From NCBI RefSeq assembly GCF_000092125.1, contig NC_014212.1, forward strand, positions 2,876,279 to 2,940,278: a stretch of 64,000 bases of DNA, read 5' to 3'. Below are positions 1 through 64,000 of the stretch, one piece after another. Numbering within the stretch: position 1 is the first letter of the stretch; each line of letters begins with the position of its first letter. The stretch comes from Allomeiothermus silvanus DSM 9946 (lineage in GTDB: Bacteria; Deinococcota; Deinococci; Deinococcales; Thermaceae). The translations under genes were made by a program, and so were the position numbers. The notes below the pieces were generated by a model, which did no database searches, had not been told where the DNA came from, and saw nothing but the letters and a program-made list of their open reading frames with translations.

Positions 1-1274
1 CTGCCCTTTTGATCCAGCGCTCGGCGGGGCAAGAGGATTGGCGCGCGACCGCCCGCAAGCTGGCCCGGATCGCTCCCGAGCTTCCCATCGCCTGGGAGGA
101 GGTGAGCTTCGCCGCCTTCGACGAGGACCAGCCCGCCGAAGCCCGCGACGCGCTGCTCAAGGCCCTGGCCTTGTTGCCGCGGAAGCCCCTCTACTGGACC
201 AACCTGGGCTGGGCCTACTATCTTACCGGGGATAAGGCCCGCTCGATCCAAGCTAGCAGCCGGGCGCTTAAGCTCGGCGAGTCCAGCCCCACCCCGGCCT
301 ACAACTTGGGGCTCGCTAAAGCCCTTTACGGCGACCTGCTGGGGGCTAGGCAAGCCTACGACCAAGCCCTGCAACTCGATGACAAGCAAGAGTTCAAGGC
401 CGCGCTGGAAGACCTAGCCAAAGCCAAGAACCCGCTCTTAACCTACTGGCAGGGCTACCTCTCGGAGCGAACTGGCGAAGTGGCCCAGGCCCAAGCCTTT
501 TACCAGCGCTTCGCCGAGGCTAACCCCCAGCACCCGCTTGCCCCGGCGGCCCGGCGGGCCAGCCGAATCCACCTCGAGACCCGGATTTCTCTGGAAAAGC
601 TCGCCCTCCAGCCCGAAGGCCCCGATGCCCGGCCTTTTCGGGCCGGGGAGGCGGTCTTCCCGGTGGTGAAGCTCGAGGGCAGCCCCTACCTGATGCGCGC
701 CCCGCTGGTGACGCGGCTCCTCGACGAGAACGACCGGTTGCTACAAGAAAACCGCAAAGAGATCACCTTCCGGCCTATGACTGCCGAACTGATCGAGAAG
801 GCCCCGGCGGTGACGTTGCCCAAAGAGGGGCGCTACTCGCTGGAGGTGCTATACGGCGATCAGAAACTCTCCCTGAGCGTGATCGCCGGGGCTCCTGGCC
901 TGACCCGCCGCCTCTACGCCGCCGGATTGCAAATCCGCGACCTGAGCGACAAACCCCTGCTCGATGAGAAGGAGATGCTGGGGCCACAGGGGGATCGCAT
1001 TCTGCTCGAGCGCACCGCTTTCACCCTGCGCCAGGTAGCCCAGTTCTTGCGCGACAAAGCCAAAAACGACCCCCAACGGCGAAAGGAACTGCAAGAGTTG
1101 AGCAAGCCCCTCCCCCAAGGCCCCTATGCTGGGCAGACCGTGCTCGAGTTGATGGGCAAGGCCGAAGAAAAGGTGCTGCGGGCCTTCTTTGAGGCTGCCA
1201 CGCAAAACCCTGAACTGATAGGGGATAACGACGTGGTGAATGCCTTCGTGAACTGGCTGACGGGCGGGGGGTAA
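1..1274 (+). CDS. TPR-repeat protein, 3' part (truncated by window edge)
   Basis: The frame is open to the left edge, so the start lies outside the window; a TTG at 9 is only an in-frame codon. The first ~190 residues are alpha-helical tetratricopeptide-like repeats with the typical W/L/G/Y/A spacing (for example NLGWAYYLTGD and YNLGLAKALYGD), a fold used for protein-protein contacts. The last ~230 residues are not a family I recognise; they contain a likely beta-rich stretch followed by a helical end. No catalytic motif is visible. The gene ends about 50 bp before a palindrome (1325-1345) and about 85 bp before an IS481 element. Function unknown; scaffold or assembly role is only a guess from the repeats. 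Confidence 0.75.
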   Translation, partial: ALLIQRSAGQEDWRATARKLARIAPELPIAWEEVSFAAFDEDQPAEARDALLKALALLPRKPLYWTNLGWAYYLTGDKARSIQASSRALKLGESSPTPAYNLGLAKALYGDLLGARQAYDQALQLDDKQEFKAALEDLAKAKNPLLTYWQGYLSERTGEVAQAQAFYQRFAEANPQHPLAPAARRASRIHLETRISLEKLALQPEGPDARPFRAGEAVFPVVKLEGSPYLMRAPLVTRLLDENDRLLQENRKEITFRPMTAELIEKAPAVTLPKEGRYSLEVLYGDQKLSLSVIAGAPGLTRRLYAAGLQIRDLSDKPLLDEKEMLGPQGDRILLERTAFTLRQVAQFLRDKAKNDPQRRKELQELSKPLPQGPYAGQTVLELMGKAEEKVLRAFFEAATQNPELIGDNDVVNAFVNWLTGGG

Positions 1275-1324
1275 GCCCATTCCCCCAGACTCCCCACCTG
1301 GCCTCCCGTGAAAGCTTGCCTAAA

Positions 1325-1345
1325 TATTCTGACATAGCCAGAATA
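1325..1345. promoter_or_regulatory. 21-bp palindrome, candidate operator originally upstream of uvrA
   Basis: Arms TATTCTG and CAGAATA match perfectly around a 7-nt centre. The same arms and spacing occur at 13383-13403, directly before another gene. Removing the IS481 insertion (1359-2498 plus one target copy) would place this site about 50 bp upstream of the uvrA -35 box. The regulator is unknown. Confidence 0.5.
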
Positions 1346-1358
1346 GCAGGGTCAAGGC

Positions 1359-2498
1359 TGAACCCGGACAAACACATGTGAGACTCTAAGCTGGGATAAA
1401 AAGAGGGGAACCGACCAGGAAAGGAGGTTCCCCAGGTGCAGTTTACCACCGTTGGCCGAGAGATATGGAGAGGCGCTAGACAAGCACAGAGGCTGGCCGA
1501 GGCCAACGCAAGCGACCCAGAGGTCCAGGAACGTCTGCGCAAGCTCCGACTGGTCAAAGCCCTGCGTGAAAGTAAAAAGAGCTGGAAGGAGATCCAGGAC
1601 CTGGTCGGGATCAGCCGGGCCACCTACCACCGCTGGCAAAAAGCCCTAAAAGAAAAGGGCCTGGCTGGACTCAAACCCCGCTCCCGCCGCCCTAAGCACC
1701 TGCGCACAAAGGTCCACTGGACCCCAGGGCTGCTCATTAGAATAGAAACTCTCCGCAAGGAAAACCCCACCTGGGGACGCTGGTCCATCTGGCTTACCCT
1801 CCGCAAGGAGGGTTTCCAGATGAGCGAACGCACGGTGGGGCGCATCCTGGCCTACCTGGAGAAGCACCGACGTATCGAGAGCGTGGCCGGCTACCTGGCC
1901 CGGACTCAAAGAGGGAAGCTAAAGCGAAGGGTAAACCGGCCCTACGCCAAAAGGAAGCCCCGAGGATACGAGGCCAGGGCTCCTGGGGACCTGGTCCAGG
2001 TGGACACCCTCACCCTGACCTTAGGACCGGGAAGCATGGTCAAGCACTTCTCGGCGATTGACCTCCATAGCCGGTTTGTCCTGGCGGAGGTGCACAGCCG
2101 GGCCACGGCTAAGCTTTCTGAGGGGTTCTTGTCCTTGCTTCTGGCCAGGGCCCCTTTTCCCATCCGGGCCATCCAGGTGGATGGGGGCAGCGAGTTCATG
2201 GCCGAGTTTGAGGAGGCCTGCTGTGCTCTGGGGATTGCCTTGTTTGTGCTACCGCCGAGGAGTCCTAAACTCAATGGTCACGTGGAGCGGATGCAGCGGA
2301 CCTTCAAGGAGGAGTTCTACACCCGGCCTTTGCCCACCCCGCTCAGCGAGCTGCAGGCAGAGCTGGATACCTACCTGGACTACTACAACCGCCGAAGGCC
2401 TCACATGGCCCTGGGGGGTCTTGCTCCGCTGGAGTTTTTGGCTAAGATGCAAGAGGAGTCGGTTCCTCAAAGAGTCTCAAATGTGTTGACCGATTACA
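1359..2498 (+). mobile_element. IS481-family insertion sequence, copy 1 (1140 bp)
   Basis: The ends are fixed by comparison with the second copy at 56967-58106, which is the same length and nearly identical. The terminal inverted repeats start TGAACCCGG on the left and TGTAATCGG (reverse complement) on the right and share ACACATnTGAGACTC. The element is flanked by a 5-bp direct repeat AAGGC at 1354-1358 and 2499-2503, a target-site duplication. It sits between a candidate operator and the uvrA promoter, its right end only 6 bp from the -35 box. Confidence 0.95.
1436..2498 (+). CDS. IS481-family DDE transposase without its own stop codon
   Basis: Starts at GTG 1436 with a strong AAGGAGG ribosome site at 1421-1427. 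The N-terminal ~120 residues hold helix-turn-helix segments ([19 protein letters not shown]). The integrase core follows with catalytic acidic residues in [15 protein letters not shown] and [13 protein letters not shown], then the [17 protein letters not shown] ending common in IS481/IS3 transposases. No stop codon lies before the right end of the element, so the frame continues through the end, the target duplication and all of uvrA as an open frame of 1348 codons. It differs from copy 2 by one seen residue (Gly for Arg in TQRGKLKRR). Probably active or recently active. Confidence 0.93.
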
Positions 2499-2504
2499 AA
2501 GGCT

Positions 2505-2532
2505 TGGTAATACCTAACGCCGGTGCTATACT
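2505..2532 (+). promoter_or_regulatory. uvrA promoter, leaderless type
   Basis: A -35 box TTGGTA (2505-2510) and a -10 box TATACT (2527-2532) are separated by 16 nt, and ATG follows 7 nt after the -10, so the transcript should start at or next to the start codon. The IS481 right end is at 2498, so the core promoter is intact but everything upstream has been displaced by 1.1 kb. Confidence 0.6.
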
Positions 2533-2539
2533 TTTTCGG

Positions 2540-5482
<2,943 letters not shown>

Positions 5483-5538
5483 CCAAGCAAGACGGAGCAG
5501 GACACCTGCAATTGGCGGGGCGGTGGCGTAGCTACTCC

Positions 5539-6168
5539 CTACGGGTAGCGCTTTTGGGTGCTGTAGTAAGGTCCTTCTCCGAAGTTTCGCACCGCTGCGT
5601 AGTAAGTGTAGGCCAGGACGTAGCACTTGTCCTTGCGGGGGTCCCACCAAGACAGGTCGCCACACACCGATTTCAGGTTGGACAAGAAGCGGTCGTCCAC
5701 ATACTTGCGATAGGTCTCGCTACGCCCTCGAGCGTACTGCGGCACGTTGCGGTAGCCGAAGTCGTGGTGGTTGCAGGGGTCTTTAAAGTTGAGGAAGAGC
5801 GGCTTGTCAGGGGAATAGCTGCACCCGTCGTTGCTCCAATCGGGGCCACTATATGTGCGGTAGTAGGTAAAAAAGGTACCGTAAGGGATCGCGGTCGCCA
5901 GGTAGACGGTATAGTCGAAGTTAGGCCAGCGCGAGTCTTGGGCCGCCACCAGCGCCTCTAGTTGGGACTGTAGCTGGATTAGCTGGCTTTCCACCCGGGC
6001 GAACTCGGGTTGCAAAATGGTCTGGATCTTCTGTAGCTCACCCTCGCTCAGGGCGTCGATCTGCTCAGGGGTGAGGGCGGCGATTTGCTCGAGGGTCCAA
6101 TTAGGAGCGCCCGTCTGCGATCCGCACGCCGCCAACACCAGCACAAGCATCAACAACACTACACGCAT
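5539..6168 (-). CDS. Prokaryotic phospholipase A2-like lipoprotein
   Basis: The N-terminus is a lipoprotein signal with a lipobox ending LAAC at about residue 15, so the protein should be lipid-anchored outside the cytoplasmic membrane. After a helical coiled segment (residues 20-80) comes a phospholipase A2 core: the Cys-rich catalytic signature DPCNHHDFGYRN supplies the His-Asp pair, with further Cys in the following helix (LKSVCGDL). Bacterial enzymes of this family hydrolyse the sn-2 acyl chain of phospholipids with calcium. The last codons and the TAG stop lie in a small palindromic stretch near 5530-5550. It stands alone, convergent with uvrA. Catalytic activity is inferred from the motif only. 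Confidence 0.8.
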   Translation of the reverse strand: MRVVLLMLVLVLAACGSQTGAPNWTLEQIAALTPEQIDALSEGELQKIQTILQPEFARVESQLIQLQSQLEALVAAQDSRWPNFDYTVYLATAIPYGTFFTYYRTYSGPDWSNDGCSYSPDKPLFLNFKDPCNHHDFGYRNVPQYARGRSETYRKYVDDRFLSNLKSVCGDLSWWDPRKDKCYVLAYTYYAAVRNFGEGPYYSTQKRYP

Positions 6169-6286
6169 CTTTGCCTCCTTAACGGCTCCACTTCCTGCGA
6201 GGCTCCAGATCAGCGGGCACCTAGTTCAGCATAGGCTGCTTCCCCGTCAGGGGAACACCTTGCGGCTATTGAACCCTCACCTAGTT

Positions 6287-8440
6287 TTACCCACCCACGT
6301 GGACGATCGGACGGCGTTTGAGGTTGGGCTCGGCCTTGCGCAAGATCTCGTGGGTGAGGGGGGGGATATCCCCCTCACCAAAAAGCACGAAGCGCAAAGC
6401 CAGCTGCAAGGGATTGCCCTCCGACCACTGGAAGTAGATGTGCGGAACCTTGCCGGTGATGTCGCGGATGTGTAGGGCTACTGCGGCGATGGCGTTGGCT
6501 ACCGCAGGAGCCTCGGTGCGAAACACTTGGTAATCCCCCACCTCGAGCCCCCGCACCCGGAGCGTACCGGAAAACTCCGAGGCATCAATCACCCCCACCT
6601 CGAGGAAGAGGATGGGCTCTTTGGCGGGCAGGTGGGTGAACTCGCGTACCCGTTTGGCCTTCTCGATGTACTCGTAGGCCTTGCCGGTCTCGCGGTGGTG
6701 GGCCACAATGCGGATCTCACCCGGGATGCTTTCGATGAAGCGCCTGGCTTCCTCATCCAAAATCACCTCTTTCACCCGCAGTTCGGTGGATCGCAGCACC
6801 CGCGAGATGAAGGAGACCACTACGATGGAGGCTACGAAGATGCTGGCGATCTGGAGGCCGCCGGGTTGCTCGAGGATGTTGACCACCAGGGTGTATATGA
6901 AAACTAAGCTAATCAGCCCAAAAGCGATCACCGAAGCTTGCTGGCGTTTGTGCAGCGCGGAAAGGGTCACGGCGACCGCCGCCGAAGTCATCAGGGCTAG
7001 CACCCCGGTAGCGTAGGCGGCAGCTTGGGCATCCACACTGGCCCGGAAGATCAGGGTGACTACGAAACAGATCGCGGTGTAGATGAGCACCAACGGGCGG
7101 GTAGCCCGAGCCCATTCCGGGGCCATCCCGTAGCGGGGAAGATAGCGCGGCACGATATTGAGCAGTCCAGCCATGGCGCTAGCCCCGGCGAACCACAAAA
7201 TCAAGATGGTAGAGAGGTCGTAGAGGGTGCCAAAGAGTTCGCCTAAGTGGCGGTGGGCTAGATAGGCTAAAGCCCGTCCGCTAGCCTGACCTGTCGGCTT
7301 GACCACCGTCACCTGCCGGGCGTCGCCGCTCTCGGTCACGTTCACTAGAAGGGTGATCTCCCCCCGCGGGCCAAGTGAAATCCGCTCGTTGAAGCTCCCG
7401 CTGCGGTTAGGGACGCGGTAAGTATACACATCTTGAGGGTTCCCGCTCAGCGGAATGTCTATGCTCGAAACCCCACGCCGAAGTTCACGCGAGACCGAGG
7501 TCTCTGGCCAGAATTCGCTGGGGGGGATCAGCCAGGTCGTCACCAGGCTGCTGGTGATGAGCATCACGCTCATGATGAGGGCGGCTGTGGTGAGTAGCTT
7601 GCGCGAGTTGCGAATCCGGCCTTTGGGGTGCGCCGGATCGTCGTCAGGGTCGCCCTTCACCAAGGGCATCACCACCACCCCGGTCTCGAAGCCGCTGAGC
7701 CCCAGGGCCAACTTAGGAAAGACCAGCAACGCGGCCACGATCACCGCCATGGGGCTGGCGTAGTTCTGGTTGATAAGGTCAACCCAGCGGGTGATGACCT
7801 CGCGTTGCTGGAAAGCCTCGAGCAACCCGGTTACCACCACCACTAAGCTCAACCCGATGTAGATCACCACCAGCACCACCGCCACCCCGATAGCCTCGCG
7901 AAAGCCCTTGAGAAAAATGGCCCCCAGCAAGCCGATCAGCACCAGGGTGAGACCGACCTGGTAATTCCAGCCTCGAGGCCAAAAGGGGTTTTCGATGATG
8001 TGTTTGGAGGCGTCGGCGGCGGAGAGGGTAATGGTGATGACGAAGCCTGTCGCCACGAAGCCCAGCAAGGCCAGCACGAACACCTTAGCTGTCCAACCGC
8101 CCAGCAGCCGCTCGAGCATGGAGATCGAGCCGTCCCCATGGGGGCTCTCCTCCGCCACCCGGCGGTACATCGGTAGCGCGCCGAAAAGCGTCACCAGCAC
8201 CAGCACCAATGTGGCGAAGGGGGAGAGGATTCCCGCAGCCAGCGCTGCGATGCCGGGTTGATAACCCAAGGTGGAAAAGTAATCCACCCCGGTTAGGCAC
8301 ATCACCCGGTACCAGGGGTGGGTCTGGTGGACCTCTTTTTCCGGCTGATGGTAGCTTTCTCCTAGGCTATGTTGCCCTTCGGTGAGCCACTTTTTAAAGC
8401 GCCTGCGGAAAAGCCGCCAGTAGGTTTGGGACTGGGCCAT
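6287..8440 (-). CDS. APC-superfamily amino acid permease with cytoplasmic C-terminal domain
   Basis: A 717-aa membrane protein. The N-terminal ~50 residues are basic and cytoplasmic; the segment [19 protein letters not shown] starts the first membrane helix of the amino acid/polyamine/organocation fold, and about twelve hydrophobic helices follow to residue ~560. A polar insert at about 300-390 lies between helices. The last ~150 residues are soluble and begin [14 protein letters not shown]. The substrate cannot be told from the sequence; amino acids are the usual cargo. It is a single gene flanked by the phospholipase and an MFS gene. The start ATG at 8440 gives the usual positively charged N-terminus. 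Confidence 0.8.
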
Positions 8441-8561
8441 AGCATCGCCTACCGCATAAGTGTACTGGAAGTTACAAGTTTTGCGGATGGGAGGTCGGGG
8501 TCCTGGTTGGTTATAGCGGCTTTTGACCCCTGCGCCCAGGGTTCACCCCGCCCCCTAGCCA

Positions 8562-8594
8562 GAGGCGCTGTTTCGCGGCGATAGCCGGGTGGCG
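8562..8594 (+). repeat. Short hairpin repeat, family P2 variant
   Basis: Begins GAGGCGCTGTTTCGCGGCG and ends GCCGGGTGGCG, close to the 27-bp units at 26323-26430. It lies immediately after the stop codon (8596-8598, minus strand) of the MFS gene. Confidence 0.6.
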
Positions 8595-8595
8595 G

Positions 8596-9738
8596 TCAGG
8601 TTGGCCGCTGCACCCGAGCTACCAACCCCCCTAGCACCAACACCCCCACCGAGGCTGCAAACCCCGCTTGCAAGCTCCCCAATGCATCGGTGAGAAGCCC
8701 CGAAAGCCACGGCCCCAGACTCTGCCCCGCCGCAAAGATCACCGTGAAAACCGCGATCCCGTAACCCCACTGCGCAGGAGGCAAGGCCTGGCGCACCAAA
8801 GCGGTAATGGCCGTGACTACCGACAAAAACGAGCCGAACAGCAAGGCCGAGCCCAGCATCAGCAAGAAAGCCTTAGAGAGCAAGGGGAGCGCCGCCCCAG
8901 CGCTTATCGTGAACAGGATCAGGCTAAGCGCGCTCCCGTCGCGGCTCTTCTGGATACGCCCGCCCCATATCCTCCCGCCTCCCACCACCGCTATCCCCAA
9001 CACCGACCAGAAGAGGGTCACCTCGAGGGTTCCCAACTCAGCGCGGACGAAAGCGATCACAAAGGTCATATAGACGATGTAGCCGAGCGCGAAGAGGAAA
9101 TAAGCTACAGCGGTAGGCAGCAAACTCCCCAAGCTCCCGCCCTCGCTTCCTACGACAGCAGGCCGAGGCTCCTCAACCCGCCGTGCCGCCAGATAGGCCC
9201 CTCCGAAGCCCACCACCGAGAGCAACCCCAAGGCCATCCAAGCCCAAGGCCAGGCCCCTGAGCGATCCTCGAGCAGCACCGGAAGGAAAACCCCTGAGGC
9301 CAGGATGCCCAAGCCCACCCCGCCAAAATACACCCCCAGCACCAACGCTGAGCGGCTGGGGTCACGCGAGGCCAGGTGCGCAGCCAGAGCCCCGCCTGAG
9401 ACGAAGACCAGCGCCCCGCTCACCCCGGCGATAAGCCGTAGGGCCACCAGCCCGAAGTAGTTATCGCTAACGCCGGAGAAAAGGAGGGCCAAGGCGGTGA
9501 GGGCCAGCGACCCCAGAAAGGTCGACCGATAGCCCCAGCGCAGCATCGCTGAATTCGCCAGGAGCGAGCCCAGCAGGTAGCCCACCGCGTTGGCGGTATT
9601 CATCCCCCCGGCCTGAGCGTAGGACCAGTGCAGATCCTCGCGCATGGCCGGGAGCACCAACGCATAGGCAAAGCGAGCGAAACCCAGCGCCACCGCCGGG
9701 CCCAGGGCCAAGCCCAAAGCTACACGGAGCAGGCTCAC
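8596..9738 (-). CDS. MFS transporter, YbfB/YjiJ-like
   Basis: A 380-aa polytopic protein with about twelve membrane helices. The opening segment LGLALGPAVALGFARFAYALVLPAMREDLHWSYAQAG is typical of the YbfB/YjiJ branch of the major facilitator superfamily, with FARFAY and the NTANAVGYLLGSL segment. I start it at GTG 9738; the frame runs further upstream but that extension is low-complexity and would overlap the divergent start at 9848. Substrate unknown. Its 3' end abuts a short P2-type repeat. Confidence 0.75.
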   Translation of the reverse strand: MSLLRVALGLALGPAVALGFARFAYALVLPAMREDLHWSYAQAGGMNTANAVGYLLGSLLANSAMLRWGYRSTFLGSLALTALALLFSGVSDNYFGLVALRLIAGVSGALVFVSGGALAAHLASRDPSRSALVLGVYFGGVGLGILASGVFLPVLLEDRSGAWPWAWMALGLLSVVGFGGAYLAARRVEEPRPAVVGSEGGSLGSLLPTAVAYFLFALGYIVYMTFVIAFVRAELGTLEVTLFWSVLGIAVVGGGRIWGGRIQKSRDGSALSLILFTISAGAALPLLSKAFLLMLGSALLFGSFLSVVTAITALVRQALPPAQWGYGIAVFTVIFAAGQSLGPWLSGLLTDALGSLQAGFAASVGVLVLGGLVARVQRPT

Positions 9739-9847
9739 CGTGCGGTACCCCGGAGATTTTCGCGCGCTTGGGAGAGTAGGTCGGGTTCCACACCTTACTA
9801 TACCGAGGCTGGAACGAAGAACCCGCCCTGGGGGAGTATTCTGAGCC

Positions 9848-10080
9848 ATGACTACCGCCCAGCGCTGGATTGTCACTGCCACCGTGCTCGGCTCGGGGAT
9901 CGTGTTCCTGGATTCCACCGGGGTCAACGTAGCTCTGCCCCGGATCGGTTCGGAGTTGAAGTCGAGCTTCTTCGCCACGCTCGAGGCCCGGCCCTACGTG
10001 TATAACGGCTACTTGCTCTCCTTGAGCGCCCTGCTGATCCTGGCCGGGGCCCTCTCCGACCGCTACGGCAGACGCCGGAT
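9848..10080 (+). pseudogene. Truncated MFS (drug:H+ antiporter type) N-terminus
   Basis: The first ~77 codons are a clear MFS start: TATVLGSGIVFLDSTGVNVALP with the DSTxVNVALP signature of 14-helix DHA2-type exporters, then the loop motif GALSDRYGRRRMY. After that (about 10080) homology stops and the frame runs on into sequence without membrane helices to a stop at 10321. Only two of the expected fourteen helices are present, so this is a 5' remnant, probably left by a deletion. It is divergent from the intact MFS gene. Confidence 0.75.
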
Positions 10081-10267
10081 GTACGGGCGTGTTGCCCAAG
10101 ACCACCCAGGCTGCCCGCGAATCCTCCACCCAAGCCTTTCAGCGATGCTGCTGTGGGTAGGACTGCTGGTAGGGGGTCTTGGTGAACGGGTTAGGGCTGG
10201 AATCGGCAGCCTCGAGCAAAGGTGGCGCGGGAATCTGCGCTTGGGCGGAAGACTAAAAACCAACCGG

Positions 10268-10304
10268 CTTTGCTCCTTCACTGCGTTCGGGGAAACAACG
10301 CCTC
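10268..10304 (-). repeat. 37-bp P2 repeat supplying the C-terminus and stop of an S41 protease gene
   Basis: On the minus strand it begins GAGGCGTTGTTTCCCCGAAC and continues GCAGTGAAGGAGC. It matches the P2 unit at 21377-21413 in nearly every position. The TGA inside the repeat is the stop codon of the S41 gene (10278). Confidence 0.75.
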
Positions 10305-11582
10305 GAGGGCTTTTTCCATAGGTAGGTCGTGACCTGTTTCGGCCAGGGTGCGCAGGTCATCGGGGACCGCGATATCGGGCGTGACCCGGGCCGGGTAAGG
10401 GTTTCCCCCCGGCAGAAAGGCTCGGTTGTAGGAGATGTTGAGCCCACCCCCGTTGATGAGGCCGAAGGTGCGGGTGGTGGTGTTGCCCACCCCGGCGGTG
10501 GGCTCCCCGATCACCACCCCCGCCTTGGCAAGCTGGATCGCTGAGGCCAGATACTCTGCCCCGGAAGCGCTCTCGCCGTTCACCAGAACCGCCAGGGGGC
10601 CGCTCCAGCGAGCCAGACTGGGGAGGTTCAGGCGGGTAACCTCGGCCCCGCTTTTGTTACGCACGGTGATCCGCCCATCCTTGACCATCAGTTCGTTGCG
10701 CTCGACGTCGTAGCGATCGGTGAAAGCCACGTAAGGGCTTTCCATGAAGGCCGCCATGCTGATAAGGGCCTCTATCGCACTACCCCCGTTGTTACCGCGC
10801 AGCTCGAGCACCATAGCCCTCGCCCCGGCGGCCTGAGCCTGCCGCACCAGCTCGTGAACCCGCTGCCCCACCTGCCCCTCGGCCAGAAAGTCGGGGATGC
10901 GTAGCACCGCTACCCCGTCCGGGCGCATTTTGAGCGAGGGAAGCCGGGCCAGGTTGATCTCACGTCCGGTCACAACGATCTCGAGCTTTTGCCGCTCGGG
11001 GCCGCGCAGCACCGTAAGCCGCACCGGCTGCCCACTCTGGACCATCTGGCTGAGGGCCTGAACTACCTCGCTGTCGCTGGCGTACCCGCTCAGGGCCTTG
11101 CCGCCCAGGGCGACGATCCGGTCGCCGTATTGCAACCCGGCCTGATCCGCCGGGCCGCCCTCCACCACGTCCACCACCAGCCGGTCGCGCGAGCCAGGAA
11201 TGGACCGGTGTTCCACCCCGATCCGCAACGTTCCTGAAGGGGCCTGACCGCGGCTATTTTGCCGGAAGCGCCCCAAAGCCTCGGGGGACTGGTAGTAAGT
11301 ATGGCCGTCGCCCAGGTCACTGATCATACGCTGGATCACGCTCACCGCGGTGTCGTAGGAGCAGGCCTGTTTTTGGTTGGCGCAGGCGGTATCCAGGCTC
11401 TTCTGGTACTGGGCGGTAAGTTCCTTGAGGTCGGTGCTGGCTGGGCCGTTGTAGTAGAACTCGAGGTAAAAACTGGCCTGGTCGAAGAGGTCTTGGGCCG
11501 GGCTGGCCAATCCCACAGTAGCGAAAACCAGCGCCAAGGCGAAAAAAAATCGGTGGATTTTGCGCATCAGATGTCTTTGCAT
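10278..11582 (-). CDS. S41 (tail-specific/CtpA-like) protease paralogue 1
   Basis: A secreted or periplasmic 434-aa protein; residues 8-27 form a signal peptide (FFFALALVFATVGLASPAQ). A four-helix N-terminal part is followed by a PDZ-like domain (GGPADQAGLQYGDRIVALGG, about 130-210) and an S41 peptidase domain. The catalytic Ser region is VNGESASGAEYLAS, followed by GEPTAGVGNTTTRTF. The S41 family cleaves proteins near the C-terminus using a Ser-Lys pair. The last residues (ALFPRTQ) and the stop are encoded by a P2 repeat, so the native C-terminus may have been altered. It is followed upstream on the same strand by a paralogue 7 bp away; the two probably form an operon after tandem duplication. 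Confidence 0.85.
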   Translation of the reverse strand: MQRHLMRKIHRFFFALALVFATVGLASPAQDLFDQASFYLEFYYNGPASTDLKELTAQYQKSLDTACANQKQACSYDTAVSVIQRMISDLGDGHTYYQSPEALGRFRQNSRGQAPSGTLRIGVEHRSIPGSRDRLVVDVVEGGPADQAGLQYGDRIVALGGKALSGYASDSEVVQALSQMVQSGQPVRLTVLRGPERQKLEIVVTGREINLARLPSLKMRPDGVAVLRIPDFLAEGQVGQRVHELVRQAQAAGARAMVLELRGNNGGSAIEALISMAAFMESPYVAFTDRYDVERNELMVKDGRITVRNKSGAEVTRLNLPSLARWSGPLAVLVNGESASGAEYLASAIQLAKAGVVIGEPTAGVGNTTTRTFGLINGGGLNISYNRAFLPGGNPYPARVTPDIAVPDDLRTLAETGHDLPMEKALEALFPRTQ

Positions 11583-11589
11583 CGGATCC

Positions 11590-12924
11590 CTACTTCAGCA
11601 GCTCGAGAGCTTTTTCCAACACCAGGTCACGCCCCCGGCTCAAGGCTTCCAGATCCTCCGGCAGCAGCACATCCGGGGTCACCTTAAGGGGGAAAGGGGT
11701 TTGGTCTAAAGCCCGCATCCTGAGGCTCGAGACCGAGATGAAATCTCCACTGATGAGCGGTCCCTCGGCATCACCCGAAACCCCCAAAGCCCCGGCGGTA
11801 GGCTCCCCTACCACCTTGGCCCGCCCCGCCGCCTGGAGGAAATAAGCCAGCATCTCCGCAGAGTTCACCGTGTAGCGGTTCACCAGCACCACCAGTGGGA
11901 GCTTGGCCTGGTAAGGGTTGGGTACGGCCCGCTCCGGCTCGCGCTCTTGCCCCTCGCGTTGGCTGAACACCTGGCCGTTCTCGAGCGTCACGGTCTCGTC
12001 GAGGCCCTGAAAGCGCCAGTCGTAGATGAACCCAGCCTTGGGGATAAAAGCCCCCGCTGCCAGCAGGGCTTCTACGTCGTAGCCGGTAAGCGCGTCGCGC
12101 AGGTCGAGGATCATCCCCTTGGCCCCCGCGCTTTCGGCCCGCCGGGCGGCCTCGTAGACGCGCTCGGCCACGCTGAACTGGGGCGAGTTGTAGAAGTGGT
12201 AAACCTTCAGGTAAGCCACCTTACCCAGTAGCTCGTAGCGGGGCTGCATGCTCTCTTGGGCCACCCGCGCGGTGAGGTTCACGCTCCGGCTGGTTCCTTG
12301 GCGGCTATAGGTAAGGGGAAAAGGGTTCTGGGCGGTCCCCCCACTTCGCGGCGTAGCCAGCGTCACCCCGCTTCGCGGTGTAGCCAGCGCCTCGAGCTCC
12401 TCTAACCTAGCGAGCGTGGCAGGCTGCCCGGCCAAGCTGGTGATGAGGTCGCCCCGGCGCAAGCCAGCCTCGAAAGCCGGTTCACCGGGGAAAGACTCCA
12501 CCACCACCAACCCCTTGGGGGTCTCACGGGCCCACACCCCGATGCGCGGGGCCACCGGACCCAAGCCTTGCTCATAGCGCCGGGCGTCCTCGAGTTCACG
12601 GGCGCTCACGAAGCGGGTAAAGGGATCACCCAGCTTCTGGATGATGTCCTCGAGCACCCGGTGGGCCTGCTCGTAGCCACAGCGGTCCTTGCTGGAAGCG
12701 CAGGCCTGGTCGAGCTGAGGCTGGTAGAGGCGGCGCAACTCGCGGAACGAAGGCAGTGGTGCCGGGCCGTTATAGTAAAAGCCCAGAAAAAAAGTTCCCT
12801 GGTCGAACAGCGCCTGAGCCAAAGAGGTAGGTGGGGGGGCCGCCTGGGCAGTAGATAGCCAGGCCAGCACAGCACCAAGCGCTGGGACCAACGCCTTGCC
12901 CAGGGGGGTTTTGCTAAATGGCAT
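11590..12924 (-). CDS. S41 (CtpA-like) protease paralogue 2 with in-frame repeat insert
   Basis: A 444-aa exported paralogue of the neighbouring protease. It has a signal peptide (residues ~8-28), the shared YYNGPAP helical domain with LDQACASSKDRCGYEQA, a PDZ-like part (EAGLRRGDLITSLAGQPA) and an S41 domain with VNRYTVNSAEMLAYFL and GEPTAGALGVSGD. The Ser lies in NSAEM, so the nucleophile is kept. Residues around 180-197 are two copies of a 9-residue unit (LATPRSGVT / LATPRSGGT) coded by tandem 27-bp repeats at 12334-12387, an insertion in the PDZ-peptidase linker. First gene of the pair (transcription is leftward). Confidence 0.85.
   Translation of the reverse strand: MPFSKTPLGKALVPALGAVLAWLSTAQAAPPPTSLAQALFDQGTFFLGFYYNGPAPLPSFRELRRLYQPQLDQACASSKDRCGYEQAHRVLEDIIQKLGDPFTRFVSARELEDARRYEQGLGPVAPRIGVWARETPKGLVVVESFPGEPAFEAGLRRGDLITSLAGQPATLARLEELEALATPRSGVTLATPRSGGTAQNPFPLTYSRQGTSRSVNLTARVAQESMQPRYELLGKVAYLKVYHFYNSPQFSVAERVYEAARRAESAGAKGMILDLRDALTGYDVEALLAAGAFIPKAGFIYDWRFQGLDETVTLENGQVFSQREGQEREPERAVPNPYQAKLPLVVLVNRYTVNSAEMLAYFLQAAGRAKVVGEPTAGALGVSGDAEGPLISGDFISVSSLRMRALDQTPFPLKVTPDVLLPEDLEALSRGRDLVLEKALELLK
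12334..12387 (-). repeat. Two tandem 27-bp hairpin repeats (P4) inside the S41 gene
   Basis: Units 12334-12360 and 12361-12387 are near-identical; each holds a CCGC-GAA-GCGG type stem and ends GTAGCCAG. The period of 27 keeps the reading frame and gives the peptide unit LATPRSGxT twice. Confidence 0.8.
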
Positions 12925-12973
12925 ACCCCAACTATACGCAGACCAGGATTAGTTTTGTGGTTGCGGGGGATGT

Positions 12974-13381
12974 TTAGCGGGCTCGAGGCTTCCCTTTCCC
13001 AATGGGGCGGAAGCGGATGGCCTGCCACTCGGCATCCAAAACCACCACCGTCACCACCCGTAAACCCTCTTTAAAGACCACGTTCCAGGCGGTGTCGCGG
13101 TGCATCTCGTTGTCCAGGCGGCGGGGGTAGGCGATCCAGAACTGCCCGCCGGGTTTGAGGGCCGCCAGCGCAGCGGGCAAAGCCGCGCGAAGCTCGGCCT
13201 CGGAGCGCACAAACACTTCCACCACATCGCAACTAGCCTCACTGACGGTGGGCCGCCGGGGCAATTCCACGCCCTGGGCGGCTGCTTGCAAGGACTCGAG
13301 GTAACCCGCGGGGGCATTCAGCACGAGCGCCCGACTGCCGTAGCGCAGCGGTATTTTGTCAATAGGATAAATCGTAAGCAT
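12974..13381 (-). CDS. Conserved hypothetical protein, methyltransferase-like fold (DUF3052-like)
   Basis: A 135-aa protein. Visible features are RALVLNAPAGYLESL near residue 15, an acidic strand SCDVVEVFVRSEAEL, and ALKPGGQFWIAYPR, which resembles the late strands of Rossmann methyltransferases and small DUF3052-type proteins. No cofactor-binding GxGxG is present, so methyl transfer is doubtful. I choose ATG 13381, which lies 2 nt after the palindromic operator at 13383-13403, implying a leaderless, repressible transcript. The longer frame to 13417 would read through that operator. Confidence 0.6.
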   Translation of the reverse strand: MLTIYPIDKIPLRYGSRALVLNAPAGYLESLQAAAQGVELPRRPTVSEASCDVVEVFVRSEAELRAALPAALAALKPGGQFWIAYPRRLDNEMHRDTAWNVVFKEGLRVVTVVVLDAEWQAIRFRPIGKGKPRAR

Positions 13382-13382
13382 A

Positions 13383-13403
13383 TATTCTGATAATATCAGA
13401 ATA
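13383..13403. promoter_or_regulatory. 21-bp palindrome, candidate operator at the start of the 13381 gene
   Basis: Arms TATTCTG and CAGAATA around a 7-nt centre; the inner part ATTCTGATA and its mirror are also symmetrical. Same arms and spacing as at 1325-1345. It ends 1 nt from the start codon, a position where a bound protein would block transcription. Confidence 0.6.
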
Positions 13404-13471
13404 GCGTCGCTCTGCAAGGGGGGTTTTTAACGATGGAGATGCGATTGAAAGGAGGTCGAGGCCAAGCCTGG

Positions 13472-14614
13472 CTATTGCTGGGCGACCACGGTTCCGACCG
13501 GGTAGCCTGCCGCCATTAGCTTGTCGTGGAGCCCGGTCACCACGTCAAAGCCGCTGAGGAAGGTACCCGGATAGTAGTAGCCGAGGATCTGACGGAAGTC
13601 CCAGCCCTGTTGGGCGAAGCCCTTGGCCCCCCACTGGCTCATCCCTACCCCGTGGCCCACCCCACGCCCGCTCACCTGCCAGCCGCTGATCGAGATGCGG
13701 GTGGAGGGCAAGCCCAAGGCCCGCAGAAAGCGGGTAGCCTCGGCCCCGGCGAGTTCGACGGTGCGTAGGCTACCCCGTACGCGGATGCGCGAGGGGCGGC
13801 CCGAGTCGGTGTAAGAAAGGGCCTCGAGCGAGAGCACCTCCCCTACCGAAGCGCCCTGGGCCAAGAGCCGCTGGGCCACCGCAGCCGGCGAGAGGGTAAG
13901 CGCCCAGGGGCTTTTGGGGCTTTGTGAGTAGGGGTCGGGGCGCGGCAACAAGTAGGGAACCGAGCGGCCCCAGACCTCCTCCGCGGCGGCGGTGTAACCA
14001 CCCGAATCGGCGTGGTAGACGGCGGTGATAGGCTGGTTTGCGTAGCTCACAATGAGGGTGCGGGTAGCCTGCACGGCGGCGGTGTGCTCGGGGGTCTCCA
14101 CCCCGCGCCCGCCGTAGACCTGGCAGCGCTCATCGGCGCAGAGGTCGTAGAGGCCGCTGGGATTGAGCCGGTTGAGCGCGAAGGTGCGGGCCAGGATGGC
14201 CTGGGCTTGCAGCACCGCGCCGGGGAAAGAGCGCGGGACCTCGGCAGGCACTACTCCTAAGAGGTAATCCTCGAGCCAGACCCGGTTGATGAGCAAAAGC
14301 CGCCCGTTTTGGGCCACCACCAAAAGGCTCCCACGGTAAGCTTTATCCCCCAGGGCGAAGCCATCCCCGGCCAGTTCGACCCAGGGCCCGACATTCTGCC
14401 CGTCTACCAGCACGTTACCCCCGCTTTGGGCGAGCCCCACCGAGCCGCCCGGAAAAGCCTGGTGGCCCCCCGCGGTGATCCGCTGGTAGTTCCCAAGCGT
14501 CACCTGGGCGGTGGGGGTCTCTTGCAACAGCACCCGCAGCGAAAGATCCAGCTGCTGGGATAAAGCCACGGCCAGGAACACGGTCAAGGCGAAAAGCCAG
14601 CGCGGCAGGGTCAT
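13472..14614 (-). CDS. SpoIID/LytB-domain protein (amidase-enhancer or glycan-strand hydrolase type)
   Basis: A 380-aa exported protein with an N-terminal signal (LFALTVFLAVALSQQ). The SpoIID core is recognisable: VWLEDYLLGVVPAEVPRSFPGAVLQAQAILARTFA near residues 120-155, YHADSGGYTAAAEEVWG near 205, and GRGVGHGVGMSQWGAKGFAQQGWDFRQILGYYYPGT near 325-360. Members act on the peptidoglycan glycan strand or stimulate amidases in the cell wall. In a non-sporulating genus the role is probably wall remodelling rather than sporulation. It stands directly downstream of bshC on the same strand with a 41-bp gap. Confidence 0.88.
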   Translation of the reverse strand: MTLPRWLFALTVFLAVALSQQLDLSLRVLLQETPTAQVTLGNYQRITAGGHQAFPGGSVGLAQSGGNVLVDGQNVGPWVELAGDGFALGDKAYRGSLLVVAQNGRLLLINRVWLEDYLLGVVPAEVPRSFPGAVLQAQAILARTFALNRLNPSGLYDLCADERCQVYGGRGVETPEHTAAVQATRTLIVSYANQPITAVYHADSGGYTAAAEEVWGRSVPYLLPRPDPYSQSPKSPWALTLSPAAVAQRLLAQGASVGEVLSLEALSYTDSGRPSRIRVRGSLRTVELAGAEATRFLRALGLPSTRISISGWQVSGRGVGHGVGMSQWGAKGFAQQGWDFRQILGYYYPGTFLSGFDVVTGLHDKLMAAGYPVGTVVAQQ

Positions 14615-14655
14615 CTCAAACAGTATACGAGGGGGTTGGCTCGAGGCTGTGACGG

Positions 14656-16170
14656 CTAAACCTCAAGCCCCACATTCCCCACCGCCGGGGCCCGGCGCAA
14701 ACGCTCGAGCACCCCTTCCCCGTGTTTGAGGAGGTACATCAAGAAGGGATAAATCCGCTCCTGGGGCGCCCCGCCGGGGGTGAGGTGGAGTTTCAGGCGC
14801 TCAAACTGCGCACGCACGATGCCCTCCTTGCGCAGCTCGGCCTGCAAGAGCTTGTGGCGCAGCCGCTCGAGCTCGTGGGTCACGCGCTTTTGGGCGCGGC
14901 GGCGAGAGCGCTCTAGGGTCGGCTCGAACTGCGCCAGCAAGCCCTGAGCCTGGGCAAACTTAGCGATGATCTCGTCGAGGGAGGCCTCGAGCTGCCGGGC
15001 CAAGGCGTGCTGTTTGGCCAACGCCTGGAGGAACTGCTCCTCGGGGTTAGCCTGGAAGGCCCAGGGGTCAAGCCCATAGCCATCTAGAATGCGCCGGATA
15101 GGGGGCTCGAGCACCGTGGCCCCCATCCGGCGGATCACGGCGGGGGGCTCGAGGCCGTGCAGCCGATAAACCCCGCCCAGCTCGGCCACGTACTTGAGTT
15201 CACCCGGCCCCACCACAAACCCCGCGGTGGGTAAAACCAGGTCCTGCACCACCGGGCGCAGCCCCGCCGCCGGAGTGATACGCGAAGGGTCGTGGTGCAG
15301 GATCGCCAAGAGGTCGGCCGGGGTGTAGCGGCGCTCGCCATCCTCGAAATGGCCTTCGCGGAAACGCAGCAGGCGGCGTACCCCATCAGCGCCTTCGAAA
15401 AACAAATTGGTCGCGGCCTCCCCCCGGCCTAGCGCAGGCTCGAGCCCATCGGCCCGCATCCGGGCGGCGGTCTGGTTGATGGCTTCGGCGGAAGCTAAGG
15501 GCATAGCAATCTCGCGCTCGAGCGCCGGGACAAAAAGCGGAGCCAGCTCAGGAGCCATCGGATCCAGGACTACCAAACCCTCGGGTCCTAAAAACTCCAG
15601 GAGCAGCCGGGCAAAAACCTCGCTATATGACCACTCCCCCACCATCGCCCGGCAGATCCGTTCCCGCACCGAGGGAATCCCCCCGAACCGGCCCAACAAG
15701 GTGCAGACCTGCTCCAGGTAGGGGCCAAAAGGGATACGGCCCGCGGGGTGAGCACGGGGAAGCTCGAGGCTGAGCGTGTGCAAGCGCTCGTCCAGGTCCA
15801 GCATCCGCGCGGAGCGCACCTCGTCGGTATCGTGGTCTTGAGAGGCTACCCAGAACACCGCCACCACCGCCCGCCCAGGGGCGTCGTACTGGCGGGCTAA
15901 GGCCAAGGCAGAGTGGGCCTTGTAAAAGGTAAAGGCGGGGCCGGTGAGAAGCCCGGCCTGCTGCCCGGTGACGATGGCCCGGCTATGGGGTTCCCCCAAC
16001 CGGCGGGCAGCGGCGAGGCTGGCTGGGGGCGCACCGACGCGGTGTAAGTAGGCTACCAGCCCGGCCATCAATTCGGCCCGGGGGGCCGAACGGGGACGCT
16101 CGAGCAGCTTGGGCAAGTCCTCGAGGCCGTAAGGTAAGTAGGGGCGGAGTCGTTCGGGCGTGGTCGGCAC
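14656..16170 (-). CDS. bshC: Bacillithiol biosynthesis cysteine-adding enzyme BshC
   Basis: A 504-aa protein with the BshC hallmarks VTGQQAGLLTGPAFTFYKA near residue 67 and VFWVASQDHDTDEV near 110, and a C-terminal coiled-coil region (LEASLDEIIAKFAQAQG). BshC joins cysteine to glucosamine-malate in the last step of bacillithiol synthesis, a low-molecular-weight thiol used by Firmicutes and Deinococcota for redox control and detoxification. BshA and BshB are not in the window. Domain order and length are normal. Confidence 0.93.
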   Translation of the reverse strand: MPTTPERLRPYLPYGLEDLPKLLERPRSAPRAELMAGLVAYLHRVGAPPASLAAARRLGEPHSRAIVTGQQAGLLTGPAFTFYKAHSALALARQYDAPGRAVVAVFWVASQDHDTDEVRSARMLDLDERLHTLSLELPRAHPAGRIPFGPYLEQVCTLLGRFGGIPSVRERICRAMVGEWSYSEVFARLLLEFLGPEGLVVLDPMAPELAPLFVPALEREIAMPLASAEAINQTAARMRADGLEPALGRGEAATNLFFEGADGVRRLLRFREGHFEDGERRYTPADLLAILHHDPSRITPAAGLRPVVQDLVLPTAGFVVGPGELKYVAELGGVYRLHGLEPPAVIRRMGATVLEPPIRRILDGYGLDPWAFQANPEEQFLQALAKQHALARQLEASLDEIIAKFAQAQGLLAQFEPTLERSRRRAQKRVTHELERLRHKLLQAELRKEGIVRAQFERLKLHLTPGGAPQERIYPFLMYLLKHGEGVLERLRRAPAVGNVGLEV

Positions 16171-16255
16171 AGTAAATCTCTATCAGAGCATCGGACAATT
16201 CCCGCAAAACCGGTTGCGGCAGGTCACAATCCAAGGAGCAAGCCGCTGTCTACCC

Positions 16256-16897
16256 CTACCCCGCCACCCGGCGTAACTCCTCCGGGCGCAAGACCAAGAT
16301 GCGGCGATATCCGAGTTCGATGGTCTCCTCGAGCGCCAACTCTCCCAGCACCTTGGTCACGGTCTCGCGGGTCGAGGCGGCCAGGTGGGCTAGGTCCTGG
16401 TGCGAGAGGGTGATCTCGTAACCTTCCTCTCCCTCGCGCATGGCCGCCAACAGGGCTTTGGCTAGGCGGGGCAGGACCTCTTTGAAGCGCAAGTCGCGTA
16501 GGCGCTCCTCAGCCTTGCGCAAACGCTGGGAGAGCAGGATCAAAAAGGCGGTCTGGGCTGCCGGGAAACGGGACATCAGCCGCTGCAAATCCTCCCGGGA
16601 GGCCGAGAGCAACTCAGAGTCCACCAGCGGCTCGGCGAACACCCCATAGCGCCCCTCTGGAAGCAAGGCGGCCTCGCCAAAGATCTCCCCGGCTCCCACC
16701 ACCGTGAGGGTGATCTCCTCTTCCTGAGCGCCCAGTTGAAACAGCCGCACCCAGCCTTCCTTCACGTAATACAGCGTGCGGGCCTCGTCCTCGGGGTAGC
16801 ACAAGTAGCTACCCCGCCGGGCCGCGAACGGGTGGAAAACCCGCTCAGCTTCCCCACGGGCTTCGGGGGGCAAAGCAGCGAGGAACTGCGGAATCAT
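16256..16897 (-). CDS. Crp/Fnr-family transcription regulator
   Basis: A 213-aa protein with an N-terminal cyclic-nucleotide-like beta barrel (PEDEARTLYYVKEGWVRLFQ and GEIFGEAALLPEG, residues ~30-100), a long dimer helix, and a C-terminal winged helix (ITLSHQDLAHLAASTRETVTKVLGELALEE). No Fnr-type Cys cluster is seen in the N-terminal part, and the ligand-binding residues of true Crp are not obvious, so a ligand-independent or redox-responsive factor like Thermus SdrP is possible. A symmetric GTGAT-TAG-ATCAC site 24 nt upstream of the start suggests self-regulation. Confidence 0.85.
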   Translation of the reverse strand: MIPQFLAALPPEARGEAERVFHPFAARRGSYLCYPEDEARTLYYVKEGWVRLFQLGAQEEEITLTVVGAGEIFGEAALLPEGRYGVFAEPLVDSELLSASREDLQRLMSRFPAAQTAFLILLSQRLRKAEERLRDLRFKEVLPRLAKALLAAMREGEEGYEITLSHQDLAHLAASTRETVTKVLGELALEETIELGYRRILVLRPEELRRVAG

Positions 16898-16920
16898 GGC
16901 TCTTACTTTATCGCCTAATT

Positions 16921-16933
16921 GTGATTAGATCAC
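16921..16933. promoter_or_regulatory. Crp-like palindrome upstream of the Crp/Fnr gene
   Basis: GTGATTAGATCAC is a perfect 5-bp-arm palindrome with a 3-nt centre, similar to the TGTGA-TCACA half-sites of Crp-family proteins. It lies 24-36 nt before the start codon of the regulator gene, fitting autoregulation. Confidence 0.5.
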
Positions 16934-17071
16934 CGGATGCTGCGATACGATGGCGGGGGTTTAGGGCGGCTTGTCGCGTCCTGCTGCCGTTATCAAGCCG
17001 AGAGGGGAGAAAAAGCCAGGGCAAGAGCGCTGACGGTTTTTTGCTTCCCTAGCGCTTTGCGCCATCTGCCT

Positions 17072-17142
17072 CAACTACGTGTTCGCTCCGCGAAGCAACT
17101 CAGTCGAGGCGTATTTTCGCCGAGCGCAGCGAGGGGAGGAAG
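17072..17142 (-). repeat. P1 and P2 hairpin repeats side by side at the 3' end of mqnD
   Basis: 17072-17099 is a P1 unit (ACGTGTTCGCTCCGCGAAGC core, stem TTCGC/GCGAA). 17106-17142 is a 37-bp P2 unit that begins GAGGCGTATTTTCGCCGAGC. Together they encode the last ~14 residues and the stop of mqnD. Confidence 0.8.
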
Positions 17143-17942
17143 TTAGGCAGCCTCGAGCCCGCAATAAGCCCCATGGCCTCGGCCCGGCGAAATAGCTCGG
17201 CTACGGCCCGTTCCCCCTCCTCGCCTACGTCCAGCGAGAACTCGTTGACGTAGGTATGGATGTGCGCCCAGATCACCTCTTCCTCGAGTTCTTGAGCGTA
17301 CTGCTTGATATAGGCCAGGGTTTCCTCGGGGTGGGCGTAAGCGTACTCGAGGCTCGAGCGCACCGCCCGGTCCAGCGAGCGGATAGCGGCTTCGCCCAGG
17401 TCGCGCCGGGCCAGGATGGCCCCTAAGGGGATGGGCAGCCCGGTCTCCGCTTCCCACCACTCACCCAAGTCCAACACCTTGACCAACCCGTAGCGGGGGT
17501 AGGTGAAGCGCGACTCGTGAATGATAAGCCCGGCGTCCACCTGGCCCGACTGCACGGCAGGCAGGATCCGATCGTAGCGCATCTCCACCGGGAAGAAGCC
17601 AGTGCCATACAGCGACAGGAGCATGAACGCGGTGGTGTTCGTGCCGGGGATAGCGATGCGCTTATCCACAAGGTTATCCACAGGGGCACGGGCCACCAAC
17701 AAGGGCCCGACCCCCCGCCCCAGGGCCCCCCCCGAACGCAGGGCTACATACCGCTCGCGGAGCCGCCCATAAGCGGCATAGCTGATCTTGGTAAGAGGAA
17801 GGCGTCCCTCAAAAGCCCAGCGGTTAAGGGTTTCCACGTCCTCGAGGGTTTCTGTCACCGGGAAAGGCGTCGGAACCTTGCCGTGGACGAGCGCATAGAA
17901 GATAAAAGTATCGTTGGGACAAAAAGAGTAACCGAGTTCCAC
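17100..17942 (-). CDS. mqnD: MqnD, 1,4-dihydroxy-6-naphthoate synthase (futalosine menaquinone pathway)
   Basis: A 280-aa protein beginning LGYSFCPNDTFIFYALVHG, the conserved N-terminus of MqnD, a periplasmic-binding-protein-like fold without signal peptide. Further family segments are TKISYAAYGRL, IAIPGTNTTAFMLLSLYG and QVDAGLIIHESRFTYPRYGL, the last carrying the catalytic His. The enzyme converts cyclic de-hypoxanthine futalosine to 1,4-dihydroxy-6-naphthoate for menaquinone synthesis. The C-terminal ~14 residues (NFLPSLRSAKIRLD) are coded by a P2 repeat and the stop by the adjoining P1 repeat, so the natural tail has been replaced or extended. The same peptide FLPSLRS(A/G)K occurs inside the SSB-like protein at 21221-21937. 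Confidence 0.92.
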   Translation of the reverse strand: MELGYSFCPNDTFIFYALVHGKVPTPFPVTETLEDVETLNRWAFEGRLPLTKISYAAYGRLRERYVALRSGGALGRGVGPLLVARAPVDNLVDKRIAIPGTNTTAFMLLSLYGTGFFPVEMRYDRILPAVQSGQVDAGLIIHESRFTYPRYGLVKVLDLGEWWEAETGLPIPLGAILARRDLGEAAIRSLDRAVRSSLEYAYAHPEETLAYIKQYAQELEEEVIWAHIHTYVNEFSLDVGEEGERAVAELFRRAEAMGLIAGSRLPNFLPSLRSAKIRLD

Positions 17943-18029
17943 CCGGCTATGCTACCCGGCCTGCTGTTGCCCTAGCAGGAACTAAATCACCAGGCGTCTG
18001 CTGATTTGCCCCATCTGCGGTACATAACC

Positions 18030-18356
18030 TCAGCGGCCCGCCCCCTCCCGATCACCCCCTTTTTTGTTGCCCTCCAGCTTGACCCCGCCTTTGCTCTCGA
18101 GCAGCCGAACCATCATCCCCACCGTGGCCTCGTACCCCACCCACCCCAGCAAGGCCGCGATCACCCACAGGGTGCGGGGTGAGACCTCGAGCCAATCCCG
18201 TACCAGCAAAGCGCCCATGAAGCCCCAGAAGGCGCTCGAGAGTACCCGCGCGGCCTGCCTCCAGAATCGCCGCCGTACCTGGTCCACCATCGCCCGCAGC
18301 AAGGCAAAAAGCCCGGCGAACCCTAAGATCAACCATAAGGATGTGTTCGTTTCCAT
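18030..18356 (-). CDS. Small membrane protein, holin-like
   Basis: A 108-aa protein, start ATG 18356 (METNTS) preceded by a weak purine-rich site. Three hydrophobic stretches (LWLILGFAGLFALL; SSAFWGFMGALLV; LWVIAALLGWVGYEATVG) are separated by an arginine-rich loop (VRRRFWRQAAR), and the tail is charged. This layout resembles small phage holins of the P2/phage_holin_3 type, whose second half often reads GYxGxEA. That is a resemblance, not an identification; a generic small membrane protein is also possible. It is divergent from the XRE-S24 repressor, and a 17-bp damage-box-like palindrome lies in its promoter region. Confidence 0.45.
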   Translation of the reverse strand: METNTSLWLILGFAGLFALLRAMVDQVRRRFWRQAARVLSSAFWGFMGALLVRDWLEVSPRTLWVIAALLGWVGYEATVGMMVRLLESKGGVKLEGNKKGGDREGAGR

Positions 18357-18423
18357 CCTTGAACCTCGCTCCGCCCAAGCCCCGTTCCGCACCCCTGATG
18401 TAGGGGATCAAATGAGACCATCA

Positions 18424-18440
18424 TTATGTCTTTGACATAT
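18424..18440. promoter_or_regulatory. 17-bp palindrome resembling the Deinococcus RDRM
   Basis: TTATGTCTTTGACATAT has the arm pattern of the radiation/desiccation response motif TTATGT-N5-ACATAA, with one outer base off. It lies between the divergent holin-like gene (68 nt from its start) and the XRE-S24 gene (108 nt from its start). A related site is at 23228-23244. Confidence 0.5.
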
Positions 18441-18500
18441 CATCACTATTTGATTAGTCTATTACATAACGGGCTTTTAGTCAATATGACTGAGTGCCTC

Positions 18501-18528
18501 TTGACAATCAATCATTTTGACTTAGCCT
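18501..18528 (+). promoter_or_regulatory. Promoter of the XRE-S24 repressor gene
   Basis: Consensus -35 TTGACA at 18501-18506 and a weak -10 TAGCCT at 18523-18528 (16-nt spacer). Just upstream the small palindrome AGTCAATATGACT may be a self-operator. Confidence 0.4.
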
Positions 18529-18547
18529 AGAGATGAAGGGAGCCATT

Positions 18548-19258
18548 ATGCCACTACCCCATTGGGCCAGCGCTATTCGGGAGCGCCGCCGGGAGTTGGG
18601 CAAGTCGCAGAACCGCATCGTAGGGGAATCCGAGGGGCGGCTCAACCAAACTGAACTCTCGCGGCTCGAGCGGGGGCTAATCCACCCCACCTTGGACCTC
18701 AGCACCGCCAAGCTCCACGCCCTGCTGGAAGCCCTGGAGTGGAGCCCCAGCGATTTCGCCGAAGCCACCCGGCTCGAGTACCCTGGCCTTCCCGCACAGG
18801 TCTCGGAGCAGATGCGGCGGATCGAGGTACAGCCGGAGTGGCAGGCCTTTGCGGTGTATGGCTCGGTCTCGGCGGGGGCAGGGGAATCCGAGCCTTTGGA
18901 GGGGGAGTCCATCGCCATCCCCGCCGAAATCCTGAGACGGAAAGGGGTCAAGCCGCAAAACGTACGGGTGTACTTGGTCAACGGCGACTGCATGATCTCG
19001 GAGGGGGCTAGCCGCCAGGAGAAAAGCATCGCCCCCGGCGACTACATCGCGGTGGACCGGGGCCGCCGGGCAGTGAGCGGGGACATCGTGGTGGCCTGGT
19101 GGCCGCGGGAGGAAAAGCTGGTGGTCAAGCGTTACAAGGTGGAAAAAGAGGGCATCCGCCTCTACCCCACCCAGCCTGCTCATCCGGTACTGGTGCTGGG
19201 GCTCGAGGAAGACCTCTATATCATCGGGCCGGTTTTCTGGAGAGGTGGGGGAATTTAA
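18548..19258 (+). CDS. XRE-family HTH repressor with S24 (LexA-like) domain; Cys in place of the nucleophilic Ser
   Basis: Residues ~5-70 are an XRE helix-turn-helix (RERRRELGKSQNRIVGESEG, TELSRLERG). The C-terminal half aligns with LexA/CI peptidases: a possible self-cleavage site Ala-Gly in GSVSAGAGESEP, the nucleophile region LVNGDCM where LexA has a Ser in GxSM, and the base Lys in KLVVKRY. Such repressors cleave themselves during DNA damage when RecA filaments form. Here Ser is Cys, which could give a thiol nucleophile or an inactive, stable repressor. I prefer ATG 18548 (GGGAG 8 nt before) over ATG 18533. It is divergent from a holin-like gene across a damage-box-like palindrome. Confidence 0.8.
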   Translation: MPLPHWASAIRERRRELGKSQNRIVGESEGRLNQTELSRLERGLIHPTLDLSTAKLHALLEALEWSPSDFAEATRLEYPGLPAQVSEQMRRIEVQPEWQAFAVYGSVSAGAGESEPLEGESIAIPAEILRRKGVKPQNVRVYLVNGDCMISEGASRQEKSIAPGDYIAVDRGRRAVSGDIVVAWWPREEKLVVKRYKVEKEGIRLYPTQPAHPVLVLGLEEDLYIIGPVFWRGGGI

Positions 19259-19316
19259 CGCCGATTTAACACCCCTCGGAGCATTCTGATCGCGGGTTAA
19301 AACCCAGGAGGTCAGG

Positions 19317-20129
19317 ATGCAAGCGTATTCGAAGCGTCTCATTCCCCTTGTCGGAGCTGGGGTATTGGCGAGCCTCGGGCTCCTCGCTATCGGTCTGGCA
19401 CAGCAGACTGTGGCTGGTCCCAGTACGATGCTCTACGGCGCCAAGGTCTCGAGCTGGGCCAAGCTGGGTGCGAACGGGCAGGTCATGGAAGCCGGGGTGA
19501 CGATTCCCCTCAGCGGTATCGAGAAAGCCCCCGCCGCCGACCCCAACCACCAGGGGATGAACATGCAGATGGGGCCAGAGGTAAACCTAGACTTTCCCGA
19601 TGCAGTCAAAAAAGCCACCTTTCTCGACCACATGGAGTTGTGGTGGGAGCCGCTGGGCCACCCACCGGAGCGCTACCTAACCCCCCACTTCGACTTCCAC
19701 TTCTTCGGCATCCCAGCCAGCGAAACCAAGACCATCGACTGCAAGAACCTGACCGCTCCCACCCCCGACCTGACCCCCCAGGGCTATGCGCCCGCGGTGC
19801 CGCCCCAGGCCAAGCCCGAGGAATTCTGCGTGCCGCTGATGGGCTTCCACGGCGTGCCGATGTCGGAGTTCAGCGCCCCCGGCCAGCTCAAGCCCGGCCT
19901 TTTCGACCAGGTGATGATCGCCGGGACCTATGCCAGCAAGTTCGCCTTCGTGGAGCCGATGATCACCCGCGAGTTGCTGCTCAAGAAGCAAAACTTGAGC
20001 ATGTCCGTGCCGCGCCCGCCGGTCCTGGGCCGCAGAACCCTCTATCCCACCCAGTTCAACGCTACCTATGACTCCGCCAGTAACGCCTACCAGTTCGTGT
20101 TCAGCGGCTTCACCATGACCGACAAATAG
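19317..20129 (+). CDS. Exported protein with TTHB210-like (DUF5602) domain
   Basis: A 270-aa protein with an N-terminal signal or anchor (LVGAGVLASLGLLAIGLAQQ). The mature part contains HMELWWEPLGHPPERYLTPHFDFHFF near residues 100-125, a histidine-rich segment typical of the TTHB210-like family known from Thermus thermophilus, and the ending FVEPMITRELLLKKQ. Histidines and Cys (DCKNLT, EEFCVPLMGFHGVP) might bind a metal, which is inference. Molecular function is not known. RBS AGGAGG at about 19308. A c-type cytochrome gene follows 61 bp downstream. Confidence 0.6.
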   Translation: MQAYSKRLIPLVGAGVLASLGLLAIGLAQQTVAGPSTMLYGAKVSSWAKLGANGQVMEAGVTIPLSGIEKAPAADPNHQGMNMQMGPEVNLDFPDAVKKATFLDHMELWWEPLGHPPERYLTPHFDFHFFGIPASETKTIDCKNLTAPTPDLTPQGYAPAVPPQAKPEEFCVPLMGFHGVPMSEFSAPGQLKPGLFDQVMIAGTYASKFAFVEPMITRELLLKKQNLSMSVPRPPVLGRRTLYPTQFNATYDSASNAYQFVFSGFTMTDK

Positions 20130-20190
20130 CCCATTTCGCCAGGCTCGAGGTGCATTGTTGAAAATTCTCTAGCCCGGCTCCTTTCTCGCC

Positions 20191-20571
20191 ATGACCCGCC
20201 TTCTGACCTTGCTCAACCTCTTCGCTCTGCTATTGGTGGCCCTGGCGCAGACCGGGGGATTCACCCTCCAGGCCGAGCGCGGTCGCGCCTTGAGCCTCGA
20301 GCTCTGCGCCGCCTGCCACGGGGCGAGCCTGGCTGGGCGCTACGGCCCCCCGCTTAGCGGGCCGCGCTTCCTCGAGCACTGGAAGGGCAGGAGCGCCGGG
20401 GAGCTTCGGCAGTTTATCGCCCGCCAGATGCCCTTGGGCCGATCAGGAATCCTAAGTGAGCAGCAGACCCTCGAGCTGGTGGCCTATATCCTGCAAGCCA
20501 ACGGCTACCCAGCCGCAGGGGCCGAGCTGCGGACGGATGGTCTTGATCGTCTGGTCATCAAAGGACCCTAA
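20191..20571 (+). CDS. Class I c-type cytochrome
   Basis: A 126-aa exported protein: signal peptide LNLFALLLVALAQT, a single haem-attachment motif CAACH at about residues 37-41, and a candidate axial Met in ARQMPLGRSG near residue 88. Size and layout match small mono-haem electron carriers on the outer face of the membrane. It follows the TTHB210-like gene and may be co-transcribed. Confidence 0.85.
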   Translation: MTRLLTLLNLFALLLVALAQTGGFTLQAERGRALSLELCAACHGASLAGRYGPPLSGPRFLEHWKGRSAGELRQFIARQMPLGRSGILSEQQTLELVAYILQANGYPAAGAELRTDGLDRLVIKGP

Positions 20572-20654
20572 GATCGCCTTTAGCCAGGGTTAATTTTTTC
20601 GGGGCGAGCGTCACTTGCTTGAAGCAGCCTGGCCAGCTTTTGTACAGTGCGGCT

Positions 20655-21044
20655 ATGCGAGTCAAAATCTTAGCCGTGTTCGCCTTACTGGCCCTGCTGG
20701 CGGCCTGTGCCCCCCAGCAGACCACCCAGGTTCCCTCGGTGGGGTTTGCCGCTAGCCCGCAGCAACTCTACGATGCCCTAATCCAACTCGGGCCGACCAT
20801 CAACCCCGGAGCCGGTTACACCAACTACCGCATCGCGGATCGGAGCAACTCCAGCGTATCCTTCGTGGCCGAGCTGGCCTTGGGCACTAGCTTCAACTTT
20901 TTGGCTCAAGATGCGCGGCTACAAGTGACCTGCCAGGTGATCCCGGCCCAGGGCCGCACCGACGTGGGCTTCGTGTACTGCTCCCCGCAGGAGCGGGCGC
21001 AGCAGTTTTATAACCTGCTCTCGACCCGCTACCGTCAGCTCTAG
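20655..21044 (+). CDS. Small lipoprotein, unknown function
   Basis: A 129-aa protein with a lipobox LLAAC near residue 17, so it should be lipid-anchored. The mature part (VGFAASPQQLYDALIQLGPTI, then YRIADRSNSSVSFVAEL) looks like a compact alpha/beta domain without known motif. I start at ATG 20655 because a -10 box TACAGT ends 6 nt before it, suggesting a leaderless transcript; the longer frame from 20619 reads through the promoter. Confidence 0.65.
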   Translation: MRVKILAVFALLALLAACAPQQTTQVPSVGFAASPQQLYDALIQLGPTINPGAGYTNYRIADRSNSSVSFVAELALGTSFNFLAQDARLQVTCQVIPAQGRTDVGFVYCSPQERAQQFYNLLSTRYRQL

Positions 21045-21083
21045 CCGTATTCACTCGCTTTGCAACACAAAAATCATTTCCTC

Positions 21084-21110
21084 AAAGACGTGTTCGCTAC
21101 GCGAAGCATC
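21084..21110 (+). repeat. P1 hairpin repeat, intergenic copy
   Basis: A 27-bp unit AAAGACGTGTTCGCTACGCG-type, identical to the first unit of the array at 22566-22700. Confidence 0.8.
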
Positions 21111-21138
21111 TGAAGAGCGTGGTAGGCCACAAAAAGAT

Positions 21139-21160
21139 TCGGGGGGTGCTCGCCCCCCGA
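21139..21160. terminator. Strong hairpin between convergent genes
   Basis: TCGGGGGG and CCCCCCGA form an 8-bp stem with a 6-nt loop between the lipoprotein gene and the convergent SSB-like gene. No T-run follows on either strand, so its role as a terminator is uncertain. Confidence 0.4.
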
Positions 21161-21220
21161 CTTCAATGTGGCTGCCCAATTCGCCGCCTGGTTCCTCCCG
21201 ACGAAAGGCTCAGTACGGTC

Positions 21221-21937
21221 TCAGACCGCTTTGGCAGCCCTTACCAACCGCACTAGCGGGGTGACCTTGTAGACTTCTACTAGCCGCTTATAGCGTCGGT
21301 TCTTGGTTTCGGGGTCCTCCCACACTTCGGTCTTGAGCGCTCCTTCGATGAACACCTGAGCCCCTTTCTTCAGCTCGTGGCGTTGTTTCCCCGAACGGAG
21401 TGAGGGGAGGAAGCGCTTGGCAGCGTCACCCCAGGCCTCGAGTTCGACATAATGCTGTTTGGCCTGACTCTGCGCCGTGTCCCAGGTGGAGAAACCCAAC
21501 TGAACCTTGGCGATGGGGGTGCGCATAGCACTTTGCCGCATCTCGGGGTCGGTGGTGAGACCGCCCATCAAGAAGACTCGGTTGTCGGCCCCGTAGAGTA
21601 CCGGCCCCTTGGACTCCTCGTGCACGTCGGCCTCCTCGAGCCGGTGCAGTTCGTCGCCCACGATCCGGATACGCGAGGCCTTCTTGCCATCCGCACCCTC
21701 CCAGCTTTCGTACTCGAGCCGACCGCTGGCCTGGTAGGCGGCCCCTTCGGCCAACTGCTCCGACCAGGATTCGGCCAGCTGTCCGTAAAAGGTGAGGTCG
21801 GCGCGAAAGAAGACCTGTTGTTCTCCAGCAGCCCGCTTCCCCACCAAGGAAACCTCCAGGATCGGGGTGCCCTTGGGAGTATAGCGCAATTCGTGGCGGC
21901 TCAACGCGCCGCTGACGATGAGTAAATTGGCTCCCAT
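21221..21937 (-). CDS. SSB-like protein with two OB folds, no acidic tail, and a repeat insertion
   Basis: A 238-aa protein, ATG 21937 with AGGAG upstream. Two OB-fold SSB units are visible as in Thermus and Deinococcus SSB: residues 1-110 (LIVSGALSRHELRYTPKGTPILEVSL) and 125-230 (NRVFLMGGLTTDPEMRQS, VELEAWGDAAKR, KKGAQVFIEGALKTEVW). It ends LVRLVRAAKAV, without the acidic D/E-D-x-L-P-F tip that SSB uses to recruit partners. In the second OB fold, between strands, a P2 repeat inserts about a dozen residues (FLPSLRSGKQR). It is the last gene of a three-gene leftward operon. Likely binds single-stranded DNA as an accessory SSB; not the housekeeping SSB. Confidence 0.75.
   Translation of the reverse strand: MGANLLIVSGALSRHELRYTPKGTPILEVSLVGKRAAGEQQVFFRADLTFYGQLAESWSEQLAEGAAYQASGRLEYESWEGADGKKASRIRIVGDELHRLEEADVHEESKGPVLYGADNRVFLMGGLTTDPEMRQSAMRTPIAKVQLGFSTWDTAQSQAKQHYVELEAWGDAAKRFLPSLRSGKQRHELKKGAQVFIEGALKTEVWEDPETKNRRYKRLVEVYKVTPLVRLVRAAKAV
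21377..21413 (-). repeat. 37-bp P2 repeat inside the SSB-like gene
   Basis: Read on the plus strand it begins GTGGCGTTGTTTCCCCGAAC and ends GGGGAGGAAG, aligning without gaps to the P2 unit at 17106-17142. It is in frame and codes FLPSLRSGKQRH on the minus strand. Confidence 0.8.
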
Positions 21938-21950
21938 TTCTTTCTCCTGA

Positions 21951-22412
21951 TTAGGCCGCGCCCTGGAGTTTCTCGTGGAGATAGACCACGGCTTTGCGGG
22001 CCTCGAGGCGGGTAAAGGTACCGGGATCCGCAGGCTCGGCGATCCCCATCTGCCGGTAATCCTCAGGCCGCATGTACTGGAAGGCAAACCCAGCGTAGCG
22101 CTGGTCGGCCTCGCCGTGCAGGGCTACGGGCTCGTTCTGGGTGGCCTCGAGTTCGTGTACCCACGCCTCGAGCTGGGCGAGGGCTTCTTGGGCTTGGGCC
22201 TCGCTTATCGCACCGAAGGAACGGAGGGTCTGGTAGTACCCTTCCACCGCGTCGCCCAGGATGTAGCGGCGCTCGAGGGCCTCGTTGAGTAACAGCGCAT
22301 ACTTGGCCCGGATTTCGATGTTCTTTTCCACCGTCACCTGCGGGGGGTAGATGAAATACCCGCACTCGCGAGGGACCACGATACGGGTGCGGGTTTTGAG
22401 GCGCGGGATCAT
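21951..22412 (-). CDS. Hypothetical protein in the SSB-like operon
   Basis: A 153-aa protein I do not recognise. It opens with a basic segment (MIPRLKTRTRIVVPRECGYF), then is mostly helical and charged (EKNIEIRAKYALLLNEALERRYI; EAQAQEALAQLEAWVHELEA). No membrane segment, signal or metal motif is visible. It sits 13 bp upstream of the SSB-like gene, so the two are very probably co-transcribed and may act together on DNA. Confidence 0.6.
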   Translation of the reverse strand: MIPRLKTRTRIVVPRECGYFIYPPQVTVEKNIEIRAKYALLLNEALERRYILGDAVEGYYQTLRSFGAISEAQAQEALAQLEAWVHELEATQNEPVALHGEADQRYAGFAFQYMRPEDYRQMGIAEPADPGTFTRLEARKAVVYLHEKLQGAA

Positions 22413-22493
22413 AGATTCTCCGTGAGGGTCAATCTCTGCCGGTGGATCGCGTCAAGGTCTGGATTGCGACGATGCTTGGTGCCAAACACGAGC

Positions 22494-23042
22494 CTATGCG
22501 GCCATCGGGGCTTTGCACCTTTCCAGCCACAGCAGAAATTCGGCCATGAGTTGCTGGGCATCCTTAAAGACGTGTTCGCTACGCGAAGCATCAAAGACGT
22601 GTTCGCTGCGCGAAGCATCAAAGACGTGTTCGCTGCGCGAAGCATCAAAGACGTGTTCGCTGCGCGAAGCATCAAAGACGTGTTCGCTGCGCGAAGCAAC
22701 CAACCGGGTCAGGGGGTCGGGCTGGGCCGCCTGCCAGGCTCCGCGCTCGGCCTTGAGCGCTTCCAGTGTCTCCTCGCGGGTCAGGGTGTACATCTTGCGC
22801 TCGCGTCGGTCGAGCAGGAAAAAGCTGGCGGATTGGGCGGTGTGGTTGACGAGCCCCTTGACGCTAGGGTGAGCGGCCCATAAGAGGTAGGCCCAGGTGT
22901 TGGCCGAGCCCGACTCGAGGCCATCGTCGTACATCAATTGCCCGCTGTGGGGGTCATAGTAAAACACCACGCGCGGAGCCTGGCCGGGGTAGCCGAAGAT
23001 GGTTTCCAGTTTAGGGTGGATGGGTAGCTCGAGCTTTTTCAT
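22494..23042 (-). CDS. Hypothetical protein with five tandem SRSEHVFDA repeats
   Basis: A 182-aa protein, first gene of the SSB-like operon. Residues 1-115 form a compact alpha/beta domain (PRVVFYYDPHSGQLMYDD, SASFFLLDRRERKMYTLTREE) that I cannot assign. Residues ~117-161 are five copies of a 9-residue unit SRSEHVFDA, coded by five tandem 27-bp P1 repeats (22566-22700), followed by a helix AQQLMAEFLLWLERC. The repeat is almost certainly a later insertion between the domain and the C-terminal helix. Function unknown; linkage suggests DNA metabolism. Confidence 0.6.
   Translation of the reverse strand: MKKLELPIHPKLETIFGYPGQAPRVVFYYDPHSGQLMYDDGLESGSANTWAYLLWAAHPSVKGLVNHTAQSASFFLLDRRERKMYTLTREETLEALKAERGAWQAAQPDPLTRLVASRSEHVFDASRSEHVFDASRSEHVFDASRSEHVFDASRSEHVFKDAQQLMAEFLLWLERCKAPMAA
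22566..22700 (-). repeat. Five tandem 27-bp P1 hairpin repeats inside a gene
   Basis: Units start at 22566, 22593, 22620, 22647 and 22674. Each carries a TTCGC-TGC-GCGAA stem-loop. Units 2-4 are identical; unit 1 differs by one base in the loop and unit 5 at its end. The period keeps the frame. Single P1 copies occur at 17072-17099 and 21084-21110 and a diverged one near 54273-54302. Confidence 0.95.
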
Positions 23043-23205
23043 GGTTTTGTCCGTTCGGGGTTCTTCTTTAGAGACTTTAGGTTCCGGTCGCCCGAGTCGC
23101 CGAGTTCGATGGTTTGGGCCACCTTCCTCTTGCTTCCCAACCTGCTATTACATATCAGGGTTGGTTGATTTAGTTTATAACGTAATACCCCTTTTGTCTA
23201 CCCCA

Positions 23206-23244
23206 TTGGCATATCTCATCTATTTTATTATGTTTTTGACATAA
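23206..23244 (+). promoter_or_regulatory. Promoter overlapped by an RDRM-like 17-bp palindrome
   Basis: TTATGTTTTTGACATAA (23228-23244) has complete TTATGT/ACATAA arms. A -35 TTGGCA (23206-23211), 17-nt spacer and -10 TATGTT (23229-23234) place the box on the -10 element, 10 nt before ATG 23255. This is a classical repressor position. It resembles the Deinococcus DdrO operator. Confidence 0.6.
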
Positions 23245-23254
23245 TTCAAGGACG

Positions 23255-23533
23255 ATGACCGAACCCCTCAAGGATCTGATCTCTGCGGAGCCACCGGAGA
23301 CCCTGGATGTTGAGGAGCCCACCCCGGCCCTGGCTCGTTTCTTGCTCGAGGCCCCCAACCCCGAGCTGCACCTGCTCTACAAGGCCATGAGCTACTTCCT
23401 GGCCGAGGGCGATTATGACCTGGACGAGCTGGCGCAGGCGACTACCCTGCACCGGATGATCGGGCGCGAGGTCGAGCGACGGTTGCGCCAAGCGTCATGG
23501 CCAGCAGGTGAGGAAACCGAACTACCTTTTTAG
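23255..23533 (+). CDS. Small protein ending in an SSB-type acidic tip (ELPF)
   Basis: A 92-aa acidic, helical protein ending WPAGEETELPF. The final residues match the C-terminal interaction tip of Thermus/Deinococcus SSB (acidic residues then LPF), which binds repair and replication partners. The body (LARFLLEAPNPELHLLYKAMSYFL, DLDELAQATTLHRMIGREVERRL) is not an OB fold. It is divergent from the operon encoding a tail-less two-OB SSB-like protein, and its promoter carries an RDRM-like box. A plausible idea is that it supplies the missing tip or competes with SSB for partners. Not recognised as a known family. Confidence 0.6.
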   Translation: MTEPLKDLISAEPPETLDVEEPTPALARFLLEAPNPELHLLYKAMSYFLAEGDYDLDELAQATTLHRMIGREVERRLRQASWPAGEETELPF

Positions 23534-23625
23534 GTAAATCCTCCCCCATGGCTGGCTTTTGTTTCTCAGCTCCCGACTCCTCCCGAGCTTCCGAATAGGT
23601 GCCTCCAACGCAAGTACGTCATACC

Positions 23626-23682
23626 GGATTCAAAAAGACAGTTTGCAAAGGTAAAAACTCCAGAGGCTGTCTTTTTGAATCC
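23626..23682. repeat. Inverted repeat with 16-bp perfect arms
   Basis: GGATTCAAAAAGACAG (23626-23641) and its exact reverse complement (23667-23682) enclose 25 nt. It lies between convergent 3' ends and has A and T runs, so it may act as a bidirectional terminator or be a small mobile-element remnant. Confidence 0.6.
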
Positions 23683-23702
23683 TAGAGCACTCCCTTTGGT
23701 CG

Positions 23703-23736
23703 GGTTGATTCGTTACCGTTCGGTAACGAATCAACC
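23703..23736. repeat. 34-bp perfect palindrome (16-bp arms, 2-nt centre)
   Basis: GGTTGATTCGTTACCG and its exact complement flank TT. The core GTTACCG-TT-CGGTAAC looks like a TetR-family operator, but it lies 10 bp beyond the hrpB stop, where no promoter is expected. Confidence 0.6.
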
Positions 23737-23746
23737 GAATCTGGTA

Positions 23747-26239
23747 TCATTGTGATCTCGGCTTGGCTTTACGGGTAGGCTGAGCATTCCAGGGGTCTTC
23801 CGGCCAGGGGTGCTTGTTGTAGCGGCCCCGCAGCTCTTTACGTATTTCGGGGTAGGTGTTGGCCCAGAAGCTCTTCAAGTCCTGCGTCACTTGCACCGGG
23901 CGGTAGCCTGGGGAGAGGAGGTGCAAGAGAACCGGGGTGCGCCCCTCATTGACCCGGGGAGTATCGGCCAACCCGAAGATCTCTTGGATGCGCACGGCCA
24001 GCACCGGGGGGCTCCCGTCGGGGCTGTAGCGGAGCTTGATCGAGGAGCCGCTGGGCACGGTGAGGCGGGTGGGGGCCAGTTCGTCGAGGCGGGTCGAAAG
24101 GGGCCAGGGCAGGAAGCCCGCCAGAATCCCCACCAAGTCCAGCCGGGAGAAGTCCTCCTGCTTCGAGACTGCACCCAGCCAGGGACCGAGCCAGTCTTCT
24201 AAGGTCTCGAGCAAATACCCATCCGAGATATCCGGCCAAGCTTCTTCGGGCCGCCAGGCCCTCAAGGAAAGCACTCGAGCCTGCCACTGCCGCAGGTTCT
24301 CCGTCCAGGGCAGAACGTCCAACCCCTCAGAGCGCACTACTTGGCACAGTACCCGCAGGCGCTCCTCGCTAGGGATTCGCTCGAGCGGCTCCACCCAAAG
24401 CGCCACCTCCCCGATGCGGCGCTCGCGCTGGGCCAGCAACACCCCGGCTCGAGCATCCCAACCCACCACCTCGACCGATCGCGCATAGGGCTCGAGGTCT
24501 TCCGGCCTCACCGGGGCGGCGAGAAAGACCCGCCCCTCCTCGCTTCCCGCGTCCAGGTGGGCTGCGGCCAGCCAGGGTTGGCCCTGAAGCGGGTCGTCAT
24601 CGGCCAGGCGTACCCCGCGCCCGCCGGAGAGCCGGTAGCGCTGAGGCTCTCCCGCGCGCATCCGGGCTACCCGATCCGGGTAAGCTAGGGCCAAGAGCAA
24701 GCCGATGGCGTAGGGATCGGGTACCTCATCGAGAGCGTGCACACCCAGGCGCCCCCGCCACTGCTGCGAAAGGCGCTCGATACGGGCCAATGCCCCCGGA
24801 TCGGCCCCCTGCAAGTCTCCGCGCCGAGCGCGCCAGTTTCTCAGGGCCACCACCCGCAGGGTCAGATCGGCCCCGCTCTCCCGCGGGAGCGGGTCGCGCT
24901 CCTCGAGCAAGGCCGCCACGTCTGCGGCCAAAGCCTCAAGCCCTAGCCTTTGGCTCTCGATGAGGAGGTGGGCCAGGCGGGGGTGGGTGGGCCATTCGAG
25001 CATCTGCCGCCCGCGCTCGGTGAGGGTGCCTCCTTGGAATGCCCCCAGTTCCTCGAGCAAGGCGCGGGCCTGCCGCACCGCCCCCGCGGGCGGGGGCGTG
25101 ACCCAGTTCAGGGCGTACACGTCGCGCACCCCCCACTGGGCCAGCTCGAGCACCAGCGAGGCCAGGTCGGCCTCCAGGATCTCGGGGCGGCGCTGGGGAA
25201 GAAGCGTGGCCTGGGTGGCCGGGCTCCATAGCCGGTAGCAGACCCCCGGCCCTAACCGGCCTGCCCGCCCGGCCCGCTGATCGGCGGAGTCGCGGGTGAC
25301 CCGCACGGTCTCGAGGCGGGTCAGCCCGCTGTGGGCGTCGAAGCGGGGAAGCCGGGAAAAGCCCGAATCCACCACCACCCGCACCCCCTCGATGGTCAGG
25401 CTGGTCTCAGCCACCGAGGTCGCCAGCACCACCTTGCGCCGCCCGACGGGGTCGGGCAGGATGGCCTCTTGCTGAGCCGAGAGGGGCAAATCGCCATACA
25501 GGGTCAGCACCCGAAGCTCGGGGTGGCGCTCCTTCAAAAGCTTCTCGCTGCGGAGGATCTCCCCCACCCCGGGCAGAAACACCAGCACATCCCCTTCGTG
25601 GCGCTCGAGGGCCCGCGCAACAGCCCCCGCTGCCGTGGCGGTCAGGTGCCCCTGGGGGTCGCGCGCGAGGTAGTGGAGTTCCACCGGGTACTGGCGGCCC
25701 TGAGCGGTCACCAAAGGGACATCGCCTAGCGCCCGGCTCAAGGACTCCCCGTCGAGGGTAGCCGACATCACCAGCAGGCGCAAATCCTCGCGCAGAGCCC
25801 CTTGCACCTCGCGGGTGAGGGCCAGGCCCAGATCGGCCTGCAGACTGCGCTCGTGAAACTCGTCGAAGATCACCACCCCCACCCCTTCCAGGCTGGGGTC
25901 ATGCTGGAGGCGGCGGGTCAGAATGCCCTCGGTAAGCACCTCGAGCCGGGTTTGTCGGCCCACGCGGTTCTCAAAGCGCACCCGGTAGCCCACTGTCTGC
26001 CCCACCTCCTCGCCTAAGAGGGCCGCCATCCGGGCCGCTACCGCACGGGCCGCCAGGCGGCGGGGCTCGAGCATCAGAATCTTTCGCCCGACCAGCCAGG
26101 GTTCATTCAGAAGCTCGAGCGGCAACACCGTGCTTTTCCCGGCTCCCGGCGGGGCTTGCAGGATCACCGTGGGGTGGTGAGCCAATGCCTTTTTGAGGTC
26201 GGGCAGGGCTTCGTGGATGGGGAGGGGCTCGGCGAGCAT
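23747..26239 (-). CDS. hrpB: HrpB-type DEAH-box ATP-dependent helicase
   Basis: An 830-aa superfamily 2 helicase. Motifs in order: Walker A QAPPGAGKSTVLPLELL near residue 32, the DEFHERS form of DEAH near 125, SAT in LLVMSATLDG near 155, and motif VI SADQRAGRAGRLGPG near 320. The C-terminal part matches the HrpB_C extension (EDPWNAQPTRKAKPR ending). HrpB proteins are thought to act on RNA or nucleic acid complexes; the exact cellular role is unsettled. Single gene, length normal. Confidence 0.9.
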   Translation of the reverse strand: MLAEPLPIHEALPDLKKALAHHPTVILQAPPGAGKSTVLPLELLNEPWLVGRKILMLEPRRLAARAVAARMAALLGEEVGQTVGYRVRFENRVGRQTRLEVLTEGILTRRLQHDPSLEGVGVVIFDEFHERSLQADLGLALTREVQGALREDLRLLVMSATLDGESLSRALGDVPLVTAQGRQYPVELHYLARDPQGHLTATAAGAVARALERHEGDVLVFLPGVGEILRSEKLLKERHPELRVLTLYGDLPLSAQQEAILPDPVGRRKVVLATSVAETSLTIEGVRVVVDSGFSRLPRFDAHSGLTRLETVRVTRDSADQRAGRAGRLGPGVCYRLWSPATQATLLPQRRPEILEADLASLVLELAQWGVRDVYALNWVTPPPAGAVRQARALLEELGAFQGGTLTERGRQMLEWPTHPRLAHLLIESQRLGLEALAADVAALLEERDPLPRESGADLTLRVVALRNWRARRGDLQGADPGALARIERLSQQWRGRLGVHALDEVPDPYAIGLLLALAYPDRVARMRAGEPQRYRLSGGRGVRLADDDPLQGQPWLAAAHLDAGSEEGRVFLAAPVRPEDLEPYARSVEVVGWDARAGVLLAQRERRIGEVALWVEPLERIPSEERLRVLCQVVRSEGLDVLPWTENLRQWQARVLSLRAWRPEEAWPDISDGYLLETLEDWLGPWLGAVSKQEDFSRLDLVGILAGFLPWPLSTRLDELAPTRLTVPSGSSIKLRYSPDGSPPVLAVRIQEIFGLADTPRVNEGRTPVLLHLLSPGYRPVQVTQDLKSFWANTYPEIRKELRGRYNKHPWPEDPWNAQPTRKAKPRSQ

Positions 26240-26622
26240 CGGCTATTGACATCTTACGGTTAGAGGGAGGCGTATTTACCCCGCTGCAGGGCGAGAGAAG
26301 CATCTCGCGGCGCTAGCCGGGTGGCGTATTTTCGCGGCGCTAGCCGGGTGGCGTATTTTCGCGGCGCTAGCCGGGTGGCGTATTTTCGCGGCGCTAGCCG
26401 GGTGGCGTATTTTCGCGGCGCTAGCCGGGAGGCAAGAAAAGAGGCCCCGCGAAGCGGGATCGGTCTAGGGCGACCTAGAGCGGTTCCCACGAATACTCGG
26501 TACAGCGGGGTTTGCTAGGCCGAGTACATTACGTGAGGCGTAATGGTGGGAAACGCGATAAGCAAAAAAAGCTGCCCGGGCACCCCGAGCAACTCGAGAA
26601 GGTCGGGTTGGGCCGCCCGAGG
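26240..26622. other. Intergenic region, 383 bp, with a repeat array
   Basis: No convincing gene. It holds the four-unit 27-bp array (26323-26430) with a degenerate unit before it (26269-26322), an inverted repeat ACTCGG/CCGAGT near 26495-26525 and a small palindrome ATTACG-TGAGG-CGTAAT near 26528. Short frames here on both strands merely translate the array. Confidence 0.6.
26323..26430 (+). repeat. Four tandem 27-bp hairpin repeats (P2-derived), intergenic
   Basis: Units start at 26323, 26350, 26377 and 26404 and are identical but for the last base. Each begins GGCGTATTTTCGCGGCGCTA and ends GCCGGGT, with a CGGC-GCTA-GCCG stem. In the plus frame they would read AYFRGASRV, closely like the AYFRRAQRGV units inside the rhamnulose aldolase gene. 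Confidence 0.95.
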
Positions 26623-27504
26623 CTAACGAGCCCCCCAAAGCCGTTTCAGCCGAGGGGAGATCTCCCACAGCCTGCTCCCCCGCCCATACACCCAGTAGGT
26701 GAGGGTCAGCGTGGCCAGCATAAGGAGCACGTCGAAGGCGAAACGCTCGAGGGCCCCCAGCCGCAGCGAAAACTGGAAGAACCCGATGCCCAGCGAAACC
26801 CCCTCCTGGTTGCCCTGTAAGAACAAGTCGGCGGCGAAGTTGTGGAAGGCGTGGACGACGGTGGCGAGGAGCAGCGAACCGCTCTTGAGGTACAAATAGC
26901 CCAGCGCGATCCCCACCAGGAAGTGGCTCACCAACAGGAAATCCACCTTCTTGAAGATCGCGTGGGTCAGCGAGAACAGCAGCGCCGAGACCAGCAAAGC
27001 CGTTGCCGTGCCGTAGCGCGAGCGCAGTAGCGGCAGGATGTATCCCCGATTCAGCACCTCCTCGTGGATCACTCCGAACTCGCCCACGAAACCAATCAGC
27101 AAGAGCCCCAGCGGCGGAAGGGCGATGGTGAGGGGGTGGGCTCCCGTCCGGTCCAGAATCAGCATGTAGGCCGCCGCCAGACCCAGCGTGAGGGCTCCGG
27201 CCAGCAGCGCAAAGGCCGCGTCCTTGCGGCGGAAGGCGAACGAGAACGATCCGGCCGAGGCCCCGCCCAGCTTGTGCGCGTAGAGGACGAAGAGCCCCGC
27301 CAGCACCAGGCCCAACAGCAAGTCAGCCCAAGCCCGGGTGAAGGGGTCGTGCAGCACCGCGTCCGCCAGATGGAGCACGGTCAGCAGACCGAAGACCAGC
27401 CCGGTCCCCAGCACGAACACCAGCACGCCGCCCAGGATTTGCAGCACGGTTTTGCCTAAAAGTCCGGCCTGATCACGAGTCTTTTGCAGGGTCATAGGGT
27501 TCAC
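26623..27504 (-). CDS. CPBP-family intramembrane metalloprotease (CAAX-like)
   Basis: A 293-aa polytopic membrane protein with about eight hydrophobic helices. The active-site motifs of the CPBP/Abi family are present: HEEVLNRGYILPLL (Glu-Glu-x3-Arg) near residue 148, FSLTHAIF near 180 and VVHAFHNFAADLF near 225. Members cleave substrates inside the membrane or act in bacteriocin self-protection. No bacteriocin gene is nearby, so the substrate is unknown. Confidence 0.85.
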   Translation of the reverse strand: MNPMTLQKTRDQAGLLGKTVLQILGGVLVFVLGTGLVFGLLTVLHLADAVLHDPFTRAWADLLLGLVLAGLFVLYAHKLGGASAGSFSFAFRRKDAAFALLAGALTLGLAAAYMLILDRTGAHPLTIALPPLGLLLIGFVGEFGVIHEEVLNRGYILPLLRSRYGTATALLVSALLFSLTHAIFKKVDFLLVSHFLVGIALGYLYLKSGSLLLATVVHAFHNFAADLFLQGNQEGVSLGIGFFQFSLRLGALERFAFDVLLMLATLTLTYWVYGRGSRLWEISPRLKRLWGAR

Positions 27505-27583
27505 CTCGAGGTCCAGTTTGGAAGGGTTTTACCGGGATTTCCTCGTCCTTAAGGCCAAGGGAAGAGGGTGGTCGAGAGACCTT

Positions 27584-28216
27584 TTAAGGGTAGTCGTGGC
27601 CCGCCAGCCGCGCCGCTACCGGACCGGTGAAGATGAGCAGCAGGGGCATGATCTGGGCCAGGGTCAGGTCAAACCAGGAGACCCCCAGGGAAAGCAGGAA
27701 GACGACCGGCACCAACAGGCCGCGGTAGGTGCGGTAGCGCAGCCCGGTGGGCTCACGGTCCTCGACCATCCCTTTGCGCCGGGCGTGCCCCCAGGCCAGC
27801 GAGAGCAGCGCGCTGATGGCGATGTTATTGAGCGCGAAGATCACCCAGGTGAGCTGAAAATTCCCGTACTCGCCCAGCAAAGCCGATGAGAAAGGCAAAA
27901 AGGCTACACACATGAGCGTGAAGAGGTTGAGCCAGATCAGGCGGGCGTCATAGCGGGTCACGCTGCCGAAATCGCGGTGGTGCGCGACCCAGTAAACCCC
28001 CAGCACCAAAAAGCTCAGCACGTAACTGTAGAACTTGGGCAAGAGCCCCAGGATGGCCCCAGCGAACTCGCCGGGCATGAGGGGGTGCTCGAGCGGCGGG
28101 AGCTTGATCTCCAGCACTAGCAGGGTGAGGGCGATGGCGAACACCGCGTCGCTCATGAAGACGATGCGCTCGAGACCGCTGACTTTTTCCACGAGGGGAG
28201 AAATTTTCGATAGCAC
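27584..28216 (-). CDS. TMEM175-like (DUF1211) channel/membrane protein
   Basis: A 210-aa protein starting at GTG 28216, with AAGGAG 8 nt upstream. The segment GLERIVFMSDAVFAIALTLLVLEI is the diagnostic first helix of the TMEM175/DUF1211 family, whose FSDAVxAIxxTLLxLEI motif lines the pore of bacterial potassium-permeable channels. Six hydrophobic helices are visible. The frame is open upstream to 28390 but that part is not protein-like. Physiological role here not known. Confidence 0.82.
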   Translation of the reverse strand: MLSKISPLVEKVSGLERIVFMSDAVFAIALTLLVLEIKLPPLEHPLMPGEFAGAILGLLPKFYSYVLSFLVLGVYWVAHHRDFGSVTRYDARLIWLNLFTLMCVAFLPFSSALLGEYGNFQLTWVIFALNNIAISALLSLAWGHARRKGMVEDREPTGLRYRTYRGLLVPVVFLLSLGVSWFDLTLAQIMPLLLIFTGPVAARLAGHDYP

Positions 28217-28683
28217 CAAATACTCCTTAAGTAGCCCGCTCGGTACGCGTCCGTTTCCCACGGGGCCGGGCCAGCAAGCCCGCCAACCAAACCGGGCCAC
28301 CGCGGTCTTCCGCTGCCAATCGGCCTGTGCAAGAAGGGCCTCACGGTAAGCTCGGGCTAAACCAATTTGGAGCTGGGGGTTTGAAAACACGGACTCCTCC
28401 TGCGCGAGGCAAGCTTTCGGGCCTCGTGCGGTTTAAGCCTGCCCGGGTCAGGGGCAGCGTGCCTGGTGCGAAGGCTCGGGAGAAATCTAGTACCTTGGGA
28501 CGTTGCGCCCCAAACCCGCCACCACGCCAAAAACAGGTTTCGACGGATAAACACAGCGCCAGGACGGGGATAGCGCCTCCCAGGGGCCTCGTCAAGTCCT
28601 GCTCAACGCGGTTAGGACTGGACTTTAGGACAATGACACCGCCCCGGGTCAGCCCTAGGCTCAGGAGCACAGAGGAAGCCCCA
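28217..28683. other. 467-bp stretch without a recognised gene
   Basis: Frames stay open on both strands, but the translations are rich in P, R and G and have no family resemblance. I looked for tmRNA, SRP RNA and RNase P hallmarks and did not find a convincing set. GC-rich hairpins such as GCGCGAGGC/GCCTCGTGC near 28403-28430 are present. Could hold an unrecognised structured RNA or decayed gene. Confidence 0.4.
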
Positions 28684-29055
28684 ATGAACAAGTATCTTTC
28701 GCGTGTCAGCCTTTACACCCCGGACCTCGAGCCGGCGCTGGAGTTCTACCGGTCGCTGGGGCTCGAGCCCCGCCGCGAGTTGCCCGCCCGCAAGGGGCAC
28801 CGCGCGGTGGAGCTGGGCTTTTCGGGTTCGCCCGGTCAAGCTTCCTCGGAAGCGGCCTGCTTGATCCTGCACGACGATCCCCGGCGGCAGTTCACCGACC
28901 TGGAGATCGAAGTGGAGGACGTGCGGGAACTCTACAAGACCCTCAAGCTCAACCCGGCGATCCTCTGGCTCGAGCTGCCCGGCGAGGGCGCCGACGGCTG
29001 GCAGGCCACCTTGCGCGGCCCCGACGGCAACGTGCTGCACATCCATAGCTCTTAA
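28684..29055 (+). CDS. Glyoxalase/VOC-superfamily protein
   Basis: A 123-aa single-module VOC fold protein: SRVSLYTPDLEPALEFYRSLGLEPRRE at the start and LRGPDGNVLHIHSS at the end are the typical beta-alpha-beta-beta-beta pattern. It carries some but not clearly all metal ligands of glyoxalase I, so the reaction cannot be predicted. Start ATG 28684 with GAGGAAG just upstream. Single gene. Confidence 0.8.
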   Translation: MNKYLSRVSLYTPDLEPALEFYRSLGLEPRRELPARKGHRAVELGFSGSPGQASSEAACLILHDDPRRQFTDLEIEVEDVRELYKTLKLNPAILWLELPGEGADGWQATLRGPDGNVLHIHSS

Positions 29056-29153
29056 GTACCTCACAATCTTCCTAGCTTAGGCGTGTGGTGAAAGGCGTAA
29101 CGACAAAAGCGCCTTTCGTGGGAGCAAAGGAAAGCTAGTAGGAGGGTACGATT

Positions 29154-29183
29154 CTGACTTCATAGGACGATGTGCAATACTAT
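29154..29183 (+). promoter_or_regulatory. Promoter of the two-component operon
   Basis: Candidate -35 CTGACT (29154-29159), 18-nt spacer and -10 TACTAT (29178-29183), with ATG 29188 4 nt later, giving a leaderless or near-leaderless mRNA. Confidence 0.4.
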
Positions 29184-29187
29184 GCCG

Positions 29188-29820
29188 ATGAATCCTAAAG
29201 TACGGGTGTTGCTGGTAGACGACCACGGGGTGGTCCGACAGGGGATGAAGCTCTACCTGGCCGCCGATTCTTCCATCGAGGTAGTGGGCGAGGCCAATAA
29301 CGGCCAGGAGGCCCTTACCCAGGTGGAGAAGCTCGAGCCCAACGTGGTCATCATGGACCTGCTGATGCCAGTGATGGATGGCATCAGCGCTATCCGCGAG
29401 ATCAAAAAACGATTTCCCGAGGTGGAAATCGTGGCGGTGACCAGCGTGCTGGAGGATAAAAAAGTGGTGGACGCGGTGCAGGCCGGGGCGATGGGATACT
29501 TGCTCAAGGATACCGACGCCGCCGCGCTCTCCGAGGCCATCCACGCTGCCAGCCGGGGCGAGGTGCGGCTGCACCCGGAGGCGGCCAAAAGGCTGATGCG
29601 TGAGGTGCGTACCCCTGAGATGCGCGAATCGCTCACCCCGCGCGAAACCGAGATCCTCAAGCTCTTGGCCCAGGGCCACTCCAACAAGCACATCGCCCGC
29701 GAGACCAAGGTGGAGGAGCGCACCGTGAAGGCCCACGTCTCGAGCATCCTGGCCAAACTGGGGCTCTCCTCGCGAACCCAGGCCGCCCTTTTCGCCCTCA
29801 AGGAGGGATTGGTGGGGTGA
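29188..29820 (+). CDS. NarL/FixJ-type response regulator
   Basis: A 210-aa two-domain regulator. The receiver domain (KVRVLLVDDHGVVRQGMKLYL) has the acidic pocket DD near residue 10, the phospho-acceptor Asp in VVIMDLLMPVMDG near 57 and the Lys in LLKDTDAAAL near 107. The C-terminal LuxR-type helix-turn-helix is LTPRETEILKLLAQGHSNKHIARETKVEERTVKAHVSSIL. I prefer ATG 29188 because of the leaderless promoter; ATG 29170 or 29182 would add 6 or 2 residues. It overlaps the kinase gene by 4 bp, so both are translated together as a cognate pair. Confidence 0.9.
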   Translation: MNPKVRVLLVDDHGVVRQGMKLYLAADSSIEVVGEANNGQEALTQVEKLEPNVVIMDLLMPVMDGISAIREIKKRFPEVEIVAVTSVLEDKKVVDAVQAGAMGYLLKDTDAAALSEAIHAASRGEVRLHPEAAKRLMREVRTPEMRESLTPRETEILKLLAQGHSNKHIARETKVEERTVKAHVSSILAKLGLSSRTQAALFALKEGLVG

Positions 29821-31865
29821 GTCCGCTCGAACCGGGGGTCTTACAAAGCCTGGTGGAATCCTCGCTGGACGGGATCGTGGTGATCCACGACCGCTGGAGG
29901 GTGGTTTACGCCAACCCGGCGGCCTGCCGCATCCTCCGGCGGCGGCGAGAGGAGGTCGTGGGGCACGACTTTCTGGAGTTCATCGCGGAGGGTTACCGCC
30001 AGCGCCAACGCCACCAGTCACTGCTGGGGATAGCCGGGCTCTACGACACGGTGATCGTGTGGCCGGGCGGGGAGGAGCGCATCATCACCTATTCCACCGA
30101 GCTGTTGCCCTCCCCCAACAAGGATCAGAGCTTCGCCATCCTCCGTGACGTCACCGAAGAACGCCAGGCCCGTCAGGAAGCCCAGCGGAAAAACCGCCAG
30201 TTGTCAGCCCTGCTGGAAACCTCCCAGGGCGTAGCCCTGACCCTGGAACTCGAGCCCCTGCTGGAGCAACTGCTGGAAAAGCTGGCCGGGGTGGTGGAAT
30301 ATCTCGGCGCGGCTATCTTCACCCTCGAGGGGGAGAGCCTCGAGCTGCAGAGCTACCGGGGCCCGCTCCCGCAGGAGAAGCTGGTGCGGCACTGGGACCT
30401 GAACCTGGCCCAGCACAGCCGCCAGGTGATCCGCCAGCGCAGCCCGGTGATCCTGAGCGATGTCGGCGCTGACACCCCGCTGGCGCAAGCTTTCCGCACT
30501 ACTGCCGAGGCCCAGTTGGGCTACGTGCCAAAGATCATCGGGACCTGGATGGGCGTGCCGCTGATGGTGTGTGACCGGGTCATCGGCCTACTGGCCTTCG
30601 ACCACGACCGAACCGGAGCTTACGGCCTAGAGCAGATCGAGCTGGCCCAGGCCTTCGCCCAGCAGGCCGCGGTCGCCATCGAGAACGCCCGCCTCTACGA
30701 CCAGGTGCGCCGGGCTCGCGACGAGGCTTGGACGCTGGCCCAAGCTGTGACCTCCACCGCGCTCGAGGGCTCGCTCGAGAACACCCTGCACACCCTCTCG
30801 ATGGCGGTCGCCCGGGTGTCGGGGGCGCTGGCCACGGCGGTGCTGTACGGCCCCTCGAGCGGCGGCTTGCCCTGGCAGCACATGGCGAGCTTCGGCTTCC
30901 CGCCGGGATACGAGGCCGCCGTGGTGGCCTCGGCCCGCGAGGGTGCCCCGCTCCCCAGCGACGAGGCCTTCCGCAGCGGGCGGGTGGTGATCCGCCAAGG
31001 GCTACGCGAGTGGGTGTTGCGCCACCCCCAGTACGCACCGCTCCACCCCTTCGAGCGGAAAGCCCCCTGGGAGACGGTGGTCTGTCTGCCCATGCGCTTC
31101 CGCGAGGAGAGTGTGGGGGTGTTGGTGATCTATCTCCCCGGCGGCGAGCCCGGCCCCAACGAGATGGCCTTCCTCACCCCCATCGCCGATCTGGCGGCCA
31201 TCGCGGTGGAGAATGCCCGGCTCTCGGAGATCAAGGAACGCCAAGTGGTGCTCGAGGAGCGCCAGCGTCTGGCCCGCGAGCTGCACGATTCGGTCTCGCA
31301 GGCGCTCTACGGGATCGCGCTGGGGGCCCGCGCCGCCCAGAACGCCGCCGAGCGCAATCCCCAAGCCCTCAAGGAACCGCTCGAGTACGTGCTCGCGCTA
31401 GCCGAGGCGGGGATCGCCGAGATGCGGGCTCTGATCTTCGAGCTGCGCCCGGAATCCTTGCAGGAGGAGGGGCTGGTAGCGGCGTTGGCCCGCCAGGCTG
31501 CGGCGGTCCGGGCCCGCTATGAACTCCAGGTGGAGGCCCGGCTGGAAGAAGAGCCCGAACTCTCGCTCGACGCCAAGGAAGCCCTCTACCGGGTGGCCCA
31601 GGAGGCCATCCACAACGTGGTCAAACACGCCGAGGCCAGGCGGGTCTGGCTCACCCTGGAGAGCCGCCCCGAGGCCGTGCTGCTCGAGGTCCAAGATGAT
31701 GGCAAGGGCTTCGACCCTACCCAGGACTTCCCCGGACACCTCGGCCAGCGCTCAATGCGGGAACGCTCTGAGGCCATCGGAGCCAGGCTGACCGTAGAGA
31801 GCGCACCCGGTCAGGGAACCCGGGTCCAGGTGCGGCTGCCCCTCCAGACCCCAAAGTCACGCTAG
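29817..31865 (+). CDS. NarX-type sensor histidine kinase with PAS and two GAF domains
   Basis: A 682-aa soluble kinase; GTG 29817 overlaps the regulator stop. Order: PAS (LVESSLDGIVVIHDRWRVVYANPAAC, residues 5-110), GAF 1 (about 135-300, ending AFAQQAAVAIENARLYDQV), GAF 2 (about 310-465, ending LAAIAVENARLSEI), then HisKA_3 with the phospho-accepting His in RLARELHDSVSQALYGIAL near 489, and an HATPase domain (EAIHNVVKHAEARRVWL, DDGKGFDP, GQRSMRERSEAIGA). No membrane helices, so it senses a cytoplasmic signal. The ligand is unknown. Confidence 0.92.
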   Translation: MSPLEPGVLQSLVESSLDGIVVIHDRWRVVYANPAACRILRRRREEVVGHDFLEFIAEGYRQRQRHQSLLGIAGLYDTVIVWPGGEERIITYSTELLPSPNKDQSFAILRDVTEERQARQEAQRKNRQLSALLETSQGVALTLELEPLLEQLLEKLAGVVEYLGAAIFTLEGESLELQSYRGPLPQEKLVRHWDLNLAQHSRQVIRQRSPVILSDVGADTPLAQAFRTTAEAQLGYVPKIIGTWMGVPLMVCDRVIGLLAFDHDRTGAYGLEQIELAQAFAQQAAVAIENARLYDQVRRARDEAWTLAQAVTSTALEGSLENTLHTLSMAVARVSGALATAVLYGPSSGGLPWQHMASFGFPPGYEAAVVASAREGAPLPSDEAFRSGRVVIRQGLREWVLRHPQYAPLHPFERKAPWETVVCLPMRFREESVGVLVIYLPGGEPGPNEMAFLTPIADLAAIAVENARLSEIKERQVVLEERQRLARELHDSVSQALYGIALGARAAQNAAERNPQALKEPLEYVLALAEAGIAEMRALIFELRPESLQEEGLVAALARQAAAVRARYELQVEARLEEEPELSLDAKEALYRVAQEAIHNVVKHAEARRVWLTLESRPEAVLLEVQDDGKGFDPTQDFPGHLGQRSMRERSEAIGARLTVESAPGQGTRVQVRLPLQTPKSR

Positions 31866-32003
31866 AGTGCTTCCCACCCGGACTTAGTGGCGGGAACAGT
31901 CGCATCTGAGAACGACTATCAATAAATCAAGTCAAAACTGGCTGGACACGGAAAAGAAAATTATCTTTCAATCTGTACCTGGTGTGTTCGCCCTCGCCCC
32001 TCT

Positions 32004-32050
32004 TGCACAAATTTGTGAATTCGTGTTGTAATTTGTGAACAAACCTGTTC
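32004..32050 (+). promoter_or_regulatory. Promoter-operator of the rhamnose operon
   Basis: A perfect palindrome CACAAATTTGTG (32006-32017), direct repeats ATTTGTGAA at 32011 and 32031 spaced 20 nt, and TGAACA-AACC-TGTTCA (32035-32050) crowd a promoter with -35 TTGCAC at 32004 and a -10 near 32027. The layout fits a DeoR-family repressor, encoded by the first gene at 32076. Confidence 0.6.
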
Positions 32051-32075
32051 ATCTTTGTTTGTTTTTTGGGGGGTC

Positions 32076-32864
32076 ATGACCGAGCCTCACCTATTGCCCA
32101 ACCTGCTCCCCCGGGAGCGCCAGGAGCGGATCTACCAGCTGCTGCAAACCCGCCGTTTTGCCTCGGTGAAGGATCTGGCGGAGGCATTGGGGGTCTCCGA
32201 GATGACTATCCGCCGCGACCTGGCGGCGCTGGGCTCGAGGGGCCTAGTGGAGCGAGTTTTTGGCGGAGCCCAACTGCTCGAGCAGTCGGGCCGCGAGCAG
32301 GGCTATACCCAGCGGCTGTACCAACACCAAGCCGCCAAGGAACTCATCGCTCGGCGGGCCAAGCAGCTGGTGTTCGAGGGCGACACGGTGGCTTTGGATG
32401 CCTCCACCACTGCGGTCTACCTAGCCCGCGAGCTCAAAGGCCGCGAGATCACCGTGGTCACCAACAGCCTGCTGGTCGCCGAGGCCGTGGCTGACGGCAA
32501 TACCCAGCTCCTCGTGCTAGGCGGGCTCTTCCGCCCGGTAGCCCGCTCGCTGGTAGGTCCCATGACCGAGGCCAGCCTCCAGGGGCTCCACGTGGATAAG
32601 ACTTTTTTCTCGGCCAAAGGGGTCACTCTCAGGGCCGGTTTTACCGACTCGCAGATGGCCGAGGTGGCCGTGAAACGCCTGCTAATCCAGGCGGCGGCGC
32701 AGAAAATCGCCTTGGTGGATGGCTTCAAGTTCGGGCACACCGCCCTGCACACCGTGGTCCCGCTGTCTGGAGTGGATCTCTTGATCAGCGATTCCCATCC
32801 CCCCGAGGAGGTGCGGGCCGAACTCGAGGCCAGCGGGGCAGCTTGGGAGGTGGCCGGTGGCTGA
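32076..32864 (+). CDS. DeoR-family repressor of the rhamnose operon
   Basis: A 262-aa DeoR/GlpR-type regulator. The N-terminal helix-turn-helix is RQERIYQLLQTRRFASVKDLAEALGVSEMTIRRDLAAL; the C-terminal sugar-phosphate-sensing part has GDTVALDASTTAVYLARELKG and DKTFFSAKGVTLRAGFTD. It is the first gene of the rhamnose locus and overlaps the ABC ATPase gene by 8 bp, so it is co-transcribed with its targets. The inducer is probably a rhamnose intermediate (inference). I start at ATG 32076 rather than the in-frame codon at 32055. Confidence 0.88.
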   Translation: MTEPHLLPNLLPRERQERIYQLLQTRRFASVKDLAEALGVSEMTIRRDLAALGSRGLVERVFGGAQLLEQSGREQGYTQRLYQHQAAKELIARRAKQLVFEGDTVALDASTTAVYLARELKGREITVVTNSLLVAEAVADGNTQLLVLGGLFRPVARSLVGPMTEASLQGLHVDKTFFSAKGVTLRAGFTDSQMAEVAVKRLLIQAAAQKIALVDGFKFGHTALHTVVPLSGVDLLISDSHPPEEVRAELEASGAAWEVAGG

Positions 32865-34371
32865 ATCGCCCACCTCGCCCCTGCTGGAGATGGAAGGGAT
32901 TTACAAGCGCTTTGGCGGCGTACAGGCCCTCAAAGGGGTGAACTTCGACCTGCGGCAAGGCGAGGTGCACGCCCTGGTCGGGGAAAATGGGGCAGGCAAG
33001 AGCACCCTCATCAAGATCCTCTCCGGGGCCTACCAACCCGACGCCGGTACGGTGCGGCTCGAGGGCCGTACGGTAGCAATCGCTGACCCCCGCCTGGCCC
33101 GCGCCTTAGGAATCGCCACCATCTATCAGGAGACCAGCCTCTACCCCGACCTCTCAGTGCTGGAAAACCTCTTCATCGGCCATCAACCGCGCCGGGGCTG
33201 GGGCCGCTTGGACTGGGCAGCCATGCAGCGGCGGGCCCGCGAGGTCTTCGTCCAGCTCGGGGTGGAGTTGCCGCTCACGGCCCGGCTGGGCGACTTGGGC
33301 AAGGCCTATGCCCAGTTGGTAGAGATCGCCAAGGCCCTGGTCCAAAAAGCCCGCATCCTGGTGATGGACGAGGCCACCGCCGCCCTCACCGCCGACGACG
33401 TAGAGCGGCTTTTCGGGATCATCCGGGGGCTGCGTGAGCAGGGGGTGGCGATCATCTACATCTCGCACCGGCTCGAGGAGGTCTTCCGGGTGGCTGACCG
33501 AGTCACGGTATTGCGCGACGGCGAGCGGGTGGGGTCCGAGCCGGTGGCGGCAGTGGATCAGGACTGGCTCATTCGGCGCATGGTGGGCCGCGAGTTGCAC
33601 ACCCTCTACCCGCGCAACTACCGCTCGCCCGGGAAGGTGTTGCTGGAAGTGCGGGGTCTGAGCCGTGCCGGAGCCTTCGCAGGGATTGACCTCGAGGTGC
33701 ACGAGGGCGAGATCGTGGGGCTGGCCGGGCTGGTGGGCTCGGGGCGCAGCGAGGTGGTGCGGGCCATCTTCGGCATTGACCCCTACGACGCAGGCACGGT
33801 GCGGCTCTTGGGTGAGTCGCTACCACAGCGGCCCTGGGCAGCGGTGCGAAAGGGGTTGGCCCTTCTGCCGGAGGACCGTAGCCGCCAGGGGGTGATCTTA
33901 GCCATGACCGTACGCGCCAATATGACCCTGGCGGTGCTACGAGACCTCCAGCGGGGGGGTTTCCTCGACGAAGCCAAAGAACTCTCGATCACCGAACGCT
34001 TCATCCAGGCCCTGCAACTGCGGCCTCCACACCCCGATCTGCCCGTGGCCAGCCTCTCCGGGGGCAACCAGCAAAAGGTGGTACTGGGCAAGTGGTTAGC
34101 CACCGAGCCTCGGGTGCTAATCCTCGACGAACCCACCCAGGGCGTGGACGTGGGGGCTAAGGCCGAGATCCACCAACTGATGGACCGGCTGGTGGGTCAG
34201 GGGATGGGCATCCTGATGATCTCCTCGGACTTACCGGAGGTGCTGGGGATGGCCGACCGGCTGTTGGTGATGCACCGCGGGAAGATCGTGGCGCGGCTGC
34301 CTCGAGGCTCGGCCCCAGATGTGGTGATGCGCGCGGCGACAGGGCTGCTGGAGGAAGCGCATGTACGTTGA
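32857..34371 (+). CDS. Rhamnose ABC importer, ATP-binding subunit (two ATPase domains)
   Basis: A 504-aa CUT2-family ATPase with duplicated ABC domains. N-half: Walker A GENGAGKSTLIKIL near 45, Q-loop YQETSLYPDLSV, Walker B ILVMDEATAAL. C-half: GLVGSGRSEVVRAI, signature LSGGNQQKVVLGKWLA and ILDEPTQGVDVGAKAEI. The degenerate first signature is usual for this family (RbsA, XylG). Start GTG 32857 overlaps the regulator. It powers uptake with the two permeases and the binding protein that follow. Confidence 0.92.
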   Translation: MAESPTSPLLEMEGIYKRFGGVQALKGVNFDLRQGEVHALVGENGAGKSTLIKILSGAYQPDAGTVRLEGRTVAIADPRLARALGIATIYQETSLYPDLSVLENLFIGHQPRRGWGRLDWAAMQRRAREVFVQLGVELPLTARLGDLGKAYAQLVEIAKALVQKARILVMDEATAALTADDVERLFGIIRGLREQGVAIIYISHRLEEVFRVADRVTVLRDGERVGSEPVAAVDQDWLIRRMVGRELHTLYPRNYRSPGKVLLEVRGLSRAGAFAGIDLEVHEGEIVGLAGLVGSGRSEVVRAIFGIDPYDAGTVRLLGESLPQRPWAAVRKGLALLPEDRSRQGVILAMTVRANMTLAVLRDLQRGGFLDEAKELSITERFIQALQLRPPHPDLPVASLSGGNQQKVVLGKWLATEPRVLILDEPTQGVDVGAKAEIHQLMDRLVGQGMGILMISSDLPEVLGMADRLLVMHRGKIVARLPRGSAPDVVMRAATGLLEEAHVR

Positions 34372-35314
34372 CCGCGGACGCCAGATCTCCATCGCGGTGT
34401 TCCTGCTGGCGCTGGCTGGGGTGCTGCTGGCGGCGTCCCCCAGCTTCTTTAGCTTGGGCAACTTCAAGGACATCCTGGTCAACATCTCCTATGTAGCCAT
34501 CGCCGCTGTGGGTATGATGATGGTGATCCTTACCGGCCAGATCGACATCTCGGTGGGGGCTACCCTCTCCATCTGCTCCACTTTAGCCGCTACCGCCAGC
34601 AAGTCCGGGCTGCCGCTGGGAGTGGTGTTTCTCATCTCGATCGGGGCGGGGGCCGCGCTGGGCCTGGTCAACGGGCTGCTGGTGACCCGGTTCAAGATCC
34701 ACTCGATCATCGTCACCTTGGGCACCCTCTCGATCTTCCGGGGAGCTTTGATCTACTTCACCAAGGGGGCCTGGATCTATCAGCTTCCTGAGGACTTCCG
34801 CAGGGTGGGTCTGGGTACTTTTTTGGGTATCCCCTACCCCATCTGGGCCATGGCGGTGGTGCTCTTGGCGGGGGCCTGGGTGCTCTCCGCTACCCCTTGG
34901 GGGCGGGCGTTGTACGCGGTGGGCTCCAATCCTGAGGCCGCGCGGCTCTCCGGGATCCGGGTGCCATTTGTGCAAGCCAGCGTGTTCGTGGTATGTGGGG
35001 CTTTGGTGGGCCTGGCAACGATGTTTTACGCCACCCGCTTCTCCACCATCCAGTCCAATACCGGCCAAGGCTTCGAATTTCTAGTGATCACCGCGGTAGT
35101 GGTGGGCGGAACCAACATCTTTGGCGGAGCGGGAACGGTGCTGGGGGTGACGCTGGGGGCGTTGCTGGTGGGGGTCACCGGCACTGCTTTGACCTTCCTC
35201 AAGATTAGCGCTTACTGGGAACAAGCCCTCCAGGGGCTCTTTATCCTGCTGGCGGTGGCCTTCGACGCGGTGCGCTCGAGACGGCACCATACCCGCACGG
35301 GAGGTGGAGGATGA
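34361..35314 (+). CDS. Rhamnose ABC importer, permease 1
   Basis: A 317-aa CUT2-type (RbsC/RhaP-like) inner-membrane permease with about ten helices. The family segments GMMMVILTGQIDISVGATLSIC and AVVVGGTNIFGGAGTVLGVTLGALLVG are present. It overlaps the ATPase gene by 11 bp and permease 2 by 4 bp, indicating tight translational coupling. Two different permeases imply a heterodimeric pore. Confidence 0.9.
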   Translation: MYVDRGRQISIAVFLLALAGVLLAASPSFFSLGNFKDILVNISYVAIAAVGMMMVILTGQIDISVGATLSICSTLAATASKSGLPLGVVFLISIGAGAALGLVNGLLVTRFKIHSIIVTLGTLSIFRGALIYFTKGAWIYQLPEDFRRVGLGTFLGIPYPIWAMAVVLLAGAWVLSATPWGRALYAVGSNPEAARLSGIRVPFVQASVFVVCGALVGLATMFYATRFSTIQSNTGQGFEFLVITAVVVGGTNIFGGAGTVLGVTLGALLVGVTGTALTFLKISAYWEQALQGLFILLAVAFDAVRSRRHHTRTGGGG

Positions 35315-36264
35315 AGGTCCAGCCAAGGCTGCGGCTGCGGCTTAGCGTGGCCGAGCTGGTGCTGGTGGGCGCCTTGGCGCTGGCCATCGTGGTAATGGCC
35401 CAGCTTTCGCCCCAGTTCCTCACCGTGCGCAACTTCTTCGAGGTCACCCGCTTCGTAGCCGAGGCCGGACTGATCTCGCTGGGGATGACCGCAGTGATCC
35501 TCACCGGAGGGATTGACCTCTCGGTGGGCTCAATCCTGGGTCTGAGCGCGATCATCACCGGAGCCCTTTTCCACGCCGGTTGGAACGTTTGGCTCTCGGC
35601 CTTGGCGGGCATCCTGGCCGGGACCTTGGCGGGGGCCCTCAACGGCCTGATCATCACCCGGGTAGGGATTCCTCCCTTGATCGTCACCCTAGCGACCCTC
35701 GCCATCTACCGGGGGCTGGCTTTGGGCATCTCCCAGGGCCAGGCCTACCGCGGCTATCCAGAGGGCTTTTACAGTTTGGGGCAGGGCTACTTGGGCCCGG
35801 TGCCGGTGCAGCTCATCGTCTTTGCCCTGTTCTCGCTGGCTTTCGTGTTGCTGTTGGGGCGCACGGTCTTTGGGCGGGCCCTGTACGCCATCGGTAACAA
35901 CGAAACCGCCGCCCGCTTCTCCGGGCTCCCGGTAGACCGGATCAAGCTCATCATTTACAGCCTCTGCGGGCTTTTGTCAGGGCTAGCCGGGGTGATCTTC
36001 GTCTCGAGGCTCTCTACTGCCAAGGCCGACGCCGGGTTGGGCTACGAACTCGACGCGATCACCGCGGTGGTGCTGGGGGGAACCGCCATCTCCGGTGGAC
36101 AGGGTGGTATCTGGGGGACTTTGCTGGGGTTGTTCATCGTCGGCATCGTGCGTAACGGCATGACCCTGGCCTTTATCAACGCCGACGTGCAGCTGGTCTT
36201 TATCGGGCTGATCCTGATCGCCGCGGTAACCTTCAACCAGGTGCTGCGGCGGGGGAGGAGGTGA
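35311..36264 (+). CDS. Rhamnose ABC importer, permease 2
   Basis: A 317-aa paralogue of permease 1 with the conserved GMTAVILTGGIDLSVGSILGLSAI and AVVLGGTAISGGQGGIWGTLLGLFIVG segments and about ten membrane helices. It forms the second half of the pore. A 67-bp gap with its own ribosome site separates it from the binding-protein gene. Confidence 0.9.
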   Translation: MKVQPRLRLRLSVAELVLVGALALAIVVMAQLSPQFLTVRNFFEVTRFVAEAGLISLGMTAVILTGGIDLSVGSILGLSAIITGALFHAGWNVWLSALAGILAGTLAGALNGLIITRVGIPPLIVTLATLAIYRGLALGISQGQAYRGYPEGFYSLGQGYLGPVPVQLIVFALFSLAFVLLLGRTVFGRALYAIGNNETAARFSGLPVDRIKLIIYSLCGLLSGLAGVIFVSRLSTAKADAGLGYELDAITAVVLGGTAISGGQGGIWGTLLGLFIVGIVRNGMTLAFINADVQLVFIGLILIAAVTFNQVLRRGRR

Positions 36265-36331
36265 TGGGTGGGGAGGTGAGTGCGGGCAGGTCGCGAGAAG
36301 AGGCAACTAAAACCATACGGGAGGAATTGGA

Positions 36332-37306
36332 ATGAGACAAGTTCATTGGTGGATCGCGGTCGGGGCGATGCTGTTGGGCATGGGCTTCGCGCAAAAACAA
36401 ATCACCATCGCCATGATCCCTAAGCTGGTGGGGATTGACTATTTCAACGCTACCGAGCAAGGAGCCAAGGAAGCAGCTGCCGAGTTGGGCAACATCCGGC
36501 TCATCTACCAGGGCCCCACCGAGGGCCGGGTGGACAAGCAAATCGAGCTGATCGAGAACTTCATCACGGCGAAAGTAGATGTGATCTCGGTGGCTGCCAA
36601 CGACCCCGTAGCCATCGCTCCAGTGTTGGAAAAAGCCCGCAAGGCAGGCATCAAGGTGGTGACCTGGGATGCCGACGCAAACGTGCGCGACGTTTTCTGC
36701 AACCAGGCCACCTTCGCGGGTATCGGCAAGGCTTTGGTCGACGAAATGGCCCGGCAAGTGGGCAAAGAGGGCGAGGTGGCTATCGTGACCAGCAGCCTCA
36801 CCGCCCCCAACCAGAACGCCTGGATCGCCGAGATGAAGAAGGTGCTAGCCAAGGACTACCCCGGTCTCAAGGTGGTGGACACCAAACCCAGCGAGGAAGA
36901 CCAGCAACTGGCCTTCCGGGTGACCCAGGACCTGCTCAAGGCTTACCCCAACCTCAAGGGGGTCTGGGCGCTCTCCAGCGTAGCTTTCCCCGGCGCCGCC
37001 GAGGCCGTGCAACAAGCTGGTAAGGCCGGTAAGGTAGCGGTGGTGGGCCTCTCCACCCCCAAGCAGATGAAGCCTTTCATGAAGGCCGGGGTCATCAAGA
37101 GCGTGGTGCTGTGGAACCCCATCGACCTAGGCTACCTCTCGGTCTACGCGGCCAAACAACTGGTGGAAAAAGGCCTCAAGGAGGGGGACAAGATCGTCAC
37201 CAAGCGCGGCACCTTCACCGTGCAAAAAGACGATAAGAGTCTGCAGATTCTGCTTGGGCCACCCTTCATCTTTACCCCCGAGAACATCGACAAGTTCAAC
37301 TTCTAG
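36332..37306 (+). CDS. rhaS: Rhamnose ABC importer, periplasmic substrate-binding protein
   Basis: A 324-aa exported protein with signal peptide WWIAVGAMLLGMGFAQ and a periplasmic-binding-protein type 1 fold: ITIAMIPKLVGIDYFNATEQGAKEAA, DVISVAANDPVAIAPVLEKARKAGIKVVTWDAD and GVWALSSVAFPGAAEAVQQAG. The sequence and position match RhaS of rhamnose transporters. GGGAGGAATT precedes the ATG. A strong GC hairpin follows the stop, which often protects binding-protein mRNA and explains higher expression than the rest of the operon. Confidence 0.9.
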   Translation: MRQVHWWIAVGAMLLGMGFAQKQITIAMIPKLVGIDYFNATEQGAKEAAAELGNIRLIYQGPTEGRVDKQIELIENFITAKVDVISVAANDPVAIAPVLEKARKAGIKVVTWDADANVRDVFCNQATFAGIGKALVDEMARQVGKEGEVAIVTSSLTAPNQNAWIAEMKKVLAKDYPGLKVVDTKPSEEDQQLAFRVTQDLLKAYPNLKGVWALSSVAFPGAAEAVQQAGKAGKVAVVGLSTPKQMKPFMKAGVIKSVVLWNPIDLGYLSVYAAKQLVEKGLKEGDKIVTKRGTFTVQKDDKSLQILLGPPFIFTPENIDKFNF

Positions 37307-37310
37307 CCTT

Positions 37311-37335
37311 GGTGGGGGCGCGCTGCGCCCCCACC
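37311..37335 (+). terminator. 11-bp GC stem-loop inside the rhamnose operon
   Basis: GGTGGGGGCGC and its exact complement enclose a 3-nt loop just after the rhaS stop. Without a T-run, it more likely stabilises the upstream mRNA 3' end or reduces read-through than fully terminates. Confidence 0.6.
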
Positions 37336-37346
37336 CCAGGACGACT

Positions 37347-37739
37347 ATGGCCGAAACAAGCACCAAGAGCGGGGCCCAGACCTGGTTCGTTCCCGACGGG
37401 TATCTCCCGGCGAGGGGACCGGAGGGGACCTATGTGGGCCACGATTGCGTGTGCCTGCTCAACACCACCTCCCAGGAAGCCCGCATTTGGCTGGATATCT
37501 ACTTCGAGGACCAGGACCCGGTGGAAGGCCTCGAGGTCCGGCTCCTCCCCAAGCGCTGTCTGCACCTGCGGATGGATAAGCCGGAGATGCTGGGCGGCTT
37601 CGAGATGCCCCGGGAGGTGCCTTACGCCCTGCGGGTGCGCTCGAGCGTGCCCATTGTGGTGCAGTACAGCCGCCTGGACGTGACCCAAGCCAATATGGCC
37701 TTCCTTAGCGTGATGGGTTTTCCCCAAGACGAGGGTTGA
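37347..37739 (+). CDS. ASRT-like protein (sensory rhodopsin transducer family, PF07100 type)
   Basis: A 130-aa beta-rich protein resembling the Anabaena sensory rhodopsin transducer: [43 protein letters not shown], then RTKH-like [12 protein letters not shown] and [29 protein letters not shown] relatives without rhodopsin are found beside sugar catabolic genes and may bind sugars or nucleic acid. Here it lies between rhaS and the isomerase, and no rhodopsin gene is in the window. A role in rhamnose sensing or handling is an inference. Start ATG 37347. Confidence 0.8.
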
Positions 37740-37741
37740 GT

Positions 37742-38932
37742 ATGGCTCAGGTATCGCCATCTGTCCACAAAGCCCTGAAGCACCAGCGGATCGAGACCCC
37801 GAGCTGGGGGTATGGCAACAGCGGTACCCGCTTCAAGACCTTCGCTGCCCCCGGTGCTGCTAGGAACGTGTGGGAGAAGCTCGAGGACGCGGCTTTGATC
37901 CATCGCCTCAGCGGCATCGCCCCCAGCGTGGCCCTGCACATCCCCTGGGACTGGGTGGAGGATTGGGAACAGCTAAACGCCTACGCCCAAGAGCAGGGTA
38001 TCCAGATCGGGGCCATCAACCCCAACCTTTTTCAAGACGAGGAGTACAGGCTTGGCTCCATCGCCCACCCCGACCCCAAGGTGCGCAGCAAAGCCATCCG
38101 GCACATCCTCGAGTGCATCGAGATCATGCAGGTAACCGGCTCGAGGGATCTTTCCTTGTGGTTCGCCGACGGGACCAATTACGCCGGGCAGGATGACCTC
38201 CGTAGCCGCAAACAGCGGGTGCGGGAGGGTCTCGAGCAGGTCTACGCTGCTCTTCCGGAAGGCAAGCGGATGCTGTTGGAGTACAAGTTTTTCGAGCCCG
38301 CTTTTTACTTCACAGATGTGTTTGATTGGGGCGCCGCTTTGCTGTACTGCCAAGCCCTCGGGGAAAAAGCCCAGGTGCTGGTAGATCTGGGTCACCATGC
38401 CCAAGCCACCAACATCGAGGCCATCGTGGCGTTCTTGCTCGACGAGGGCAAGTTAGGGGGGTTCCACTTCAACGCCCGCCGCTATGCCGACGATGACCTG
38501 ATAGTGGGCAGCACCCATCCGTTCGAACTCTTCTGCATCTACACCGAGCTGGTAGCGGCGGAGCACTCGAGCGACCCCCGGGCGGCACACACCGCGAGGA
38601 ATGTGGCCTACATGATCGACCAAAGCCACAACATCGAGCCCAAGCTCGAGGCCATGCTGCAATCGGTCTTGAACTGCCAGGAAGCCTACGCCAAGGCGCT
38701 GTTGGTGGATTATCCGGCCTTGCGGCAAGCCCAGCAACACGGCGACGTACTCGAGGCCCACCGCATCCTGCTGGAGGCCTTCAAGACCGACGTGCGGCCC
38801 CTGCTGGCCGAGGTCAGGGAGGAAATGGGGGTGCCGCCTGACCCCATCCGTGCGTTACGTCAGGGCGAATACCTATCCCAGCGCATACAGCGTCGCGGTA
38901 CCCCTAGCGGAGCCAGCGGTTACCCCACGTGA
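37742..38932 (+). CDS. rhaI: L-rhamnose isomerase (RhaI type)
   Basis: A 396-aa TIM-barrel sugar isomerase of the Pseudomonas-type rhamnose isomerase family: [19 protein letters not shown] near the start, [37 protein letters not shown], the metal-binding [16 protein letters not shown] and [19 protein letters not shown], and [16 protein letters not shown]. It converts L-rhamnose to L-rhamnulose with a divalent metal. ATG 37742 follows the ASRT stop by 2 bp. The last ~15 residues ([14 protein letters not shown]) look like low-complexity tail sequence. Confidence 0.92.
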
Positions 38933-38946
38933 AAAGGGAGAGGAGC

Positions 38947-41052
38947 ATGCCCAAAAATCTGTGGAATGAGGCCAAAGCCCCTGCCGGCGAGGGGCTGGCG
39001 GCCCTGGCTTACCGCTCCCGGCTGCTGGGGGCTGACCGTAGCCTGGTCAACCTGTATGGGGGCAACACCAGTTGCAAAAGCCTCGAGCACGATCACCTGG
39101 GCCGGGCCGTGGAGGTGCTCTGGGTCAAAGGCTCAGGCTCGGATATGGCCGATATCACCGAGAAAGGCTTTGCCGGGCTCAAGCTCGCGGAGGTCTTGCC
39201 CCTCTTCGGGCGCGAGGCCATGAGCGACGAGGAGATGGTGGCTTACCTCGAGCGCTGCGCGTTCGAGCCCGGTCGCCCGCGCCAGTCCATAGAGACCTTG
39301 CTGCATGCTTTCATACCGGCCCGGCACGTGGATCACACCCACCCCGACGCCGTCATCAGCCTGGCCTGTTCACCCCAGGGGCGCTCACTGGTGCGGGAGA
39401 TCTACGGCGAGCGGGCGGCCTGGGTGGACTATATCCGCCCCGGCTTCACCCTCGCCAAGCAGATTGGCCAGGCGGTGCGGGAAAACCCCCAGGTAGAGTG
39501 TGTGATCATGGCTAAGCACGGGCTGGTAACCTGGGGCGAGACCTCCCGAGAGTGCTACGAAAACACCCTGCGCATCATCGGGGAAGCCGAGGCGTATTTT
39601 CGCCGAGCGCAGCGAGGGGTGGCGTATTTTCGCCGAGCGCAGCGAGGGGTGGCCTATCTGGCCCGGCAAACCCATGCCCGCTCCCTGAGGGTCAGCCTGC
39701 TGCCCGAGCCTGAGCGCAAGCGCTGGGTGGCAAAGCTGATGCCGGTGCTGCGCGGGGCGATGGGCGGGGAGCGGCCCAGCGTACTCTGTTACGACGACAG
39801 CCCGGAGGTGCTGGCATTCGTCGGCGCGGAGGGGGCCAAAGCGCTTTCCCAGGTGGGGGCGGCTTGCCCCGACCACCTAGTCCACACCAAACGGGTCCCG
39901 CTCTTCTTGGACTGGGCCCCTGAGCAAGGGGAGCAGGCGCTGCTCGAGCGGGCCCGTGCGGGTGTGCAGGCCTTTGCTGAGGAGTACCGCCGCTACTTCG
40001 AAGCTCACCGCGGCGAGGGGGACCGGATGTTTCCCCCCACCCCGCGGGTCATTTTGATCCCTGGCCTAGGCATGATCACCAGCGGGGGCGACGCCTGGGC
40101 AGCCGAGGTCAGCCGCCAGCTCTACCACCGCGCCATAGCGGTCATGCACCAAGCCCAAGGCGGTTTTGTCTCGCTCTCCGAGGCAGAGTCTTACGCCATC
40201 GAGTACTGGCCGCTCGAGCTCTACAAGCTCACCCTCCGCCCTCCCCCAAAAGCGCTCGAGGGCCGAATAGCCCTGGTCACCGGGGCAGCCTCAGGGATCG
40301 GTAAGGCCATCGCCCACCGGCTGGCCGCCGAGGGGGCCCACGTGGTCATCGCGGACATCAACACCTCGGGCGCAGAGGCCGTCGCCGCGGAGATCCGCCG
40401 CAGCAGAGGCTATCGCAAAGCCTTGGCGCTAGGGATGGACGTGACCGACCAGGATGCGGTCGAGGCTGTGTTCGAGCGGACCGCACTCGAGTACGGCGGG
40501 GTAGACCTCGTGGTGAACAACGCCGGAATCTCGGCCTCGGCCCCCATCGAGGAGACCAGCCTAGAGATGTGGAACCGCAACCTGGGCATCTTGGCGACTG
40601 GGTACTTCTTGGTCTCGCGAGCTGCCTTTCGGATGTGGAAAACCCAAGGAATCGGGGGGAACCTGATCTTCATCGGCTCGAAGAACTCGGTAGCGGCAGG
40701 TAAGAACGCCGCCGCCTACTCCGCGGCCAAGGCCGCCGAGCTGCACCTGGCCCGCTGCCTAGCCGAGGAGGGCGGAGCTTATGGCATCCGGGTCAACAGC
40801 GTGCTGCCCGACGCGGTGCTGGCCGGTTCTTCGATCTGGAACTCCTCCTGGCGGGCTGAGCGGGCCGCTACCTACGGCATCCGCGAGGACCAGCTCGAGG
40901 AGTTTTACCGCGCGCGCACCACCCTCAAGGTGAGCATCTACCCCGAGGATGTCGCCGAGGCGGTGTACTTCTTCGCCTCTCCGGCTTCGAGCAAGACCAC
41001 CGGCGGGGTGCTCACCGTGGACGGTGGGGTGCCCGCAGCCTACATGCGCTAG
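38947..41052 (+). CDS. Bifunctional rhamnulose-1-phosphate aldolase / lactaldehyde dehydrogenase, with repeat insert
   Basis: A 701-aa fusion. Residues ~1-440 are a class II aldolase/adducin domain (LVNLYGGNTSCKS, metal His pair in RHVDHTHPDAV, KHGLVTWG) that splits L-rhamnulose-1-phosphate to DHAP and L-lactaldehyde. Residues ~440-701 are a short-chain dehydrogenase (GRIALVTGAASGIGKAIAHRLA, NNAGIS, AYSAAKAAELHLARC with Tyr-Lys) that oxidises lactaldehyde. ATG 38947 has GGGAGAGGAG upstream. Two 30-bp repeats at 39591-39650 add two copies of AYFRRAQRGV in the aldolase domain just after GEAE, in frame. Whether aldolase activity survives is not known. Confidence 0.92.
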   Translation: MPKNLWNEAKAPAGEGLAALAYRSRLLGADRSLVNLYGGNTSCKSLEHDHLGRAVEVLWVKGSGSDMADITEKGFAGLKLAEVLPLFGREAMSDEEMVAYLERCAFEPGRPRQSIETLLHAFIPARHVDHTHPDAVISLACSPQGRSLVREIYGERAAWVDYIRPGFTLAKQIGQAVRENPQVECVIMAKHGLVTWGETSRECYENTLRIIGEAEAYFRRAQRGVAYFRRAQRGVAYLARQTHARSLRVSLLPEPERKRWVAKLMPVLRGAMGGERPSVLCYDDSPEVLAFVGAEGAKALSQVGAACPDHLVHTKRVPLFLDWAPEQGEQALLERARAGVQAFAEEYRRYFEAHRGEGDRMFPPTPRVILIPGLGMITSGGDAWAAEVSRQLYHRAIAVMHQAQGGFVSLSEAESYAIEYWPLELYKLTLRPPPKALEGRIALVTGAASGIGKAIAHRLAAEGAHVVIADINTSGAEAVAAEIRRSRGYRKALALGMDVTDQDAVEAVFERTALEYGGVDLVVNNAGISASAPIEETSLEMWNRNLGILATGYFLVSRAAFRMWKTQGIGGNLIFIGSKNSVAAGKNAAAYSAAKAAELHLARCLAEEGGAYGIRVNSVLPDAVLAGSSIWNSSWRAERAATYGIREDQLEEFYRARTTLKVSIYPEDVAEAVYFFASPASSKTTGGVLTVDGGVPAAYMR
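39591..39650 (+). repeat. Two identical tandem 30-bp P2 repeats inside the aldolase gene
   Basis: Units 39591-39620 and 39621-39650 are identical, each GGCGTATTTTCGCCGAGCGC followed by AGCGAGGGGT. They read AYFRRAQRGV twice and continue into AYLARQ, so the host sequence itself may have been similar at the junction. Confidence 0.95.
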
Positions 41053-41067
41053 CCCATGGGCGGTAGC

Positions 41068-41140
41068 GTGGTTTCGCCGAGACGTTTGTTTCGCCAAGCG
41101 GAGCAAGGAGTGCGCAGCGAGGGGTGCGAAGTGAGGGGTG
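41068..41140 (+). repeat. Degenerate P2-like repeats upstream of rhaB
   Basis: Several overlapping motifs GTTTCGCC, GCGCAGCGAGGGGTG and GCGAAGTGAGGGGTG fill the space between the aldolase stop and the kinase domain. They resemble the core of P2. Confidence 0.6.
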
Positions 41141-41148
41141 AACCGACT

Positions 41149-42606
41149 GTGCGCCCCCCCAGCCTACACCTGGCCGTGGACCTAGGCGCGGAGTCCGGGC
41201 GAGTGGCCTTGGGGCGGCTCGAGGGGGAGCGGCTCGAGGTCGAGATCCTCCACCGTTTCAAAAACACCCCGGCCCTGCTGGGCGGCTACTTGCACTGGGA
41301 TCTGCCCCGGTTGTGGCTGGAAATTCTCGAGGGCTTGAAAAAAGCCCCGCCGGGCGTGCAGAGCCTGGGCGTGGACGGCTGGGGAGTGGACTACGCCCTC
41401 CTGGGGCCAGACGGCGACCTGCTGGGCCTGCCCCGCCACTACCGCGACCCCCACCACCTTGCTGCCTTCCAGAAGGTGCTGGAAGAGATCCCTCGAGAAG
41501 ACATCTTCTCCCAGACCGGCATCCAGTTCATGCCGATCAACACCCTATACCAGTTGATCGCTTTACGGGACGGTAACCGGGCCCTGCTCGAGGCCGCCCA
41601 GACCTTTCTGATGCTCCCTGATCTGTTCCACCACTGGCTTTGCGGCGCGACCGCGGTGGAGTGGACCAACGTCAGCACCACCCAGCTCGCCGACCCGCGC
41701 ACGTGCAATTGGTCTGAGCCGCTACTGCAACGGTTGGGGTTACCCCGACGGCTCTTCTCCCAGCCCGTGCCCCCGGGGACGCCCCTGGGGCCGTTGCGCG
41801 GCAAGGTGGCCCGGGAGGTGGGCCAGGAGATTCTAGTGGTAGCCCCCTGCACCCACGATACGGCCTCGGCAGTGGCAGCAGTACCCGCTCAGGGGAATTC
41901 CTGGGCCTACATCAGCAGCGGTACTTGGTCGCTGGTGGGTCTCGAGCTGCCCCAGCCGGTGCTAACTCCTCAGGCCCTGGCCATGAACCTGACCAACGAA
42001 GGCGGCCTGGACGGCACCATCCGCCTGCTCAAGAACGTGATGGGGTTATGGCTCTTACAAGAATGCCGCCAAGCCTGGGGCGATGGCTACAGCTATGCCG
42101 ACCTCGCCGCGATGGCCGAAAAAGCCGAACCTTTCCGCTCGCTGGTTAACCCCGACGACCCGCGCTTTTTGCTCACCCACCAGGTCGCAGGGCCGATGCC
42201 CGAGCGCATCCAGGCTTACTGCCAAGAGACTGGGCAACCGCTGCCGCAGGGTGAGGCCGAGATCACCCGCACCGTCTATGACAGTCTGGCCCTACAGTAC
42301 CGCCGGGTGGTGGAGGGACTCGAGCAACTTACCGGGCGCCCTATTACCCGACTGCACGTGGTCGGGGGGGGTTCACAGAACCGCTTGCTGTGCCAGCTCA
42401 CCGCCGACGTGAGCGGTCGGGAGGTGTGGGCCGGTCCCGCCGAGGCCACCCTGATCGGCAACTTGCTGGTCAGTGCACGGGCCGTAGGCGCGCTACCGGG
42501 CAGTGTGCGCGAGGTGGTGCGGGCTTCCTTCACCCCCGAGATTTACCGGCCCCGCACCCTGCCGGGGCTCGAGGCGGCTTACCAGCGGCTACTGCGGTTG
42601 CCTTGA
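41149..42606 (+). CDS. rhaB: Rhamnulokinase
   Basis: A 485-aa FGGY-family kinase that phosphorylates L-rhamnulose. Family segments: LHLAVDLGAESGRVALGRLEG at the N-terminus, GVDGWGVDYALLGPDGDLLGLPRHYRDP, FMPINTLYQLIAL, WAYISSGTWSLVGLELPQPV, VVGGGSQNRLLCQLTADVSGREVWAGPAEATLIGN. I choose GTG 41149 because conserved sequence begins right after it and GAGGGGTG lies upstream. The frame is open back to ATG 41056, whose extra 31 codons are entirely repeat-derived; that longer form is the alternative. Last gene of the rhamnose operon. Confidence 0.9.
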   Translation: MRPPSLHLAVDLGAESGRVALGRLEGERLEVEILHRFKNTPALLGGYLHWDLPRLWLEILEGLKKAPPGVQSLGVDGWGVDYALLGPDGDLLGLPRHYRDPHHLAAFQKVLEEIPREDIFSQTGIQFMPINTLYQLIALRDGNRALLEAAQTFLMLPDLFHHWLCGATAVEWTNVSTTQLADPRTCNWSEPLLQRLGLPRRLFSQPVPPGTPLGPLRGKVAREVGQEILVVAPCTHDTASAVAAVPAQGNSWAYISSGTWSLVGLELPQPVLTPQALAMNLTNEGGLDGTIRLLKNVMGLWLLQECRQAWGDGYSYADLAAMAEKAEPFRSLVNPDDPRFLLTHQVAGPMPERIQAYCQETGQPLPQGEAEITRTVYDSLALQYRRVVEGLEQLTGRPITRLHVVGGGSQNRLLCQLTADVSGREVWAGPAEATLIGNLLVSARAVGALPGSVREVVRASFTPEIYRPRTLPGLEAAYQRLLRLP

Positions 42607-42735
42607 GGCTTGCGGCTTATTCTGATCGACTTTACTATTCAATTTATTGTGCTATGCAATATATACCAAACTACAGTGAAGCATTCCACAAAGTCTAATA
42701 AGAACTCCCTCTAGACCTCTCTGCTAACATGAGGC
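42607..42735. other. AT-rich spacer after the rhamnose operon
   Basis: Lower GC than its surroundings, with no frame or clear promoter assigned. It probably includes the left end of the IS630-type element, which I could not delimit because no second copy is present. Confidence 0.4.
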
Positions 42736-43842
42736 ATGCACCTAGCCAAACACCAACGCCGCCCCCGGCTGGAGCTCAAGCTGCGGCATTCCCCGGACGA
42801 CCTGCACGCCCTCTACCGCCAAAGCCAAGACCCCGTGGAACGCTCCCGCTGGCACGCCCTTTGGCTCCTGGCCACCGGCCACCCCATCCCCCAGGTGGCC
42901 CAGACCCTGGGCTACTCCACCCCTGGGTCCGCGACACCCTCCACCGCTACCACCAGGGCAAGCCCATGGCCGACCTCCGGCACCAGAATCCCGGCCAGCC
43001 TCCCTTGCTCCCCCCAGAGCTCCAAGAGGCCTTCCGCCAGGCCCTCCTGGAACCCCATCCCCGGGACGGGATATGGACCATCCGGAACGCTGCCGAGTGG
43101 CTCTCGGAGAGGCTGGGCCGCCCCGTGGACCCGAGGCGGGCCTGGAACTGGATGAGGCGCCTGGGCTTCGCTCCCCTCCGCCCCCGCCCCCGGCACCGGG
43201 AGAGGGACCTTGCGGAGGGGGAGGCCTTCAAAAAAACTCTTCTTCACGGTCTTCCTCCTGAAGTACCTCTTCCCCTGGCTCTTGCTGGAGGTCTGGGCGT
43301 TTGATGAGCATCGCCTGGGGCTGAAGCCGGTGTACCGGCGGGTGTGGGCGCCCCGGGGGCTGCTTTGCCCGAAGGGCAAACACGTGAAGACGCCCTTGGC
43401 CTGGGTGCGGCCGCGGTACCGGTGGCTGTATGTGTACGGTTTCGTACGCCCCAATACAGGGGAGAGCGAGTTCTGGCTTTTGCCTGCGGTGAACGGGGAA
43501 GCCTTCTCGGAGGTGCTGCGGGGGTTTGCTCGGTTGCGGGGGGCTGGGGAGGGAAAGGTGGTGCTGGTGCTTTTGGACCGGGCGGGGTGGCACGTCTCCC
43601 GGCGGGTGGAGGTGCCCGAGGGGGTGGCCCTGGATTACCTGCCGCCCTATTCGCCGGAGCTACAACCGGCGGAGCGGATGTGGCCGTTGGTGAACGAGGC
43701 GGTGGCCAACCGGTACTTTGAGACGCTGGAGGCGATGATGGCGGTGGTGGCGGAGCGCTGTCAGGTGCTTTCGGCAGACCCGGCTACGGTACGCAAGCAT
43801 ACCCTCTTCCACTGGTGGCCCAGGATGAAGGAATCAACGTAA
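42736..43842 (+). pseudogene. IS630-family transposase, frame shifted twice
   Basis: The coding pattern starts at ATG 42736 (HLAKHQRRPRLELKL, HTH segment up to TLGYSTP near 42925), moves back one base into another frame (HPWVRDTLHRYHQG to EGEAFKK near 43235), then forward one base at a run of seven A (43230-43236) into the last frame, which carries the DDE core: EVWAFDEHRLGLKPVYRRVW, VLLDRAGWHVS and LPPYSPELQPAERMWPLVNE. The net shift is zero. IS630 relatives can use programmed frameshifting, but two compensating shifts suggest decay or sequence error. Element ends were not found. Confidence 0.8.
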
Positions 43843-43875
43843 AAGGGTATCAAGGGTCCCCTATTCCTAGGGGTC
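42736..43875 (+). mobile_element. IS630-type insertion sequence, ends approximate
   Basis: Defined by the transposase remnant plus a hairpin CCCCTA-TTCC-TAGGGG just downstream (about 43858-43874). Terminal repeats and TA target duplication could not be placed by eye. Confidence 0.5.
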
Positions 43876-44095
43876 CAGATTTACCTCATGGCACGGCGGC
43901 ATCTGCTACCGCTATTCTCGCTAGCCCTTGCATAGCAATGGATATGCCTCCACCAGAACACTGTTTTTCCTGAAGACCCCGGCAAGCTAGCCGAAGCAAA
44001 GGTAAGGGATGAGCCAGTAGCCAAGGAGCAAAGCGGCTAGCGTAAGGGGAAACCCGTGTTGGGGAAAGGAAGGTTCACATGCCGGATTACCAATA

Positions 44096-44975
44096 ACGTG
44101 GTTTGCTACTTGAAATGGGGGAAGAAAAGGGAGATGGTCTTCATTGCTATGAGAAACCATCCCCGCTATCAGCATAGCCTGGAGGAACTGTTTTTGAGGG
44201 TCTTCATCCTGGTGGATGACTGGCTCAAAGCCAACCAGGAGCGCTTCAGGCTACCGGTGCAAGCCAACCAGGTGGCCAGCTACAGCGAGTTATTCACCAT
44301 AGCCCTGGTAGGTGAACTGTTGGCCCAACCCTACGAGTCGGTGTGGTACTGGCTGGTGCGTCAGAATCATCGGGGCTTGTTCCCGCGACTACCCGAGTAC
44401 AGCCGTTACCATCGGATCGTGCGCAATGCGGAGCCCCTATGGGCCGAGCTCGCTCAATCGCTAGCCGCCAAGGAGGATGAGGATTGGGGGATTGAGGTCA
44501 TCGACACCAAGCCCCTCCCCATCGCCAAGGGTAAGCGTTGGGAATGGGCCAAGATGCCCGAGGCCAGCAAGGGCTTCAGCACCATGGGGATGGTCTGGGG
44601 CTTTAAGCTGCACGCGGTGGTGAGCCTGGGGGGGCTGTTCCGACGTTGGGCCTTTGTGCCTGCGCACGCGCACGAGAGCCGTGTGGTCGAGGGACTGCTT
44701 GGGAGGGCCACGCTAGGGGACAGGGCTTACGTAGGCACGGGGGTGTACTGTCCCAGCCGCAAGAACATGAAGCGCCAGACCTTCTGGCCCAGGGCTTTAT
44801 CCAGGCTGCGTAAACGCATCGAGACCAGTTTCAGTTCCCTGGTCCGCTCGCTTCACCTGCACGTGGGGCAGGTCAAGACCTTCTGGTCTTTACGAGCCAG
44901 GGTCAACCTCAAAATCGCTGCCCACAACCTCATGCACTCAGGTGTGTTGGTCTGACTTCAGGTAGCAAACGAGGT
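44096..44975 (+). mobile_element. IS982-family insertion sequence (880 bp)
   Basis: Inverted ends ACGTGGTTTGCTACTTGAAA (left) and ACCTCGTTTGCTACCTGAAG (right, complement) bound the element. A 4-bp direct repeat AATA flanks it (44092-44095, 44976-44979). The split host gene becomes perfectly continuous when it is removed, confirming the boundaries. Confidence 0.9.
44134..44955 (+). CDS. IS982-family transposase
   Basis: A ~273-aa transposase reading from ATG 44134 (or ATG 44149 after GGGAG). Typical IS982 segments are SYSELFTIALVGELL, IEVIDTKPLPIAKGKR with the first Asp, GFKLHAVVSLGG, ATLGDRAYVGTG with the second Asp, and LRKRIETSFSSLVRS with the catalytic Glu in RIET. The open frame starts earlier (44056) only because it crosses the element's left end. 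Full length, so possibly active. Confidence 0.88.
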   Translation: MVFIAMRNHPRYQHSLEELFLRVFILVDDWLKANQERFRLPVQANQVASYSELFTIALVGELLAQPYESVWYWLVRQNHRGLFPRLPEYSRYHRIVRNAEPLWAELAQSLAAKEDEDWGIEVIDTKPLPIAKGKRWEWAKMPEASKGFSTMGMVWGFKLHAVVSLGGLFRRWAFVPAHAHESRVVEGLLGRATLGDRAYVGTGVYCPSRKNMKRQTFWPRALSRLRKRIETSFSSLVRSLHLHVGQVKTFWSLRARVNLKIAAHNLMHSGVLV

Positions 44976-46210
44976 AATACTTAATCGTGGGCGGGGGCAT
45001 GGCTGCGGACGCGGCGCTACGGGGAATCCGCGAACTCGATCCGATGGGCACAGTGGGGATGGTAAGCGCCGAGCCCCACCCACCCTATAACCGTCCGCCG
45101 CTTTCCAAGGGGCTGTGGAAGGGCCAATCGGTGGATGAAATCTGGCGGCACGCCGATGACCTGGCCGCCGAGGTCCACCTGGGGCATCGCATTGTGGCGC
45201 TCGACCTCGAGCGCTCCCAGGCCACCGATGAGCAGGGCCAGGTATATGGCTTCGAAAAGGTTCTCCTGGCGACCGGGAGCACCCCCCGTCGCTTCCCCTT
45301 CGGTGGAACCGACATCCTCTACTACCGCACCTACGACGATTATCGGCATCTGCGGGCTTTAGCCCAGCATGCTGAATCCTTTGCGGTGATCGGCGGGGGT
45401 TTCATCGGTTCGGAGATGGCTGCGGCGCTGAGGTTTGCCAACAAGCGCGTTACCCTGATATTTCCTGAGGGAGGGATTGGAGCACGGTTATTTCCTGCCG
45501 ATCTGGCCCGCTTCTTGGTGGATTTTTACCGGGAAAAAGGCGTAGAGGTACGGCCCGGCGAAGGAGTGGTGGGCCTCGAGCGGCAGGGGCAGGATTTGAA
45601 TCTCCAGTTACAAAGTGGCCAAACGCTGACGGTCCAAGGGGTAGTGGCCGGCATCGGGGTCTTCCCCAGCATTGAGCTAGCCCAGCAGGCGGGCCTGCGG
45701 GTGGAGGACGGGATCGTGGTCAACGAGCTAGGTCAGACCGATGCCCCCAACGTCTACGCCGCGGGGGACGTGGCCCGCTTTTATAACCCGGCCCTCCAGG
45801 CCTGGCTGCGGGTGGAGCATGAAGACCACGCCAACACCCACGGCCTCACGGTAGGGCGCAATATGGCCGGGGCCCACGAGCCTTATCACCACTTGCCCTT
45901 CTTCTACTCCGATCTTTTCGAGCTGGGCTACGAGGCAGTGGGAATCCTGGATTCCCGCCTGGAGACGGTGAGCGATTGGAAAGACCCCTTCCGCGAAGGG
46001 GTGGTCTATTACCTCGAGCAGGGCCGCCTTCGTGGGGTGCTGTTGTGGAACACCTGGGGCAAGGTCGATGCGGCCCGGGCCCTGATCGCCGAACAAGGCC
46101 CCTTTAGGCCACAGGACTTGCAAGGAAGGTTGGGGTAATCCCGTAAAGACGGTTTGCGCAAATGCCCCACACCGCTAACTTCGCCAAATCAGGGGGTTAC
46201 CGCGCGCCTT

Positions 46211-46248
46211 CCGTTACGGGCACCAGCCCGACCCCGATGGGGCTACAA
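46211..46248 (-). repeat. P3 hairpin repeat at the end of the MarR gene
   Basis: A 38-39-bp unit in minus orientation, TTGTAGCCCCATCGGGG followed by CGGGCTGGTGCCCG-type stem and CCGTTACGG. It differs from the PP2C-gene units at few positions. Its TAG is the stop codon of the MarR gene (46243-46245). Confidence 0.85.
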
Positions 46249-46869
46249 CGCCCGGCGTGCTTGCTCGAGCGGGGCAGGTTGATGATCGGCACATTCCAGC
46301 TGCAGATCTCCATCTCCAAATGCCGCATCCACGAAGGCGCAGTGGTGCGGGCGGGCCGTGCCGGGGTGGACATTGGGACGGAAGAAAGTGCAGGTGACGC
46401 ACATCCGCACGGGTGCGATATACCCCTTCTCCTGAAGCGCAGCGATCATCTTGACCAGACCGCGCAGAAAGACCTGCTGCTCCTCGGGCTCGAGGCTCTC
46501 CACCGCCGCCAGCAGGAAATCCGGCCACAGGGCGGTGCGCTGGGCCTCGGAGCGCCCCTCAGGGGTCAGGCTCAGGCTCACAGCGCGGGCATCGCCGGGC
46601 CCCCGGTTTTTGACCACCAGCCCCTTGGCGACGAGCACTTTCACTGCGTCGCTGGCAGTGGCTGGGGTGATACCCAACGCCTCGGCGATCTCCCCCAGTC
46701 GCCGGTCGCCTTTTTGTGCTAATAGCGTCAGGATTTGGCCTTGGGTGGGGGTAAGCCCCTGTTGGCCCGCCTCCTTCCAGGCTTGGGTCTTGAGGGCTAG
46801 GCTGATCTTGGCAAGGCCCGTAACCACCCGGCTGCTTATGGGTTGTTCGGAGAAGGCGTCCTCACTCAT
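46243..46869 (-). CDS. MarR-family regulator with a cysteine motif
   Basis: A 208-aa MarR-type winged-helix repressor (LTPTQGQILTLLAQKGDRRLGEIAEALGITPATASDAVKVLVAKGLV). The C-terminal extension carries CVTCTFF, HHCAF and LECADH, four Cys and nearby His that could bind an iron-sulfur cluster or zinc and give redox or NO sensing (inference). It lies 12 bp downstream of a protoglobin gene in one operon. The stop codon is provided by a P3 repeat. The start ATG 46869 is supported by the spacing. Confidence 0.85.
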   Translation of the reverse strand: MSEDAFSEQPISSRVVTGLAKISLALKTQAWKEAGQQGLTPTQGQILTLLAQKGDRRLGEIAEALGITPATASDAVKVLVAKGLVVKNRGPGDARAVSLSLTPEGRSEAQRTALWPDFLLAAVESLEPEEQQVFLRGLVKMIAALQEKGYIAPVRMCVTCTFFRPNVHPGTARPHHCAFVDAAFGDGDLQLECADHQPAPLEQARRAL

Positions 46870-46881
46870 GGGGCGTAGCGG

Positions 46882-47466
46882 CTAAAAGTCGCCCTCCTTG
46901 ACGTAAGGGTAACACCACAAGAGGGCCTGCAAAACCACCGCCTTGAACCAGGCCTGATGCATCCGCTCAACCTGCTCCTGGGGGTGGCCCTTTTTCGCCA
47001 GGAAGGGGCGCAGAGTAACGGTGATGGGGTAGATGAAAGCCACGATGTAGCGCATAGGCACTTGGGGGGCCGCGCCGAAGCCATCGGTCTGGTTTTTCTT
47101 GCTCCGGTGGTGGCGCAACCCGATCTCGTGCTGGTAGGCCAACCACTGAGCGTCATAGGGCCGCTGGCAGGTGTCGAGGATCCACTGCCCGAAGCGCTTG
47201 CGCACCGCCGCCAAATATTCGGGGCTGGGGTTGCCGTCGGGGCCGCCGAAGTAGTAGACCAGGTGGGGATGGGCGGCCACGAAACCGTACCACACGTCCA
47301 GGATCTCCTCCACCTGGTCAGCCAGCACCTCCCCGGCCTGGCGTAAGGCGGCGTGGTCATCGTCGGTGAAGAGGAGGCTGGCCTTGAGAAGCTCGAGATC
47401 TTGGTGGTTCAGCGGCGAGGGCCCGAGGGCGGGGCTGCCGTAGGTATAGCCGGGGATGCTCTGCAT
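46882..47466 (-). CDS. Protoglobin
   Basis: A 194-aa haem-binding protein of the protoglobin family: LELLKASLLFTDDDHAALRQAGEVL, YGFVAAHPHLVYYF and FGQWILDTCQRPYDAQWLAYQHEIGLRHH, the last with the candidate proximal His. Protoglobins bind O2, CO and NO and may detoxify or sense them. I start at ATG 47466 with GGGAGG 6 nt upstream; the longer frame to 47514 crosses the operator at 47483-47495. It leads an operon with a Cys-rich MarR regulator, suggesting a gas or redox response. Confidence 0.87.
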   Translation of the reverse strand: MQSIPGYTYGSPALGPSPLNHQDLELLKASLLFTDDDHAALRQAGEVLADQVEEILDVWYGFVAAHPHLVYYFGGPDGNPSPEYLAAVRKRFGQWILDTCQRPYDAQWLAYQHEIGLRHHRSKKNQTDGFGAAPQVPMRYIVAFIYPITVTLRPFLAKKGHPQEQVERMHQAWFKAVVLQALLWCYPYVKEGDF

Positions 47467-47482
47467 GGTTACCTCCCAATAT

Positions 47483-47495
47483 TTAGGACTCCTAA
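47483..47495. promoter_or_regulatory. Candidate MarR operator before the protoglobin gene
   Basis: TTAGGACTCCTAA is a perfect palindrome with one central base, 16 nt before the protoglobin start, in an AT-rich promoter. The MarR gene in the same operon is the obvious candidate regulator. Confidence 0.55.
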
Positions 47496-47682
47496 TTAAT
47501 AGCTCAAGGGGCAAACCCTGTCAAGCCCTCAGGCGTTGGTAGCCTCAGAGAGATAGTGCTTTGTAGATTCCCTACAAAGGGATGCCTTTGGCCATAGAAC
47601 GGCGGATTTGCCGGGCTGTGGGAGCTGCCGGGGCCTTGCACTTGACCATTGCATCAGCCCCGACCTAAGGATGAGCGGCCAT

Positions 47683-50600
47683 TCAAATCTCGAGCGAGAT
47701 TACCTGGTAGGGCCTAAAGCCAAACCGCAGGGTTGGCCCCATATGCTCGAGGGGCCCGGTAGCCTGCTCGAGCAGGTCCACCGGCTTAGCCCCCCGCACC
47801 AGGGGCCCCTCGAGCCGGGCCTCGCCCCGCCCGCCGTGGGCCTCGTATAACCGCAGGATGAGCCCCTGGCCCTCCTCGCTCTTCTTCAGCGCAGCCAGGC
47901 GCAGCCCGGCCCCCTGGATTCGGGCGAAGTGCTGCTGAACCGGCCAGCCCGAACCCTGAGCGGGGACAATCACCGCTTGGAGCGGGGCGCCCAGGTCGTG
48001 GGCCTCCCGGAGGGTGCCACTGCGCCAGTCCCCTGCGTGGGGATACAGGGCATAGGTAAAGCGGTGCTCGCCTTCATCGGCATAGGGGTCGGGGTAGACC
48101 GGCGCGCGCAGCAGGGTCAGGCCCAGTGTGCTCCCCCTAGCACTATGGCCGTACTTGCCATCGTTGAGCAGGCTCACCCCGTACCCGGCCTCGCTCAGGT
48201 CGGCCCAACGCAAGGCCGGAACCTCGAAGCGGGCCGCATCCCAGGGGGTGTTGGTGTGGGTGGGCCGGGCCACTGCGCCAAAAGCCGTCTCGTACCAGGC
48301 CTCGTGGCTGCGTACGGCCAGGAGGAAGTAGGCCCGCAGCAGGGTGCGCCGCCGCTCCCAGCGGATATGGGTGACGACCTCGAGCCGTCTACCCCCCGCC
48401 GTGAGTCGGTAGTCCTGCACAATCACCGCCCCCTCCAGCCGCCGCTCAACCCGAAGGCTGGCCCGCAGCGGCCCCGGCTCGAGCACCCGGGGCGCCTCCG
48501 CAGCCAGCACCTCTACTCCGTCCTGGACATAGGCTGCGTCCACCTCCCAGGCCTCCCACTCGCGCGGGAGGTCGGGGTAGGCCCACAGCTGGTTGCCCCT
48601 CCCGCCGAGCACCTCACGCCCGGCCTCCTTGTCGTAGAGCGAGGCCAGGGTCCCGTCGGGGGCGACCTCCACCCGGAGGTAGCGGTTTTCTAGCACGTTC
48701 GGGCTTACCTCCAGCCCGCCGGGGGCCGGGCGGGGGGTTCCCGGCACTACCGCCAAGGCCAGGTACCCTAGCCCCGGCACGCAGACACCCTCCGCCTCGG
48801 CAAAGACCTCGCCCCCCAGCTCCTGGTAGGGGACTTCAACCCCGCCGGGCGCCAGCAGCCGGAAGCCCCCCTCGCTGGGACGGGGCAGGCAAAGGCGCAG
48901 GGGTCGGTCCTCGAGCGTGAGGTTCCAGACCACTACCTGGGCCTGTGCATCGCGCGGCTCCGGCGTGATCGCGGCGCTCAGCTCCCGCAGAGCCTCCCCC
49001 CGCATCCGCTCGGCCTGCTCGAGGGTAGCCGTCAAGTCGCGCCAGGCCTCCTGGTAGACCTGGTGCACGCTCGAGCCTGGCAGCACGTCGTGGAACTGGT
49101 GGCGCAGCAAGGTGGTCCAGGCGGAGTACAGCTCCGCCTGGGGATAGGGCCGCCCCAGCATCCGGTAGGCCAGCGCAGCGGCGGCCTCGGCCTCAACCAG
49201 GGTATGTTCCAACCGGCGGTGCAGCCCCTTGACCCGGCCCTGGGTGGTGTAGGTTCCCCGGTGCAACTCGAGGTACTGCTCGCCCACCCAGACCGGCAAG
49301 GACGGGTTCTGGCCGGCGACCGCGTCGTAAAAATCCTCCACCCGCCCTGTCTCTAGCTGGGGCAGGCCGGGGAAGTCCTTGAGGCGCCGGTAGCGCTCGA
49401 GCATCTCTGCCGTCGGACCCCCACCCCCGTCCCCAGCACCAAAGCTGAAGAGCGAGGTGTCTGCGAAGCCCTTACCCTTGAAGTTGCGCCAGGTTCGGCC
49501 CAGGTCATCGGCCATGACCCTGCCGTTGTAGCCGCCGAAACCGGGGGGGGCGGGGGCATCGTTATTGAAGCTGTGGGCTAGCACCCGGCTGCCATCCAAC
49601 CCTTCCCAGTAATAAAGGTCGTAGGGAAACGCATTGGTTTCGTTCCAGTTGAGCTTGGTAGTGAAGAAATAGGGAATCCCGGCCAGTTGTAAGAGCTGGG
49701 GCAGGTTGGCGGTGTAGCCGAAGGTGTCGGGGAGCCAGCAGACCCGGGCCATCCGGCCAAAACGGCTCTCGAAGTAGCGCTGGCCGTAGAGGAGTTGCCG
49801 CACCCACGACTCGCCCGCCAGCAGGTTGCCGTCTGGCTCCACCCACATCCCCCCCACCAGCTCCCAGCGGCCTTCCTGCACCCTCTCCCGCACCCGTTCG
49901 AAGAGTTCGGGGTCGTCTTCCTCGAGCCAGGCGTAGGCCTGGGCGCTGGACTGGTTGAAGTACAGCTCGGGGTAGCGCTCCATCAGGTGGGCCACGGTGG
50001 CAAAGGTGCGCCGCACCTTGCGCCGGGTCTCGGCGAAGGGCCACAGCCAGGCCAGGTCAATGTGTGCGTGGCCGCTGAGCCACAGGCGGCCTTCGGCGGG
50101 ATAACGGGTGCGGATGTGCTCGAGGGCCGCCCGGAAGGCCTCGCGCCGGGCCGGAAGCTCGGCCCGCACGGCCTCGGGGAGCGCCACCGGCTCGGCTTCA
50201 AAGTGCCACTCGTCCCAGATCGAAGCCTGCACCGCAGCGGCCTCGGGGGCCTGGACGAGGCGGGCCAGGTAGCCCGGGGTGGGGCTACGGGGCAGCGCCA
50301 GCCCGGCCAGCGCCTCCTCGATGACCCCCCCCAGCATCGCGGCGATCTCTGGCTTACCCCCGCCCACTAAGTATCCCGCCGCGTCCAGCGCCGCCGCCAG
50401 GTCCTCGTGGAAGGCCCGCAGCAGAAGGTCCGGCACGACCAGCCGGGCCTCCTCGATCCGGGGCTGGTAGTTGGGCGTGCCGAAGAGCCCCTTGGGAACT
50501 GCCTCGAGCGCGAAGCGGAGTTCTTCCCCGCCTCGAGCTTGATCCAACACCGGGTACTCGCGGTGGTAAGGGTTGAGCCCGCCCACAACCCGCCCGCCCA

Positions 50601-50871
50601 CGCTCAGCCAGGCCTCTCCCCCCACCCCCAGCCGGACCCGAACCGGTTCCCCGGCCCAGCCGGGGGGTACGGTTGCGGAAAACTCCATCTGCACCGGAAA
50701 ATCCCGCGAGGGCCAGGTCTGACCCTCCTGGAGCGGCACCCACTCTTCGGCCCCGGCGGCCTTGAAGCGCCCGACCAGGGGCAGAGCGTAGCGATCCCTC
50801 CAGGCAGAGAGTTCGATCAGGCGGCGCTGAAGCCGCTGTATGCTTTGTGCGATAGGTCGCTGATCTTTCAT
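47683..50871 (-). CDS. GH38 alpha-mannosidase
   Basis: A 1062-aa cytoplasmic glycoside hydrolase. The GH38 metal/active-site motifs are LSGHAHIDLAWLWPFAETRRK near residue 265 and VCWLPDTFGYTANLPQLLQLAGI near 385, with the nucleophile Asp. An N-terminal beta domain (1-160) and C-terminal beta-sandwich domains complete the family architecture. It removes alpha-linked mannose. No signal peptide, so substrates are imported oligosaccharides or internal glycans. It stands alone, 26 bp downstream of the PP2C gene, and could be transcribed with it. Confidence 0.93.
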   Translation of the reverse strand: MKDQRPIAQSIQRLQRRLIELSAWRDRYALPLVGRFKAAGAEEWVPLQEGQTWPSRDFPVQMEFSATVPPGWAGEPVRVRLGVGGEAWLSVGGRVVGGLNPYHREYPVLDQARGGEELRFALEAVPKGLFGTPNYQPRIEEARLVVPDLLLRAFHEDLAAALDAAGYLVGGGKPEIAAMLGGVIEEALAGLALPRSPTPGYLARLVQAPEAAAVQASIWDEWHFEAEPVALPEAVRAELPARREAFRAALEHIRTRYPAEGRLWLSGHAHIDLAWLWPFAETRRKVRRTFATVAHLMERYPELYFNQSSAQAYAWLEEDDPELFERVRERVQEGRWELVGGMWVEPDGNLLAGESWVRQLLYGQRYFESRFGRMARVCWLPDTFGYTANLPQLLQLAGIPYFFTTKLNWNETNAFPYDLYYWEGLDGSRVLAHSFNNDAPAPPGFGGYNGRVMADDLGRTWRNFKGKGFADTSLFSFGAGDGGGGPTAEMLERYRRLKDFPGLPQLETGRVEDFYDAVAGQNPSLPVWVGEQYLELHRGTYTTQGRVKGLHRRLEHTLVEAEAAAALAYRMLGRPYPQAELYSAWTTLLRHQFHDVLPGSSVHQVYQEAWRDLTATLEQAERMRGEALRELSAAITPEPRDAQAQVVVWNLTLEDRPLRLCLPRPSEGGFRLLAPGGVEVPYQELGGEVFAEAEGVCVPGLGYLALAVVPGTPRPAPGGLEVSPNVLENRYLRVEVAPDGTLASLYDKEAGREVLGGRGNQLWAYPDLPREWEAWEVDAAYVQDGVEVLAAEAPRVLEPGPLRASLRVERRLEGAVIVQDYRLTAGGRRLEVVTHIRWERRRTLLRAYFLLAVRSHEAWYETAFGAVARPTHTNTPWDAARFEVPALRWADLSEAGYGVSLLNDGKYGHSARGSTLGLTLLRAPVYPDPYADEGEHRFTYALYPHAGDWRSGTLREAHDLGAPLQAVIVPAQGSGWPVQQHFARIQGAGLRLAALKKSEEGQGLILRLYEAHGGRGEARLEGPLVRGAKPVDLLEQATGPLEHMGPTLRFGFRPYQVISLEI

Positions 50872-50896
50872 CCTTCACCTGTCAATTTTCTTGACC

Positions 50897-52663
50897 TTAG
50901 CCCATCCGTCGCACGATGAGGGCGGTGGCGTTGTCGGGGGCACCGGCCTCGAGCGCAGTTGCCACCAGTGCCTCGGCAGCGGCCTGGGGGGTGAGGTTAT
51001 GGGAGAGGATTTCTGCCATGCGATGGTCGCTCACCTCGCCCCAAACCCCGTCCGACACCAGCAGCAGGGCTTCGCCGGGAAGTAGGGTGGCCGTAGGGGC
51101 GTCTGGCAGACCATCTACGTAGCCTTCTTGGGGTTGGCGCAGGCTGCCCAGCGAACGCAGCACCTTGTTGCGATCAGGATGCGCTGCGGCTTTCTCGGGG
51201 GTGATCATCCCGCTGGCCAGCAACGCCCCCACCAATGAGTGGTCGCGGCTGATCGGGCGCAGGCCTAGCCCGCTCCACAAGTAAGCCCGGGTATCGCCCA
51301 CGTGGGCCAAAGCGTAGCGGGCCCCCACCAAGAGCACCGCACTGATCGTGCAGCCGCCGTCCCTACCGCCCAGGGCTTGCAGCACGGCAGCGTTGGCCTC
51401 CCAAACCAGCCGCACCGCCCAGTCGGCCTGGGCTTGGGGGTCATCGAGGGGGTAGGGCGGGGCTGGGGCGACGAAGGTCTCCACCGCGGCCTGGCTAGCC
51501 CGCTCGCCCGCTGCCATCCCGCCCATGCCGTCCGCGACACAGGCCCGCAGCAGAAGGGTATGGTTGGCGTGGGCCTGGACGCGCTCGAGCCGATAGGCGA
51601 AAGCATCTTCGTTGTAAGGCCGGTCGGGGTTGAGACCTATGCTAGTAGCCGCCCCGACCTCGAGCACCGGCAGCGGGGGAGCCGAGAGCGACTTGAATAG
51701 CATCAAAGCCTGTTGCGGCGTAGGCCGCTCGTCCACCGGGGCCAGTAGTTGGTTCAGAGCCTGGGGAACCCCGGCCAGCGAGATCCCCATAAGCAACAGA
51801 TCGCTCGGTCCCTCCGCTGGCAGGGCGGTGCCGCTAAGAAGTTCGAAGAGCAGTGCCCCGAGCAAGTAGACTCCGGCTTTCGCACTGAGGGTAGCCTCAG
51901 CTAGTACCTCAGGTGGGGTGTAGCCTTCGCGCCACAGCGGCTCAGCCCGGCTCCCGATGCGGGCCAGGCGGGGCGGTGGAACAAGGCGCAGCCCTCCTTC
52001 GCTGCGGAGCAGGGAACGGGGCTCGAGGTCCAGCAGGGTGAGCCCCTTGAGTTCCAGGAAATACACGAACTGGGCCAGCGGACGCAGCACCTCAAGGGCC
52101 TCTTGGAGCGAGAGGCCCCGGCCTACCGGCTCGCCCTCGGGAGCGGCCACGGCTACGCCCTCTGGCCCCGCGTACAGCAGCCTGGGCAGGAGCCGGTGCC
52201 CGCCCACTTCAGCCAACAAGGTTCCGTCCAAGCCGGGGTTGAGGAGGGCTGTTGTAGCCCCATCGGGGCCGGGCTGGTGCCCGTAACGGGTTGTAGCCCC
52301 ATCGGGGCCGGGCTGGTGCCCGTAACGGGTTGTAGCCCCATCGGGGTCGGGCTGGCGCCCGTAACGGGGGGAATCCTGAGTCGCCCGGTACCAGCCCGCC
52401 AGATAGGGCTCGCCCACCGCGAAGGTCAAGTCACCCCAGGTGAGCAGGGTGCCGGGGGCCAGATCGGAGTTTTCCACGGTGAGGGGCAGGGGGGTCTCCT
52501 CCAGGAAACTCTCCTGTGGTGCAGGATCTGGCGGGGGCTTTTCGGCCACCATCCCCTCATTCTCGGCGGCAGCGATGGCCTCGACCTCGTCGTGAGGGTC
52601 GGTTGTAGCCCCATCGGGGCCGGGCTGGTGCCCGTAACGGGGCGCGGGGCGCTCCTCGGGCAT
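50897..52663 (-). CDS. PP2C-type protein phosphatase with N-terminal pseudokinase-like part and P3 repeats
   Basis: A 588-aa protein. Residues ~345-588 are a PP2C phosphatase: IGLNPDRPYNEDAF, VADGMGGMAAGERASQ, HVGDTRAYLW, SRDHSLVGALLASG, LLLVSDGVWGEV and GAPDNATALIV supply the metal-binding Asp/Gly. Residues ~150-340 resemble a degenerate kinase C-lobe without the catalytic HRD and DFG (LLDLEPRSLLR, VYLLGALLFELLSG). Five 13-residue units RYGHQPGPDGATT, one near residue 9 and a group of three to four near 97-140, are coded by 39-bp P3 repeats. Last gene of a vWA-kinase-FHA-PP2C operon, so it likely reverses the kinase. Confidence 0.88.
   Translation of the reverse strand: MPEERPAPRYGHQPGPDGATTDPHDEVEAIAAAENEGMVAEKPPPDPAPQESFLEETPLPLTVENSDLAPGTLLTWGDLTFAVGEPYLAGWYRATQDSPRYGRQPDPDGATTRYGHQPGPDGATTRYGHQPGPDGATTALLNPGLDGTLLAEVGGHRLLPRLLYAGPEGVAVAAPEGEPVGRGLSLQEALEVLRPLAQFVYFLELKGLTLLDLEPRSLLRSEGGLRLVPPPRLARIGSRAEPLWREGYTPPEVLAEATLSAKAGVYLLGALLFELLSGTALPAEGPSDLLLMGISLAGVPQALNQLLAPVDERPTPQQALMLFKSLSAPPLPVLEVGAATSIGLNPDRPYNEDAFAYRLERVQAHANHTLLLRACVADGMGGMAAGERASQAAVETFVAPAPPYPLDDPQAQADWAVRLVWEANAAVLQALGGRDGGCTISAVLLVGARYALAHVGDTRAYLWSGLGLRPISRDHSLVGALLASGMITPEKAAAHPDRNKVLRSLGSLRQPQEGYVDGLPDAPTATLLPGEALLLVSDGVWGEVSDHRMAEILSHNLTPQAAAEALVATALEAGAPDNATALIVRRMG
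52252..52368 (-). repeat. Three tandem 39-bp P3 repeats inside the PP2C gene
   Basis: Units at 52252, 52291 and 52330; the first two are identical and the third differs at two bases. Each unit contains three small stems: GCCCC/GGGGC, CGGGC/GCCCG and CCCG/CGGG. They read RYGHQPGPDGATT on the minus strand. Confidence 0.95.
52603..52641 (-). repeat. Single 39-bp P3 repeat near the start of the PP2C gene
   Basis: Identical to the unit at 52252-52290, and in the same reading frame, about 235 bp away. Two identical insertions in one gene argue for recent spread or gene conversion. Confidence 0.95.
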
Positions 52664-52664
52664 G

Positions 52665-53291
52665 CTATCCCTCTACCCCGCTGTGTGGCGAGGGGAGCAG
52701 CTCGAAGACCGCGATCACATTGCCAAAGGCCAGTTCGTCCCCGCTGTGCAGGGGGGTGGGCTCCACCAGGCGGGGGGAGTAAGTCTCCTCCCCGGCGCGC
52801 TTGACGAAGACCCCGTTGGTCGAACCCAGGTCACGCACCTTCCAAGCCCCGCCCTCGAAGTACAACTCGGCGTGGCGACGCGAGATGTTCTCAGCCCCCG
52901 GCACGCCGGTGAGGTCGATCTCGACCGGGCCGGTAGAGGCGTCGAAGCGTCCCACCACCAGGCGTGGGCCTTGCAGCGGGATCACCTCGGAGGTGAGAGC
53001 CCCGAAGCGCTTGAGGGTGAGCCGGGCCGGGCGGAAAGCCCCCTCGGGGGAAGCCGCCGGGGTCTCCCCTACCCCGAGGTCCTGGGTTACGGTGGGGCTG
53101 GCTGCGGGCGACGAAGCCGGTTCGGCAGGGGTCGGGCTGGCCTCAGCAGGAGCTTCTACCGGTGCGTCTGGGGTAGCGGGTGTATGAGTGGGCTTAGTCG
53201 CGGCTACGTCTGCCGTCAGTTCGACCCCGCAACCTTCGCAATACTGGGCGCCTTCGGGGTTCTGGGTTGCACATACTTTGCAGGTAATCAT
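52665..53291 (-). CDS. FHA-domain protein with zinc ribbon
   Basis: A 208-aa cytoplasmic protein. It begins with a zinc ribbon (CKVCATQNPEGAQYCEGC), then a Pro/Ala-rich linker (residues ~30-85), then an FHA domain (RLVVGRFDASTGPVEIDLTG, ENISRRHAELYFEGG, VRDLGSTNGVFVKR) that binds phosphothreonine. It overlaps no gene but is 1 bp from the PP2C start and 3 bp from the kinase, so all are co-translated. It probably reads phosphorylation made by the kinase. Confidence 0.9.
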   Translation of the reverse strand: MITCKVCATQNPEGAQYCEGCGVELTADVAATKPTHTPATPDAPVEAPAEASPTPAEPASSPAASPTVTQDLGVGETPAASPEGAFRPARLTLKRFGALTSEVIPLQGPRLVVGRFDASTGPVEIDLTGVPGAENISRRHAELYFEGGAWKVRDLGSTNGVFVKRAGEETYSPRLVEPTPLHSGDELAFGNVIAVFELLPSPHSGVEG

Positions 53292-53294
53292 GCT

Positions 53295-55148
53295 TTACGC
53301 TCCTTTCCAGCGTCTGCGGGTCAGGCGAACGATGCCGCCCAAACACACCACCAGGATAGCCAAGGCGAAAGCCCGGGGCTCGAGGATCTCCGGGGGATTA
53401 GCCCAGCGCACCGCCGCTATGAGCCCCAGGATAGCCGCCAGGGGTAACATGAACCGTTCGAGCAGGTACACCCCAGTGTACGCCGCCACTACCCCGACCC
53501 CGATAAACACCCCCTCTTGGAACGGCAGCAACTCGTTGTCTACAAGGGCCATTATCCCGATCAAAACCAGCAACCCCACCACCCACCAGCCCCGCCAGGT
53601 CGCCAGGAAAGCCAACGCCTGGAAAGCCAACACGCCCACCAGGGCGTAAAGCCCCGCCCGGATCCAGGGGAAGGGCTCGAGGTATAGGGGGAAGTGGGTT
53701 CCATACCACTGCCGTAGCACCGTATCCGCTGGGGCCAGCAGGGGCTCGAGGCTCACCGGTTGCACCGCAAATACCAGATAACCCAACAGGGCCATCGCCA
53801 CCAGGTTCAGCAGGATCAGGAGAGGCCGAGTAAAGCGTGCGGTGCGCCGGTTTGGGGTTGGGGTTGGCGTAGGGAACGGGCTCGGTTGCGGCGTCGGGTT
53901 GGGGGACGGACGGGGTTGTGGGCCAGGATTCGGCGGAGGTGCTACGGGCGTGAGGTTCAGGCTCACCCGGATTTGCTGAGCGGGCTTGACCTCAACCGTG
54001 ACACCGCGCGGCTGGAACCCCGGCGCCTGGGCGCTGAGCCGATATTGTCCGGCGGGCACGCTGCCAAAGCTCTGATCCCCCTGAAAGACCCGCCGCAAGC
54101 CAGGCCCTTGCAATTCGACTGTAGCTTCGCGGGGCGTCACCTGAACCACCAGCGAGCCCGTGTTGGGCGCGGGGGCGAGCCGCGAGCGGCCCAGGAGCAG
54201 GGCGCGGAACTCCGCCACCGACTGGGGGCGCTCGTCCACCCGGATCTCCAGGGCCTTATTGACGGCCTGCTCGAGACGTGTGTTTCGCTGCGCGAAATCA
54301 TCTAGGCCGTCCGGGGTAGCTGGGGGCAGCCGGATCGCCAGGTTGCTCTGGATGCGGTCGGTGGCGGCGGGTGGCGGGGCTCCGGTGAGCGCGTGATAAA
54401 GGGTGGCCCCCAGCGCGTAGAGGTCGGTGTAGGGGCCGAATTTGCCCGCACTGCCGTACTGCTCTAAGGGGGCGTAGCCGGGGGTCACCAGTCGGGTATG
54501 GGTGATGGTCTTGCCCCGGGCGAACTGCCGGGCCGAGCCAAAGTCGATGAGCACCACCCGGCCCTCTTCAGTGAGGAATACGTTGTCGGGTTTGATGTCG
54601 CGGTGTAGGAGCCCGGCCTTGTGCACCACCTCGAGCGCATCAGCCAGCTTCACCGCGATGGCCTGCACCTCTCCCGCCGGAAGCTTACCCACCTGCTCAA
54701 GCCGCTTCCCCAGGGTCTGGCCACGCAAGAACTCCATCACCAGATAGGCAGTGCCGTTTTCCTCGAAGACATCAAACACCTTGACGATGCCAGGGTGGTT
54801 GAAGCGCGCGAGCAGCCGGGCCTCGTCCTCGAAGCGCTTCATGGTCTCGAGGAACTCATTGCCCGCCAACGAGGTCGGTGGGATCACCCGGCTGGCGCGG
54901 CGCACCGCCCCCTCAGGGAACAGTTCTTTGATCGCCACCGGCTGCTGGCGGCGGGTGTCGGCCCCCAAGTAGGTGATGCCAAACCCCCCCTGCCCCAGCA
55001 CCTTCCCTAGAGTGTACTGCCCGCCTTTGAGCCGAGTGCCCTGGGCCAGGTTGTGGGCCGGAGCAAAGAGGCTCGAGCCACAGGCTGGGCACCGAGCCGC
55101 ACCAGGGGGAACTGGGCTGGCGCAGTAAGGGCAATGCTCCATACTCAA
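53295..55148 (-). CDS. Membrane Ser/Thr protein kinase with zinc ribbon and PEGA domain
   Basis: A 617-aa Hanks-type kinase. Order: zinc ribbon CPYCASPVPPGAARCPACG (1-25); kinase domain with GQGGFGITYLG, Lys in VAIKELF, LHRDIKPDNVFLTEEGRVVLIDFGSAR (about 35-310); PEGA-type beta domain (about 330-405); a P-rich linker; then about five membrane helices to the C-terminus. In the C-lobe, the segment LDDFAQRNTR is coded by a diverged P1 repeat near 54273-54302 and may be an insertion. It is co-transcribed with vWA, FHA and PP2C genes. Kinase activity is likely since HRD, DFG and the Lys are intact. Confidence 0.9.
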   Translation of the reverse strand: MSMEHCPYCASPVPPGAARCPACGSSLFAPAHNLAQGTRLKGGQYTLGKVLGQGGFGITYLGADTRRQQPVAIKELFPEGAVRRASRVIPPTSLAGNEFLETMKRFEDEARLLARFNHPGIVKVFDVFEENGTAYLVMEFLRGQTLGKRLEQVGKLPAGEVQAIAVKLADALEVVHKAGLLHRDIKPDNVFLTEEGRVVLIDFGSARQFARGKTITHTRLVTPGYAPLEQYGSAGKFGPYTDLYALGATLYHALTGAPPPAATDRIQSNLAIRLPPATPDGLDDFAQRNTRLEQAVNKALEIRVDERPQSVAEFRALLLGRSRLAPAPNTGSLVVQVTPREATVELQGPGLRRVFQGDQSFGSVPAGQYRLSAQAPGFQPRGVTVEVKPAQQIRVSLNLTPVAPPPNPGPQPRPSPNPTPQPSPFPTPTPTPNRRTARFTRPLLILLNLVAMALLGYLVFAVQPVSLEPLLAPADTVLRQWYGTHFPLYLEPFPWIRAGLYALVGVLAFQALAFLATWRGWWVVGLLVLIGIMALVDNELLPFQEGVFIGVGVVAAYTGVYLLERFMLPLAAILGLIAAVRWANPPEILEPRAFALAILVVCLGGIVRLTRRRWKGA

Positions 55149-55216
55149 AGTCTTACCTGGATCTGGAAAGGTTCTATATCCTTCGGTACAAGGGGGGTAA
55201 GTAGGCGGATCTGGGT

Positions 55217-56620
55217 TCAGGCTCCGGTAATCTTGCGGATCTCCTCGTCGGAGGGGAGTGCACTACCGGGTTCAGCCTTGAGGGTCTGGGTCTTGGCCCC
55301 GATCTTGAGGGTCTTCTGGGTGCCCAGGCTGAGGGTCTTGCTGCTTCGGAGTTCGCCCACCGCCCGGTCGAGGGCTTGGGTCATAGCTGAATTGCCCAGC
55401 TTTACCGTCATGTTGCGGGCCAACTCGAGGGTCTTGGCGGCCTTGGCCGGGTCGCTCTTGGCCTCCTGGGCAGCCTGCTTGATCAGCATTTCGATGTTGC
55501 GCTGCTGCACCCACTGCATCACCTGCGGGTCGATCCGCGAGGAGAGGCTTTCGTTGGTGGTGAACTCGGCCACCACGTCGATAGGTGGCAGCTCGCCGCG
55601 GTAGCCCTGCCCCGGAACCTCGTAGGTGAGCCCGAGCTGGGCGAGCCGGATGCGCGAGGGCCCACGGGTAGGCAGGGTAAACTCGAGGATGTAGACGGTC
55701 CAGTCCCCGGCTTCGGCGTTGCCCAAAGGGTGCGGCTGTACCGAGCGGTCCACCTCGGTCTGGGTAGGGTAGACCCGGGTGATGCGCTCAAGGGCCACGT
55801 CCCTGACCGTCTTGACGCTGAGCGTGACGTTGGTCACAACCTCCAAAGCAGCGTGCTCGAGTTCGCCCAGGATGGCCTGTGGCAGCTCGCTGGCTCGCAG
55901 GCTGGGCGGCTGGGGGTTCTGGTTATCCGGAATCACATGAAAGGGCTTGCCCTGGGTGCGGTCGGTGATCTCGGCCAGGAGGTCGTCGTTCCACTCGTCC
56001 CCCACCCCGATGGCCGTCACCGGGATACGAGCTTGGGCCAGTTGGGCAGCGACCGTTTCCACTAAAGGCTCGTCGAAGGTCTGCCCATCCGTGAGCAGGA
56101 TCAAGCGGCGGCTTCCCGCTTCGCGCTCGAGCAGCCGCATCCCTTCACGCATCCCAGCCCCCATCTGGGTTCCCCCCGAGTACTGGGTGAGCCGCTCGGC
56201 AGCAGCCACCAACCGGGCTTTTTCGTTGGCGGGGGTGAAGGGCTGGACTACCTCGGCAACGTCGTCGAACTTGACGATAGCCAGCCGATCCGAGGGCTGT
56301 AACTGCGGGCTGCTCAGCAGGTTTTGCAGGGCCTCTATCACCAAGTCTATCTTGCTTTTGGCCCCCCGCACCACCTCGTAGTCCTTGCCATCTACCCGCA
56401 CACTTTGCCCGGTGCGCTCGGTAGGCTCGGTCACCACCTCGCGCATCGAGCCTGAAGTGTCCACGACGAAGGCCACCACGAGTTGGGGCCTGGAACGGGT
56501 AGCCTCGGCGGAGGGGCGAATCTTGAGGGCCAAAAACAGCTTCTGGCCGGGTTGGTTAGCTTGCAGATACTCCCGGTGAGGTTGAACGCTGGCTTCTAAA
56601 AGGGCTTCCACCACAGACAT
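55217..56620 (-). CDS. vWA-domain protein with Thr-rich tail, partner of the kinase
   Basis: A 467-aa cytoplasmic protein, start ATG 56620 after GGGGAAAGG. The von Willebrand A domain (about 40-230) has the metal site DTSGSM and later LLTDGQTFDE. A second beta domain and a helical part follow. The last ~50 residues are rich in Thr before Leu or Gln (SKTLSLGTQKTLKIGAKTQT), a plausible phosphorylation target for the kinase and ligand for the FHA protein. vWA, kinase and PP2C together recall the TerY-phosphorylation triad described from comparative genomics. First gene of the operon. Confidence 0.87.
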   Translation of the reverse strand: MSVVEALLEASVQPHREYLQANQPGQKLFLALKIRPSAEATRSRPQLVVAFVVDTSGSMREVVTEPTERTGQSVRVDGKDYEVVRGAKSKIDLVIEALQNLLSSPQLQPSDRLAIVKFDDVAEVVQPFTPANEKARLVAAAERLTQYSGGTQMGAGMREGMRLLEREAGSRRLILLTDGQTFDEPLVETVAAQLAQARIPVTAIGVGDEWNDDLLAEITDRTQGKPFHVIPDNQNPQPPSLRASELPQAILGELEHAALEVVTNVTLSVKTVRDVALERITRVYPTQTEVDRSVQPHPLGNAEAGDWTVYILEFTLPTRGPSRIRLAQLGLTYEVPGQGYRGELPPIDVVAEFTTNESLSSRIDPQVMQWVQQRNIEMLIKQAAQEAKSDPAKAAKTLELARNMTVKLGNSAMTQALDRAVGELRSSKTLSLGTQKTLKIGAKTQTLKAEPGSALPSDEEIRKITGA

Positions 56621-56780
56621 CCTTTCCCCAGATACAGTCTTTCCGAATAATCTCACGCCGGGCTGAGTTTGTCTTGAGACCTACCCCAGTCACGCTGGCG
56701 GGCCTGCCCCAACCGGGGGATCTCCTAATTCTATTGGAAGCCGACCCCCTGTTTATAAACCCTAACCTGCATTAAAAGCA

Positions 56781-56810
56781 AAAACCGGAGCCTAAGCGAC
56801 TCCGGTTTTT
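56781..56810 (-). terminator. Rho-independent terminator after tRNA-Val
   Basis: AAAACCGGAG and CTCCGGTTTT form a 10-bp stem with a 9-nt loop, with more T on the minus strand, 14 nt beyond the tRNA 3' end. Confidence 0.85.
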
Positions 56811-56823
56811 CTCGTCCTGGTGC

Positions 56824-56898
56824 TGGTGGGCGATGTAGGATTTGAACCTACGACCCCACGCGTGTGAAGCGTGTGCTCTCCCGCTGAGCTAATCGCCC
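56824..56898 (-). tRNA. tRNA-Val (anticodon CAC), CCA encoded
   Basis: A 75-nt cloverleaf on the minus strand. Acceptor GGGCGAT pairs with ATCGCCC, then A-CCA. D arm GCTC/GAGC, anticodon stem ACGCT-type with loop CTTCACACG giving CAC, and T arm GTAGG-TTCAAAT-CCTAC. It reads the GTG codon. Confidence 0.95.
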
Positions 56899-56949
56899 AA
56901 GTTTAGGGTTCGCCCTAGCGAACGCATTCAAAAGGGTAGCACCCTGCTC

Positions 56950-58029
56950 TCAGGGTGTCAAGAAGATGTAATCGGTCAACACATTTGAGACTCTTTGAGG
57001 AACCGACTCCTCTTGCATCTTAGCCAAAAACTCCAGCGGAGCAAGACCCCCCAGGGCCATGTGAGGCCTTCGGCGGTTGTAGTAGTCCAGGTAGGTATCC
57101 AGCTCTGCCTGCAGCTCGCTGAGCGGGGTGGGCAAAGGCCGGGTGTAGAACTCCTCCTTGAAGGTCCGCTGCATCCGCTCCACGTGACCATTGAGTTTAG
57201 GACTCCTCGGCGGTAGCACAAACAAGGCAATCCCCAGAGCACAGCAGGCCTCCTCAAACTCGGCCATGAACTCGCTGCCCCCATCCACCTGGATGGCCCG
57301 GATGGGAAAAGGGGCCCTGGCCAGAAGCAAGGACAAGAACCCCTCAGAAAGCTTAGCCGTGGCCCGGCTGTGCACCTCCGCCAGGACAAACCGGCTATGG
57401 AGGTCAATCGCCGAGAAGTGCTTGACCATGCTTCCCGGTCCTAAGGTCAGGGTGAGGGTGTCCACCTGGACCAGGTCCCCAGGAGCCCTGGCCTCGTATC
57501 CTCGGGGCTTCCTTTTGGCGTAGGGCCGGTTTACCCTTCGCTTTAGCTTCCTTCTTTGAGTCCGGGCCAGGTAGCCGGCCACGCTCTCGATACGTCGGTG
57601 CTTCTCCAGGTAGGCCAGGATGCGCCCCACCGTGCGTTCGCTCATCTGGAAACCCTCCTTGCGGAGGGTAAGCCAGATGGACCAGCGTCCCCAGGTGGGG
57701 TTTTCCTTGCGGAGAGTTTCTATTCTAATGAGCAGCCCTGGGGTCCAGTGGACCTTTGTGCGCAGGTGCTTAGGGCGGCGGGAGCGGGGTTTGAGTCCAG
57801 CCAGGCCCTTTTCTTTTAGGGCTTTTTGCCAGCGGTGGTAGGTGGCCCGGCTGATCCCGACCAGGTCCTGGATCTCCTTCCAGCTCTTTTTACTTTCACG
57901 CAGGGCTTTGACCAGTCGGAGCTTGCGCAGACGTTCCTGGACCTCTGGGTCGCTTGCGTTGGCCTCGGCCAGCCTCTGTGCTTGTCTAGCGCCTCTCCAT
58001 ATCTCTCGGCCAACGGTGGTAAACTGCAC
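56950..58029 (-). CDS. IS481-family transposase, copy 2
   Basis: A 359-aa transposase nearly identical to copy 1 (Arg instead of Gly in TQRRKLKRR). As in copy 1, no stop lies inside the element; the frame leaves the right end at 56967 and takes five host codons (FLTP region) to a stop in flanking DNA at 56950. Starts at GTG 58029 after AAGGAGG. DDE residues intact, so presumably functional. Confidence 0.93.
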   Translation of the reverse strand: MQFTTVGREIWRGARQAQRLAEANASDPEVQERLRKLRLVKALRESKKSWKEIQDLVGISRATYHRWQKALKEKGLAGLKPRSRRPKHLRTKVHWTPGLLIRIETLRKENPTWGRWSIWLTLRKEGFQMSERTVGRILAYLEKHRRIESVAGYLARTQRRKLKRRVNRPYAKRKPRGYEARAPGDLVQVDTLTLTLGPGSMVKHFSAIDLHSRFVLAEVHSRATAKLSEGFLSLLLARAPFPIRAIQVDGGSEFMAEFEEACCALGIALFVLPPRSPKLNGHVERMQRTFKEEFYTRPLPTPLSELQAELDTYLDYYNRRRPHMALGGLAPLEFLAKMQEESVPQRVSNVLTDYIFLTP

Positions 58030-58106
58030 CTGGGGAACCTCCTTTCCTGGTCGGTTCCCCTCTTTTTATCCCAGCTTAGAGTCTCACATGTGTTTGTCCG
58101 GGTTCA
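56967..58106 (-). mobile_element. IS481-family insertion sequence, copy 2 (1140 bp)
   Basis: Bounded by the same inverted ends as copy 1 and flanked by the 5-bp duplication GAAGA (56962-56966 and 58107-58111). It is inverted relative to copy 1 and sits between tRNA-Val and argB. Confidence 0.95.
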
Positions 58107-58138
58107 GAAGACCTGCCTGCCGAATCACAGCCGCACAC

Positions 58139-58167
58139 TTCACCTGCGGGAACTCCCCGTCTATGAT
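58139..58167 (+). promoter_or_regulatory. argB promoter, leaderless type
   Basis: -10 TATGAT (58162-58167) ends 6 nt before ATG 58174; a weak -35 TTCACC (58139-58144) is 17 nt upstream. The IS481 end lies 32 bp before the -35, so the core is intact. Confidence 0.5.
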
Positions 58168-58173
58168 TTCGAC

Positions 58174-58920
58174 ATGAGCCTAAGCCTATTGATAAAAATC
58201 GGGGGGAGCCTCAGGGGCGCTTCCGAACTTCTCGACGAAATCGCCGCTTATCCCGGCCGGCTGGTTCTGGTCCACGGAGGCGGGCCCAATATCGGGGAAT
58301 GGCTCAACCGCATGGGCTTCGAAACCCATTTCTACAAGGGCTTACGGGTAACCCCACCCGAGCAGATGGAGGTAGTAGAGATGGTGCTGACCACCCTGGG
58401 AAAGGGTCTTGCCCATAGCCTCACCCAGCGGGGGCGACCTGCCGTAGCTCTCACCGGGCGCGACGCGAATCTACTGCAAGCGAATCTACTCGAGCCCGCC
58501 CTGGGGCGGGTCGGTGAGGTCAGCCAGGTCAACACCCAAGTGCTCGAGCAATTGCTGAACCTCGGGCTGACCCCGCTCATCGCCCCCATCGGGCTCGACA
58601 GCCAAGGCCCGCTCAACATCAACGCCGACACCGCCGCCGGGGCCGTGGCCGGAGCGATGGGCTTGCCTGCGGTGTTTCTGACCGACGTAGTGGGCGTGCT
58701 GCGTGACCCCAAAGACCCTTCGAGCCGTTTCGCCGAGCTATCCAAGGGCGAAGTGCACACCCTGATTGGCCAGGGGGTGATCTCTGGCGGGATGATCCCC
58801 AAGGTCGAAGCAGCTTTGGGTGCTCTCGATAAGGGGGCTCCCTGGGCAGCGATTGCTCGGGGAGCGAGGGGCGTACTGGAGGCGGTGCTCTCTGGCGAGA
58901 CGGGAACCCGAGTGGCGTAG
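58174..58920 (+). CDS. argB: Acetylglutamate kinase
   Basis: A 248-aa amino-acid kinase. Family segments: LIKIGGSLRG (Lys and Gly-rich loop), VLVHGGGPNIGEWLNRMG, GLRVTPPEQMEVVEMVLTTLGKGL, NINADTAAGAVAGAMG and GGMIPKVEAAL. The Arg in LRVT and GGMIPK point to ArgB rather than the LysZ paralogue used in Thermus lysine synthesis. It phosphorylates N-acetylglutamate in arginine synthesis. I start at ATG 58174; the open frame upstream crosses the IS481 element antisense to its transposase and is not native. Confidence 0.88.
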   Translation: MSLSLLIKIGGSLRGASELLDEIAAYPGRLVLVHGGGPNIGEWLNRMGFETHFYKGLRVTPPEQMEVVEMVLTTLGKGLAHSLTQRGRPAVALTGRDANLLQANLLEPALGRVGEVSQVNTQVLEQLLNLGLTPLIAPIGLDSQGPLNINADTAAGAVAGAMGLPAVFLTDVVGVLRDPKDPSSRFAELSKGEVHTLIGQGVISGGMIPKVEAALGALDKGAPWAAIARGARGVLEAVLSGETGTRVA

Positions 58921-58962
58921 AGGTCGTTTCCCCCCGACCGCCGGTTTTCGTAGAATCCCCTT

Positions 58963-59991
58963 ATGAAAGCCGTGTTGATGGAAGCTCGAGGTGGACCCGA
59001 AGTCCTGCGCTGGGGTGAGATCGAAGCCCCCCAGCCGGGAGCCCTCGAGGTGCGGGTGCAGGTAAAAGCGGTGGCCCTCAACCACCTCGACGTGTGGGTA
59101 CGCAAGGGCACCGCCAGCCCCAAGCTTCCCCTGCCCCACATCCTAGGCTGCGACGTAGCGGGAATCGTGGAATCGGTGGGGCCAGGGGTAGAAGGCTTCC
59201 AGCCCGGCGAGGCAGTAGTGCTGAACCCGGGCGTCTCCTGTGGGCGCTGCGAACGGTGTCTCTCGGGAGCAGACAACCTCTGCCCCAATTACCAGATTAT
59301 CGGCGAGCACCGCTGGGGTGGGTATGCCGAGTACATCGTGGTGCCCGAGGTGAACTTAGCCCCTAAACCCGCCCACCTCTCCTGGGAGGAAGCCGCCAGC
59401 ATCCCGCTGACTTTTCTCACCGCCTGGCAGATGGTAGTGGACAGGCTCCGGGTCCAGCCTGGCGAGGATGTGCTGGTGATGGCAGCGGGCTCGGGTGTCT
59501 CGGTGGCAGCTATTCAGATCGCCAAGCTTTACGGGGCCCGGGTGATCGCCACCTCCAGCAGCCCGGAGAAGCTCAGTGCAGCCCGGCAACTCGGGGCCGA
59601 CGAGGTGGTCAACTACAATGAACCCGGCTGGAGCCAACGGGTCAAGGAACTCACCCAGGGCAAGGGGGCCGACGCGGTGGTAGATCACACCGGCGCCGAA
59701 TTCTGGCCCGAGGTCATCAAGGCCACCGCCTGGGGGGGGCGAATCAGCCTATCGGGGGCTTCCTCGGGTTCCCAAGCAACCACGCCTCTCGCGCACATCT
59801 TCTACCGCCAGCTCTCCATCCTTGGCTCGACCATGGCCTCCAAGAGCCGCCTCTTCCCTATCCTGAGGTGGGTGGACCAGGGCAAACTCAAACCGGTAGT
59901 GGGGATGGTGCTCCCCCTCGAGGCCGCCGCCGAAGGGCACCGTAGGCTCGAGAACCGCCAAGTGTTCGGGAAGGTAGTGCTGCGAGTATAG
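58963..59991 (+). CDS. Zinc-type medium-chain alcohol dehydrogenase / quinone oxidoreductase family
   Basis: A 342-aa MDR-superfamily protein. A catalytic GroES-like domain has the structural-zinc Cys quartet CGRCERCLSGADNLC near 98-112 and HILGCDVAGIVESVGPGV; the nucleotide domain has VLVMAAGSGVSVAAIQIAKLYGA. NAD(P)H-linked oxidation of an alcohol or aldehyde is likely; substrate unknown. Downstream of argB by 42 bp. Confidence 0.88.
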   Translation: MKAVLMEARGGPEVLRWGEIEAPQPGALEVRVQVKAVALNHLDVWVRKGTASPKLPLPHILGCDVAGIVESVGPGVEGFQPGEAVVLNPGVSCGRCERCLSGADNLCPNYQIIGEHRWGGYAEYIVVPEVNLAPKPAHLSWEEAASIPLTFLTAWQMVVDRLRVQPGEDVLVMAAGSGVSVAAIQIAKLYGARVIATSSSPEKLSAARQLGADEVVNYNEPGWSQRVKELTQGKGADAVVDHTGAEFWPEVIKATAWGGRISLSGASSGSQATTPLAHIFYRQLSILGSTMASKSRLFPILRWVDQGKLKPVVGMVLPLEAAAEGHRRLENRQVFGKVVLRV

Positions 59992-60009
59992 GCGACCTGC
60001 GTGCAGCGC

Positions 60010-60336
60010 TCACAGGCAGGCGTTTTGCGTTTTATGGCTTTGCACGTAGGCCAACGCCGCCCGCACGGCGTGCAGCCGGAGCCGCTGACCAGGGGCAAAG
60101 TCGAGCGCATAGACCTCGATGCCCCGCAAGAGGAGCGCCTTTAGGAGTTCTTCCTTTTCCCGCCACTGTACAGCCTGAAAAGTCTGCAAATCAGCCAATT
60201 CGGGGGTCAGCCGTTGCAGGTGCTGGGCCCCTTGGGAATCGGTATAAATAAGTGCCGGGGAGCCCTCGAGGTTTCTGAGCAAAATCGGCTCCTCATAACG
60301 CCCCAGATAGTACAAAGGGCTATCCAGATGTTCCAT
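60010..60336 (-). CDS. Hypothetical protein, 108 aa
   Basis: Not recognised. It reads EHLDSPLYYLGRYEEPILLRNLEGSPALIY and continues with a helical, charged part ending near two His and a Cys. No signal, membrane segment or motif. Divergent from the NYN gene with 30 bp between starts, so they may share a control region (TATAGGATACC near 60340-60350). Confidence 0.55.
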   Translation of the reverse strand: MEHLDSPLYYLGRYEEPILLRNLEGSPALIYTDSQGAQHLQRLTPELADLQTFQAVQWREKEELLKALLLRGIEVYALDFAPGQRLRLHAVRAALAYVQSHKTQNACL

Positions 60337-60366
60337 CTGTTATAGGATACCTTCCCCTCTACTGCT

Positions 60367-61008
60367 ATGATGGGGGGCGTGAGAATCGCATTGTTCATTG
60401 ACGGCTCGTATATGTATAACGCGGCCAAGCGGCTCGGCTGGAACGTGGACCACCGCCGGGTGATCGGCCAATTCGCTACGCCAGAAGAGCTGTATAACGC
60501 CTTCTACTATGCTCCCATCACCGACAGCGAAGATGAGCGGCAACAGAAGTTTCTCGATGCGCTAGTCTTCATGGGGTACACAGTACGTAGCCGCGAGGTG
60601 CGGGGCGAACCCCGCTTCGAGGCCTTGATCGCCACCGACATGCTCATCACCGCCCCCCGCTGGGACCGGGCGGTGGTCGCTAGCGGTGCAGGGGAGCTGG
60701 CCCACGCCCTGGGGGCACTGCGGGCTCAGGGCAAAGAGCTGTATCTGGTCGGAGTCGCCGAACTCACCGATCTATGGCTTAGAAACCAAGCTGACCGCTT
60801 TCTGGACCTGCGCGACATGCGCGAAGGCCTCGAGCGTCAGGGCGGCGGGCGGCGGATGTACCCCGGCTATTCCGAAGAAACTGTGCGTAATGAACCCGAA
60901 ATCGGGGGGGAGGCGTTGGTTTCGCCGCATAGCGGGGAGGAGCAAAATTCCTCTCAAAGCGAGAATAAGGGGCGGGGGCTATTCGAAAGCCTCGAGGACG
61001 AGCTTTAA
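60367..61008 (+). CDS. NYN-domain (LabA/DUF88-like) putative nuclease, with repeat-derived segment
   Basis: A 213-aa PIN-like protein. NYN motifs: IALFIDGSYMYNAAKRLGW with the first Asp, LIATDMLITAPRWDRAVVASGAGELAHALGALRAQGKELYLVGV with the TD and middle acidic residues, and FLDLRDM. NYN proteins are RNA-processing or RNA-decay nucleases. After residue ~175 the tail is low complexity and includes EALVSPHSGEEQ, coded by a P2-like repeat (60910-60946), before a final acidic SLEDEL. Confidence 0.8.
   Translation: MMGGVRIALFIDGSYMYNAAKRLGWNVDHRRVIGQFATPEELYNAFYYAPITDSEDERQQKFLDALVFMGYTVRSREVRGEPRFEALIATDMLITAPRWDRAVVASGAGELAHALGALRAQGKELYLVGVAELTDLWLRNQADRFLDLRDMREGLERQGGGRRMYPGYSEETVRNEPEIGGEALVSPHSGEEQNSSQSENKGRGLFESLEDEL
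60910..60946 (+). repeat. P2-like repeat in the NYN gene
   Basis: A diverged 37-bp unit beginning GAGGCGTTGGTTTCGCCGCA and ending GGGGAGGAGC. It lies in the variable C-terminal tail. Confidence 0.6.
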
Positions 61009-61101
61009 CAATTCCTGCTCGTGCGGCCATCTCCCTGCTCACCCCTCTTGATAAATCGGCAACATTCGCGGCCTTAGGTCTGGCGTAGGCTCGAGCCTGG
61101 C

Positions 61102-62178
61102 ATGGCGAGCATTCGGCACACTGCCTCGATTTTCAAGGGCATTCCCCCGCGCCGCCTCCTTTTTTTGCTTTTTTTAGGCTGCACCGTCTTGTTCGCCGGT
61201 TGGCCGCGCCCTCCATCGCAGCCAGTAGCTCTTACTTACAACCTGCGGCAGATCCTGGATGACCACCCCGCCTTCCGCTCGGAGAAACCCGCGCTCGAGG
61301 CTGCTCGCCGCGAGGCGGTGGTGGCCCGCTACCTATCGCTCAAGGCTTCGGCGGAGATGCTCTTAGGGCAGGATACTGCCCGCGCAGTAGCCCGGCTTTT
61401 GCGGCTGGAGTTCTATAACCAAGCCCTCCAGCAGCGCTCGGCCTTCTCCACCCCGGAAGCGGCGCTCGAGGCTTCCGAACGTTGGATGGCCGCTATCGCT
61501 GCTTTGCAACAGGGGCGCAAACCGGGGCTCGCGGATTTACCGCTGGATTCCGCCGCAGTGATCCCCCATTGGACCGATCTTCAGGCAGCAGCAGCCCGGC
61601 TGAGGCTTCCGGTAGGGGTATTGGCGGCCATCGTGGATAACGAGCAATACGGAGGTAACAAGGCGCTGGGGCTCTCGCGAGGCCTGCGCGAGGTGGCCGA
61701 TGAACTGGCCCAGGGCTTAGCCGAGACTACCGGCAGCGCCGGTTCTGCCGGGCTGCTCTCGCGCACCTTGGGCTTGGCCCAGATGTCCTGGGAGGACGCC
61801 TTAAAACAAGAGCAGCGTCTACGCCATTTCCGGGCCTGGGATCCCCGGCGGCCTTTCCCCAAAACCGAGGCCGAGGCCCGGGCCGCGTTGGAAGACCCTT
61901 ACTTGAACCTTTTGTTCACCGCCAGCCGGTTGCGCGGTTACCTCAACGAAAAGCTCTACCTCTCCCCCCGCGACACCCGCCCTTTGCGGGGAGCCTGGCT
62001 CTACTACCTCGGACCCGCCTGGCACAACTGGCCTCCCGGAGCCGACCAGGCTACCTGGCCCTACGCGTTCCACGCCTTCTTCAAAGGGCTTTTGTACCAG
62101 ATAGCCTTTAGCGACCCCCGCAAAGCAGCCCTGCTCCCCGGGGCCGAGTCCGAACCCAGCGCTGGAGGCCCGCTCTAA
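61102..62178 (+). CDS. Exported protein, lysozyme/transglycosylase-like (tentative)
   Basis: A 358-aa protein with an N-terminal signal anchor (RRLLFLLFLGCTVLFAGW). The central part LPVGVLAAIVDNEQYGGNKALGLS and RTLGLAQMSWEDALK resembles the lysozyme-like fold: a Glu in the first helix and the GxxQM pattern. The rest is helical (residues 50-150) with a C-terminal extension. Family assignment by eye only. If correct, it cuts cell-wall glycan. Single gene. Confidence 0.5.
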   Translation: MASIRHTASIFKGIPPRRLLFLLFLGCTVLFAGWPRPPSQPVALTYNLRQILDDHPAFRSEKPALEAARREAVVARYLSLKASAEMLLGQDTARAVARLLRLEFYNQALQQRSAFSTPEAALEASERWMAAIAALQQGRKPGLADLPLDSAAVIPHWTDLQAAAARLRLPVGVLAAIVDNEQYGGNKALGLSRGLREVADELAQGLAETTGSAGSAGLLSRTLGLAQMSWEDALKQEQRLRHFRAWDPRRPFPKTEAEARAALEDPYLNLLFTASRLRGYLNEKLYLSPRDTRPLRGAWLYYLGPAWHNWPPGADQATWPYAFHAFFKGLLYQIAFSDPRKAALLPGAESEPSAGGPL

Positions 62179-62193
62179 GGTTCCTGGCCAACC

Positions 62194-62700
62194 CTACTTG
62201 GAGACCCGTTTGGCGACAAACTCCACCGGGACGTGGCTCGAGTATCCCCCTACCGTCTGCAAGATAAACCTGATCTCGTCTTGGGAAACGGTGCCCCGGT
62301 AGCGGTGCTCGACCTCTTTCCAGGGTTCGTCCCCCAGGCGTTCTTGGGTGCGGGTCACGAAGGTGAGCTTGTCGCCGCTCATCTTGCCGTCCAGGATGCC
62401 CCGCTTGGCCTGCAAAAAGGAAGCGGTGCCGATCACCTCGTTGTCCTCGAGCCGGAACACGAAGGTCTCGGTGTGCTTGTCTCCCCAATCGTACGTGACC
62501 TCCCCCTGCCAGGTCCCGCCGATATCCACGCTGGGCAGAGCTTCCCCGCTCACGCTGGCAGAGCTACCCGTGACCTTATCCCACAAGTCCACGATGGAAC
62601 CCAAATTTCCGGCCACCCCGCCAACCCCGGCGATCGCCGCCACGATGGCAATTCCGTAGCGGCGGAGCTTGGCAAAACGCTTGTTCGATTTCATCGCCAT
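62194..62700 (-). CDS. Hypothetical anchored protein with a beta-barrel-like domain
   Basis: A 168-aa protein with one N-terminal membrane helix (YGIAIVAAIAGVGGVAGNLG). The outside part is a likely lipocalin-like or beta-sandwich domain: GGTWQGEVTYDWGDKHTETFVFRLEDNEVIGTASF. Not recognised. Start ATG 62700 or 62694. It converges with the lysozyme-like gene, 15 bp from its end. Confidence 0.55.
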   Translation of the reverse strand: MAMKSNKRFAKLRRYGIAIVAAIAGVGGVAGNLGSIVDLWDKVTGSSASVSGEALPSVDIGGTWQGEVTYDWGDKHTETFVFRLEDNEVIGTASFLQAKRGILDGKMSGDKLTFVTRTQERLGDEPWKEVEHRYRGTVSQDEIRFILQTVGGYSSHVPVEFVAKRVSK

Positions 62701-62819
62701 AGTCACCCCGGAAAATATCTGCCTGGAGGGACGCACCGCTGAGGGTTTGCTCTAAGCTTCTTCAAGGTGAATAGGTCCGAGGGGGTGGCGCAACTTATAT
62801 GCTAGCCTATCGCTCGGGC

Positions 62820-63056
62820 TCAGCCAAAGAGCAGGTCCAGCACGGTTCCCAGGTTGTCCTTACCCTCGAGGATTTCAGGGTTATAGATCTCGGTATAGCC
62901 ACAGTTCTTGCAAGAAGCAGCGATAAAGACATTGTGCTCGATGTCGAACAGGCGAGATAGACCAGTGCCGGTGGCAGCGAAGCGCTTGACCTCGGCACCT
63001 TTGAACGCGCACTTGGGACAAATGAACCGCTCGGCTAGGGCCTCGTCGAGTTTCAT
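62820..63056 (-). CDS. Small zinc-ribbon protein (PF09855-like)
   Basis: A 78-aa protein with two CxxC knuckles, CPKCAFKGAEVKRF and ASCKNCGYTEIYNPE, separated by the conserved GTGLSRLFDIEHNVFIA. It matches small nucleic-acid-binding-type zinc-ribbon proteins of unknown role. Full length. Confidence 0.8.
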   Translation of the reverse strand: MKLDEALAERFICPKCAFKGAEVKRFAATGTGLSRLFDIEHNVFIAASCKNCGYTEIYNPEILEGKDNLGTVLDLLFG

Positions 63057-63124
63057 GGTCTCAAGCCTAACCGAGGGGGTGTTATTTTGTCGTTACCACA
63101 CGGCAAACCCCATCCTCGAGTAGC

Positions 63125-63676
63125 TTATCGCTCGAGCCACTCCCTCCCCTCTCCCCGCGGCAAGACCGGCCAGCCCCCCGCGAGTACGAGCTGTTTGACC
63201 TCTTGAACGGCCCGAGTCGCCTGCTCGACCCACTCCGGTGGGTAGAGCCAACGCCTAGCCGCGAACTCCTCGGTGTCGAAGACCTGGCAGGTGTGGTCAG
63301 CCTTGCATTTGACATCCAGCTCGAGGTCATATTGCCAGATCCGTCCCGGTTCAAAGCGTGGGGGCGATTGGATGTTCCAGTAGTACTCGAGCACGTTTCC
63401 CTCGGCATCCAGGTCCGGCCCGCCGGAGTACCAACGCCCAACGAAAAAGGCCACGTAAGCTTGATGATCTACCCTCAGCACCCGGTTTTTGCTCTCGTGG
63501 TGGAACTCGAAGCCCAGGGGCATGTACACCAATACCCCTTCTTCCCGCACCTCCACCACCTCGGCCTCCCACCAGTAATGAAGACGATTTTCGGGGTATT
63601 TGTAGAATTCGATCCGTAAGTGATCCCTCGGCCTGTATGAAACGACCGCTGGGCTTCCGGCATCTTCGGTATTCAT
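63125..63676 (-). CDS. DUF402 family protein
   Basis: A 183-aa protein starting at ATG 63676. The DUF402 core is seen as GVLVYMPLGFEFHHESKNRVL, WYNI-like YYWNIQSPPRFEPGRIWQYDLELDVKC and the ending FAARRWLYPPEWVEQA. Related proteins are nucleoside di/triphosphate phosphatases, which suggests but does not prove phosphohydrolase activity. Confidence 0.8.
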   Translation of the reverse strand: MNTEDAGSPAVVSYRPRDHLRIEFYKYPENRLHYWWEAEVVEVREEGVLVYMPLGFEFHHESKNRVLRVDHQAYVAFFVGRWYSGGPDLDAEGNVLEYYWNIQSPPRFEPGRIWQYDLELDVKCKADHTCQVFDTEEFAARRWLYPPEWVEQATRAVQEVKQLVLAGGWPVLPRGEGREWLER

Positions 63677-63699
63677 AAGCCCTCCCCGATCTTGCATGT

Positions 63700-63730
63700 A
63701 AAAAGCCCCCACCTGGGAAATCGGTGGGGG
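63700..63730 (-). terminator. Rho-independent terminator of the rplQ operon
   Basis: CCCCCACC and GGTGGGGG pair around a 9-nt loop, followed on the minus strand by a T run, 17 nt after the rplQ stop. Confidence 0.9.
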
Positions 63731-63746
63731 TCTGATCGGGCCGGCG

Positions 63747-64000
63747 CTAATCCACCAACTCGATCAGCGCAAGCGGGGTTCCATCCCCCCGGCGGGTCTG
63801 ATCCAGTTTGAGGACGCGGGTATAGCCACCGGAGCGGGCCGCGTACTTGGGTGCGATCTCGTCGAAGAGCTTGCGTACCAGGGCCGGGTCATGCAGGTCA
63901 CGGAGCACCAGACGACGGGCCGAGAGGTCACCCTTCTTGGCGACAGTGATAAGGTGTTCTACGAAGCCCCGCAGTTCCTTAGCCTTGGGCACGGTAGTGG
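63747..64000 (-). CDS. rplQ: Ribosomal protein L17 (bL17), 3' part
   Basis: The frame runs off the right edge. The visible ~84 residues ([76 protein letters not shown]) are the C-terminal two thirds of bL17, part of the large ribosomal subunit near the exit tunnel. Normally last in the alpha operon after rpoA; a terminator follows. Confidence 0.96.

Follow-up and report, generated by a model that had tools for sequence, protein, structure and literature searches.

A tip-less SSB-like protein and a separate SSB-type acidic tip protein encoded in a probable IrrE/DdrO-controlled module of Thermaceae

Introduction

The window, which is the whole stretch of 64,000 nucleotides from Allomeiothermus silvanus DSM 9946 analysed here, contains a locus that encodes an SSB-like protein without an acidic tip and, on the other strand, a small helical protein that ends in one. 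We think it somewhat probable, from sequence comparison and structure prediction, that this locus is an IrrE/DdrO-controlled module of Thermaceae in which a tip-less SSB is accompanied by a separate helical tip protein that serves as a recruitment subunit. In a typical SSB, a single polypeptide coats ssDNA and, by way of its tail, brings in at least a dozen repair proteins. Whether these two jobs can be controlled separately is difficult to study, since simply deleting the tail is not an option. In this locus the two jobs appear to have been divided in evolution between two transcripts, both predicted to be damage-inducible. The radiation-response regulon known from Deinococcus would also gain a module that is specific to Thermaceae and includes two protein families not described before. 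The literature searched contains no account of this locus, and nothing relevant on a separate SSB-tip protein. The features of the locus are as follows.

21221..21937, minus strand: SSB-like protein of 238 aa with two OB folds and without an acidic tip (PF00436; PDB relatives; orthologs)
21951..22412, minus strand: 153-aa protein related to a 376-aa protein but with an internal deletion (alignment with G002, G003 and G019)
22494..23042, minus strand: 182-aa protein without an assigned family, encoded by the leading gene of the operon and retained together with the tip protein
22566..22698, no strand: 27-bp tandem repeat of ~4.9 copies, in frame within the 182-aa gene (Tandem Repeats Finder)
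23169..23185, minus strand: TTACGT-TATAA-ACTAAA, RDRM-like operator of the SSB operon (PWM)
23228..23244, minus strand: TTATGT-CAAAA-ACATAA, exact RDRM 10 bp upstream of the tip gene's ATG (PWM, genome search)
23255..23533, plus strand: 92-aa helical protein with the SSB-type acidic tip EETELPF (orthologs; AlphaFold2 model; dN/dS)

The SSB-like protein

The window genome (G000) comprises 3.72 Mb in three contigs. On the minus strand the operon runs from the 182-aa gene (23042-22494) through the 153-aa gene (22412-21951) to the SSB-like gene (21937-21221), with the 92-aa gene divergent from it. The start of the SSB-like gene is best placed at the ATG at 21937 (238 aa) and not at the called TTG (288 aa). 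PF00436 matches its product with E=3.6e-29, with two SSB domains and two matches in the locus, and its PDB relatives are the SSB chains of T. thermophilus, T. aquaticus and D. radiodurans. The protein finishes LVRAAKAV, without the [LI]PF acidic tip, at the point where the housekeeping SSB of the same genome runs on to EDFPPEEDLPF, and because this C-terminal tip is absent it is classed as SSB-like rather than as a complete SSB. Orthologs are found in 17 of the 22 non-Thermus genomes of the family, with 62-73% identity, and all those read to their ends are tip-less, finishing in ..KAA or ..RAA. The four ORFs and the two-OB protein lacking a tip are as an earlier, sequence-only reading of this DNA had described them.

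The closest SSB-like paralog, on G002 C9, ends in its own tip (..FPPEEDLPF), showing that tips are easily gained or lost, and no tip protein lies close to two tip-less SSB paralogs on Calidithermus contigs (G002 C8 and G003 C157). These three cases speak against a simple story in which the tip moved to another protein. Additionally, the window genome encodes a third SSB (L045; C3, ~18 kb, 124-kb contig), which ends EEEEEALPY, a tip with Y for F.

The 92-aa tip protein

The family of the 92-aa protein counts six intact members from three genera of Thermaceae, 38-42% identical outside the genus, and the terminal LPF is unchanged in all six, as are one glutamate four residues before LPF and a preceding proline. 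The endings EETELPF, EEADLPF, EEEALPF, QETPLPF and EETPLPF show the acidic stretch and the terminal hydrophobic-P-F of the SSB-Ct motif, and even the decayed gene of G020, with its stops and frameshift, still finishes GESPLPF. The EETELPF ending is more than chance, since endings of the type [DE]x0-4[LIVMF]PF-stop are confined to the tip family and to true SSBs among ~2,490 ORFs (323 window ORFs of at least 60 aa and 2,165 in 25 related loci). The sequence-only reading was right to liken this ending to the Thermus/Deinococcus SSB tip, given how the housekeeping SSB ends. It had also staked itself on two observations taken together, a variable ending and a tip gene occurring without the operon; the ending is conserved, and the combination that would have refuted it does not occur. 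Its proposal of an ssDNA-handling module is supported: the module and the tip are conserved, and the SSB-like orthologs are all tip-less.

Pfam, NCBIfam and PHROG give no convincing match for the 92-aa protein. Its AlphaFold2 model contains three confident helices (residues 24-32, 35-50 and 56-81) between disordered ends, with a low-confidence C-terminus, an arrangement that would leave the tip available for docking. Because the protein is predicted to be all-helical, it is, on this model, not an OB fold, as had been claimed from the letters. The small subunit of ExoVII, the top Foldseek match, was rejected as its fold, since E=1.1 leaves at most the likeness of a helical hairpin. Against the nearest species (G001), the tip gene has a dN/dS of 0.44 over 92 codons; the values for the 182-aa gene (0.18) and the adjacent helicase gene (0.20) are lower, and thus selection is present, not strong.

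On genome contigs, relatives are found only in Meiothermus granaticius, Calidithermus roseus, C. chliarophilus and a Thermaceae MAG; a pattern-based scan, by which very divergent relatives could be missed, found none on genome contigs outside Thermaceae, and none were found among phage, plasmid and viral contigs. The phylum set comprised 111 genomes and seems to be without Deinococcus, because DdrB is rare there. In Meiothermus and Calidithermus the tip gene is followed by the gene of an uncharacterised ~80-aa protein (MRRLIIELE...FRYTPAP; L053, L054, L051, L052 and L060), which is missing from the window genome and has a paralog at L101:9875-10108, on a contig of 83 kb (G002 C9) that is phage- or plasmid-like.

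Companion genes of the tip gene

Of the 22 non-Thermus genomes, seven have an intact 182-aa gene, and these are exactly the ones with the tip gene, which is itself intact in six and cut by a contig end in one (G019). Neither gene stands intact alone in any genome (together in 7/7); outside the seven, the 182-aa gene is decayed or absent, with nothing but remnants left in three further genomes. The SSB-like gene shares the locus with the tip gene in five of the six genomes having an intact tip gene, and 11 of its 17 genomes have no intact tip gene. The reverse is seen in G001, where the tip and 182-aa genes are intact, the 153-aa gene lies at a contig edge with a decayed start, and neither the SSB-like nor the 153-aa gene was detected elsewhere in this 99%-complete genome. 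A strict SSB/tip pairing is ruled out by the 11 genomes and by G001. The sequence-only reading had proposed to check whether the four genes occur together; the SSB-like gene does often share the locus, and the constant companion is the 182-aa gene. Judging from co-retention, the most promising pair would be the tip and 182-aa proteins, which the SSB-like protein often joins, although these are raw genome counts, uncorrected for phylogeny, that a few clustered losses could explain.

The same counts bear on an alternative that we consider doubtful, according to which the tip and 182-aa proteins form a functional unit recruiting one specific repair enzyme and the SSB-like protein is merely a neighbour in the regulon. 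The inseparability of the two genes, the SSB-like genes without an intact tip gene, and G001, which holds only these two, are all what such a unit would produce; it fits poorly with the presence of the SSB-like gene in the same locus in all but one of the intact-tip genomes, and the losses behind the pattern are few and clustered in the phylogeny.

In the case of the 182-aa protein, orthologs are 57-60% identical to the G002 copy and no fold relative was found (model pLDDT 69; best PDB match E=0.15, TM 0.2). The 27-bp repeat (GACGTGTTCGCTGCGCGAAGCAT..) encodes five ASRSEHVFD units in this protein, and the orthologs are without it; a single 27-bp unit lies at 21087 and a different 27-bp array at 26305-26433. 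The 153-aa protein aligns, in its start (MI..L.TRTR) and its residues 18-148, with a 376-aa protein of G002, G003 and G019. PF18897 (Gp3-like) matches the 376-aa form in these three genomes (1.4e-24), and it has no match in the 153-aa protein or anywhere in G000, so that by alignment the 153-aa gene has lost, in frame, an internal stretch that is almost exactly the PF18897 domain. Elsewhere the gene has been shortened separately in G011 and lost completely in G005, making it the least stable member. Both proteins had been called unknown, which holds for the 182-aa family and gives way, for the 153-aa protein, to a remnant of the Gp3-like one.

RDRM operators and the DdrO/IrrE circuit

An AT-rich palindrome is present as two RDRM-like copies in the intergenic stretch of all seven module loci. 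The published RDRMs of D. radiodurans include TTATGTCAAAAACATAA at ddrC and TTCTGTTCTAAACTAAA at ddrA (PMC8533742), and that of its ssb is TTATGTCATTGACATAA (PMC1978522). The RDRM of the tip gene is letter-identical to the ddrC site. The RDRM of the SSB operon (TTACGTTATAAACTAAA) is degenerate, has the same right arm as the ddrA site, and overlaps a -10 TAAACT (23177-23172) that stands 17 bp after a -35-like TAGACA (23200-23195). With a PWM built from other genes only, and 5,000 simulated intergenic regions as background, the tip-gene site scores 30.3 bits, the best in the 64-kb window and above all simulated regions, and the SSB-operon site scores 17.6 bits, the third best in the window, compared with a simulated 99th percentile of 13.4; no RDRM was found at the housekeeping ssb, where the best score is 5.0 bits. 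Only three exact TTAYGTNNNNNACRTAA sites exist in the whole genome, at the tip gene, at gyrA and in an AraC/DUF1801 region, and allowing one mismatch gives 16 sites versus 3 with the reversed pattern.

One-mismatch RDRMs stand upstream of ruvB and ddrO, and relatives have sites at gyrA, gyrB, ruvB and ddrO; as predicted operators, these match the published RDR regulon. The genome encodes a DdrO ortholog of 130 aa, with a full-length match to DdrOC structures (4e-56), and an M78/IrrE-type peptidase at 2973206, ~1.4 kb from the ddrO operator, which is a putative IrrE by position and family. This finding agrees with the reported presence of IrrE and DdrO in Meiothermus and Calidithermus, not Thermus (PMC8072749). 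Taken together, the operators, DdrO and the IrrE-type peptidase indicate that the locus is very probably an IrrE/DdrO-controlled DNA-damage module. The separate and regulated recruitment proposed in the sequence-only reading is thus sustained in its second adjective, with RDRMs on both promoters, and not in the strict SSB/tip partnership that it implied.

Other sites were seen outside the module. An RDRM-like TTATGTCTTTGACATAT at 18424-18440 (22 bits, the window's second best) lies ~90 bp before an HTH/Peptidase_S24 (LexA-like) repressor gene (18533-19258, plus strand), whose homolog in G003 also has an RDRM (TTACGTCATGAACATAA), and a link between the DdrO and S24-repressor circuits is possible. 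An exact RDRM lies near a DUF1801-type gene at G000:C1:1011713 (L105), with an AraC-type regulator between them, and in G003:C119 (L108), making this gene a candidate new DdrO target. The idea that the module replaces DdrB was rejected, as DdrB is on the second replicon of G000 and scattered, in a pattern that is not complementary.

Proposed mechanism and alternative readings

In unstressed cells, DdrO bound to the two RDRMs of the shared intergenic region would repress both divergent promoters; upon DNA damage, IrrE would cleave DdrO and both transcripts would rise. Derepression of both promoters is suggested by the operators, by homology and by established knowledge of the regulon. The first transcript would supply the 182-aa protein, the Gp3-like protein (a remnant here) and the accessory two-OB SSB, which would cover ssDNA with a tail of its own unable to recruit partners. 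The second would supply the small helical protein, whose flexible C-terminal tip would dock in the SSB-tip pocket of at least one SSB partner, the candidates being RecO, RecQ, PriA and primase. Docking in SSB-partner pockets is the most likely role of the tip as judged from its ending, and the protein bearing it is most likely a separate recruitment subunit, which would deliver a partner either to the accessory SSB or to the 182-aa protein. Only tentatively do we go further and suggest that SSB has been taken apart under DdrO/IrrE, into a tip-less SSB and a free tip on an unrelated fold, with recruitment set independently of coverage. As the operator of the tip gene has the sequence of a proven DdrO site, short proteins and peptides would allow its regulation and the docking of the tip to be examined at the same time.

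It is unlikely that the tip protein is instead a damage-induced decoy, filling the SSB-tip pockets of RecO, RecQ, PriA and ExoI and thereby uncoupling these partners from the housekeeping SSB, with the tip-less SSB covering ssDNA without recruiting. A small helical protein with a free tip can do without an OB-fold partner, and the tip loss across the whole accessory SSB family, like the retention of the tip gene without an SSB-like gene in G001, would suit such a protein. However, a monomeric tip would be a poor rival to a multi-tip SSB unless abundant, and we prefer an adaptor to a decoy, which would explain neither the conservation of the helical part nor the tie between this gene and a second one, the 182-aa gene.

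That an acidic helical protein ends in LPF by coincidence, and that the module is no more than an ordinary prophage remnant that became domesticated, is very improbable: the Gp3-like family of phage-type recombination directionality factors, the ~80-aa neighbour's paralog and the decay of several copies would fit it, but LPF is invariant despite ~60% sequence divergence, ~2,500 other ORFs have no such ending apart from SSBs, every intact locus keeps its RDRM operators, dN/dS indicates purifying selection, and a present function is compatible with a mobile-element origin. Such an origin is made possible by the phage-type domain and by the paralog on the phage- or plasmid-like contig, and, as a guess, a mobile element may have been the source of the module.

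Comparison with known systems

The SSB-like protein resembles the two-OB SSBs of Thermus and Deinococcus (PDB 2cwa, 2fxq and 1se8) in having two SSB domains per chain, its residues 2-225 to 2-230 being matched, and differs from them in being without linker and acidic tip; it is 34-35% identical to the housekeeping SSBs. Moreover, its gene is predicted to be RDRM-controlled in the window genome, whereas the housekeeping ssb is not. The tip protein shares with the SSB-Ct, whose partners are RecO, PriA, ExoI and others, the acidic residues, the terminal LPF and the flexible end; the difference is that here they are carried by a helical non-OB protein from a different transcript. The likeness to Gp3-like recombination directionality factors (PF18897) lies in the 376-aa orthologs of G002, G003 and G019, and the domain has been lost from the window copy.

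The closest regulatory parallel is found in the RDR regulon of Deinococcus (DdrO, IrrE and RDRM, with ssb, gyrA, gyrB, ruvB, ddrA and ddrB), with which the window genome shares RDRMs, DdrO, an M78 peptidase, sites at gyrA, gyrB, ruvB and ddrO, and an operator identical to that of ddrC. The ssb gene of Deinococcus belongs to this RDRM-controlled regulon (PMC1978522; PMC8533742), and thus Deinococcus regulates ssb itself, whereas here the predicted targets are an accessory SSB and a separate tip protein.
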